35,153 nt of DNA from a virus. A program made the position numbers and the translations under genes. Numbering within the stretch: the first letter of the stretch is position 1; each line of letters opens with the position of its first letter. Where the stretch lies: positions 1 to 35,153 of the IMG/VR virus record IMGVR_UViG_3300022074_000169; one strand, 5' to 3'. This document shows positions 1 to 35,153 of this stretch, piece by piece. Under the pieces are notes generated by a model. It ran no database searches and had not been told where the DNA came from. It saw only the letters and a program-made list of their open reading frames with translations.

Positions 1-2
1 TT

Positions 3-2528
3 AAGGTTCCTACAACCTCAACGGTTGACTCGACGACAACTGTCCCTGGCGTGAACAAAAGCTTACATGTAAGATGGCAAGCAGACGGTACTACAAAGAC
101 ATTCACAGCAGGTAGTGGAACCGACAACACTCCTTCCGGTGCTCGAATGTCGTTTGTCAAGGAAGACAACAATAGGCCAGGTCTAATTACTGATAGCGCA
201 CTTGACGGTTACCTTTTTACTTCTAACGCTAACGGTAAAAATAGTTACTGGTCGCCTCTTCTTGATGAGAATCAGTCCGATTACAGGATGTACAATGCTC
301 AATATAACAACAGTGGTCGGTACAATTATGTCACTGAAATTGGTGTAGCACCTAAAGTGCTTGACATTGTTTCATATGAAGGCAATAGCAGCAATAACAG
401 AGAAATTCCACATAACCTGGGCACAAAACCTGGGATGATTATTGTTAAGTGTACAAACAGTTCAGCAAACTGGATGGTGTTTCACATAAACAGAACACCA
501 GGAACGGTCCTTAATCTTGACGAACAATTTAGCGAGACTTCTCCCCATGATGCATTCCCTACTGAGCCAACTAGTAAAAACTTCTATGTAGGAACTAATG
601 GGTCTATAAATGGATCTGGTTTCCAATACGTAGCATATGTCTTTGCTGCTGATACACCTGGCAAGGTTAAGTGCGGCTCGTACGACGGCAGTGGATCTAA
701 CACAAATATAAATGTTGGATTCCAGGCTGGTTTTGTTCTGATTAAACGCACAAACGGTAGTGCTGATTGGATTGCTACTAATGAAAAAGCAAGTGATCAA
801 TACAAATACTGGAATCCAAACCGCGAGGATAACTCTTTCCAAGGAAATAGTGTAGATTACATTGATTTCCAAGCAACGGAACTTTCTTTGAAGGGTGGCA
901 ACACAGACTTCAATGCTTCTGGCGGTGAATACGTCTATCTTGCAATTGCTAGTGATCTTAATGGTCCTGACTCAACCCAACTCAACCTCCTGGGCGGCCA
1001 AGACCTTGAGTTCTTCACTGATGGTACTCAGATCACGAGTAACCTGGCGGCTAGTGGAAGTCGAGAATCGTTTAGTACCGTAACGTGGTCTGGCAATAGT
1101 AGTACTAGAAACATTAGCCCACAAATCAGTGCTGTTGATTACTTTGATCTTAGTTATAACACTGGTAACAAGTGGATGCTTTGGATAAAATCTCACAACA
1201 ATGCTAATGGTCATAACCTTTACGACAGTGAAAGAGGTATGAAATTCATATCAACTCAGATGACTAATGTGGAAATGTTTGATGAGTACACATTCAAGGG
1301 ACCTGTAGGAACAACAGCATACAAAGTTGGACCTAACGGGTATACAAATGAAAACGGTTCACAGTACATCTCCTGGAACTTCCTTGGATCACCTCAGTTC
1401 TTCGATGTTCAGAAGTATGTTAGCACCGCTAGTACTGGCGCAGCCATCCAGCACGATTTAGGTGTAGAGCCTGGGTTGATTATATTTAAAAATTTGAGCA
1501 CAACTTCTGATTGGTGGGTTTACCATTCAGAGCTCCCCACTAAATATTTTAAGCTCAACCAGGATAACGCTGCGAGCAATATCGGCAATTGGGTTACTGT
1601 TACAGACACTGACTTTACCATTAATGGCTCATGGGATCAGGTAAACGGTAGTATAAATCCAAATAGCTACATCGCCTATCTCTTCGCCAAGGACACTCCT
1701 TATGTGAAGTGTGGTAAATACACAGGTGCTGGTGCTGGTACGCAACTTGATGTAGGGTTTAAACCCAGATGGATGATGATTAAGAGTCTTAATAGCTCAA
1801 GGGATTGGGTTATTATTGATAAGAATTTAGATAGCAACTTCATTGCTGCAAATAGTTATACGAGTAAACAAAGCTTTAACTTCAGCTTTACATCTACAGG
1901 GGTTACTTTAACTACTAGCAGTCCTCACTTTAATACTGATGGCGTTGAGTACGTCTACATCGCCATCGCTGACGAATCCTTAGGACATCCCCCTAGCATC
2001 CCATCCTCATCAACAGTCCAAGGAACACCCGACGTCAATGCTGCCACGATGGTGGTGAATGCTGAGTCATTCGATGTAGGCGATACTGCATCGGCAGCTG
2101 CCCTTGAAGCATCTATCACGTCTGTGGCTGGCTCTGATGGCAACACGTTGCTAGTAGATAGTTCCACTGGTACGTGGATGCCTGGTCTCTATGCCAAAGG
2201 TTCAGAAACTACAGTAACTGCTCCAAGTGCTGATGAGATTACATTTACTTCGACGAACGCTGGTACTACCTCGTTCTCTGGTGTTGATGCAACGCTCACA
2301 AGCCGTACCTGGACATTGGAATCTGGTCCCGCTGCAACTGGCCCTTGGACAGTAGTAGACACTTATGTTGACTACGATGCCCTGAATAGTCAGGACGGTG
2401 CAACACCTTGGTCTTCTAATAAGCCAGCTTTGGCAGCTGATACTTTCTATCGGGTCAAAGTTTCGTATGATTCAAATAACGCAGAGTCGGTCGAGTCTGT
2501 GTACAGCACATTTAAAACTTCTGCCTAA
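3..2528 (+). CDS. Tail fibre protein with tandem repeated domains (5' end outside window)
   Basis: The reading frame is open from the left edge through a GTG at 51, so this is the C-terminal part of a longer protein and the true start is outside. Two similar modules are visible, at about residues 105-310 and 455-665 counted from position 51. Each has an H-[ND]-L-G-x-x-P-G strand, then W-x-V-[FY]-H, then a Y-[IV]-A-Y-[VL]-F-A-x-D-T-P segment leading into K-C-G-x-Y and a W-x-x-x-[DN] region. These modules resemble a domain often repeated in cyanophage tail fibres (DUF7483-like, from memory). The last 100 residues look like a fibronectin-III-type strand set. It heads a fibre cluster and probably contributes to host binding. 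The fibre call is firm; the receptor is unknown. Confidence 0.8.
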   Translation, partial: KVPTTSTVDSTTTVPGVNKSLHVRWQADGTTKTFTAGSGTDNTPSGARMSFVKEDNNRPGLITDSALDGYLFTSNANGKNSYWSPLLDENQSDYRMYNAQYNNSGRYNYVTEIGVAPKVLDIVSYEGNSSNNREIPHNLGTKPGMIIVKCTNSSANWMVFHINRTPGTVLNLDEQFSETSPHDAFPTEPTSKNFYVGTNGSINGSGFQYVAYVFAADTPGKVKCGSYDGSGSNTNINVGFQAGFVLIKRTNGSADWIATNEKASDQYKYWNPNREDNSFQGNSVDYIDFQATELSLKGGNTDFNASGGEYVYLAIASDLNGPDSTQLNLLGGQDLEFFTDGTQITSNLAASGSRESFSTVTWSGNSSTRNISPQISAVDYFDLSYNTGNKWMLWIKSHNNANGHNLYDSERGMKFISTQMTNVEMFDEYTFKGPVGTTAYKVGPNGYTNENGSQYISWNFLGSPQFFDVQKYVSTASTGAAIQHDLGVEPGLIIFKNLSTTSDWWVYHSELPTKYFKLNQDNAASNIGNWVTVTDTDFTINGSWDQVNGSINPNSYIAYLFAKDTPYVKCGKYTGAGAGTQLDVGFKPRWMMIKSLNSSRDWVIIDKNLDSNFIAANSYTSKQSFNFSFTSTGVTLTTSSPHFNTDGVEYVYIAIADESLGHPPSIPSSSTVQGTPDVNAATMVVNAESFDVGDTASAAALEASITSVAGSDGNTLLVDSSTGTWMPGLYAKGSETTVTAPSADEITFTSTNAGTTSFSGVDATLTSRTWTLESGPAATGPWTVVDTYVDYDALNSQDGATPWSSNKPALAADTFYRVKVSYDSNNAESVESVYSTFKTSA

Positions 2529-2545
2529 TTTCTGAGGACAAACTA

Positions 2546-2737
2546 ATGCCCCTTAACTTCCCCAATGCTCCTGTAGCCAACGACACGTACACTTATAGCG
2601 GCGTAACTTACGCCTATGACGGTCAAAAATGGACTTCCCGAGGAGCTCAAACAGGTATTGCTTTGCTGCCTGATGAAAATGGAAACGTTATTATCACCGG
2701 AAACCTGCAAGTTAACGGCGATATTAACGACGCCTAA
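2546..2737 (+). CDS. Small tail-fibre-type protein
   Basis: 63 residues, starting MPLNFPNAP, with a T-Y-x-Y-x-G-V-T-Y-x-Y-D-G-x-K-W segment. This segment is familiar from short proteins and fibre N-termini of T4-like cyanophages. The ATG is preceded by a GAGG ribosome site. It lies between two long fibre genes, 17 bases after the first. It is probably a small virion or fibre-associated protein; no catalytic motif is visible. Confidence 0.7.
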   Translation: MPLNFPNAPVANDTYTYSGVTYAYDGQKWTSRGAQTGIALLPDENGNVIITGNLQVNGDINDA

Positions 2738-2779
2738 TTGTTATACTGAAAACATTAACCGCCGAGTGGAGACACGAAC

Positions 2780-4822
2780 ATGGCAATCAAAATTAGTGGA
2801 GAAACTGTCGTTGATGACAGTAAAAAAGGCCTATTTAATGACGTAGTTGTTAAGGGTGGCGCTGGCGAATCAGGTGAGATTACTCTCAACTGTGAAAACA
2901 ATTCCCACGGCGTAAAGCTGAAGGGACCAGCCCACTCTGCTGGTGCAGACTATACGCTGACACTGCCCGATACATCTGGTAACAACGGCGAAGTGCTGAC
3001 AACAGATGGCTCTGGCGCAATGAGCTGGGAAGAAGTTGTTGGCAATGAAATCTCAGGTACAGCTCCTACTAGCCCCTCTCAAGGTGCTCTGTGGACTGAT
3101 ACAAGTGAAGATCCCGCTGCTCCTATTCTTAAGACCTGGAACGGTTCTGCTTGGGTAGCAGTTGGTTCAGCCGCTCCTAGTGAGTTTGCCCCTGTTATTG
3201 ACGATGTGACCCTTACAGAGAATGATACTACTGGTGCTCGCTTCACCAGCCAGACATTCGATGTAGATGTCAATATGCTGATTGAAGGTGTGCCTCACAG
3301 TCAGAAAGGATTGAAGGGTGAAGTGACCGCTGAGTTCAACGTTTATCCTGCATCTGAACCTGTTAGCTCTAATGTTGTAACAACATTTCCAAACAACAAT
3401 CGGCAGACTTGGTCATTCTCTTGGCCGCAATACGGCACAGCTAGAGTTTATGCAACAAATCCTGCAGGATTCCCTCAATGGTATTTGATGGAAGGTCAAA
3501 ACGGTAGCACTCTTAATTTGCGTTCGGGTGGCCCTGGCGAATATGGTGATACACAGGCATATCACGGAAATGCTACCTCCTTCCGTCAGGCTGTTTATAT
3601 TCAGGCTTCCGGTACATATTATTACATTTATAGTGCAACTCGGTATAAGGATAACAACGGATACGCAAAGGCTTTTAGACGACGCGCAGACGGTACTGAT
3701 GATTGGACTGGCTTTAACCCAGGCTATGAGATGTCACCACCGGTATATGACGACGTATATGACGTTTGGTGGCATTCCAGTAGCAGTGGTTCTAACAGCA
3801 CTATCAGGAAAGGAACTACTCATCTAAGTAATGATTTGGGTGAACAGACTCGAGGCACATCATCACAGAGCGGGACTGGTATTATTGCGCTTGGAACTGA
3901 CAGAGTTGTCTTTAGCAGACGTAATAGTCAGAACGGCCGCATCTACTGTGAAGTATATACAAGAGATGCTGGAAGTATGCAGCATCTAGGAAGTGCAACA
4001 ATAACCACTTTTAATGCTAATTGCACTTACCTTAATTTTGCTGGCGGCTGGTTCTTTATTAAGGTTGATGGTACTATTAAAAAGTCGTCAGACGCACTTA
4101 CATGGAATACCGTTACTATTGGCAATTCTGACTTTGATCTTTTGGAGGTAGTATTTAACCCCTCTACAAATAACATTGAAGCATATGGTCAGGATTATAC
4201 CAACAGCAAATTGGAGATGTGGACCTCCAATAATGGTGGTGCTACTTGGGTGCTAGCTCATGAGGATCAAATCACTTCTACTACTACGCCAAATAATGTT
4301 CTCTTTGGTGGTGGCAAAGTAATTTGGTACGGTTACGCTAATGGTTACTACAACGAGCACTATTATCCCCGCAATGAACAGACACTCACTTTGTCTGGAA
4401 CTGGTGCTGATTACAGCAGCTTCAATGTAGGAGATCTCATTAGACCTGAAGGTTCAACATCTTTGTCTGAGCGAGGAACAATTACTTCTATTTCAGGCGC
4501 GGATATTGAAGTTGAATCTGACTACATTTATCAAGCTGGTGACAAGATTGAAGCAGTCTATCCAACTAACAGTAGTGTTTCCACCCGCTATCTTGTTATT
4601 AGTGCCACAGGAGCCGTCACTGGAACAGTGGGTTCAGACCCTGGCTATGTGTCGGTTGGACCTGATACCAACCAAACCTTGACCTTCCCAGCCACATTCG
4701 ATACAGGTAATGCACCTGATGATGAGCTGGGTGCTGGCACATATATCAAGGTGTCTGCACAAGCTACAAACACTAGTGGCAGCAGTGAATTCGGTCCATC
4801 TAACATCGTTACCCCTAGCTGA
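2780..4822 (+). CDS. Tail fibre protein, phage-type N-terminus and propeller-like centre
   Basis: 680 residues. The first 90 or so (start MAIKISGE, then L-T-L-P-D-T-x-G-N-N-G-x-V-L-T-T-D-G-x-G) match the common N-terminal attachment part of cyanophage fibres. The central region, about 200-560, is rich in aromatic strands and has sialidase/BNR-like pieces (S-x-D-x-x-x-W, S-N-N-G-G-x-T-W), suggesting a beta-propeller-like domain. The end (T-N-T-S-G-S-S-E-F-G-P-S-N) resembles a fibronectin-III strand. It is the third gene of the fibre cluster and is followed by a chaperone-like gene. Propeller-like is inference from sequence pattern; no catalytic residue of a true sialidase is claimed. Confidence 0.8.
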   Translation: MAIKISGETVVDDSKKGLFNDVVVKGGAGESGEITLNCENNSHGVKLKGPAHSAGADYTLTLPDTSGNNGEVLTTDGSGAMSWEEVVGNEISGTAPTSPSQGALWTDTSEDPAAPILKTWNGSAWVAVGSAAPSEFAPVIDDVTLTENDTTGARFTSQTFDVDVNMLIEGVPHSQKGLKGEVTAEFNVYPASEPVSSNVVTTFPNNNRQTWSFSWPQYGTARVYATNPAGFPQWYLMEGQNGSTLNLRSGGPGEYGDTQAYHGNATSFRQAVYIQASGTYYYIYSATRYKDNNGYAKAFRRRADGTDDWTGFNPGYEMSPPVYDDVYDVWWHSSSSGSNSTIRKGTTHLSNDLGEQTRGTSSQSGTGIIALGTDRVVFSRRNSQNGRIYCEVYTRDAGSMQHLGSATITTFNANCTYLNFAGGWFFIKVDGTIKKSSDALTWNTVTIGNSDFDLLEVVFNPSTNNIEAYGQDYTNSKLEMWTSNNGGATWVLAHEDQITSTTTPNNVLFGGGKVIWYGYANGYYNEHYYPRNEQTLTLSGTGADYSSFNVGDLIRPEGSTSLSERGTITSISGADIEVESDYIYQAGDKIEAVYPTNSSVSTRYLVISATGAVTGTVGSDPGYVSVGPDTNQTLTFPATFDTGNAPDDELGAGTYIKVSAQATNTSGSSEFGPSNIVTPS

Positions 4823-4824
4823 TT

Positions 4825-5103
4825 ATGAACCAAGCACAATATGAAGCCGCCAAGAAGCGGTTTGAGACATACGATCTGCGAGTTAAATCTCCCGAGCTTT
4901 CTGTAGAAGATGCATTTGATGTAACAACTGCTGAAAAGGTGCGTGCTGAGCGCGACGCTTTGCTAAGCGCCACTGACTATCGAATGGTTTCTGATGCTCC
5001 CTGGGCTACCCAGCCCTGGGTTGCATACAGGCAAGCATTGCGTGATGTCCCAACTTCTGCTGGATTCCCTCAGAATGTTGAGTGGCCGGTCGAGCCTAGT
5101 TAA
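4825..5103 (+). CDS. Phage tail assembly chaperone-like protein
   Basis: 92 residues. The C-terminal half carries the series R-D-x-L-L, T-D-Y, W, Y-R-Q-A-L-R-D, then G-F-P and W-P. This matches the tail-assembly-chaperone family (Phage_tail_APC type) found next to fibre genes in many phages. The start is 2 bases after the fibre stop, so the two are probably co-translated. By family it would help fold or assemble the preceding fibre. The motif series is clear; the exact partner is inferred from position. Confidence 0.72.
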   Translation: MNQAQYEAAKKRFETYDLRVKSPELSVEDAFDVTTAEKVRAERDALLSATDYRMVSDAPWATQPWVAYRQALRDVPTSAGFPQNVEWPVEPS

Positions 5104-5121
5104 TTATTCGTTTAGATACCA

Positions 5122-5304
5122 ATGAAATACTATTGCAAGCCAGAAAACAGAATCATTGAGACGGAAGAACTGATCCGTAAATATGGTACAGACAAGCCTG
5201 TAGAGGGCCTATCTATTTTCGAGCTGACAACACAACCAGATTTTGATCCCATCGGTTTCATCATCATGGAAGGTGATAAGTACGCTCCTATTCAATCAGT
5301 TTGA
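5122..5304 (+). CDS. Hypothetical small protein
   Basis: 60 residues, mixed charge, no membrane segment and no recognised motif. It follows the chaperone-like gene by 18 bases on the same strand. The next 96 bases hold no gene. They contain an 8-base inverted repeat (AGGAATAA at about 5332, TTATTCCT at about 5365) with a long loop, too weak to call a terminator. Confidence 0.55.
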   Translation: MKYYCKPENRIIETEELIRKYGTDKPVEGLSIFELTTQPDFDPIGFIIMEGDKYAPIQSV

Positions 5305-5400
5305 TTACAAACGATTAAATCTAGAATCTCAGAGGAATAAGCCACAGCCAACTTTGGTTAATTATTATTCCTACAATACAGTTATCGATTAGAACAAAGT

Positions 5401-5682
5401 ATGACGACAGAAGAACGGCAAGCATTTTGGGAAGCTGTTGAGGGGGGCGATAACCCCCTCCTGTCTGTTATGCACAATCTCATTGAAAAGTGGGGTCTGC
5501 CAGCCATCATCATGTGCTTAGGAGACATTGGACAAGTTCTAGCCGAAGACGCTGAAGATGCTGAAGAATTAACCGCAAATCAACGCGGTTTAATTCTTGG
5601 TGCTTGTGCGCAAGTGTGCTCACTTAGTGATCAAATGCACGCTGAAATGGACTTTCTTATAGCAACCGATGGACAAAACTGA
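5401..5682 (+). CDS. Hypothetical protein, acidic helical
   Basis: 93 residues, predicted mostly helical, with an acidic stretch (E-D-A-E-D-A-E-E) near residue 52 and three cysteines in hydrophobic helices. Not recognised. It overlaps the next small gene by 14 bases, suggesting translational coupling. Confidence 0.6.
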   Translation: MTTEERQAFWEAVEGGDNPLLSVMHNLIEKWGLPAIIMCLGDIGQVLAEDAEDAEELTANQRGLILGACAQVCSLSDQMHAEMDFLIATDGQN

Positions 5683-5806
5683 ATTCGAGAATTGGGTTAA
5701 AGTTAAAGAAGCATTAGAAGAAGCAGGTAAAACAGATTCGTTTTACTACAAACGAGCATTAGCAATTCTTGCCGGAGAAACAGATCCTCTAGACAATGTA
5801 AAATAG
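5669..5806 (+). CDS. Hypothetical small protein (45 aa)
   Basis: An ATG at 5669, inside the end of the previous gene, opens a 45-codon frame to TAG at 5804-5806. The product is amphipathic and helical (MDKTEFENW... ending DPLDNVK), without membrane segments. The overlap and the plausible coding composition support it. Function unknown. Confidence 0.55.
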   Translation: MDKTEFENWVKVKEALEEAGKTDSFYYKRALAILAGETDPLDNVK

Positions 5807-5828
5807 ATAGAGACTGTTATATCTTGCT

Positions 5829-6119
5829 ATGGCTAAACAGCGGATGGCAGGGCAAAAACTAAAAGATAGTTTGTCCCCTAATAAACCACGTCGTACACCA
5901 GATCACCCAACAAAGTCACACGTTGTGTTGGCTAAAGAAGGCAGTAAAGAAAAACTTATTCGCTTTGGTGAGCAAGGTGCTAAGACAGCTGGTAAACCAA
6001 AGGCAGGTGAATCAGATAAAATGAAACGTAAACGTGCGTCCTTCAAAGCACGTCATCGTAAAAATATTAATAAAGGAAAGATGTCCGCTGCTTACTGGGC
6101 GGATAAAGCCAAGTGGTAA
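5829..6119 (+). CDS. Small basic cyanophage protein (DUF6321-like)
   Basis: 96 residues, strongly basic. The C-terminus R-A-S-F-K-A-R-H-x-K-N-I-x-K-G-K-M-S-A-A-Y-W-A-D-K-x-K-W is a signature I know from proteins widespread in T4-like cyanophages (DUF6321-like, from memory). The basic character suggests nucleic-acid contact or a virion role, which is inference. It ends 3 bases before the next gene. Confidence 0.7.
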   Translation: MAKQRMAGQKLKDSLSPNKPRRTPDHPTKSHVVLAKEGSKEKLIRFGEQGAKTAGKPKAGESDKMKRKRASFKARHRKNINKGKMSAAYWADKAKW

Positions 6120-6122
6120 AAA

Positions 6123-6734
6123 ATGGACATCAAGATTCCAGAGCCGGTAGGGCTTCCTCAAGCGGTTCCTATTCCAGGAATGCCGCTGGCTATGCCTCAG
6201 CTGGAATTACCAAAGTGGGAACCTGTACCTATATATCGAGATGATGTACCTGCTTTAAATCCTCAAACATCACCGCAGGACCAATCAAGCGAGGAAGAAA
6301 AGGAATCAAATTCACAGCAACAACCGCCCGAGCGAGATCCAGAAGAAGGGATTCCTGCTGATGTGTTGGATATGGTAGATGAAGTGCGCTTTCTATCACC
6401 GCCAGTCCAGCCATTTCCCTGGGAAGAACGTGAGGTTGAAACTGTTGAAACGATTGAACTACCTGGTGGATTTGAAGTGCCTATTCCAAAACAGGAAATT
6501 ATGGTGACAGCTGTCACAACAGCAGGTGCTGCATCAGTCGTATCTGTCGGAGCAACAATGGTTGCAGGTGACCTATTCAAGCGAATCGTCCAAATTACCA
6601 AACCGTTGATTAAGGTTGTTCTGAAGAGAGTGGCAAAGTTTCGGAAGAAAGCTCCTCCTCTGTCCTGGTCAAGGCAGCGATTGGCATCACGTCAGCACAA
6701 ATCGGGTAGAAATCGCTGTCGGGATGGATCGTAA
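6123..6734 (+). CDS. Proline-rich protein with C-terminal membrane segment
   Basis: 203 residues. The first 110 are rich in proline, glutamate and glutamine (disordered). Residues 125-155 form a hydrophobic Ala/Val/Gly segment suitable for one membrane span, followed by a basic helix (K-x-x-K-V-V-L-K-R-V-A-K-F-R-K-K). The architecture is familiar from unnamed cyanophage proteins. The last 41 codons overlap, tail to tail, the end of a gene on the other strand (6610-6734). Membrane placement is inferred; function unknown. Confidence 0.6.
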   Translation: MDIKIPEPVGLPQAVPIPGMPLAMPQLELPKWEPVPIYRDDVPALNPQTSPQDQSSEEEKESNSQQQPPERDPEEGIPADVLDMVDEVRFLSPPVQPFPWEEREVETVETIELPGGFEVPIPKQEIMVTAVTTAGAASVVSVGATMVAGDLFKRIVQITKPLIKVVLKRVAKFRKKAPPLSWSRQRLASRQHKSGRNRCRDGS

Positions 6735-7218
6735 AACCACGCTCATAAATACCAATACATTCTTTTATTCTCACAAGCTCGTAATCCAAGCGTCCTTTTT
6801 CAATTTGAATTTGAGCAAGTGCTTTGCATCGTTCTACAGCTCCACCATCAAGAGGAATAGAAAGCGAAACTTGTGCACCTGCGTTATTACTATTTGAATA
6901 TGTTCCACCATAATTTTCTGTCGTCAAGTAATATGGCGTAAATGAAATGACTGAGCCATTGCAATAAATGCCAGTACCAAACGACTGAGTACTAAGAGAG
7001 CCCTGATTTATCTGCACCGCTTGATTAGCCACTGACCCAGTAATTGCTGCCTGTGGATTAGCAGAGACAGCAGTAGAGTCATTCGCATAAGCTGGTGAGC
7101 AGAAAATTATTGAGAGAAGACCGAGGAGGTATTTGTAACCGTATCTGTTGTGATGGTTCTTGTAGTATCTACCGTTTCGACCAAACCTGCCGCTCGTGTG
7201 GTTACTTCTAACTGCCAT
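6610..7218 (-). CDS. Exported protein of cyanophage type, long signal peptide
   Basis: 202 residues. The N-terminus is an unusually long basic region (about 28 residues rich in R, N, H, Y), then a hydrophobic core (Y-L-L-G-L-L-S-I-I-F) and an A-Y-A cleavage site near residue 45. The mature part is rich in Ser, Asn and Gln and has three or four cysteines. The first 37 codons overlap the end of the upstream gene in another frame. No other ATG, GTG or TTG precedes the signal core, so the overlap is forced. A periplasmic or surface location is predicted; function unknown. Confidence 0.65.
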   Translation of the reverse strand: MAVRSNHTSGRFGRNGRYYKNHHNRYGYKYLLGLLSIIFCSPAYANDSTAVSANPQAAITGSVANQAVQINQGSLSTQSFGTGIYCNGSVISFTPYYLTTENYGGTYSNSNNAGAQVSLSIPLDGGAVERCKALAQIQIEKGRLDYELVRIKECIGIYERGFTIHPDSDFYPICADVMPIAALTRTEEELSSETLPLSSEQP

Positions 7219-7481
7219 GGGAGTGCTGTATCAACAACGTGGAACTCGGGTGAAGCAACAATGTCACCAACAACAGCGGTTCCTGTACTCATATTAACCG
7301 GATGTACGTTGTCTGCATTCCAAGTACTTACAGCACCACCAAATCGTTCTGTAGCAACAGTTTCAGTGATTGTTTGAGTAGCTGTAGTTGTCTGCGTCAT
7401 CGTTCCCGTAGTAAAGTTAGGAGTTACAGATTGCGCAAAAACAGGTGCAGGGATGAGTAATAATAGTAAAAGGGGACGCAT
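7107..7481 (-). CDS. Small exported threonine-rich protein
   Basis: 124 residues. A clear signal peptide occupies residues 1-16 (basic start, then a Leu run, V-F-A-Q cleavage site). The mature chain is very rich in Thr and Val and has no cysteine. Its 3' end overlaps the start of the next exported gene by 112 bases, so the pair are translated together. It diverges from the holin-like gene at 7518 across a 36-base gap that must hold both sets of start signals. Function unknown. Confidence 0.65.
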   Translation of the reverse strand: MRPLLLLLLIPAPVFAQSVTPNFTTGTMTQTTTATQTITETVATERFGGAVSTWNADNVHPVNMSTGTAVVGDIVASPEFHVVDTALPWQLEVTTRAAGLVETVDTTRTITTDTVTNTSSVFSQ

Positions 7482-7517
7482 TTTGTGGGCTTCAATTCTA
7501 CACTTTAATTTTAAATT

Positions 7518-7769
7518 ATGGAGAAAGATGAAGAGCCGAATATCCTAACGTCGCTCATGAAAAATTTAGTACCAGCTGGAGTGTTGAGCTGGGCTTTGGC
7601 GATGCTGACTGCCACATATTTAGGATACGCATCAAATGTTGACGCTGCTTTTATTTCATCACTCGTAACAACAGTGCTTGCTAGCTATGGAATATCACGT
7701 GTAGAGCAAGTTAAAAAGAAAGATCAGAACGCTAAAATAGATAAGAATAAGGATAATACTAATGTCTAA
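7518..7769 (+). CDS. Holin-like small membrane protein (candidate)
   Basis: 83 residues. Two hydrophobic stretches at about 15-37 and 43-62 could be two membrane spans. They are preceded by an acidic N-terminus and followed by a Lys/Asp-rich tail. Size, two spans and a charged tail fit class II holins, but no family motif is visible and no endolysin lies next to it. It overlaps the next gene by 8 bases. The membrane call is sound; the holin role is a guess. Confidence 0.5.
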   Translation: MEKDEEPNILTSLMKNLVPAGVLSWALAMLTATYLGYASNVDAAFISSLVTTVLASYGISRVEQVKKKDQNAKIDKNKDNTNV

Positions 7770-7911
7770 AGAAAAAGCGCAGGCTTTCTTCGAAAAGAAA
7801 AAAGAAGAAGCTAAAAGCAAAGTGAAAGACAAGGAAGGCAAAGAAGGTAAAACAGACACCTCCAAGATGCCTGAAGGTCTTCGTAAGCACTTTGAGAAAA
7901 AGAACAAATAA
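7762..7911 (+). CDS. Hypothetical lysine-rich protein (49 aa)
   Basis: ATG at 7762 overlaps the previous stop. The frame runs 49 codons to TAA at 7909-7911. The product is almost entirely Lys and Glu with a C-terminal M-P-E-G-L-R-K-H-F-E-K-K. Small charged proteins of this kind are frequent near cyanophage virion genes. Its stop overlaps the next ATG by one base. Confidence 0.6.
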   Translation: MSKEKAQAFFEKKKEEAKSKVKDKEGKEGKTDTSKMPEGLRKHFEKKNK

Positions 7912-8072
7912 TGGACAACGACTTCCCTACTCGTATGGCAGGGCAAGCGTTGATGCCTTATGTCAACCCTGGACAGGGTTGTGCCAAGAAACCTGAGCAG
8001 TATCCAGCTCAGCCAAAAGGTGGGATGAGCCACGGTCCACAACTAATGGAAAGCTATGTCAGCCGAAAGTAG
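7911..8072 (+). CDS. Hypothetical small protein (53 aa)
   Basis: ATG at 7911 shares one base with the previous stop. The 53-codon frame ends TAG at 8070-8072. The sequence (MDNDFPTRMAGQALMPY...) is Gly/Pro/Gln-rich and probably unstructured. It overlaps the next gene by 17 bases, continuing a chain of overlapping small genes from 7518 to 8519. Confidence 0.55.
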   Translation: MDNDFPTRMAGQALMPYVNPGQGCAKKPEQYPAQPKGGMSHGPQLMESYVSRK

Positions 8073-8265
8073 GTCAAAAGCAAAATCAAAAGCCAAGTCT
8101 CGGGTCAACGAAGCTGGTAACTACACCAAGCCTGGATTGCGTAAGTCCATCTTCAACCGAATCAAGGCAGGCAGTAAGGGCGGTAAGCCCGGCCAGTGGT
8201 CTGCACGTAAAGCGCAAATGATGGCTAAGGAATACAAAGCCAAGGGTGGAGGATACAAAGACTGA
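8056..8265 (+). CDS. Small basic phage protein (DUF5872-like)
   Basis: 69 residues, very basic. The core K-P-G-L-R-K-x-I-x-N-x-I-K-A-G-x-K-G-G-K-x-G-Q-W-S-A-R-K-A-Q followed by A-x-x-Y-K-x-K-G-G-G-Y-K recurs in T4-like and cyanophage proteins of unknown role. The next gene starts on the last base of the stop. A nucleic-acid contact is plausible from charge only. Confidence 0.68.
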   Translation: MSAESRSKAKSKAKSRVNEAGNYTKPGLRKSIFNRIKAGSKGGKPGQWSARKAQMMAKEYKAKGGGYKD

Positions 8266-8519
8266 TGCCTAAAAAAGAATCACAAAAGTCCTTAGACAGT
8301 TGGACTAAAGAAGAATGGGGCACCAAGTCTGGCAAGAATTCTACGCAAGGTAAGAACGCTACAGGTGAACGTTACTTACCGAAGAAAGCTCGTGAGTCAT
8401 TGAGCGATAAGGAATATGCAAGATCTACAGCTAAGAAACGCGCTGCCATTCGTAAAGGCAAACAATTTAGTAAACAACCAGAAGATGTTGCCAAGAAAAC
8501 CTCAAAACATCGAAGATAA
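8265..8519 (+). CDS. Small basic phage protein (DUF5872-type)
   Basis: 84 residues, basic. The centre T-G-E-R-Y-L-P-K-K-A-R-x-x-L-S-x-x-E-Y-A is the signature I associate with DUF5872. It pairs with the preceding basic gene, as such proteins often do in phage genomes. Function unknown; possibly virion-associated. Confidence 0.65.
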   Translation: MPKKESQKSLDSWTKEEWGTKSGKNSTQGKNATGERYLPKKARESLSDKEYARSTAKKRAAIRKGKQFSKQPEDVAKKTSKHRR

Positions 8520-8553
8520 ATAGTTAAAGTAGGGAACAGATAGATATAAGTTT

Positions 8554-9213
8554 ATGAAAAGAATACTCGCAGCTTTGTTGTGCATTTGTGCGCCTGTTTA
8601 TGCACAAGATCCCAAAGTTGAATTCTTCACTCCTGATGCAACAGGATGCATGATTCTTAGAGAGTGCAAAGAAGATGTTGTTCAAATCACAGATAAAAAT
8701 CAACTGAACAAAATAGTCACAGGGCCAGACGCAGAGCTTGTCAAAGAAGAGTTTGGACAACTGGTAACTGCAATTACAGACCTTGGTATCGAAATCTATA
8801 TTGCACCAGCTAGATATTTTGGACCTAGAGACCAAGGAATATACCATACAAAATACAACGCCGTATTTTTGAATTTAAAATATATGCGTGACACAAAGCA
8901 TTTAATTGGAACGCTTAGACACGAAGGCTGGCACCTAGCTCAAGACTGTATGGCAGGAACATTAGATAACTCTCTTGTTGCAGTAATTATGAACGACAAG
9001 GAGATTCCTGAAATCCATAAATATCTAACAGGAGTTCTGTATGCCGATAATCCTAAGGCAGTACCTTGGGAACAAGAAGCCAAGTGGGCTGAAGCAACGC
9101 AAGGAATGACGGTCGACGCCTTAAAGGCTTGTCAAACAGGTGCTATGTGGGAAATCTATGAACCAACGCCTTTAACAAAAGAGTACTTAGTAGATCACGG
9201 CTTCTTGAAATAA
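8554..9213 (+). CDS. Exported HExxH metallopeptidase candidate
   Basis: 219 residues. A signal peptide spans residues 1-17 (MKRILAALLCICAPVYA). A zinc-peptidase-type motif, H123-E-G-W-H127, lies in a helix preceded by a hydrophobic segment and L-R. Downstream acidic residues near 172-180 (W-E-Q-E-A-K-W-A-E) could supply the third metal ligand. Four or more cysteines suggest disulphides after export. The product would act in the periplasm or at the envelope, perhaps at lysis or entry. HExxH alone is short, so activity is inferred. It is followed by a 200-base gap holding the att-like site. Confidence 0.6.
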   Translation: MKRILAALLCICAPVYAQDPKVEFFTPDATGCMILRECKEDVVQITDKNQLNKIVTGPDAELVKEEFGQLVTAITDLGIEIYIAPARYFGPRDQGIYHTKYNAVFLNLKYMRDTKHLIGTLRHEGWHLAQDCMAGTLDNSLVAVIMNDKEIPEIHKYLTGVLYADNPKAVPWEQEAKWAEATQGMTVDALKACQTGAMWEIYEPTPLTKEYLVDHGFLK

Positions 9214-9295
9214 CCACAACAATGACCTGTGGAAAACTAGGGGGGTCTATTGATAAGTCACTCTTATTAGACGCCCTCCGTTGACATGGTAGATT

Positions 9296-9341
9296 ACGCT
9301 AAGCGACGCCGAGACAGTGGGTTCGAATCCCACCCTCTCCG
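9296..9341 (+). other. Candidate attP core: tRNA-Ser-like 3' end
   Basis: Bases 9317-9341 form a perfect T-arm (GTGGG, loop TTCGAAT, CCCAC), the 3' acceptor strand CCTCTCC and a discriminator G. A G73 and this acceptor fit a class II tRNA-Ser. No matching 5' half (GGAGAGG) exists upstream, so this is not a functional tRNA. Together with the integrase 74 bases downstream it reads as the phage copy of an integration site that restores a host tRNA 3' end. The left limit of the core is uncertain. Confidence 0.7.
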
Positions 9342-9353
9342 TTTTTCCTACTT

Positions 9354-9377
9354 AACCCCACAAATCGTGGGGTTTTT
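9354..9377 (+). terminator. Intrinsic terminator just after the tRNA-like segment
   Basis: An 8-bp stem (AACCCCAC / GTGGGGTT) with loop AAATC is followed by T bases at 9373-9377. It lies 12 bases after the tRNA-like 3' end, where a host tRNA terminator would lie. It may have been carried in with the att sequence. It would also insulate the integrase from upstream transcription. Confidence 0.7.
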
Positions 9378-9414
9378 CAATAGGTTATCGATAGGCGTTG
9401 CTTATAACCTCACA

Positions 9415-10206
9415 ATGGAACAAATGAACGTTCAGGAAATGACTGACCGACTCAAGGTCAGATACAAACGCATTTCACCTGCAACAAAATTACTATGGGA
9501 CAAGTCAATTAAGTACATCGCAGACATCGACGTGAATGACGTTGATGACGACGTTGCTGCTGACTATCTTGAATATGCAGAAGAAGCGTGGGGTGAAAGC
9601 ACCGTCAAGTGCCGTGTAGGCATCCTTAAAGGGCTCTGGAATAAAGCATCTCGTAAGAAGCTATATAAGGGCGAGAACCCTTGGCTAGAGCTCGATGACG
9701 GCTTGGAAATCGCTAGGCGTGAGCCGACAGTTCATCCTTGGGAGTTCTACGAGTACTACCACAATGATCCTTACTTCGTATGCCTCTGGTATTCAGGAAT
9801 GCGCATCGGAGAATTGGCGGGGATATATCCCGAAAACATCCATGTGGATGCTCCTATCCCCTACTTTGATGTTAAGTATCAAGAGAATCGTGGATTAAAA
9901 AACAAAGCATCTATCAGGCAGGTTCCTATACATAGGAACGCTCTACCATACGTCGAGCAGTTGTATTTCTCAAAGGCAAAGAACCCAGGCACAAGTTGGT
10001 CAGAAAATTTTGGTAGGAATTTAGGGCTCCCTAAGGGCGACGCCGCACATTCCATCAGGCATAGTTTCATCACCAGAATGCGTGCTTTGGATGTGCACGA
10101 GTACTGGATTGACCGTTTGACAGGACACGCACGGAAAGGAGAAACGGCACGTTATGGAAGCTATGACTTGCAATCATTGAATGAGCAATTACAAAAGCTA
10201 CAGTAA
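9415..10206 (+). CDS. int: Tyrosine recombinase / phage integrase
   Basis: 263 residues from ATG 9415. An upstream extension of the frame to 9286 runs through the tRNA-like sequence and terminator and is rejected. Catalytic residues of the lambda-integrase family are visible: R130 (S-G-M-R-I-G-E-L), H212-x-x-R215 (H-S-I-R-H-S-F), H238 (L-T-G-H-A) and nucleophile Y247 (T-A-R-Y-G-S-Y); a Lys in the 160-165 region fits the beta-hairpin lysine. The N-terminal 90 residues resemble a SAM-like core-binding domain. It would catalyse site-specific recombination between the att site upstream and a host tRNA gene. All key residues are present, so the enzyme looks intact. A weak hairpin with a T run follows at 10248. 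Confidence 0.88.
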   Translation: MEQMNVQEMTDRLKVRYKRISPATKLLWDKSIKYIADIDVNDVDDDVAADYLEYAEEAWGESTVKCRVGILKGLWNKASRKKLYKGENPWLELDDGLEIARREPTVHPWEFYEYYHNDPYFVCLWYSGMRIGELAGIYPENIHVDAPIPYFDVKYQENRGLKNKASIRQVPIHRNALPYVEQLYFSKAKNPGTSWSENFGRNLGLPKGDAAHSIRHSFITRMRALDVHEYWIDRLTGHARKGETARYGSYDLQSLNEQLQKLQ

Positions 10207-10247
10207 CTACCGTAGTTTTCTATATATCTATATTTAAATCACTCGTA

Positions 10248-10269
10248 CCTATCTATATAGGGATTTTTT
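10248..10269 (+). terminator. Weak terminator after integrase
   Basis: A 5-bp stem (CCTAT / ATAGG, loop CTAT) is followed by GA and six T bases. AT-rich and short, so only moderately convincing. The surrounding gap 10207-10345 is AT-rich and has several GTAGTT / AACTAC-type short repeats near 10205-10217 and 10291-10306. Confidence 0.4.
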
Positions 10270-10345
10270 AAATCAGTTTATAGATATCAGCGTAGTTAAC
10301 GTAGCTTTGTAGTCACTAGAATGTAGACACGTTTGCATAAAAATT

Positions 10346-10507
10346 ATGTTGCTAATTATCAAACCTATCTTGATGCGCTTCATCACATCCGAACCCGTCA
10401 AGAAATTAATCGTTGAACTACTAGAAAAGCTTTCCAGCCTGACCGAAAATAAACTCGATGACTTGGCTGTGAAAACTGTGCGCGAAGCACTTTTGCCAGA
10501 AGAGTAA
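10346..10507 (+). CDS. Hypothetical small helical protein (53 aa)
   Basis: ATG at 10346 to TAA at 10505-10507. The sequence starts hydrophobic (MLLIIKPILMRFI), then an amphipathic helix (K-K-L-I-V-E-L-L-E-K-L) and an acidic end. A short membrane-associated helix is possible. The well-formed heptad-like pattern supports coding. Not recognised. Confidence 0.5.
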   Translation: MLLIIKPILMRFITSEPVKKLIVELLEKLSSLTENKLDDLAVKTVREALLPEE

Positions 10508-10597
10508 ATACATAGTTACGAATCGTTGCGCAACTACAGTAAAACTAAGTTGCTAACAACAACTCGTATGGGTATTGCTGAAGACTGGGGAGACCTT

Positions 10598-11020
10598 ATG
10601 TTTCACCTAGATTGTCTGTCGAAGGGACAAGCCAAGCGCAAGTTCCGAAAATCAATTAAATATGGCTGGGGCGGTTTCTGCGCCTATTGCCGATGTAACA
10701 GGGCTACAACACTGGACCATTTAAAACCAAAGAGCAAGGGGGGATCGAGTTTGCGAAGTAACCTGATCCCTGCCTGTCACTCTTGTAATCACTCAAAAGG
10801 AAGCCAGCATTGGCTACACTGGTTTCAAAGGCAGGATTTTTATAACGAAACTGCTAAAGAGCTTATAGAAGAATGGATTTCCAACAGACGTTTTATCGAG
10901 GAAGAGTTAGGTGATGGAGCAACTAACGATCGAACAGCGATTTGCTCTGACGAGAGCGAGATACGAAGTAGGGAAGATGAGCCGCCCAGCCTTAGAGAAG
11001 ACTGCCTTACGCCTGCTTAA
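10598..11020 (+). CDS. HNH endonuclease
   Basis: HNH family with zinc-binding cysteine pairs. The order is C-A-Y-C, then D-H-L-x-P-x-S-K-G-G, then N-L-I-P-A-C-x-S-C-N, with a Lys/His-rich end. This matches the standard Cys4-HNH layout: the D-H pair, the central Asn and the last C-N. ATG 10598 is chosen because GGGGAG lies 5 bases upstream; in-frame ATG 10568 and TTG 10526 would add 10 or 24 residues. Family members nick or cut DNA, as homing nucleases or in DNA processing. It overlaps the NblA-like gene by 107 bases. Confidence 0.82.
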   Translation: MFHLDCLSKGQAKRKFRKSIKYGWGGFCAYCRCNRATTLDHLKPKSKGGSSLRSNLIPACHSCNHSKGSQHWLHWFQRQDFYNETAKELIEEWISNRRFIEEELGDGATNDRTAICSDESEIRSREDEPPSLREDCLTPA

Positions 11021-11240
11021 GTCTCGTATGGAACAGAAAAATGGTGTTCAACGCATCTTGATGCAGAACGGCATTATGTTCAAAATTGATGAACAGCAAG
11101 CAGGACTTCCAGAAATCATTAGTGAGGAGACTTTTGTAGAGCTCCTCCAAATGGCTGATGACGATGAGATCCCTACATCTATTGATGATCAAGAATATGA
11201 AAACGACGATCTAGATGATGATGGTCTTATGACGTTTTAA
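10914..11240 (+). CDS. nblA-like: NblA-like phycobilisome-degradation protein with acidic extension
   Basis: 108 residues. Residues 1-55 follow the NblA pattern: L-[TS]-[IL]-E-Q-x-F-x-L, then V-x-x-M-S-x-x-x-L-x-x-x-A/L, then L-x-x-x-M, ending in a second helix near Q-N-G-I. NblA is a small helical adaptor that brings phycobilisomes to Clp protease, and phage copies are known. Here an extra C-terminal half, very acidic (D-D-D-E, D-D-L-D-D-D-G), follows, which classical NblA lacks. The start chosen is the ATG after GTG 10911, with GAGG upstream. The call rests on pattern similarity, so moderate confidence. Confidence 0.55.
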   Translation: MEQLTIEQRFALTRARYEVGKMSRPALEKTALRLLKSRMEQKNGVQRILMQNGIMFKIDEQQAGLPEIISEETFVELLQMADDDEIPTSIDDQEYENDDLDDDGLMTF

Positions 11241-11275
11241 TTTTAGCTAGACTTCTGGCAGTTAATGATATTAAT

Positions 11276-11536
11276 ATGGAATACATTGTAGGACCTGTTC
11301 TTGCACTGTTGCTTGGTCTTAAGTTCACTGATTACAAAGTCAAGAAAGCAGAAGACGTAATGGAAGAGCAGTACGCTGAATTGTTTGCTGAAGTCGAAGC
11401 TAAAGTTCTAGAAAACAGTAAAGAGACAGAAGCAAAAATACTTGAAAATAACGGTGTGATTTCGCAGCAGACCTTGAAATTGATGGTTCCTGTGGTGACA
11501 AACGTACAAAAAATCAACACCCAACTAGGACTGTGA
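11276..11536 (+). CDS. Membrane-anchored coiled-coil protein
   Basis: 86 residues. Residues 1-16 are a hydrophobic anchor (Y-I-V-G-P-V-L-A-L-L-L-G-L). Residues 25-65 form an acidic coiled coil with repeated E-A-K-[VI]-L-E-N. Shape is similar to the gene at 31728. It could be a membrane-tethered virion or lysis accessory protein; nothing decides between these. Its TGA overlaps the next GTG. Confidence 0.6.
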   Translation: MEYIVGPVLALLLGLKFTDYKVKKAEDVMEEQYAELFAEVEAKVLENSKETEAKILENNGVISQQTLKLMVPVVTNVQKINTQLGL

Positions 11537-11730
11537 ACGTCAAGCGTGCCAAGGTCATTGCATTTGGCAGCAAAGAAGCGGCATCACTTGAAGAGTTCTG
11601 GGATGCTTGGCAATGGTTGTACGACAATAATATTGAACTAAAGGAACCAGACCTTCACTTACTTGACAAGCTTATTTGCGACGGACACGTAATACCGCGT
11701 GAGGGGTACTTCGAAAATCCTCTCGTATAA
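11533..11730 (+). CDS. Hypothetical protein, GTG start
   Basis: 65 residues. The GTG at 11533 overlaps the previous stop as GTGA, indicating coupled translation. The sequence has a Trp-rich helix (E-E-F-W-D-A-W-Q-W-L-Y) and no known motif. A TATAAT sequence lies over its stop codon and might serve the next gene. Confidence 0.55.
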   Translation: MNVKRAKVIAFGSKEAASLEEFWDAWQWLYDNNIELKEPDLHLLDKLICDGHVIPREGYFENPLV

Positions 11731-11754
11731 TAGAAAAGTAGCTGTAGTAATAAC

Positions 11755-12072
11755 GTGAGATCTGCTGGCTTAAGGAATAAACCTGTTGATAGACGCTACC
11801 TTAGCGACCAGGATAAGAGCGACTACAACAACAGTGGTGAATATAGTCAGCGTGCTACTGCCCTTGCCCGTGCTCGTGGACGTAGGGGTCAGATGGCTTA
11901 TCAATCGTCTCGCCCGATGAATACGACAAGCCGTACGCCAGGTACCGGTGGCTTTACCGTGGGTATTGCTGCACAGCAAGGAAGACTGCGCCAATACGGA
12001 CAAAGCAGGCAATCAGAATTCTCAGTGAGACCTCCCAGCAGTAAGGGAGATATGTTTAAAAAAGAGCAATAA
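11755..12072 (+). CDS. Hypothetical basic low-complexity protein, GTG start
   Basis: 105 residues, rich in Arg, Ser, Gln and Gly, without hydrophobic core, so probably disordered. A GTG is the only plausible start. It is the last + strand gene of the left arm and ends just before a strong hairpin. A virion role is possible from composition; not recognised. Confidence 0.5.
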   Translation: MRSAGLRNKPVDRRYLSDQDKSDYNNSGEYSQRATALARARGRRGQMAYQSSRPMNTTSRTPGTGGFTVGIAAQQGRLRQYGQSRQSEFSVRPPSSKGDMFKKEQ

Positions 12073-12094
12073 AAAACCCCCCGTTAGGGGGGGT
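12071..12094 (-). terminator. Terminator between convergent arms
   Basis: A 7-8 bp GC stem (ACCCCCC / GGGGGGGT) with loop GTTA sits between convergent stops at 12072 and 12109. Read on the - strand it is followed by six T bases (complement of 12071-12076), so it is a strong terminator for the right arm. It can also fold in + transcripts. Confidence 0.8.
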
Positions 12095-12108
12095 AACTCT
12101 TCCGTGGC

Positions 12109-12489
12109 TCAGAAACTGTACTTCAAACCAGCCTTAAGACCCAGGGGGATATCGCCATTGAACTCACGCTCAACGGTTTGGAAGGCAACTTCACCATAGA
12201 CGTTGGTGCGTTCGCCAATATCAACGCCAATACCAGCTTTGCCGCTGTACTCGAGCTCAGTTCCATCAACGCCTTCTACAGCAATAAGGGCGGGACCTGC
12301 TTGTGCGTAGACAGTAGCGGGACCAACTTCACCTTCTACACCCAGATGCATTTCTGTAGTGGCATTTTGATACTCACCACCAGTGACACCAGCGTTGGTT
12401 TCAATGTTTCCGTAAACACCTGCAATGGCAGGAGCAGTCAGACCGTGAGCAGCACCCAGCAGTAGACCAGCAATAATAATAGACTTCAT
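12109..12489 (-). CDS. Outer-membrane beta-barrel-like exported protein
   Basis: 126 residues. Signal peptide 1-23 (MKSIIIAGLLLG... ending A-I-A). The mature chain alternates polar and hydrophobic residues (H-L-G-V-E-G-E-V-G, A-T-V-Y-A-Q-A-G-P-A-L, Y-G-E-V-A-F-Q) and ends G-L-K-A-G-L-K-Y-S-F. A terminal Phe preceded by alternating strand residues is the outer-membrane insertion signal. It is short for a full barrel. Small proteins of this type recur in cyanophages; they may alter the host surface, for example for exclusion, which is inference. It is the last gene of the right arm. Confidence 0.65.
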   Translation of the reverse strand: MKSIIIAGLLLGAAHGLTAPAIAGVYGNIETNAGVTGGEYQNATTEMHLGVEGEVGPATVYAQAGPALIAVEGVDGTELEYSGKAGIGVDIGERTNVYGEVAFQTVEREFNGDIPLGLKAGLKYSF

Positions 12490-12560
12490 AGTTTTAACTA
12501 ATTATGTATAGCGGTTATAAATACCTACCGCAAATTTAATTATATAAAATAAAAACAATA

Positions 12561-12585
12561 AAAATGGCCCTCCGATAGGAGAGCC
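12561..12585 (-). terminator. Terminator after the DUF4278 gene
   Basis: Stem GGCTCTCC / GGAGGGCC on the - strand, with one mismatch and loop TATC, followed by ATTTTTA. It lies 22 bases after the stop at 12607. It belongs to the same GNTA-loop hairpin set as the others in the window. Confidence 0.6.
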
Positions 12586-12606
12586 AGACAGTTATTTAGT
12601 TGTAAC

Positions 12607-12771
12607 TCACTTAGTGTAAGTGCGACCACGGTAGACAAAGGTGCCGTGCACAGGCTTGCCAGCTACGTGCACTTCACACTTGGTACCACGATAGGCACAG
12701 TAGTTAAGTTGAGCACGACGATTTGCTTCAGCCTTTTCGATTTGACGGCGGATGATGTTGAGTGTATTCAT
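12607..12771 (-). CDS. DUF4278-type small peptide controlled by glutamine riboswitch
   Basis: 54 residues, ATG at 12771. The C-terminal half has two copies of Y-R-G (Y-R-G-T-K-C and Y-R-G-R-T-Y), which fits the DUF4278 family of small cyanobacterial proteins. The N-terminal half is a basic helix (N-I-I-R-R-Q-I-E-K-A-E-A-N-R-R). GGAG lies 9 bases before the ATG; an in-frame ATG at 12783 is possible but would cover that site. The gene follows a glutamine-II (downstream-peptide) aptamer, a known pairing for short peptides in cyanobacteria and their phages. Its molecular target is unknown. It may act on nitrogen metabolism, by analogy. Confidence 0.75.
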   Translation of the reverse strand: MNTLNIIRRQIEKAEANRRAQLNYCAYRGTKCEVHVAGKPVHGTFVYRGRTYTK

Positions 12772-12775
12772 TGGA

Positions 12776-12850
12776 AACTCCATAGTTAGGTGAAATTTCC
12801 CGTTCCTTCGGTCTCTGACCTACTTGCGTCCCATCAATGAGGGATGAACG
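12776..12850 (-). promoter_or_regulatory. Glutamine riboswitch, downstream-peptide (glutamine-II) type
   Basis: Aptamer at 12801-12850 on the - strand. P1 is CGTTC (12850-12846) with GAACG (12805-12801). P2 is TCCC / GGGA. The conserved junction CGCAAGTA comes next, then P3 GGTC-AGA-GACC, then GAAG before P1 closes. This matches the order and conserved bases of glutamine aptamers known from cyanobacteria and marine phages (from memory: CG-AAGTA-GG ... CC-GAAG-GAACG). The 3' stretch to 12776 includes the GGAG ribosome site of the peptide gene, so translational control by a pseudoknot is likely. A TATATAATTA box lies just upstream at 12851-12860. Confidence 0.85.
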
Positions 12851-12880
12851 TATATAATTATTGTAGTCTTTTATACTAGT

Positions 12881-13066
12881 TCACGGCGAACCTTCCATAA
12901 AAGTCAATTCAAACAAAGATATTTTTAACTTTCTATAAATATCGCAAAAACGTTCTCTTCTATTAGAAGAAACAGGGGGAAGTGTTTCTTCGTATTGATC
13001 TAAAGCACTGAGAAGCATTGCTATAGATGCTTTGTCAAAGTCAATCGTTAGCTTTTTTGAAGACAT
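12881..13066 (-). CDS. Hypothetical small protein
   Basis: 61 residues. Begins with a beta-like stretch (L-T-I-D-F-D-K-A-S-I-A-M-L-L-S-A-L-D), then a basic helix with a single Cys. The opening strand and helix resemble the gene at 13249 (V-S-I-S-L-D-E-R-A-V-R-A-L), so the two could be distant paralogues. Function unknown. Confidence 0.6.
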   Translation of the reverse strand: MSSKKLTIDFDKASIAMLLSALDQYEETLPPVSSNRRERFCDIYRKLKISLFELTFMEGSP

Positions 13067-13069
13067 AGA

Positions 13070-13198
13070 TCATTTGCTACGTCCATACAATCTATCTAAT
13101 TTTCTTTTTTGCTCTATCAACAATTGTTCGGCATTGGAGATTACCGGCCATCTTTGTAGCCTTAATGCATATCTAAAGCGACGCCAATACTTTTCCAT
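13070..13198 (-). CDS. Hypothetical basic peptide (42 aa)
   Basis: ATG at 13198 to TGA at 13072-13070. A very basic amphipathic sequence (MEKYWRRFRYALRLQRW ... R-L-Y-G-R-S-K). It sits between two small genes on the same strand. Coding is plausible from codon pattern and placement; no function is evident. Confidence 0.45.
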   Translation of the reverse strand: MEKYWRRFRYALRLQRWPVISNAEQLLIEQKRKLDRLYGRSK

Positions 13199-13248
13199 AA
13201 CTCAATGTTACGGAATATTCAAAGTTTACGGCGAACAAAAAGTTATAT

Positions 13249-13434
13249 CTAATCTCTTTTGTAGATGCATTCAAAAATTGCACCTTGTAAGAAAGGTCGG
13301 AGGTTTTGTAGTTCTTCTTGGTCAATTTTCTCTTGACCCGTCCACTTTGCAAGTGTGAAGCAGACTGCAGAGTGAAGAGCTCTGACAGCTCTTTCATCTA
13401 AGCTTATTGATACTCGCAAATCATCATCATCCAT
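13249..13434 (-). CDS. Small cyanophage protein of unknown function
   Basis: 61 residues, acidic start (M-D-D-D-D), then R-V-S-I-S-L-D-E-R-A-V-R-A-L-H and a helix containing Cys and Trp, ending in a P-F-L-Q-G segment. I recall similar short proteins in other cyanophages, but no function. It starts 22 bases after the polymerase stop, so it is probably co-transcribed with it. Confidence 0.6.
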   Translation of the reverse strand: MDDDDLRVSISLDERAVRALHSAVCFTLAKWTGQEKIDQEELQNLRPFLQGAIFECIYKRD

Positions 13435-13456
13435 ATAACTATTGTATCAGGATGGA

Positions 13457-14767
13457 CTAATGCGTCGCTGCCCAGTTAGTACCTACCTCTGCAGCAGCTG
13501 TAATTGGTACACGGAAGTTGTAGTACTTACCTGCTAGCAGTGCTGCTTGCTCTAGTAGACGAGCGACATTGTCAGCTTCAGTAGGTATGACAGAAAACTG
13601 CTGTTCATCGTGTACGTAGGCACAACGGGTGTAGTCCCTGTCGTATGTCAAGCCTGCTTCGTCGAGCATATCTTGACCAATCACACACCACCTCTTACTC
13701 AAAATTGCGCCACACGACTGAAGGAGGTAGTTCAGCGAGGCATGCTCTGCGCGACAAAAGATAGGACGACCATCAAGACCACGCAGTCGATTGTTCGTGC
13801 GTACACGCTGCTTGACCGCATCAATCAACGGCTCAAGACCAGGAATTGCGTCAAGGAACTTGCGGCGTAGCTCACCACCTAACTGCTTCTTCTGACTGTC
13901 TGACAGCTCGGGATGCAGGCTATGGCCGAGTTTCTGGTCGCCGGCGCCGTAGATAAATGCGTACGTTAAAGTTTTCACCTCCCGCCGAGTACATCCCACA
14001 CGGTCGGCGTTTTGTTGGTGGATATCACCGTTCAGTACGACGTCAGCGAACGCACCTTGATCGAACTTGCTCAAGTAATGCCCAAGTGCTCGGAGCTCTA
14101 GTCCTTCAAGGTCACAGCCAACCATTACCATTCCCGGATGAGGAACAAACAGCTCCCGTGCCCATGGTGCGCTGACGACTTGCCCGAGGTTCGGACCCCG
14201 GTGGGCGTTACGGCCCGTTTGTGTCGCCAGTGTGCAAGAGTGGTGGATGCAACCATCACCCTCAATAGAGTTGAACCAAGAGTTGGTTCCCTCTGATAGT
14301 TGCCCCAGCCACTTCTGTAGCGTCAGCAGTCGGATAAACATCTCGCACTCGTCGTGCAGTAGCTGATTGCCTTGGGTCAGTGCAAGGTCACGAACCTCAG
14401 AAATAGTTGCTTCGTCAACCTTTGGTTTACCTGTGTCGGTAACCTTTGTAAAACGAGCACCACGGAAGGTCTGCAATGCCCAAGCAATGTGCTGACGTGA
14501 CGTTGGATTGAAGTCCGTCAGACGGGTCATAGGAGCCCCTGCAACGTAGCCTTTCTTCTTGTCTGCCCGTTTAGGTGTGAACACTTTGCCAGGGACGTAC
14601 AAGTACGTAGAAGTGATGCGTTTAGTGAGCTGATCAAATTCAGTTTGAAGCTCGCTACGCACACGGTTAGCAGCTTCCATATCAAAGCGGAAACCTGACA
14701 CCTCTTGCTGAGACATCAGTTCTGCCATACGCATTTCAAGTTTGACGTAATCAGGAATCTGCATCAT
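13457..14767 (-). CDS. polA-like: DNA polymerase, family A polymerase domain (T7-like), lacking exonuclease domain
   Basis: 436 residues from ATG 14767. Motif A (C-D-L-E-G-L-E-L-R-A), the O-helix motif B (R-R-E-V-K-T-L-T-Y269-A-F-I-Y-G) and motif C (V-H-D-E) are intact. The end, G-T-N-W-A-A-T-H, resembles the T7 gp5 terminus. The residue equivalent to E. coli Pol I Phe762 is Tyr269, as in T7. The chain begins in the thumb region: the 3'-5' exonuclease domain is missing and is encoded two genes upstream (14983). It overlaps the 81-aa gene between them by 17 bases. The upstream frame to 14917 is ignored because it duplicates that gene. It should replicate the phage genome, probably with the separate exonuclease bound. 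Confidence 0.9.
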   Translation of the reverse strand: MMQIPDYVKLEMRMAELMSQQEVSGFRFDMEAANRVRSELQTEFDQLTKRITSTYLYVPGKVFTPKRADKKKGYVAGAPMTRLTDFNPTSRQHIAWALQTFRGARFTKVTDTGKPKVDEATISEVRDLALTQGNQLLHDECEMFIRLLTLQKWLGQLSEGTNSWFNSIEGDGCIHHSCTLATQTGRNAHRGPNLGQVVSAPWARELFVPHPGMVMVGCDLEGLELRALGHYLSKFDQGAFADVVLNGDIHQQNADRVGCTRREVKTLTYAFIYGAGDQKLGHSLHPELSDSQKKQLGGELRRKFLDAIPGLEPLIDAVKQRVRTNNRLRGLDGRPIFCRAEHASLNYLLQSCGAILSKRWCVIGQDMLDEAGLTYDRDYTRCAYVHDEQQFSVIPTEADNVARLLEQAALLAGKYYNFRVPITAAAEVGTNWAATH

Positions 14768-14996
14768 TGTTGTCGTCTTTGTTGAATCCAAAAGCAATTG
14801 ATTTCTCATCAAGCAATTTGTCTGCACGTGTCTTATGACCAAGCTTCGCAACGCTTTCCATAACCTTAAGTGTGTCTTCAGTCGTTGCGCTTTCAGGCAT
14901 CCGACTGTGCACTTCATTGAACAGCGGGAAGAATATGTCAGCAGCAGCTGCTACTTCTTCGTGAGTAAGTGGATCACTTTTCTTAGGCGTAGTCAT
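14751..14996 (-). CDS. Small protein between split polymerase domains
   Basis: 81 residues, helical and charged, with a P-L-T-H-E-E-V start and acidic end (D-D-N-N-D-A-D-S). It overlaps the exonuclease gene upstream by 14 bases and the polymerase gene downstream by 17. The tight placement suggests fixed stoichiometry with both, perhaps as a bridging subunit. No motif is recognised; that role is speculation. Confidence 0.6.
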   Translation of the reverse strand: MTTPKKSDPLTHEEVAAAADIFFPLFNEVHSRMPESATTEDTLKVMESVAKLGHKTRADKLLDEKSIAFGFNKDDNNDADS

Positions 14997-15510
14997 TCAT
15001 TCTCCTTTGCAATAGTTCGTATAGTCTTACAGTGACTTGAGTATCTTGGATGCAGTAATCAAGCATCTCAGGTGTATATGTATCCCAAGCGTCGGGACCT
15101 TTTCCGTAGTCCCCCTTGAAACACTTTAGGCGGTATCCCCACGCTTCGAGACTATGCCTGCCGTACATACGTTGAGGCATTCCCTGAGGGCGTCGTTCAA
15201 AGTCTCTATCAATAATATGAGGATAATATAAACGAGAAAGTACAAGAGTATCCAGGACTTCACCTCCCGGTTCAAAGTCTGGATATTGCTCTTTAAGTAA
15301 TGGAATATCATAACCAATGATATTGTGTCCTATAAGAAGATCAGCTCGTTCAAGAGCCTTTACGCCCTGGATTACAGCACGTTCTGGCTCATAATCAAAG
15401 ACTTCTGTCTCTTCTACGTTAGCCATATTCCGCATTACTATGCAGTGAATTGTTGACCCCTGACGCAGCAGTCCTGTGCTTTCAAGGTCAAAGAGTAGTT
15501 CAGTTTTCAT
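14983..15510 (-). CDS. DNA polymerase 3'-5' proofreading exonuclease (separate subunit)
   Basis: 175 residues from ATG 15510, chosen because AAGGAG lies about 9 bases upstream; the frame to 15657 overlaps the previous gene. DnaQ-type motifs are visible: Exo I D8-x-E10 (L-L-F-D-L-E-S-T-G-L), Exo II H62-N-I-I-G-Y-D68, and Exo III Y152-x-x-x-D156 (Y-C-I-Q-D). Spacing matches the N-terminal domain of T7 gp5 (D5, E7, D65, D174). It would remove mispaired ends during synthesis by the polymerase two genes downstream. Confidence 0.85.
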   Translation of the reverse strand: MKTELLFDLESTGLLRQGSTIHCIVMRNMANVEETEVFDYEPERAVIQGVKALERADLLIGHNIIGYDIPLLKEQYPDFEPGGEVLDTLVLSRLYYPHIIDRDFERRPQGMPQRMYGRHSLEAWGYRLKCFKGDYGKGPDAWDTYTPEMLDYCIQDTQVTVRLYELLQRRMNDYA

Positions 15511-16051
15511 CGAGGATCTCCTTGGCATTTTTGGCATCAAACTCGTCTGTTGCATGAGGGTTTGAATCTGGGTAGAGGTCTTCATCAACTCCTTGCTCTG
15601 CGTAAGAGTTGACTGAGAAACGGGGATCTTTAGTTTCAAAGTAAGGTTCAACAGCAATGTTTAGTTCGCGTGCTAGGCGTGCAGCCCTACGGAATTCATC
15701 CTTGTAATAGGGTTCCCACTCGTGAGCAAGCACAACAATTTTTCGTATGCCCATAATGTGAGCTTGAAAAATAGAGGCAGAGAATGGGTAACGTGTTGTA
15801 TAGACAACAGCGCCTGTCATTGGCGTGCCTCTTTTACAAGCAGCTGCAATGGCGTAACAAACAGGGTCAATCTCTACCTTGCTTGCTGTGAGAAGAGATC
15901 GACCGTCACCAAGGATTTCACGGTCACGAACTACAACACATCCGCCAGGACAGACGGGGTGTGTGGATGCAGAACCAACAGTCTTAGCAACGTCAATAAA
16001 ATATTTATCCTTATTCTTTATATAGGTGGGATCACCTTTGGGAGATGTCAT
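15500..16051 (-). CDS. Cytidine/deoxycytidylate deaminase-fold protein lacking zinc ligands
   Basis: 183 residues. The order of a dCMP-deaminase domain is present: an N-terminal helix, P-G-G-C-V-V-V-R-D, I-L-G-D-G, a helix start where H-A-E-x-N-A-I is expected, then a Y-T-T-x-x-P strand and I-x-G-I-x-K-I-V-V. The catalytic positions are changed: H-A-E reads D-P-V (I-D-P-V-C-Y-A-I) and P-C-x-x-C reads P-F-S-A-S. So the histidine, glutamate and both cysteines are absent. It is probably inactive as a deaminase and may be a binding or regulatory protein. A C-terminal acidic extension of 50 residues follows. It overlaps the exonuclease gene by 11 bases. Confidence 0.7.
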   Translation of the reverse strand: MTSPKGDPTYIKNKDKYFIDVAKTVGSASTHPVCPGGCVVVRDREILGDGRSLLTASKVEIDPVCYAIAAACKRGTPMTGAVVYTTRYPFSASIFQAHIMGIRKIVVLAHEWEPYYKDEFRRAARLARELNIAVEPYFETKDPRFSVNSYAEQGVDEDLYPDSNPHATDEFDAKNAKEILDEN

Positions 16052-16108
16052 ATCGCATTATCAGACATTTATTCTTATATTAGGTAGTGAATCACAGGAT
16101 TGCGATAC

Positions 16109-16483
16109 ATGGATTACGACAAATTCAAGAAGGAATATGAATCCTTTGATTTATATATGCAAGATTACAGGTCAGCGTTTGAACTTGATGAGCACCCTAT
16201 TGGCGAAAATGATTACATAAGTAAGTTTCCTTCTGCATCACAGGATGATGTACTAGAGTTTACATCTGATGACAGAGTAAACAGCCCTAGTCATTACACA
16301 GGTGGTCGAGTAGAAGCAATTGATGTCATTGAAGATGCAATCAAAGATGCTCCTGACCCCACAACAGGGTTGCTACAGGCACAAGTTCTAAAGTATCTGC
16401 TTCGTTTGTGGCTCAAAGACAATCCATCTGAAGATGCTAAGAAAGCTCGTTGGTATCTGGATCGTCTTATTACCAAGCTGTAA
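16109..16483 (+). CDS. DUF3310 protein
   Basis: 124 residues from ATG 16109, with AGGA about 9 bases upstream; a TTG at 16100 is less likely. The C-terminal 70 residues match DUF3310: V-N-x-P-x-H-Y, E-x-I-D-V-I-E, Q-x-x-K-Y-L-L-R, then A-x-K-A-R-W-Y-L-D-R-L. T7 gp1.7, a nucleotide kinase, carries this domain, so a nucleotide-related role is possible. The N-terminal 55 residues are acidic and not recognised. It is the only + strand gene in the right arm and ends 1 base before a GC hairpin. Confidence 0.82.
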   Translation: MDYDKFKKEYESFDLYMQDYRSAFELDEHPIGENDYISKFPSASQDDVLEFTSDDRVNSPSHYTGGRVEAIDVIEDAIKDAPDPTTGLLQAQVLKYLLRLWLKDNPSEDAKKARWYLDRLITKL

Positions 16484-16484
16484 A

Positions 16485-16500
16485 GCGCCCGCTAGGGCGC
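16485..16500. terminator. GC hairpin between convergent stops (GNTA-loop family)
   Basis: Perfect 6-bp stem GCGCCC / GGGCGC with loop GCTA, directly after the DUF3310 stop and just before the stop of the opposing gene at 16502. There is no long T run on either strand, so termination strength is uncertain. Same stem sequence as the copies at 31434 and 34988. Confidence 0.6.
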
Positions 16501-16501
16501 A

Positions 16502-16915
16502 CTAGCAGCGGCGAAAGAAGATATAGTCTTCAACCTTATTCAGCGTCTCATGATCTTGTACGTGCTCTTTAAGAGCGCTCAATACAAGATCTGTAGGCAG
16601 TGAGGTGTGCTTGAGATAGACGGATATACCCTCAGCAAGGTGTGGAGCATCAGGTGCATACCAAATAACAGGCTTCAGAAACTCCCAGGGATCTAAATCT
16701 TGAGACACCCAAGAGTTCAGCTCTTCTATACGTTGTGCAGTTTTCACAATATGAGCTTCGTGTGCGTGCTCTTTAGGAAGGCATACCAGCTCATTGTTGC
16801 GCAAGAGTGCATGTTTCCACATAAGAGTTCCGTCTTTGTGGATCAAACGGCACGGATGCACACGAGTACCTGAAGGCAGATCATAGAAACAAGACGGTGC
16901 AATATGACGACTCAT
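16502..16915 (-). CDS. Hypothetical protein
   Basis: 137 residues, mixed, with several Cys and His (H-I-A-P-S-C-F, H-P-C-R-L-I-H, E-H-A-H-E-A-H). No family is recognised. Its ATG overlaps the stop of the Dam-like gene upstream by one base, so they are probably translated together. Confidence 0.65.
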   Translation of the reverse strand: MSRHIAPSCFYDLPSGTRVHPCRLIHKDGTLMWKHALLRNNELVCLPKEHAHEAHIVKTAQRIEELNSWVSQDLDPWEFLKPVIWYAPDAPHLAEGISVYLKHTSLPTDLVLSALKEHVQDHETLNKVEDYIFFRRC

Positions 16916-17586
16916 CAGACTTCACCTCGATGCTGTTCGTAGTGCTCCAGGTCTTTGGCCCAATTGTCACCAGCATATTCGTTGTAAATCACACGACCGA
17001 TATCACGGAAAGTGTTATAGAAAAGAGTGACTTTATCGATGTCGCTAATGGCAGCATCAAGGGGTGGTCCATAGATAAGAACATTCCACGTACTTGGACA
17101 CACGGACTCAAAACCTTTGCTTGTAGCGCGAAGTTGTTTAACTCTCCTGAAAGGAATGCATACAGGATAGTCCCAAATAACAGGAGTGGCACGAATAATC
17201 TCAGAAGCACTGGTAAAAAATACGAAACTGTTGATGTAATTGTTGCGATATTCGTTAATGGTTTTATTTAACCAGACACGAGTGTTGCGCACAGCACCCT
17301 TGGGAGCAACCCATACGTTGCCGTGCCAGTGATCATTAAGAGGATTGCTTTCCAGTGCAGGTACAGACGTAGCGTCTACGAGCACTTGTTGCACAGGGTC
17401 CGAGGTTGGGTCAAAGTCAATGCTTCCCATTACTTGCCGTGCTCTTTCGATGAGCTGAGGCGTTGGGTAAAGGGGAAGCTTGAGACCTTTTTCGGCAAGC
17501 TTATTCTGTAAATTCTGCTGCGACCGTTCGGAAGCTTTCTTGGCTCCCTCCTGCTTCGACTGCAAATGTTCTTGTTCCAGCATCAC
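16915..17586 (-). CDS. Dam-like DNA N6-adenine methyltransferase fold, catalytic motif missing
   Basis: 223 residues. After a charged N-terminal helix come parts of the phage Dam family in order: Y-P-T-P-Q-L-I-E-R-A, M-G-S-I-D-F-D-P-T-S-D-P, A-T-S-V, N-P-L-N-D-H-W-H-G-N-V-W-V, then a long helix and F-V-F-F-T-S. Where the family has N-P-P-Y-G after the W-x-G-x-V-W strand, this protein has A-P-K-G-A. That motif is needed for methyl transfer to adenine, so the protein is probably not an active methylase. It may still bind DNA or SAM. It overlaps the next upstream gene by 86 bases. Confidence 0.65.
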   Translation of the reverse strand: MMLEQEHLQSKQEGAKKASERSQQNLQNKLAEKGLKLPLYPTPQLIERARQVMGSIDFDPTSDPVQQVLVDATSVPALESNPLNDHWHGNVWVAPKGAVRNTRVWLNKTINEYRNNYINSFVFFTSASEIIRATPVIWDYPVCIPFRRVKQLRATSKGFESVCPSTWNVLIYGPPLDAAISDIDKVTLFYNTFRDIGRVIYNEYAGDNWAKDLEHYEQHRGEV

Positions 17587-17923
17587 TGATCAAGGTAATT
17601 AGTACATTTTTTGACCAGTCATTTTCATCAATCTCTTTCATCAAGCCACGCAGGAATTCAAGGATCTCCTCGTCTTCCATCCGTTCTGCCTGTGCGATGT
17701 CATATTCAATAGCATCACCAGACATATAAGTGGTTGAGTCGTTCTGCAAATTAATGATCAAAGAACCAGCGCCGTCACGCTCGACTCCATTCATAGCGAT
17801 GTTGATTAAATCAGTGAGAATAAGTTCAGCGGTAGCAGCAAGAAACTTCTGCTCTTGCGTTTTTTCTTCACCCCACTTCTCAGACCTAATTAACTGCTGA
17901 AGCAGATCAGTTCGCCTAGACAT
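17501..17923 (-). CDS. Hypothetical acidic protein
   Basis: 140 residues, acidic and mostly helical with a strand-rich end (K-N-V-L-I-T-L-I-S-D-A-G-T-R). No known motif. Its 3' end overlaps the start of the Dam-like gene by 86 bases in another frame. Confidence 0.6.
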   Translation of the reverse strand: MSRRTDLLQQLIRSEKWGEEKTQEQKFLAATAELILTDLINIAMNGVERDGAGSLIINLQNDSTTYMSGDAIEYDIAQAERMEDEEILEFLRGLMKEIDENDWSKNVLITLISDAGTRTFAVEAGGSQESFRTVAAEFTE

Positions 17924-17955
17924 AATGTAATGACTCTTGTATAAGGATAAGTTAA

Positions 17956-18771
17956 TTAATACTCTAATGTGGGATCTTCGCCATCAATTTCGTGATCTTC
18001 TGGTTGTTGATTTAAGCCAGTTCCAGATGAGTTGATTTGACTTGCGTGACGACCATTCAAAATATCAACCATAACTGCCTCAAACCTTTCATCAAACTGA
18101 GTAGTAGGGTCAAGCAGTAGTTCTTCACGACCATTCAACTCGTTCATAGCATCAAGCTTTTCTTGCTCTTTCATTGCTTGCTCTACCATATACTCAGCCA
18201 CTTGTTGACGAAGCGTATGTAGTTCACAAGCAAGCTCAAAACTTTCGAGATAGCTGTCGTGATCTACAAATACTCCAACATTCTGCGGGATAAGGTGAAA
18301 TGGATTACAGCAATACTTGTTACCACAAGTAGATTTAACGCCACTAAATCCAAGATCACCCCAAGTAAACCACATAGCAACTCGTTGTGGATGATGCTGT
18401 GTAGAGCTACTAATCCCATGACGTCTCCAAGCAAATTGTGGTTGCTTGGTTCGTTTATTGATATTGCCTCTCCACTCCCAACATTCATCAGGGTCACCAA
18501 TTTCTACTTGCGACCAGAACTTAAGAGCTTTAATTCTATTTTTCTTTAGAAGTTTGGAAATATCAAAAGACAGACGACCTTCACGAGCACCAGCAACGCA
18601 ACGAACACAAGCTTGATGGCTGTCGTATCTCATACTGTGGGTAGAAAATCTACCAAGTGAGTGACCTGTATATAGACAGAGCTCACCCTCCTCAGCTGTA
18701 TTAGAGAGTTGTTTGATACGCCTTCCGTAAGCGTGACCTCCACGTTTTTTAGAGGGTTGAGCTTCAGCCAT
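17956..18771 (-). CDS. HNH-like zinc-binding endonuclease candidate
   Basis: 271 residues. The middle has W-S-Q-V-E-x-x-D-x-x-x-C-W-E-W-x-G, a R-V-A-M-W-F-T-W segment and C-G-N-K-Y-C-C-N-P-F-H-L. The last block is the zinc-binding end typical of HNH proteins with a C-x-N-P-x-H-L finish. An extra C-x-x-C (C-V-R-C) lies near residue 55. The C-terminal third is acidic and ends E-D-P-T-L-E-Y, like ssDNA-binding tails. It lies next to the primase-helicase block, so a DNA-processing role similar to T7 endonuclease is plausible, but no fold link to gp3 is claimed. The next gene upstream ends one base into its start. Confidence 0.6.
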   Translation of the reverse strand: MAEAQPSKKRGGHAYGRRIKQLSNTAEEGELCLYTGHSLGRFSTHSMRYDSHQACVRCVAGAREGRLSFDISKLLKKNRIKALKFWSQVEIGDPDECWEWRGNINKRTKQPQFAWRRHGISSSTQHHPQRVAMWFTWGDLGFSGVKSTCGNKYCCNPFHLIPQNVGVFVDHDSYLESFELACELHTLRQQVAEYMVEQAMKEQEKLDAMNELNGREELLLDPTTQFDERFEAVMVDILNGRHASQINSSGTGLNQQPEDHEIDGEDPTLEY

Positions 18772-19007
18772 TAGAAATTACCTTCAGGTTTCACATAAGA
18801 ACCGCCGAGTAGTGGGTACTGCTCATTAGCAGGTAGTGCTTCTAGTTGATGGTTAATCATAAATTCGTATCGTGTACTGTTTTCATATTTGATACGAACG
18901 AGTTTTGCACGAGGGGTGTAATACTCAGGTTCACCAACTACCAAGGCGGTCATTTGGTTATGGGCAACACGCACACGCAGCCCAATCTGGATATCAGATG
19001 ACTTCAT
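18771..19007 (-). CDS. Hypothetical small protein
   Basis: 78 residues or slightly fewer from ATG 19007; the longer frame to 19067 overlaps the helicase end. Beta-rich (I-G-L-R-V-R-V-A-H, A-L-V-V-G-E-P-E-Y-Y-T-P-R-A-K-L-V-R-I), suggesting a small SH3/OB-type barrel. Its stop overlaps the next ATG. Function unknown. Confidence 0.6.
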   Translation of the reverse strand: MKSSDIQIGLRVRVAHNQMTALVVGEPEYYTPRAKLVRIKYENSTRYEFMINHQLEALPANEQYPLLGGSYVKPEGNF

Positions 19008-19035
19008 ATTAATACTTAAATACTTAATTTGAGAG

Positions 19036-21261
19036 TTAAAAATCGTTGAGGATATGGGTTTCGTCAATGGGATCGTCTTTAGGACGTTGCCAGATACGAA
19101 CGGACTTTGACTTACCTGATGCGTCTTTACGACTAGTGACTAGTCGACGCCAGCCCATAGACTGGAGAACATCAGCAACACGTCTACCTTCACGTCGTGA
19201 CTGGTTCCGAGGATCCAGTTCTAATGCGTGAGTTAGAACGTCAGCAGCAGTAACTTCTTCACGGATAGCGACATAGCTAGCAATCTTGTCAAGCCAAGGA
19301 TCGGGGTCACCAAACTCTTGGATGTATTCAGATATAGCTGCAATCTCTCCACTGTTGAATTCATATCCAACTCCGCTTCGGTAAGCATGAACCGCCGCTG
19401 CCCAAAGACTATCACGTTCTTGGATAAGTTGCTTCCAAGGAATCTGAAATCCACCACCAATTTCTAATGGCACAAAGCGACGATTGCCTGTGCTATCAAC
19501 CAGGAACTGGTTGCGGTTGGTGGTACCGATCATTACAAAGCGGCGAGGCAGCTTCGAGGGCAACGAGGCGTAGGGATAACGAACCTCATCAACTCGACTG
19601 GTAATCAGATTCTTGAAGTTTTCAATGTTTCTTACGTTGAAGTAGTTGTCAATCTCAGGCAGCTCTAGCAACCACGCTACGTGCAGTCGATACTGCTCTT
19701 TCATCAACGTCTCAAGGGGCGTTGTGATTTCAGAGAACAGTGCCTCAGGAACTAGGTTGCGGGCAAACATCGATTTGCCAACGCCCTGTGCGCCCACAAG
19801 GATGGGTAGCCAGGACATCGAGGCACCTGGTTTGTAGGCTCTAGCCACAGCACCAATCATCATCCGCTGCATTGCAAGGGTGGCAAGCTGGTGCTTGTTA
19901 CCTAGGAAGACTTCACCAATACGGTCCCACTCAGGGTGGGCCTTGGAATGAGCAGCACAGCTATCTAAGTACTTAGTGATGGGACAGAAACTATTCTTAC
20001 CAGCTGCGTACTGAATAGCCGTCTTGACCCTGGGCTCAGGGATGAACACACCGTGCTCACAGCTGAGCTTGGTGGTCATAATGTCTAGGTCATTACCTTC
20101 TAGTTGAACAACCTTGCCGTTAGGGTCGTCGTACTCAATTGCGTTGGTCAGACGGTTCTTACGTAGACCAGACAAAATTATTTTGACTTTGTCTACGTCA
20201 GACTCACGCTCCTTAGCCGCGTCGTCATTGCTTTTCTTAGGTCGCCCCTTACGTTTTACCTGCTTTGCATCAGGTAGCGGTTCTGGCTCAAACTCCATAG
20301 TCTCTCCTTTATTGCTAGATATGATTTCGTCAAAGCTGACTGGTGGGTCAGTCTCTGTGTAACCAACAGCTCCTCCAGCAGCACCAAAACGCAATGTGAT
20401 TGGTAGCTTCTGTGTCCAGTTAGGATCTTGCTTCTTGGCTAGCGAATACAGTTTAGTGTGACCTGCATATTTGCCGAGACCTTTCCACTTAAACGGTCGA
20501 ATGTTTTCTTCTTTGTGACCATGATGACCACGTAATACCCAGTCAACCCAATCATCAAAGAGAACGTGGCCTACACCAGCACAAGCAGCCATAACGGGCA
20601 CGTAGTAGGACTCGTACTCTTCGTCACTTGTAGGCTCTAGGAACTCCTGCAGAAGCCACTTGCACCGTTGTATATCGGTGGGTGATACATCTGTAGCTTC
20701 AAAGTCAGTCGGCTCGTCATAGTCGATGTCTTCTAGAAGGAAGGCAGGGACAAAAGCATCTGCATTGATATGCGTTTGCATTGACGTGTTGCCATACCAA
20801 AGTCGTTCTGGCTTCTGACCACAGTTGTCTTTGAGCTGGTCAAGTCCGAGATCAGCAAGCAGACGATTGACGATGAGCCAGTAAGCACCACGGTGTTGAG
20901 CAGTGGTCTCTAAGTCTTTTTCAAGAGCAAATAAAGCACGGAACCTGTGCTCTTCATCGGTGTGACTAGCAGAGGTATAGGTGGCAAGGCACCACTCTTT
21001 AGCTGTCGTAGTAGCCCAGAAAGCGTCAAGCGTTGTGTCGCCATCGAAGTCGAGCACAATGAGGTTGCTACCAGCAGCGTTGTCTGCCTTGCGATGCTTT
21101 TGACGGAAATGGGTAGCGCACCACCCATATCCAGATTGAACCCATCCAAGTAACCATTCAAGATTGACTAGGACATTTGACCAGCCCCGAGCGACAAGCT
21201 CAGGACCAGTCTTGTTTCTGCAGTTCTTATTGACTGCTACCTTCAGTATCTTCTTCTCCAC
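19036..21261 (-). CDS. Primase-helicase, VirE/VapE-type SF3 ATPase
   Basis: About 741 residues. The N-terminal third has a primase-like acidic motif (L-I-V-L-D-F-D-G-D) and conserved R-x-R-A-L-F and W-Y-G-N segments as in archaeo-eukaryotic primase modules. The C-terminal half is an SF3/VirE helicase: Walker A G-A-Q-G-V-G-K-S (Lys about 496), Walker B-like L-L-E-L-P-E-I-D, sensor G-T-T-N and arginine finger T-G-N-R-R-F. A basic linker (K-R-K-G-R-P-K-K) joins them. It should prime and unwind DNA at the fork. The start is uncertain: GTG 21261 has AAGGAGA adjacent, while ATG 21369 would overlap the nuclease gene by 143 bases. Confidence 0.85.
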   Translation of the reverse strand: MEKKILKVAVNKNCRNKTGPELVARGWSNVLVNLEWLLGWVQSGYGWCATHFRQKHRKADNAAGSNLIVLDFDGDTTLDAFWATTTAKEWCLATYTSASHTDEEHRFRALFALEKDLETTAQHRGAYWLIVNRLLADLGLDQLKDNCGQKPERLWYGNTSMQTHINADAFVPAFLLEDIDYDEPTDFEATDVSPTDIQRCKWLLQEFLEPTSDEEYESYYVPVMAACAGVGHVLFDDWVDWVLRGHHGHKEENIRPFKWKGLGKYAGHTKLYSLAKKQDPNWTQKLPITLRFGAAGGAVGYTETDPPVSFDEIISSNKGETMEFEPEPLPDAKQVKRKGRPKKSNDDAAKERESDVDKVKIILSGLRKNRLTNAIEYDDPNGKVVQLEGNDLDIMTTKLSCEHGVFIPEPRVKTAIQYAAGKNSFCPITKYLDSCAAHSKAHPEWDRIGEVFLGNKHQLATLAMQRMMIGAVARAYKPGASMSWLPILVGAQGVGKSMFARNLVPEALFSEITTPLETLMKEQYRLHVAWLLELPEIDNYFNVRNIENFKNLITSRVDEVRYPYASLPSKLPRRFVMIGTTNRNQFLVDSTGNRRFVPLEIGGGFQIPWKQLIQERDSLWAAAVHAYRSGVGYEFNSGEIAAISEYIQEFGDPDPWLDKIASYVAIREEVTAADVLTHALELDPRNQSRREGRRVADVLQSMGWRRLVTSRKDASGKSKSVRIWQRPKDDPIDETHILNDF

Positions 21262-21985
21262 TCTCCTTATCGTGAAACTGTTTACATCGTTGGAGGTACT
21301 TTGTTTCGTGTCTGTCCATCTGATCGGAATCAATAAAGATTCCTTGAGTGGTTTCTGGCGTAGACACAATAATCAAAGCCACGTCACATTTATAACCTGT
21401 ACGTTCAGCTAATGCGAGGCGGTATGCCGCCATCTGCTGAGCACATTTAGTATATTTTCTCCATCCTCCAAATCCTACGCGGTCACCCTTTTCAGGGAAG
21501 ACAGCAGAGTAAGGACCGTTGCTGGTTTTAAAGTCAGCGATAACTTTGACGCCACCGATTTCTCCAATCAAGTCGGGGCAACCGGCATAGAGATGCTCGG
21601 TGCTCCAGACATAAGCAACTTCCTTATCATCAGAGCGGAGGTGATACCAATCCTTACGGAGTGGACGCTCGCTCCAGTGAAGGACATCGAACCAATCGAG
21701 ATATTGTGTTATTCCATTCCAGAAGTCTGAGTATTCCTCAGGAACTCCTGGGTCAAGACCACGCAAGTAATTCTCGCAACCTAAGTGTATCGCAGAACCT
21801 CGTGTTGAGGCTTCTTCTAATGCACCTGGATTGTTTTGTTGCCAGATCCGCAAACTGGCTTTGGACTTTTCAGTCTCAGTAGCCGACAAGACAGTAGTCA
21901 CTGACGGCATATATAACCCACTACAGAGGTACTTCCGATAACCGGATGGAGTTTGAATCCGGTACGGTTTGTTCTCAGTAGTCAT
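21227..21985 (-). CDS. PD-(D/E)XK exonuclease (Cas4/RecB-like)
   Basis: 252 residues. Motifs of the RecB-type nuclease fold are in order: R62-G-S-A-I-H67, then G-C-P-D138-L-I-G, then I-A-D151-F-K153-T-S, and Q184-M-A-A-Y188. The Asp, Asp and Lys form the metal site, and the Q-x-x-x-Y helix completes the family pattern. Such enzymes in T7-like cyanophages sit near the helicase and polymerase, where they process DNA ends and help degrade host DNA. It overlaps the primase-helicase start downstream and the proline-rich gene upstream by 11 bases. Confidence 0.85.
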   Translation of the reverse strand: MTTENKPYRIQTPSGYRKYLCSGLYMPSVTTVLSATETEKSKASLRIWQQNNPGALEEASTRGSAIHLGCENYLRGLDPGVPEEYSDFWNGITQYLDWFDVLHWSERPLRKDWYHLRSDDKEVAYVWSTEHLYAGCPDLIGEIGGVKVIADFKTSNGPYSAVFPEKGDRVGFGGWRKYTKCAQQMAAYRLALAERTGYKCDVALIIVSTPETTQGIFIDSDQMDRHETKYLQRCKQFHDKESGEEDTEGSSQ

Positions 21986-22355
21986 CCTCCGTTACCTGCT
22001 CTTGGAATGCCTGGCTATACGTTGCGCCTTGATCTGTAGGTGTGGTCTGGCTTTGAAACATGGCATACAGCTGACCTACGGCTTGACCAACAGCTTCGGT
22101 TACTTGCCCGATAGCAGCAACTTGCTGACTCATTGCTGCAACTTCTTGGCGAAGAGCAATGGTGTGATCCATCAAGTTTGGTGGCTTAGGAGCTGCTGGC
22201 GGGGGAGCGGGCTCAGGCTCTGGCTGAGGTGCAACAGGTACTTCTTGTGGGGCTTGGGCATAGGCTTGCATAGTTTTTTGCTTAGCACCTTCAATAATTT
22301 GAGCAATACGTGCTTGCATTTCAGGAGGCAAGCCATCAGTATTTACGCTAGACAT
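21975..22355 (-). CDS. Proline-rich coiled-coil protein
   Basis: 126 residues. Residues 35-60 are a Pro/Ala/Glu linker, then a coiled coil (L-R-Q-E-V-A-A-M-S-Q-Q-V-A-A-I-G-Q-V). The end is acidic (E-D-D-Y). Not recognised. Shares its first base with the stop of the gene upstream. Confidence 0.6.
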   Translation of the reverse strand: MSSVNTDGLPPEMQARIAQIIEGAKQKTMQAYAQAPQEVPVAPQPEPEPAPPPAAPKPPNLMDHTIALRQEVAAMSQQVAAIGQVTEAVGQAVGQLYAMFQSQTTPTDQGATYSQAFQEQVTEDDY

Positions 22356-22540
22356 CAGAATTCTTCCTTGAGTTGTTTAGTAACTACTTCGCCTACGAGT
22401 TCTTCGAAAGCACGACGCAGTTCATATTCGAGATCATCACGGTCAGCCTTAGCACGAGTAACCGTCATAGTAGGTAGTTGCAATGTGCAAGTTGCTTCGT
22501 GCAAACCCAATTCGTTTCTGTTTACATTAAGTTCAATCAT
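22355..22540 (-). CDS. Hypothetical small protein
   Basis: 61 residues, strand then helix (D-D-L-E-Y-E-L-R-R-A-F-E-E-L-V-G-E-V-V), ending E-E-F. No known motif. It overlaps the genes on both sides by a few bases, within the SSB-to-nuclease string. Confidence 0.6.
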   Translation of the reverse strand: MIELNVNRNELGLHEATCTLQLPTMTVTRAKADRDDLEYELRRAFEELVGEVVTKQLKEEF

Positions 22541-22730
22541 TTTTTAAGTCTTGTTTAAGTTGTTGAAAGCGATCGTCTGAGACGAACTTACAATCGTGGT
22601 TGGGATAGTAACGACCACACCAATTGGATGCGGCCATAGCCCCCGTAAAGTTTTTGACAACTATAAATACAGTGAATGTATAGTCATCAACAACAAATTT
22701 TTCAGGTTCAGAACTCTGCTTCGTCTTCAT
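22533..22730 (-). CDS. Hypothetical small protein
   Basis: 65 residues from ATG 22730, which overlaps the end of the preceding gene by 23 bases; the longer frame to 23018 is a shadow of that gene. One hydrophobic strand (Y-T-F-T-V-F-I-V-V), then W-C-G-R-Y-Y-P-N-H-D-C. Function unknown. Confidence 0.5.
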   Translation of the reverse strand: MKTKQSSEPEKFVVDDYTFTVFIVVKNFTGAMAASNWCGRYYPNHDCKFVSDDRFQQLKQDLKND

Positions 22731-23451
22731 CTTGTTTAGATTTACTCTTAGTTGTACCAACATATGATCCACGTTTGTCGGTGCCGCCAGCAGGTAACCC
22801 TTTCTCTTCAGTCTGACGACCATCAAATGGATCTTTACCTTCAAAGAAATTTGGCAACCAGATAGATTCTTTCTGGGTTTCCCATTCCTTTTTAATTTTC
22901 TCTGGGACTTTGCGGACTTTTGGCAGAATGCTGTATGTAGTCTCAAGTCCAGAACCTTTACGGCTAATCTTAATTGAGAAGTTAGCCAGGCCCTCGTCCG
23001 TCCAGGTATAGTCTTCAATCTCTTGAAGGACTTCAGTCAACTGTTCACGCAGAGACTTCTGCTCAATGAACAGGACTTCCAGTCGACCACGAGAAGCAGA
23101 AGTTGCTACCCAGGCAAGGAAGCGACGAGGCTTTACGTAAGTACCGTCGATCTTGGGTCGGTCGGGCTTTGACCAGTCGGTTTCCCTTGAAATATCAGCA
23201 GGCTGACCAGGATGAGTACGGGTAACGACATAACCATTAAAACGGAGGTCACCCGTCTTAGGGTCTTCAATCTCCGATGCGTATTGCCATCCCACAATCG
23301 CATGTCCTGTCTCATAACAACCGAGTAATCGGAACTCTTCACTTTCTCCATCTTTAAGACTGCTTGGTTTGAAGTATGGTTGTGGTTCTCTGGTTTCAAT
23401 TTTATCTTTAGGAGCCTCAAGTAATTCTGGAGGCAGAACTTGTAGTGTCAT
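22708..23451 (-). CDS. Putative single-stranded DNA-binding protein with acidic tail
   Basis: 247 residues. The core (residues 40-180) is strand-rich with conserved aromatic and basic residues, as in OB-fold proteins. The C-terminus is a flexible, charged tail ending D-E-D-E-A-E-F. A terminal Phe on an acidic tail is the hallmark of T7 gp2.5-like ssDNA-binding proteins, which use it to contact polymerase and helicase. It follows a second SSB-like gene and precedes the nuclease and helicase. The OB-fold call is inferred from pattern only; it could be another replication accessory protein. Confidence 0.5.
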   Translation of the reverse strand: MTLQVLPPELLEAPKDKIETREPQPYFKPSSLKDGESEEFRLLGCYETGHAIVGWQYASEIEDPKTGDLRFNGYVVTRTHPGQPADISRETDWSKPDRPKIDGTYVKPRRFLAWVATSASRGRLEVLFIEQKSLREQLTEVLQEIEDYTWTDEGLANFSIKISRKGSGLETTYSILPKVRKVPEKIKKEWETQKESIWLPNFFEGKDPFDGRQTEEKGLPAGGTDKRGSYVGTTKSKSKQDEDEAEF

Positions 23452-23520
23452 ATTTGTATTTATTAGACCCTACAAATATAAGAAGTATCTGCTCCAAATG
23501 TGGGGAAAATTTTTGATACT

Positions 23521-23542
23521 AAAAAAGCCCCGCACGCGAGGC
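23521..23542 (-). terminator. Intrinsic terminator
   Basis: On the - strand, stem GCCTCG / CGGGGC with loop CGTG is followed by six T bases (complement of 23521-23526). It lies 30 bases after the stop of the SSB gene at 23572 and would end the nucleotide-gene transcript before the replication block. Confidence 0.75.
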
Positions 23543-23571
23543 ATTTCGGGTATTAATCTAGCCAGGATTCT

Positions 23572-24237
23572 CTAGTATTCCGGTGTGGGATCAATGTCCG
23601 CAGAGCCATAGCCTTTCGCACTGCCCGTCGTTTGATTACTTGACGAAGTTCGCTCTCTTTCTTTTCTAGTACTGAAGTCGTTCGCAACGATTGCACGGTA
23701 AGGACTCGTATCACCCTCTTTGCGATATTCACGGATGTAACCGTGAACGCAAATACCGCGTCCTTTACGGACTCGATCAGTAAGTTTTGTTTTGCGGCTT
23801 TCGTGGAGTTCCATGAAAAGCCAGGTCGTGACGTCTGAGTTGTCGAGAGTAGTTCCAATCTTGATAGCGATTTGTCCATTTCTACGTTCTTTAATTTCAT
23901 CTGATCCAAAGAAAGCATTACCCAGCACGACTTGATTGCAGTACATATCTTGCGGGATATTTGGTTCAATTGTCGTGACCAGGAAATCTAAAGGTTGTGA
24001 CGTGTCATCAGAGAACACGAGGTAACCAGTTACTAAAGCACGTGTGCCTGGTTTCCAGTCGAGAAAAGTATCGAGTTTCGGTCCTCCACGGTTGAAGCAC
24101 AGTGCACGCAGCTTGACCTCTCCGCTACTATTAGCAGCGGGGATAACAGCGTCAGCGCCGCGATAATCGAGCCCATAAGCATTGATAGGATCTGTGATGA
24201 TGGCTCGGAGTTCAACGGTTGCTGCAATAAAGTTCAT
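23572..24237 (-). CDS. Single-stranded DNA-binding protein, tandem OB folds
   Basis: 221 residues. Two OB-like halves can be seen. Residues 35-95 have G-x-x-K-L-R-A-L-C-F and R-A-L-V-T-G-Y-L-V-F. Residues 100-195 have N-Q-V-V-L-G-N-A, T-T-W-L-F-M-E-L, G-I-C-V-H-G-Y-I-R-E-Y and A-I-V-A-N-D-F-S, the usual SSB strand order. The tail is Ser/Gly-rich and ends D-I-D-P-T-P-E-Y, acidic with an aromatic tip. It would coat ssDNA during replication and recruit partners. It is followed by a terminator. Confidence 0.65.
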   Translation of the reverse strand: MNFIAATVELRAIITDPINAYGLDYRGADAVIPAANSSGEVKLRALCFNRGGPKLDTFLDWKPGTRALVTGYLVFSDDTSQPLDFLVTTIEPNIPQDMYCNQVVLGNAFFGSDEIKERRNGQIAIKIGTTLDNSDVTTWLFMELHESRKTKLTDRVRKGRGICVHGYIREYRKEGDTSPYRAIVANDFSTRKERERTSSSNQTTGSAKGYGSADIDPTPEY

Positions 24238-24274
24238 ATTGACTAACGTATTTTGTCAGTCTTAATCATAAGTC

Positions 24275-24907
24275 CTACTCCCACATTGCGTGGGCAATAG
24301 TAGGAAGTTGTTCTGTAAGAATTTTTTTGACGGAGTCAGCAATTTGCTTGTGCTCTTCTTGTGTACCATTGGCACATCGAAGGTCACAGTAATGCAACCA
24401 ACTTCGAACAGTACCAGTCATATACAGGCGTGTCACTGTGTTCATAGGAAGCACAGATCGAGCACACTCTTTAGCTACATCAGAGTGAAGTAAAGATTCA
24501 TATAGGCTCACAGCTTCACGGAAGTGTTTATCCATCCGATCTTTGTAATACTCTTGTGTTTCCTGAGGAAGGTCGTCAATGGAGTTTTGTCGATTTTTAT
24601 TGTCCTGACGACGTAATTCCGGAACTACAGTAGCAAAAGTATCAGTTGGGATAGCATATCGTTGGCTAAATTCTTGAAATGAAAAGCTACGATGGCGCAA
24701 TATTTGTGGTGATATTGCTCTTGTAGTATGTATCTCAACACACATTGATACCATTTCAAATGGTGACCAATGTTTATGCTTAATCAGATACTTAAGTAGC
24801 TTTTCTACTTTAGGATTGTTTTCATTATCGGGATTAGACACACGAGCAATTTTGCCAACCAGTGCTTCAGCATCCGGTGTAATCCAAATTAATTCTGCGT
24901 TATGCAT
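24275..24907 (-). CDS. thyX: Flavin-dependent thymidylate synthase ThyX
   Basis: 210 residues, usual family length. The ThyX signature R71-H-R-x7-S81 (R-H-R-S-F-S-F-Q-E-F-S-Q-R-Y) is intact. The opening A-x-x-S and H-W-S-P-F-E segments and the R-L-Y-M-T-G-T-V-R-S-W-L-H-Y nucleotide-binding segment also fit. It methylates dUMP to dTMP using methylene-tetrahydrofolate and FAD. Its start overlaps a 34-aa gene by 8 bases, downstream of nrdB, so it belongs to the nucleotide operon. Confidence 0.95.
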   Translation of the reverse strand: MHNAELIWITPDAEALVGKIARVSNPDNENNPKVEKLLKYLIKHKHWSPFEMVSMCVEIHTTRAISPQILRHRSFSFQEFSQRYAIPTDTFATVVPELRRQDNKNRQNSIDDLPQETQEYYKDRMDKHFREAVSLYESLLHSDVAKECARSVLPMNTVTRLYMTGTVRSWLHYCDLRCANGTQEEHKQIADSVKKILTEQLPTIAHAMWE

Positions 24908-25004
24908 ATTTAGCTAGTAATACTTTGATTTGCTTAACTGTGCATCGATGGGCTCTTGCTTCAACAATGTTAAGCAGCTGAGAAATATAATCAGTTTTAG
25001 TCAT
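24900..25004 (-). CDS. Tiny protein (34 aa) between thyX and its upstream gene
   Basis: ATG at 25004 overlaps the upstream stop by 8 bases, and the TAA overlaps the thyX start by 8 bases; AAAGG lies before the ATG. The product is a helical peptide (MTKTDYISQLLNIVE... ending LLAKYA). The matched overlaps on both sides make it a credible coupling gene. Function unknown. Confidence 0.5.
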   Translation of the reverse strand: MTKTDYISQLLNIVEARAHRCTVKQIKVLLAKYA

Positions 25005-25260
25005 TACCTTTTATTTTGCCATACAAAATTGGTTTGATACGTCCGTACCCTGATTCAATAGAGTGTATCGGATTAGCTTTGCCTAGTTTATCGTAATACT
25101 CATTAAAAATATCTACTTTCGTATAAGCACGGACAGCATCGAACTGACGCTGACCATCCTTAGTGAACGTGACAATATGAACATCAGTCGGCAGTTCAGA
25201 GTCATCGAAGGTATCAGGACAGATATCTTTTTTAACTACTTGGATTTTGCTACTAGGCAT
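24997..25260 (-). CDS. Hypothetical protein between nrdB and thyX
   Basis: 87 residues, mixed alpha/beta, with no recognised motif. Its start overlaps the nrdB stop by 8 bases. The position inside the nucleotide operon suggests a linked role, but the sequence does not show one. Confidence 0.62.
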   Translation of the reverse strand: MPSSKIQVVKKDICPDTFDDSELPTDVHIVTFTKDGQRQFDAVRAYTKVDIFNEYYDKLGKANPIHSIESGYGRIKPILYGKIKGND

Positions 25261-25984
25261 ACTGGGGTAGGTTTACGTTATTAGTTTCGAAGAAGGCAGG
25301 CATACGGGAAGCACGGGTGCTCAGTAGCCCCTCGGCTTTACCACGGGTGTAGAGCGAATCAGAACTCGCCATCCAGAAGTTCGAGGACAGATGCTTATGA
25401 GTGTCTTCCCCTTTGAGGGATTGAAGCACCCAAGCAACCGTAGCTCTCCTAAGCTTATTGAGCTCTTTGTCAGATTTAAGACCAAGCTCTTCGCAGACGA
25501 GCGTGTTAGCCGCGACATGGGTCTGTTCATCCCGGCTGATATCTGCACTTGTGGTGCGCAGTCCTGTGTCTCCAAGGAAACGGAAGATGGGGAGTAAGAC
25601 AAAGAAGACGGAACGCTCAAGAACCACGGCCTTAAGGACCGGATGGCGGTCCAGTTCAAGCCACGCATTCTTAATGCGTTCAGCTTCTTTCTCAAACCGA
25701 AGGGGGATCTTATGTGCTTCAGCTGCATAATTAAGTGCAATATCATGATTCTCTTCATCAACTACGTTAGACAAGAGAAGCTCCTTGCACCCCTTTACAT
25801 CAGGCAGGTCACCTTTCATAGCCTCGCTAATAAAATCACCAACGGGAATTTCAAGGCAACGCAGGGCAAGCGCACGTTGGATCACTTCTTCACCACCGTC
25901 AAGCAGCATTCCAGCAGATACCTGAACCGGAGTCCAGCTACGCTTGCGTTCGTGGAGATGAATGTAAGGAGTTTCTGCTTTCAT
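25253..25984 (-). CDS. nrdB: Ribonucleotide reductase small subunit (class I, atypical)
   Basis: 243 residues from ATG 25984; the frame to 26023 runs into the nrdA stop. Ferritin-like metal motifs are visible: V-D-E-E-N-H, V-L-E-R-S-V-F-F and S-R-D-E-Q-T-H, matching the E-x-x-H / E / E-x-x-H ligands of R2. In E. coli R2 the radical Tyr122 lies four residues after His118 (E-T-I-H-S-R-S-Y). Here the same spacing (E-E-N-H-D-I-A-L) gives Leu, so a normal tyrosyl radical at that site is not possible. The chain is also shorter than typical R2 (about 340-380). It works with NrdA encoded just upstream. Confidence 0.85.
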   Translation of the reverse strand: MKAETPYIHLHERKRSWTPVQVSAGMLLDGGEEVIQRALALRCLEIPVGDFISEAMKGDLPDVKGCKELLLSNVVDEENHDIALNYAAEAHKIPLRFEKEAERIKNAWLELDRHPVLKAVVLERSVFFVLLPIFRFLGDTGLRTTSADISRDEQTHVAANTLVCEELGLKSDKELNKLRRATVAWVLQSLKGEDTHKHLSSNFWMASSDSLYTRGKAEGLLSTRASRMPAFFETNNVNLPQYA

Positions 25985-26001
25985 TGTTATAAATAAATGG
26001 T

Positions 26002-27420
26002 TTACTCGGCACAACCCACGCAAGCAGCGGGGTCATTAAATATATTCAGAACTTCATCATCATCATCTGAGTCGAAGCCAAACATATTATTGAAGTCAGT
26101 ACCTTCGAGAGCTGCTAGTGCATCATCTTTAGCTTGCGTGCCTTGCATCACCTGAAGTGAGTAATACAGGCTAGTCTGCGGTGAAGCCAACCAGCTAGTA
26201 ACGAACTCAGGGGTGTACTGGACAACGTCAGACCAACTGTTAAAACTGTATCCGTGAAAAAGACCAGTGCGATGAAGCATTTCACAAATGCCATCAACGA
26301 CACGTTTGTATGCTTCCCAGCCAACAGACTCAGCCGTTTCAACCGAACCGTAGTCAAAGGTCTCAACCCCGAAGGTTGAACTGTCCCTGTCTACTGTGCG
26401 CCCGATCGGAGGTGCGATTTCGGGGGCTGTAGTACAGCCAGCTAGGTCTTGATATCGATAGGAACAAGAGGCTGTAGGAGCAATTGCAAACGCACGATCC
26501 ATATTGGCTCTGCGTGCTACAGCTGCTGCTGAATCAACTCCGTCCTGAAGTGCTTTAACTAGTTTACGTGCATCTGGAGTCACGATGGTATCGATATCTT
26601 CGTAAAGATGTTGATTCAAAGCTTCACCAAATTCGCTGTATGAAACTCCCTGCAGCGCAAGGAAGTTGGCAAGGCCCAGCATTCCCAGACCCACTTGACG
26701 ATCTTCCTCTTGAGGTAGATATTCGCCAGTGGACTCAACACCAGTTTTGGGGTGCAAAGAAATAAGCTCTTCCATACCTGCCTTGAATGCATCCGGCAGT
26801 GTTTCTGGAGTGCAAGCACCCAAATTAATGTGCTCTAACAAGCAAGTGCCCCGGCTGCGGAGGAACACTTCCAAGCAAACGTTTGCGTAAATGCGCCTAC
26901 CCCATTGGTCAGAGCGAATCTTTGTCAGCCAGATATCACCACGAGCAATACCTGCAAGGATTGCTTCCTTGACTTTACCGGTTGTGTTCTCCCACATAAG
27001 AGGAGTCAAGTTAACGCAGCGCTTAGCCCAAGGGATCTCGTTGCGTGGTAGGTTCACAAATTCAAGAATATCACCGTGATTAATGTCAAGGTGAAGAACT
27101 ACTGCGCCGTTCTTATAGACGCCTCCTCTGCGAAGCTGCTCGTTAAGGCAGCTATAGATTTTGCCAAATGAACACGGGCCACTCGCAACGAGTCCATTCC
27201 CGTTATCAGTGCCACTTGATCTAATTTTTGAGAGGTGGACAGCAACTCCTGCTCCATAACGCAAAGCGTGAGAAACAAATCGCCAACTTGCTTCGATACC
27301 ATTAGGTCCTTCCATTGAATCTTCTACGACAAAAACCGTACAGCTCACAGGCAAACGGCTGCTCTGGTCATCAATCCAGTTCTGCACACGACCAGTACGT
27401 GCAATCGTATTATTTTCCAT
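26002..27420 (-). CDS. nrdA: Ribonucleotide reductase large subunit (short class I)
   Basis: 472 residues, much shorter than T4 or E. coli NrdA (about 750), with no N-terminal ATP-cone. The catalytic barrel shows S-C-T-V-F, the C-L-L-E segment, the finger-loop A-P-T-A-S-C-S, and the radical-transfer pair Y419-Y420 in S-L-Y-Y-S-L-Q (compare T-L-Y-Y in E. coli). The C-terminal C467-V-G-C470 would relay electrons from thioredoxin. The Tyr pair and the adjacent nrdB support class I, not class II. It reduces ribonucleotides to deoxyribonucleotides. Short forms like this are known in T7-like cyanophages and were once labelled class II. Confidence 0.9.
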   Translation of the reverse strand: MENNTIARTGRVQNWIDDQSSRLPVSCTVFVVEDSMEGPNGIEASWRFVSHALRYGAGVAVHLSKIRSSGTDNGNGLVASGPCSFGKIYSCLNEQLRRGGVYKNGAVVLHLDINHGDILEFVNLPRNEIPWAKRCVNLTPLMWENTTGKVKEAILAGIARGDIWLTKIRSDQWGRRIYANVCLEVFLRSRGTCLLEHINLGACTPETLPDAFKAGMEELISLHPKTGVESTGEYLPQEEDRQVGLGMLGLANFLALQGVSYSEFGEALNQHLYEDIDTIVTPDARKLVKALQDGVDSAAAVARRANMDRAFAIAPTASCSYRYQDLAGCTTAPEIAPPIGRTVDRDSSTFGVETFDYGSVETAESVGWEAYKRVVDGICEMLHRTGLFHGYSFNSWSDVVQYTPEFVTSWLASPQTSLYYSLQVMQGTQAKDDALAALEGTDFNNMFGFDSDDDDEVLNIFNDPAACVGCAE

Positions 27421-27847
27421 ATGTATCGTAGTGAGTGTTCGCTTGAGGAAAAAGCCCAGACAAATCGGGCGGTTGATAGTTAGGTCCTTTCAAAACTTTG
27501 CCATCTCCTCTGTAGATGACATTTCCTTGTTCATCTAGCTTACTCATATTTGACTCAAAGACGCGGCTTAGCGCCTCATCTAAATCAAGTTTGTAAGCAG
27601 CTGCAAACTGATAGCAGACAAAGACTAGATCAGATAATTCTTTGAGCAACTCCTCACGACGCTTATCGTTTTCAGGATCAGCGTAAACTTCGTCAGCTGC
27701 CTCAAAAAATTCTTCAGCCTCTTCACGTATCAATGCACATTGCATTGTCCAGAGTTTCTTTTTTACAAATCCAAAGTTGGAGATGTTGTTACAAATCTCC
27801 TGCCCAAACACTTCTCGGAAGCGTATGGCTTCATCTAATCGGGACAT
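27410..27847 (-). CDS. mazG: MazG-type nucleotide pyrophosphohydrolase
   Basis: 145 residues. The helical metal site E42-E43-A-E45-E46 and the E70-x-x-D73 of the second helix (K-E-L-S-D-L-V-F-V) are intact. The C-terminal segment S-N-M-S-K-L-D, then Y-R-x-D-G-K-V-L-K-G-P-N-Y-x-P-P-D-L is the cyanophage-type MazG ending. MazG enzymes hydrolyse nucleoside triphosphates to monophosphates; phage MazG has been proposed to alter ppGpp or to recycle nucleotides, and which applies cannot be read here. It overlaps nrdA by 11 bases. Confidence 0.9.
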   Translation of the reverse strand: MSRLDEAIRFREVFGQEICNNISNFGFVKKKLWTMQCALIREEAEEFFEAADEVYADPENDKRREELLKELSDLVFVCYQFAAAYKLDLDEALSRVFESNMSKLDEQGNVIYRGDGKVLKGPNYQPPDLSGLFPQANTHYDTYGK

Positions 27848-27889
27848 TAAGAATATTAGTCAGTTGTTTTATCTTATGGTTGCAATGAA

Positions 27890-28117
27890 TCACTTTTCTC
27901 GGAGAGTTATACGTCCTCTGTCAAGATCGTATGGAGACAACTCCACAGTGACTCTATCACCAACAAGCAGTTGAATCTTGCGTGTAATAAGTTTTCCTGA
28001 CGCACGACAAAGACATTCATGGTCAGCGGGTTTCTCAAGGCGTACACGGAAATATCCATTGCCATCCTCACGAAGGATTTCACCCTTCGCTTCAATTACA
28101 TTAGCTTTTTTACTCAT
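27890..28117 (-). CDS. infA: Translation initiation factor IF-1
   Basis: 75 residues, the normal IF-1 length. The whole chain fits the S1-type OB fold of IF-1: G-N-G-Y-F-R-V-R-L-E (compare N-x-M-F-R-V-x-L in E. coli), C-R-A-S-G-K-L near the H-I-S-G-K-M position, G-D-R-V-T-V-E-L-S-P-Y-D-L and R-G-R-I-T-L-R. The C-L-C-R-A-x-G-K-L version recalls picocyanobacterial IF-1, so a host origin is likely. IF-1 binds the 30S A site with IF-2 and IF-3. The ATG overlaps the upstream stop by one base (TGATG), so it is translated with the nucleotide operon. A 42-base gap separates it from mazG. Confidence 0.92.
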   Translation of the reverse strand: MSKKANVIEAKGEILREDGNGYFRVRLEKPADHECLCRASGKLITRKIQLLVGDRVTVELSPYDLDRGRITLREK

Positions 28118-28338
28118 CAGAAACCAGTGGGCTTTGCTTTATTTCTTTTTGCTTTTGTTTTGTCAGGAACAATAGTGAGACAGGCAGGTGCCATCTCAAG
28201 TAGTTCGTCGTCTGATTTGGTAAGTAAGAAGTCAGACACACGGTCGATAGCCATAGCCATCAAGCCAGCTTTGGTGATGTTTGATAGAAGATGGCTAGCT
28301 ACGTCATATACAAACTCTTCTCGCTCGTTGTCAGTCAT
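28117..28338 (-). CDS. Hypothetical protein upstream of infA
   Basis: 73 residues, helical, with a basic lysine-rich end (D-K-T-K-A-K-R-N-K-A-K). No recognised motif. Its stop overlaps the infA start and its ATG overlaps the thioredoxin-like stop by 4 bases, so the three genes form one coupled unit. Confidence 0.62.
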   Translation of the reverse strand: MTDNEREEFVYDVASHLLSNITKAGLMAMAIDRVSDFLLTKSDDELLEMAPACLTIVPDKTKAKRNKAKPTGF

Positions 28339-28682
28339 TCAGGATGTGCGTATGTATATGCATCTAGCGTTGCGTCCAGGTGCTCGATGATGTTGTTGGC
28401 TCCGACGAAGCGCTCAACAGTTTCTTCCTCAAGGTCGCAGAACTCGTATCCCATGTCGGGGTCGAAGTCACACTGAACAGCTTGGTGAACGACAACCAAT
28501 GTCGGCGTAAGCTCCACTTGAAGCTCCTCAGCGAGTGCTGTGCGGTTGCCCGTCGCCGTCTTGATCGGTACCAGGTCCAGTTCAGAGTTCTCTTCAGGCG
28601 TAAGACCTTTGAGGTGCTCCTTGAGGCGAGTGCAAGGAGGGCAGTTGTCTTGGGTGAAAACATAAAGGTGATACTGTTTCAT
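28335..28682 (-). CDS. Thioredoxin/glutaredoxin-like protein
   Basis: 115 residues. The redox motif C14-P-P-C17 sits after a V-F-T strand, and the cis-proline T59-P60 comes before a strand, as in the thioredoxin fold. C-P-P-C is unlike the common C-G-P-C or C-P-Y-C. The likely role is to reduce the ribonucleotide reductase, whose C-terminal Cys pair is intact and which lies a few genes downstream. The C-terminus is acidic and longer than in small glutaredoxins. Confidence 0.85.
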   Translation of the reverse strand: MKQYHLYVFTQDNCPPCTRLKEHLKGLTPEENSELDLVPIKTATGNRTALAEELQVELTPTLVVVHQAVQCDFDPDMGYEFCDLEEETVERFVGANNIIEHLDATLDAYTYAHPE

Positions 28683-28684
28683 TA

Positions 28685-28828
28685 TTAGACAGTCAATTTG
28701 ACAAGTTGATCTTCTAGTTGTTTAGCCAGCGCGTCATATGTATTACGACTGCTGTTATATACGTGAGATGTACTAGAGGCACTAATCAATTTGATCAATG
28801 CTTCAATTTGTTTTTTGTCGAGCGTCAT
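28685..28828 (-). CDS. Hypothetical small helical protein (47 aa)
   Basis: ATG at 28828 overlaps the stop of the upstream gene, and TAA is at 28687-28685, just before the thioredoxin-like ATG. Helical (K-K-Q-I-E-A-L-I-K-L-I, D-A-L-A-K-Q-L-E-D-Q-L). Position and clean composition support coding. Function unknown. Confidence 0.5.
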   Translation of the reverse strand: MTLDKKQIEALIKLISASSTSHVYNSSRNTYDALAKQLEDQLVKLTV

Positions 28829-29133
28829 GCTTCCATACCATTAGTGTAATAAAATCCTCCACTACAATTGTGACCGTTTGATACACATACGTGGCGGCTA
28901 TGTTGATACGCACGCATACCAGAATGATAAGTAATCATCACTGGCTCACCAATATGCACATCATCAAGACTGCTACATAAAATAAGTCGGGTAGCAGGAG
29001 GCTTACGTTTATATTGTATTTCAGCATCATAACTAAGGTGCATATCTTCCTCTAACGTCACTGGATTGAGAACAGGTCGCACAGACGGAAGAGTCATAGC
29101 AATTGCTTCCATCTCAGTCTGAGTGTGTTTCAT
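28825..29133 (-). CDS. Hypothetical protein
   Basis: 102 residues from ATG 29133, because the longer frame duplicates the upstream gene. The centre is strand-rich (E-P-V-M-I-T-Y-H-S-G-M-R-A-Y) and the end has N-G-H-N-C-S-G-G-F-Y-Y. Not recognised. Overlaps neighbours by 4 and 20 bases. Confidence 0.55.
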   Translation of the reverse strand: MKHTQTEMEAIAMTLPSVRPVLNPVTLEEDMHLSYDAEIQYKRKPPATRLILCSSLDDVHIGEPVMITYHSGMRAYQHSRHVCVSNGHNCSGGFYYTNGMEA

Positions 29134-29299
29134 CGTTGAACCATTGTTGTGTGGGTAGAACAGATTTGACTTTGGCAATGTTGGGATTGGCCTCTGTGAA
29201 CACAAGAATTGCGTTGCCTGGATCCCGTGCTTTAACAACAGCAGAATGCATCTGCCCTTGTTTGTCTAGATAGTTGACGATGTATTCAATCGGCTTCAT
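29114..29299 (-). CDS. Hypothetical protein
   Basis: 61 residues from ATG 29299. A short alpha/beta sequence (E-Y-I-V-N-Y-L-D-K-Q-G, S-A-V-V-K-A-R-D-P-G-N-A), with no family recognised. It overlaps the 47-aa gene upstream by 14 bases. Confidence 0.55.
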   Translation of the reverse strand: MKPIEYIVNYLDKQGQMHSAVVKARDPGNAILVFTEANPNIAKVKSVLPTQQWFNDETHSD

Positions 29300-29429
29300 A
29301 GTTTTCTTCAAGCCACTCGTCATAGTTGAGCAGCAGGTAAGGTTCGTCGTATAAATATTGCGGCGTAGGATCGAAGTACTCAACGTACTCCGCATACTGT
29401 TTCTTAAGTTCTTCTTGAGAAAGAATCAT
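29286..29429 (-). CDS. Hypothetical tyrosine-rich acidic peptide (47 aa)
   Basis: ATG at 29429 to TGA at 29288-29286. Very acidic, with eight tyrosines (Y-A-E-Y-V-E-Y-F-D, Q-Y-L-Y-D-E-P-Y). The composition recalls DNA-mimic peptides that phages use as inhibitors, but this is only a resemblance. It overlaps both neighbours. Confidence 0.5.
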   Translation of the reverse strand: MILSQEELKKQYAEYVEYFDPTPQYLYDEPYLLLNYDEWLEENYEAD

Positions 29430-29641
29430 AGGATCAAGTCAACAGGTGGTAGATACTTTTTGTCAGCAAGGTATTGCTCGACTTCTGTGCGTTGAGCAGG
29501 AGTGATGTAACCAAAAGAGATGTTGAGTATCTGGTTGAGATATTCAGTAGCAGCCTTTGGTGAATCTTGGGCCAGTGCTGCGTGGCACAGCAAAACGATA
29601 TCGAGGACGTCATAGTCCGGTAGTTCAGAAACTTTTGTCAT
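29426..29641 (-). CDS. Hypothetical protein
   Basis: 71 residues, helical, acidic start (E-L-P-D-Y-D-V-L-D-I-V-L-L). No motif recognised. Overlaps both neighbours by 4 bases (ATGA type), so it is part of the coupled string of small genes. Confidence 0.58.
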   Translation of the reverse strand: MTKVSELPDYDVLDIVLLCHAALAQDSPKAATEYLNQILNISFGYITPAQRTEVEQYLADKKYLPPVDLIL

Positions 29642-30123
29642 TTAAAAAAGAGTTTTAGTCCTATTGCAAATCTACCTTCATCAAGCTTAGATGTGTCGGC
29701 TAAGTATTCCATAAATACTTTCAAATCATCATCGCCATCCTCAACTCCTAATGAAATAAGTGGAGCATCGATGTTGGCTTTATCGCTATCAAAAGGAGAG
29801 TTGATAGATAAGCCGGAGTAAAGAGTGGTTTCCGGAAAAATAGGATACAAAAGCTTTACACCGGCGTGATTTAGGCCAGGGTGATCATTTCCCTGTTTAG
29901 GACTTGATTGATGTTCAACAAATAAACGAACGTGTTCATTAATATCTGATTGAATACCAAACATACCCATCGGTTCTTTAAAGTTTAAAGTCTCATTATT
30001 GTCCCAAGGATCCACATTTAAAGAGAGATAAGTCTCAATATGTGAGGGTGTAATAAGACCAGTCAATATAGTTACGAGGGTTCCAGTAATAGACCAAATG
30101 CCAATCCCTTCGAAGCCAGTCAT
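29638..30123 (-). CDS. Beta-rich envelope-type protein with N-terminal hydrophobic segment
   Basis: 161 residues. The N-terminus has a hydrophobic stretch (I-W-S-I-T-G-T-L-V-T-I-L-T-G-L-I) that may be a signal or anchor. The rest alternates as amphipathic strands (T-Y-L-S-L-N-V, R-L-F-V-E-H, T-L-Y-S-G-L-S-I, F-A-I-G-L-K-L-F-F). This resembles an outer-membrane barrel or a surface strand protein. An envelope location is inferred; function unknown. Confidence 0.5.
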   Translation of the reverse strand: MTGFEGIGIWSITGTLVTILTGLITPSHIETYLSLNVDPWDNNETLNFKEPMGMFGIQSDINEHVRLFVEHQSSPKQGNDHPGLNHAGVKLLYPIFPETTLYSGLSINSPFDSDKANIDAPLISLGVEDGDDDLKVFMEYLADTSKLDEGRFAIGLKLFFK

Positions 30124-30140
30124 CGTAGTAATAAAATAAT

Positions 30141-30317
30141 TTATGCATTTTCTTCATTGATGAGCTCCAAGTATTCAGTTGGGTTATCAGCGAAATGGTC
30201 TAGCAGTTCAACGAATGTTTTAACAGTCAAATGATCTGCATCAACAGAAAGGTAAAGCAACACATTGGTTAAATACCTCCGTGTTGCTATCAGTTCAGTA
30301 ACAACTCGACTAGTCAT
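30141..30317 (-). CDS. Hypothetical protein (58 aa)
   Basis: ATG at 30317 is adjacent to the stop of the gene upstream; TAA is at 30143-30141. Helical (V-V-T-E-L-I-A-T-R-R-Y-L, F-V-E-L-L-D-H-F-A). Not recognised. Confidence 0.52.
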   Translation of the reverse strand: MTSRVVTELIATRRYLTNVLLYLSVDADHLTVKTFVELLDHFADNPTEYLELINEENA

Positions 30318-30971
30318 TCAGAAGTCGATTTGGTCTTTGTCGCTGGACAGCTCGGTAGTTTCTTCAACGATAACAACATCGGCTTCAGTGACTCCCAGAG
30401 CGTGTCGAAGGATGTCAACGCTGTCACGCATCACAGCGGTAATTTTGTCGCTTGCACGGTCCGCACGAAGCTCGCTGAGCTGGTCGTACAGCATCTGATC
30501 GGAAACTTTTTCATCACCAATTTTGACGTTGGCAAAGCAAGGCTTCATTTTCGACGTACCCTTCCAGCTGTTAAGCGTGAAGCGAGTGTCGAGGTCGTAG
30601 CTGTTGTACAGACCCATCAGTGCGGTCATAACCGCTTGAGACCACAGAGTGGTGAGGCCAGAGGTAACAAGAACCACGTTGCCTGCACTGGACTCCAGAT
30701 ACACGTTGAGCTTGGTGGACTTGAACTCGCCAATGTCTTCGGCAATATCAACGCCAACAAGACGAACGTTTTGGAATTTGTAAACAGGCTTACCAGAAGT
30801 AGGAATGGTCAGAGCACGTGGCTTCTGATCTTCACCCAGATACTGGAAGAAGACTGCGTCGCTGTCCTTGACAAGCCCAACGCCAATCATCATGGCAACG
30901 TCCATAGAGACTTCATTGGTTGAGCCTCCACAGAACTCAGAAACGAGGGCGGAAGAAGGAGCGATGGTCAT
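30318..30971 (-). CDS. Conserved-type protein with acidic aromatic tail, possible ssDNA-binding
   Basis: 217 residues. Strand-rich middle (Y-K-F-Q-N-V-R-L-V-G-V-D, L-N-V-Y-L-E-S-S-A-G-N-V-V-L-V-T) that could be an OB-like barrel, then a helical part, ending S-S-D-K-D-Q-I-D-F. The acidic tail with terminal Phe is like that of ssDNA-binding proteins. No family signature can be named from memory, so a DNA-binding role is only suggested by the tail. Confidence 0.55.
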   Translation of the reverse strand: MTIAPSSALVSEFCGGSTNEVSMDVAMMIGVGLVKDSDAVFFQYLGEDQKPRALTIPTSGKPVYKFQNVRLVGVDIAEDIGEFKSTKLNVYLESSAGNVVLVTSGLTTLWSQAVMTALMGLYNSYDLDTRFTLNSWKGTSKMKPCFANVKIGDEKVSDQMLYDQLSELRADRASDKITAVMRDSVDILRHALGVTEADVVIVEETTELSSDKDQIDF

Positions 30972-31022
30972 AGTGAGTTACTTAGTAAGTGAACAAAGCC
31001 CATAAGGGCACAGGTGAATAAA

Positions 31023-31038
31023 GCGCCTGCTAAGGCGC
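31023..31038 (-). terminator. GC hairpin after a small gene (GNTA-loop family)
   Basis: Stem GCGCCT / AGGCGC with loop GCTA, 6 bases after the stop at 31045. On the - strand it is followed by TTTATT, so it may terminate weakly. Confidence 0.55.
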
Positions 31039-31044
31039 ATAGGT

Positions 31045-31215
31045 TTATCGCGTCGGCCAGTTACGCGCAGGGTCAAGAGCAGCCAAACGGTCGGCACGCA
31101 TCTGGCACATAGTTGCCACTGCACCAAACAGCTCTTGCTCATTGACGTAGCGCGTATTGACGAGCGCTATCAAGTAGTTCTCGATGTGAGGGAGGAGTTC
31201 TTTAATAGTTACCAT
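31045..31215 (-). CDS. Hypothetical small protein (56 aa)
   Basis: ATG at 31215 overlaps the upstream stop by one base (TGATG); TAA is at 31047-31045. Helical with a basic, Trp-containing end (R-N-W-P-T-R). Not recognised. Confidence 0.52.
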   Translation of the reverse strand: MVTIKELLPHIENYLIALVNTRYVNEQELFGAVATMCQMRADRLAALDPARNWPTR

Positions 31216-31382
31216 CAGGCAGCAGCGAGCTCCCCTTGCAGTTCAGCCTGTTTGGCGACAGCGAGGCATTCAACTACGGCCCAGACAAGTTGTCCGGACA
31301 CGACGTTTTGATCACAGTAATATTCGACTGTGTCTTCAATCAACTCAGTCAGCTGTACAAGCTGAGCTTGCGAGATTTGCAT
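31215..31382 (-). CDS. Hypothetical small helical protein (55 aa)
   Basis: ATG at 31382, TGA at 31217-31215. Helical with Gln/Glu-rich repeats (Q-L-V-Q-L-T-E-L-I-E, A-E-L-Q-G-E-L-A-A-A). Paired with the next gene by a one-base overlap. Not recognised. Confidence 0.52.
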   Translation of the reverse strand: MQISQAQLVQLTELIEDTVEYYCDQNVVSGQLVWAVVECLAVAKQAELQGELAAA

Positions 31383-31433
31383 TAGTGAGAAATATAAACT
31401 TCAAGCCCAATCGCCGGGCACTTCTTAAATATA

Positions 31434-31449
31434 GCGCCCGTTAGGGCGC
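31434..31449 (-). terminator. GC hairpin downstream of hli (GNTA-loop family)
   Basis: Perfect stem GCGCCC / GGGCGC with loop GTTA, 49 bases after the hli stop. Followed on the - strand by TATATTTAAG, so it could end or stabilise the hli transcript. Confidence 0.58.
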
Positions 31450-31497
31450 AATGAAACACTATTAATACTTAATTCCAATATTGATCGTAGAGACCAA

Positions 31498-31689
31498 TCA
31501 CCAAATGCCAGGAATCACCTGTCCGGTTAGTGCGTAAGCGCCGAGTGCAGCAATGATGCCCATCATTGCGAAACGACCGTTCAGTTGTTCAGCTTTCTCG
31601 TTGTGAGTCACAGCGACCTCCGTTGTGTACATTGTTGGTTCTTTGGCGTACACATTTGTGCGTCCGCCATCTTCAGTTGTGATCGTCAT
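31498..31689 (-). CDS. hli: High-light-inducible protein (Hli)
   Basis: 63 residues. The chlorophyll-binding helix E34-Q-L-N37-G-R39-F-A-M-M-G is intact and is followed by a hydrophobic span to the end. The N-terminal 30 residues are polar, as in phage Hli proteins. Hli proteins bind chlorophyll and protect photosystems from excess light; phages carry them to keep host photosynthesis running during infection. It lies near psbA with other small genes between. A GC hairpin follows. Confidence 0.92.
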   Translation of the reverse strand: MTITTEDGGRTNVYAKEPTMYTTEVAVTHNEKAEQLNGRFAMMGIIAALGAYALTGQVIPGIW

Positions 31690-31727
31690 TTTGTTCTCTT
31701 TAACTGTTAATTATTGTAACTATTTTC

Positions 31728-31955
31728 TTAGCGATAAGTGAGCTTATCGAGTTTATTCTCAAGACGAATTAAATGACCTTCAACACGGTCAAGCATTCCT
31801 TCAAGATCAGCTTTACTAACATACTGCTCCGCAACACGAAGCTCTACTTGGTCAACACGTTTATCAAGCTCGTGAATGCGGTTATACATACGGCTAGTTA
31901 GAACGCTCAGACCCGTGACAGCTGCAAGAGCAGCTGGAATGACAAACTCCAGCAT
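31728..31955 (-). CDS. Membrane-anchored coiled-coil protein (i-spanin-like candidate)
   Basis: 75 residues. Residues 3-20 are a hydrophobic span (F-V-I-P-A-A-L-A-A-V-T-G-L-S-V-L), then a coiled coil with regular heptads (I-H-E-L-D-K-R-V-D-Q-V-E-L-R-V, L-I-R-L-E-N-K-L-D-K-L). Shape and size resemble an inner-membrane spanin or a tethered virion protein. A small lipoprotein gene lies just upstream, as in two-gene spanin sets. The role is inferred. The last codons form a 7-bp inverted repeat (31732-31749). Confidence 0.58.
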   Translation of the reverse strand: MLEFVIPAALAAVTGLSVLTSRMYNRIHELDKRVDQVELRVAEQYVSKADLEGMLDRVEGHLIRLENKLDKLTYR

Positions 31956-32103
31956 CAGTCATAGGACGATAAATGTCTTTCTGTATTGTATCAAGGATGA
32001 TATCAATATCTTTCTGCTGGGGGTTGCTGGCAGACATATGGTGATGCCTGTAAAAGACAACAACTTCACGCAGCATTCGCTTCTGTTCTTGAGACAAATT
32101 CAT
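31894..32103 (-). CDS. Hypothetical protein with Cys-rich tail
   Basis: 69 residues. The first 48 are helical with H-H-H and K-D-I-D-I-I-L-D. The last 20, which overlap the start of the next gene in another frame, contain five cysteines (C-H-S-S-C-S-C-S-C-H). The tail may be a by-product of the overlap rather than selected on its own. Confidence 0.45.
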   Translation of the reverse strand: MNLSQEQKRMLREVVVFYRHHHMSASNPQQKDIDIILDTIQKDIYRPMTDAGVCHSSCSCSCHGSERSN

Positions 32104-32106
32104 TGT

Positions 32107-32271
32107 TCAGGGTGCAACAGGAAGAGCGACCGGAGGCTTCACTTCGGGAATCTCTACTGCAGGAATTTCTACTTCAGGGATTTCAATTTCAGGAATCTCT
32201 GGAATTTCAGGGAGCTTAGGCAAACACCCCACTAATCCAAATAGCACTAAAGCAGCAATAATTTTGTTCAT
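32107..32271 (-). CDS. Small proline-rich lipoprotein (o-spanin-like candidate)
   Basis: 54 residues from ATG 32271. A lipobox is clear: hydrophobic core, then L-V-G-C16 followed by L. The mature part is a P-E-[IV] repeat (P-E-I-P-E-I-P-E-I-E-I-P-E-V-E-I-P). A short proline-rich lipoprotein next to a membrane-anchored coiled-coil gene fits an outer-membrane spanin. Other lipoprotein roles are possible. Confidence 0.68.
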   Translation of the reverse strand: MNKIIAALVLFGLVGCLPKLPEIPEIPEIEIPEVEIPAVEIPEVKPPVALPVAP

Positions 32272-32302
32272 ATTAAATCTGCATACATATATAGTTTGGC
32301 AT

Positions 32303-32345
32303 AAAAAAATCTGGGTCTTACGCTAAATGCTGTGCAGCCCAGATT
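32303..32345 (-). terminator. Terminator after psbA
   Basis: On the - strand, AATCTGGG pairs with CCCAGATT (8 bp, long loop containing a smaller CTG/CAG pair) and is followed by a T run (complement of 32303-32309). It lies 12 bases after the psbA stop. Confidence 0.75.
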
Positions 32346-32357
32346 ATTTATTAAAAA

Positions 32358-33446
32358 TCAACCAATTGCAGGTGCTTTAAGAGCCACAGGTGTGGTCTCA
32401 GCAGATGCGAGGTCGAGGGGGAAGTTGTGAGCGTTGCGCTCGTGCATTACTTCCATTCCGAGACCAGCACGGTTCAGAATGTCAGCCCACGTATTAATTA
32501 CGTGACCTTCCTTCGAAGTAATCGACTGATTGAAGTTGAAACCATTGAGGTTAAAAGCCATAGTGCTAACACCAAGAGCAGTAAACCAGATTCCAACGAC
32601 AGGCCACGCCGCAAGGAAGAAGTGCAGAGAGCGGGAGTTATTGAAAGAAGCATATTGGAAAATCAAGCGACCGAAGTAACCGTGAGCGGCGACAATGTTA
32701 TAAGTCTCTTCTTCTTGACCAAACTTGTAGCCATAGTTCTGAGAAATGTTTTCTGTCGTCTCACGGATAAGTGAGCTGGTAACCAAACTGCCGTGCATAG
32801 CACTAAACAGAGCGCCACCGAAGACTCCAGCAACACCCAGCATATGGAATGGGTGCATAAGGATATTGTGCTCTGCCTGAAACACCAACATATAGTTGAA
32901 AGTTCCTGAAATACCAAGGGGCATTGCGTCAGAGAAGGATCCTTGACCGAACGGATAGACCAGAAAGACGGCAGAAGCAGCAGCGACAGGTGCGCTATAT
33001 GCAACGAAGATCCAAGGGCGCATACCTAGCCGGTAGCTAAGTTCCCATTCTCGTCCCATGTAAGCGAAGATACCGATGAGAAAGTGGAAGACAACGAGCT
33101 GGAAGGGTCCGCCGTTGTAGAGCCATTCGTCAAGGGTTGCGGCTTCCCAGATGGGATAGAAGTGCAATCCGATTGCGTTTGAAGACGGGACAACTGCTCC
33201 TGAAATGATGTTATTTCCGTAGAGGAGCGATCCTGCAACTGGTTCACGAATGCCATCGATGTCAACGGGGGGTGCGCCAACGAAGGCAATAATAAAACAA
33301 ATAGTTGCTGCAAGCAGCGTGGGGATCATCAAGATGCCAAACCAGCCGACATACAGACGGTTGTTTGTGCTTGTGACCCATTTACAGAATGAATCCCAGT
33401 TGTTTTGGCGAGACTGGGAACCCGCTAGGTTCGAAATTGTAGACAT
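32358..33446 (-). CDS. psbA: Photosystem II reaction-centre protein D1
   Basis: 362 residues, complete. Diagnostic D1 segments are all present: W-G-W-type N-terminal helix region (Y-V-G-W-F-G-I-L-M), [54 protein letters not shown], and the end H-N-F-P-L-D-L-A followed by a cleavable tail. The residue equivalent to D1 position 130 is Glu (G-R-E-W-E), the high-light (D1:2) type, versus Gln in D1:1. D1 turns over rapidly under light; phage copies sustain photosynthesis during infection. A terminator follows and a structured leader precedes. Confidence 0.98.
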
Positions 33447-33470
33447 TTAAAAAGACGTTTTGTTTGCGGG

Positions 33471-33503
33471 TAGGACTCAGGTGTGGTTAACCTTACCTCC
33501 CTA
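33471..33503 (-). ncRNA. Structured psbA leader (PhotoRC-II-like candidate)
   Basis: In the - strand leader, TAGG pairs with CCTA at the base, AGGT with ACCT further in, and the palindrome GGTTAACC lies at the tip. A second small hairpin, CGCAA / TTGCG, lies upstream near 33520. Hairpins before psbA (PhotoRC motifs) are known in marine cyanobacteria and cyanophages, and this one sits where such a motif is expected. I cannot confirm the family without a covariance search. Confidence 0.5.
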
Positions 33504-33543
33504 TGTTAAGTTATGAAACGCAAACTTGCGTCATTATTTATAC

Positions 33544-33693
33544 TCAAATCTCTGCTGCTGGGATCATATTTTCATCCCAATCAATGAAAACTGTATCGGC
33601 TTTAAGTTCTCTAAGTACTTTGCGTGTTTTGCGTTGCAAAGCTAATTTGTCAAGCCAACCTTTGGTTTTTTGATTTCTAATCGTATGAGACAT
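33544..33693 (-). CDS. Hypothetical small basic protein (49 aa)
   Basis: ATG at 33693 preceded by AGGAGG, one of the strongest ribosome sites here; TGA at 33546-33544. The N-terminal half is basic and helical (K-G-W-L-D-K-L-A-L-Q-R-K-T-R-K), the end acidic. An inverted repeat GGAGTAGT / ACTACTCC (33717-33735) lies just upstream in the leader. The strong start suggests abundant expression. Function unknown. Confidence 0.62.
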   Translation of the reverse strand: MSHTIRNQKTKGWLDKLALQRKTRKVLRELKADTVFIDWDENMIPAAEI

Positions 33694-33716
33694 AAAACCT
33701 CCTTACAAATTTGTTA

Positions 33717-33735
33717 GGAGTAGTTGGACTACTCC
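33717..33735 (-). repeat. Inverted repeat in leader of small gene
   Basis: GGAGTAGT and ACTACTCC, 8 bp each, loop TGG. It lies between the stop at 33762 and the AGGAGG of the gene at 33693. Could be a weak terminator, an RNA-stabilising hairpin or a protein-binding site; there is no T run to favour the first. Confidence 0.55.
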
Positions 33736-33761
33736 CAACTGACTTAAGTATATGAGTGGAC

Positions 33762-33956
33762 TCACACAGGTGTGAGCCGTGTATGCCATTTAGTCATACA
33801 CTTATTCATTCTCAATAAGTCTTCATTCGAAAGCTCAGTAATACCAATTGGCGTACATATCGCTTTCGGAAGAATAAACTGATGAAATGCAGACTGCGCT
33901 AGCAGAGCAAGAACTACTGAGAAAATCAGTAGTTCATTGGATCTGTATATATCCAT
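33762..33956 (-). CDS. Small membrane protein
   Basis: 64 residues. One hydrophobic span at 8-30 (L-L-I-F-S-V-V-L-A-L-L-A-Q-S-A-F), then a soluble part with two cysteines. No family is recognised. Its last codons fall in a palindrome (CTCACAC / GTGTGAG, 33761-33776). Confidence 0.58.
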   Translation of the reverse strand: MDIYRSNELLIFSVVLALLAQSAFHQFILPKAICTPIGITELSNEDLLRMNKCMTKWHTRLTPV

Positions 33957-33975
33957 ATAAATTGACTTGTAAACA

Positions 33976-34938
33976 CTAGACAGCTGACAAGTATGCCGTT
34001 GCTACATCGATAGCTCGGTTACTAATTTGTAAGCCCTGTCCAAAGTTAGCTCGGGCAAACTGACGACGTGCGCCAGCAGTAGTCTGGTTGCGAGTAGAAG
34101 TTTCTACTTCAGTAATTGCATTGACTGCATTCCAAACAGAGAAGGGTGCATAGTCAGCGCCCATACCAAAGCGGAAGGCTCGGTTGAGCTTGTCACGCTT
34201 GCGGAACTTTTGCCCATCTTCGAGCTTGTAGACCTCATCAACAAACTCGTTGAAGACCTCGGTGCCCATAGACACACGGGCAAACTCACGCATCAGGTCT
34301 GCTTCTTGAGCAAACGTCTGTCGTGCCACGTCAATGGACGAGATGAGATTGTCGAAGTTTGCATTCGCTCCACCCTTGTGGTGAACGGAGACTTTGTTGT
34401 CGCTATTAAGCGCAGCAGCCAACGTGTTGCAGCAGACCACACGGATGTTCGTGAAGATTGCGCCACAGCCAGTCTTGCCGTCATGTCCTAGGTATCCAAC
34501 GATACGTCGTTTGATTGTGTCCCCAGGGACGATGTCCGTCTCCGCACCACGGAGTGTGGCGGTAAAGGCGACTTTGCCTCCGTCCGCAAGTACGACGACG
34601 CTGTCCATGTCGACCTCCTCCCGGATAAACTCCGCCATCCGAAGGAGCGAATCGTTCTGCACGATTTCGTATTGCTTGGAGACAACTCCAAGGAGAGCTT
34701 GGGTGTCTGTTCGGACAACTCCGAAGACACCTGCTGGTGTGTTTGACCAGCAATTGGCGTCATTCTCTCCAACAGTTGAGAATGTCTGGTATTGAAGCTC
34801 TCGCTTTTCGACAGTGAATAAAGCGTCGGCAGTTTCAAACGCCTCTCGCGCCGGGAGTGTGCCGTCAGTGACGACCCCCATACCGTGCCATGCACGTTCT
34901 CCGTTACCGAGCCAGCCAGATGTGAAATTTGCGGGCAT
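33976..34938 (-). CDS. DUF932 (phage/plasmid-like TIGR03299) protein
   Basis: 320 residues. The family pattern is clear: an early W-H-G-M-G, then V-V-S-K-Q-Y-x-I-V-Q-N, a V-x-F-T-A-T-L strand, I-x-x-N-I-R-V-V-C-C-N-T-L and an A-R-x-x-F-A helix. DUF932 proteins occur in phages and plasmids near replication or recombination genes; their activity is not settled. It is the first gene of the right arm within the window on the - strand, after a GC hairpin to its right. Confidence 0.82.
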   Translation of the reverse strand: MPANFTSGWLGNGERAWHGMGVVTDGTLPAREAFETADALFTVEKRELQYQTFSTVGENDANCWSNTPAGVFGVVRTDTQALLGVVSKQYEIVQNDSLLRMAEFIREEVDMDSVVVLADGGKVAFTATLRGAETDIVPGDTIKRRIVGYLGHDGKTGCGAIFTNIRVVCCNTLAAALNSDNKVSVHHKGGANANFDNLISSIDVARQTFAQEADLMREFARVSMGTEVFNEFVDEVYKLEDGQKFRKRDKLNRAFRFGMGADYAPFSVWNAVNAITEVETSTRNQTTAGARRQFARANFGQGLQISNRAIDVATAYLSAV

Positions 34939-34987
34939 TTATCGAACATATAAAGAACACGCTCTTTTGAGCGCACGAGAAAGTAGA

Positions 34988-35003
34988 GCGCCCGATAGGG
35001 CGC
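34988..35003 (-). terminator. GC hairpin upstream of DUF932 gene (GNTA-loop family)
   Basis: Perfect stem GCGCCC / GGGCGC with loop GATA, followed on the - strand by TCTACTTTCTC. It lies in the 215-base stretch 34939-35153, in which I see no gene. It may end a transcript that starts to the right of the window. Confidence 0.52.
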
Positions 35004-35153
35004 AATGTCGGATACAAGGATTAAATGTCGCTAGTAACCGATGGATTTATTTTGCTGAAAAATCTTCTCGTGGCTTTTTATTAGGAATCAGCGATATATA
35101 CATAGTTTCATTAAGGTTATTCTGTAGATATAAAATCTTGATGTACATAGTCC

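Follow-up and report, generated by a model that had tools for sequence, protein, structure and literature searches.

Phage-encoded IF1 as such is already published. Huge phages carry IF1, which has been proposed to redirect host translation (Al-Shayeb et al. 2020, PMC7162821), and because of these phages a sequence-only reading of the present locus was only partly right in holding that initiation factors are rare in phages. The T7 protein kinase acts on IF1, IF2 and IF3, as cited in a passage of PMC6375957, and T7 therefore likewise touches initiation factors, but it modifies those of the host and encodes none. IF-1 itself binds RNA through an OB fold; seated in the A site of the 30S subunit it turns A1492/A1493 outward, and it shares with IF3 a part in the fidelity of initiation (PMC4611024). 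The gene described here resembles huge-phage IF1 in being an initiation factor encoded by a phage and differs in that the genome is approximately 82 kb and has hardly any further recognised translation gene, while the IF-1 is of host type and stands elsewhere in the tree than the viral IF-1s otherwise sampled. A literature search with most subscription papers outside its range found no report of a cyanophage IF-1, and this IF-1 occurred in no cyanophage of the phage-record collection. As far as the literature searched shows, the new elements are the core status of the gene in an approximately 82 kb cyanophage lineage, its host-type ancestry, and the fixed changes of tip and tail.

The window, which is the whole stretch of DNA analysed (35,153 bases, a virus record in IMG/VR), encodes a family-A DNA polymerase and a primase-helicase in addition to the features collected in Table 1. 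The presence of psbA indicates a cyanobacterial host, and the ribonucleotide reductase beta subunit had matches almost exclusively in cyanophages. The IF-1 ORF starts with ATG and runs from 28117 to 27890 on the minus strand; the plus strand at 27890-28117 has no open frame, and an IF-1 on the plus strand as written was rejected because a stop interrupts that frame. The neighbours are nucleotide-metabolism genes and the ATG shares one base with the upstream stop, in agreement with the nucleotide-operon setting and gene overlap that had been read from the sequence. The overlap is TGATG, in which the last base of the TGA of a 73-aa ORF is the first base of the IF-1 start codon, and that ORF (28117-28338) had no database match.

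Table 1. Coordinates of the IF-1 gene, its ribosome-facing segment and other features of the window
Feature	Coordinates	Strand	Remarks
IF-1 (infA-like) gene, 75 aa	27890..28117	minus	TIGR00008, PF01176, AlphaFold2 model
beta3-beta4 tip segment, residues 43-52 (LITRKIQLLV)	27962..27991	minus	coordinates computed from gene start
73-aa ORF, no known family	28117..28338	minus	variable, poorly conserved in lineage
Thioredoxin/glutaredoxin-like gene	28335..28682	minus	constant upstream neighbour of IF-1 (synteny)
MazG-type nucleotide pyrophosphohydrolase	27410..27847	minus	constant downstream neighbour of IF-1
Ribonucleotide reductase alpha, cyanophage type	26002..27420	minus	
Ribonucleotide reductase beta, cyanophage type	25253..26023	minus	phrog_6799, 1.5e-100
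ThyX thymidylate synthase	24275..24907	minus	PF02511
psbA (photosystem II D1)	32358..33446	minus	
Tyrosine integrase	9286..10206	plus	phrog_1

The IF-1 ORF scored 67.9 bits against the infA equivalog TIGR00008 (cut-off 61.15; model span 1-68 of 69) and matched the Pfam eIF-1a family (PF01176) at 5e-15 and 55.3 bits, while PHROGs placed the protein in phrog_30201, a family without an assigned function. The second-best Pfam match was RsgA_N at 1.8e-6 and 28.1 bits. An RsgA/YjeQ identity was rejected because it needs a circularly permuted GTPase after the OB domain and the protein has just 75 residues, in addition to the lower RsgA_N score. S1 and cold-shock profiles gave zero matches at E 1e-3 in Pfam, NCBIfam and PHROGs, and the fold list alone does not discriminate among these families. 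A profile placement in another S1/OB family had been named as evidence that would speak against IF-1; the infA equivalog cut-off was passed and RsgA_N was far weaker.

An AlphaFold2 model was built from 39 related sequences (pLDDT 81.8) and predicted an OB fold with strands at residues 8-19, 22-27, 33-39, 55-60 and 67-74 and a helix at 41-45. The IF-1 fold was defined as a five-stranded OB of one domain of approximately 72 residues in which a short helix links strand 3 to strand 4, and this is the architecture of the model. Its best matches among solved structures were IF-1 entries, including the 30S-bound factors of E. coli (9fco_I, Z 14.5) and T. thermophilus (1hr0_W, Z 13.3, rmsd 1.1 Å over 71 residues), and the rmsd to 30S-bound IF-1 structures was 1.1 Å across 70-71 residues. 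The phage protein is thus predicted to have the IF-1 fold. The infA score, the predicted fold and the placement in an IF-1 tree described below bear out the call of a full-length IF-1, and we give an even chance to the gene encoding a true but modified IF-1 that acts on the host 30S subunit.

Relatives of the IF-1 were located at 73 loci in IMG/VR. A first set comprised approximately 58 other contigs with 73-96% identity and one gene order, and a second set with 42-49% identity was found in other viruses. The conserved order was psbA, hli, thioredoxin-like, IF-1, mazG, nrdA, nrdB, thyX, exonuclease and primase-helicase with the strand constant too, and in the lineage IF-1 was always situated between the thioredoxin-like gene and mazG-nrdA-nrdB-thyX. 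The dN/dS of IF-1 was approximately 0.08-0.10, with a median of 0.08-0.09 in unsaturated pairs, most pairs being saturated at synonymous sites, and a value near 0.09 implies strong purifying selection. Taken with the homologues at 73-96% identity, this ruled out a chance ORF. Approximately half of the positions were invariant among the 47 distinct phage IF-1 proteins, including C-L-C-R-A-S-G and T-R-K-I. In one contig (L054:2875-3103) a single surplus base behind residue F/Q of GNGYFQ shifts the IF-1 frame; this may be an error of sequencing or assembly, or the copy may be decaying.

A separate search with another lineage gene (22708-23451) recovered 80 loci that served as the denominator. IF-1 was found at 45 of these, where it started 4.5-6.9 kb upstream of that gene. 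Thirty-four of the other 35 loci stopped less than 4.8 kb upstream of the gene and the remaining one (L339) was on a contig severed inside IF-1 (L071), so that none of the 80 had enough flank and lacked IF-1. Since 45 of 45 far-reaching loci carried the gene and the forty-sixth was cut inside it, IF-1 is a core gene of the lineage within the readable stretches. IF-1 was found in none of 67 T7-like nrdB loci, although their flanks were short.

A record of 106,357 bases (L011, G003) repeats itself with a period of 81-82 kb at 87-98% identity. This indicates a genome of approximately 82 kb and a record that exceeds a single genome length, probably by a joining of related strains. Genes for a terminase, a major head protein and a sigma factor are present on the record as well. 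ARAGORN found a single tRNA-Leu (taa) at L049:727-812 in sixteen lineage stretches, and no other translation genes were recognised among the lineage proteins and tRNAs scanned. BAC21E04, an uncultured group, is the probable identity of the lineage. Flores-Uribe and co-workers reportedly described BAC21E04 in 2019 as a lineage of uncultured marine cyanophages with lysogenic potential and a link to Synechococcus. The group is also named in a passage of PMC9983427. The tyrosine integrase of the window provides context for a potential of the lineage for lysogeny, and integrase homologues were present in 12 of the 20 long contigs of the lineage, with in-frame stops in some of the matches. Many other viral contigs (L059-L072 and L162-L235), some longer than 300 kb, carried different IF-1 clades, and a few such as L162 resembled bacterial DNA.

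The best IF-1 match in a comparison with 291 cyanobacterial genomes was bimodal, with 37 small genomes (1.6-3.7 Mb) at 57-61% identity and E about 1e-24 and the remaining genomes at 44-47% identity and E about 1e-11 among the matches listed, or with no match. We take the 37 to be picocyanobacteria from their small size and from an IF-1 that matched a picocyanobacterial reference sequence. As an IMG/VR query that reference retrieved no host contaminant, and the IF-1 sequences of the genomes confirmed it. Exactly one infA over the cut-off, of a divergent type, was present in 37 of 37 picocyanobacterial genomes, the 68-residue core was nearly invariant with six distinct forms, and 35 of the 37 proteins continue into a basic C-terminal tail 18-23 residues long. 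The phage and host proteins have in common the motif H-x-CLCRA-x-G-[KR]-L, a two-residue insertion in the beta2-beta3 loop and the OB fold, whereas the phage form ends at the core without the basic tail and has a short N-terminal MSKKAN extension.

In a tree that included host InfA, the phage clade (100/92) was sister to the picocyanobacterial clade (95/77), the two being joined at 99/96 and placed well apart from the IF-1s of the remaining cyanobacteria. The tree rests on 75 columns and thus cannot date the transfer, and its other deep nodes are weak. Together with the bimodal identities this confirmed the resemblance to picocyanobacterial IF-1 of the CLCRA type, and of the suggestion that the gene was probably taken from a host the origin held while the capture had to be qualified as old, as the phage sequences form a clade beside and not inside the sampled host clade. 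A single, old acquisition, with a picocyanobacterial host or an ancestor of that host as donor, is supported by the sequences compared, although a transfer in the other direction, out of the phage into the host, is formally conceivable. The phage IF-1 was not taken to share its origin with the other viral IF-1s, as those fall elsewhere in the tree; the exception is a neighbouring pair near the phage clade (V_L063 and V_L072), which may reflect long-branch attraction. Because a host homologue exists, an assembly artefact in which host chromosomal DNA had been joined to a viral contig was also considered, and its probability is negligible given that the same neighbours occur in the approximately 58 other contigs, that the phage gene has diverged from the host gene to the identities given above, and that it forms its own clade. 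Two cyanobacterial IF-1s of picocyanobacterial type (L436 and L437; G342 and G323) had no basic tail, had the tip KNKIK and were located at the base of the host clade. The two-residue loop insertion was also seen in Fermentibacterota-type IF-1 (L401-L410, DKPEGH), yet these proteins were placed elsewhere in the tree.

Fixed differences between phage and host cores occurred at 7 of 69 columns, a count that rests on little host diversity (six distinct cores) and may represent divergence on one branch. Five of the seven were in the tip, at phage residues 44, 45, 46, 49 and 52 (E. coli 41, 42, 43, 46 and 49), and this clustering within ten residues had a permutation p of 0.011. The tip reads I-T-R-K-I-Q in the phage versus T-K-F-R-I-K in the host. 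The basic 30S face of C. difficile IF1 consists of K39, R41, R46, R64 and R66, with K39/M42 at the G530 backbone and R41/R46 touching A1492/A1493 (PMC10913371). Contact residues were tabulated in T. thermophilus numbering, which is one higher than that of E. coli. Position 41 was basic in 55 of 55 bacterial and 66 of 70 other viral IF-1s compared and was I or V in 47 of 47 phage proteins, and position 46 was Q with a single H. At position 39 the phage proteins have K or R and at position 64 R or K, and they keep R66 and the C-terminal Arg. Picocyanobacterial IF-1 itself has T41 and K46. Loss of the 30S-contact residues had been put forward as evidence against IF-1, and this was seen in part, with R41 replaced by I or V and R46 by Q while K39, R64 and R66 were kept. 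As the sole IF-1 of the host is also without R41, that residue does not define IF-1 here and its replacement does not take the protein out of IF-1.

The main rival to a modified factor is a plain supplement, in which host-like activity raises the IF-1 supply or sustains it as host transcripts vanish and the tip changes are neutral or compensatory drift. The same predicted fold, the retention of most contact residues and purifying selection are all consistent with this, as is the fact that the phage protein is of the host's own type and the host has one IF-1 gene; the tip, however, does not vary across the phage clade and has residues other than those of the host at contact positions, and under this explanation the host tip and tail would be expected to persist. 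We regard it as a serious possibility but an unlikely one. The loss of two side chains reported at A1492/A1493 with the other contacts and the fold retained would suit a dominant-negative IF-1 that fills the 30S A site of the host without productive host initiation. Such a shut-off factor is improbable, since phage proteins must be initiated on those ribosomes too, the gene is situated among biosynthetic genes, and host IF-1 is itself without R41.

The E. coli IF1 has chaperone and antitermination activity. IF-1 being an OB-fold RNA binder, the phage protein could have left initiation and serve as an RNA chaperone or transcription antiterminator, to which we assign a similarly low probability because the infA equivalog cut-off was passed and the ribosome-facing K39, R64, R66 and C-terminal Arg show little or no variation. 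Two points count against a modified IF-1 that works on the host 30S subunit, which we hold to be an evenly balanced proposition: replacement of R41 and R46 could weaken binding, and the phage protein has a lower positive charge (net charge +1 to +6 versus +5 to +9 in the host).

For such a modified IF-1, the following course is envisaged. The protein would be made together with the phage nucleotide-synthesis proteins and would bind the A site of the host 30S subunit, replacing the host's only IF-1 or acting beside it. With the anchor residues kept and the tip changed, binding would persist while affinity or stringency is altered; in every member tested the tip that faces helix 44 and the 530 loop is changed, and this, together with the loss of the tail, is the ground on which we infer a change in 30S binding or initiation stringency. 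Anti-Shine-Dalgarno pairing upstream of the 23 testable window genes showed no enrichment (-1.35 versus -1.85 kcal/mol at random sites), and these phage genes therefore probably use Shine-Dalgarno-independent initiation. Altered binding or stringency could then allow phage mRNAs without Shine-Dalgarno signals to be initiated well. It is tentatively suggested, as a somewhat doubtful extension, that a captured host IF-1 has been specialised so that its changed decoding-centre tip and lost tail re-set initiation, for example start-site choice on mRNAs lacking Shine-Dalgarno signals, in favour of the phage.

IF-1 is small and belongs to the core of the translation machinery, and a mid-sized phage has kept it in every readable member of its lineage. 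If it acts as inferred, its 75 residues would provide a system in which the host protein serves as natural control for studying the viral takeover of translation initiation. This would be relevant to the ocean's most abundant phototrophs and to the role of the poorly understood IF-1 tip residues, and these phages may in this way tune how an infected cell starts protein synthesis.
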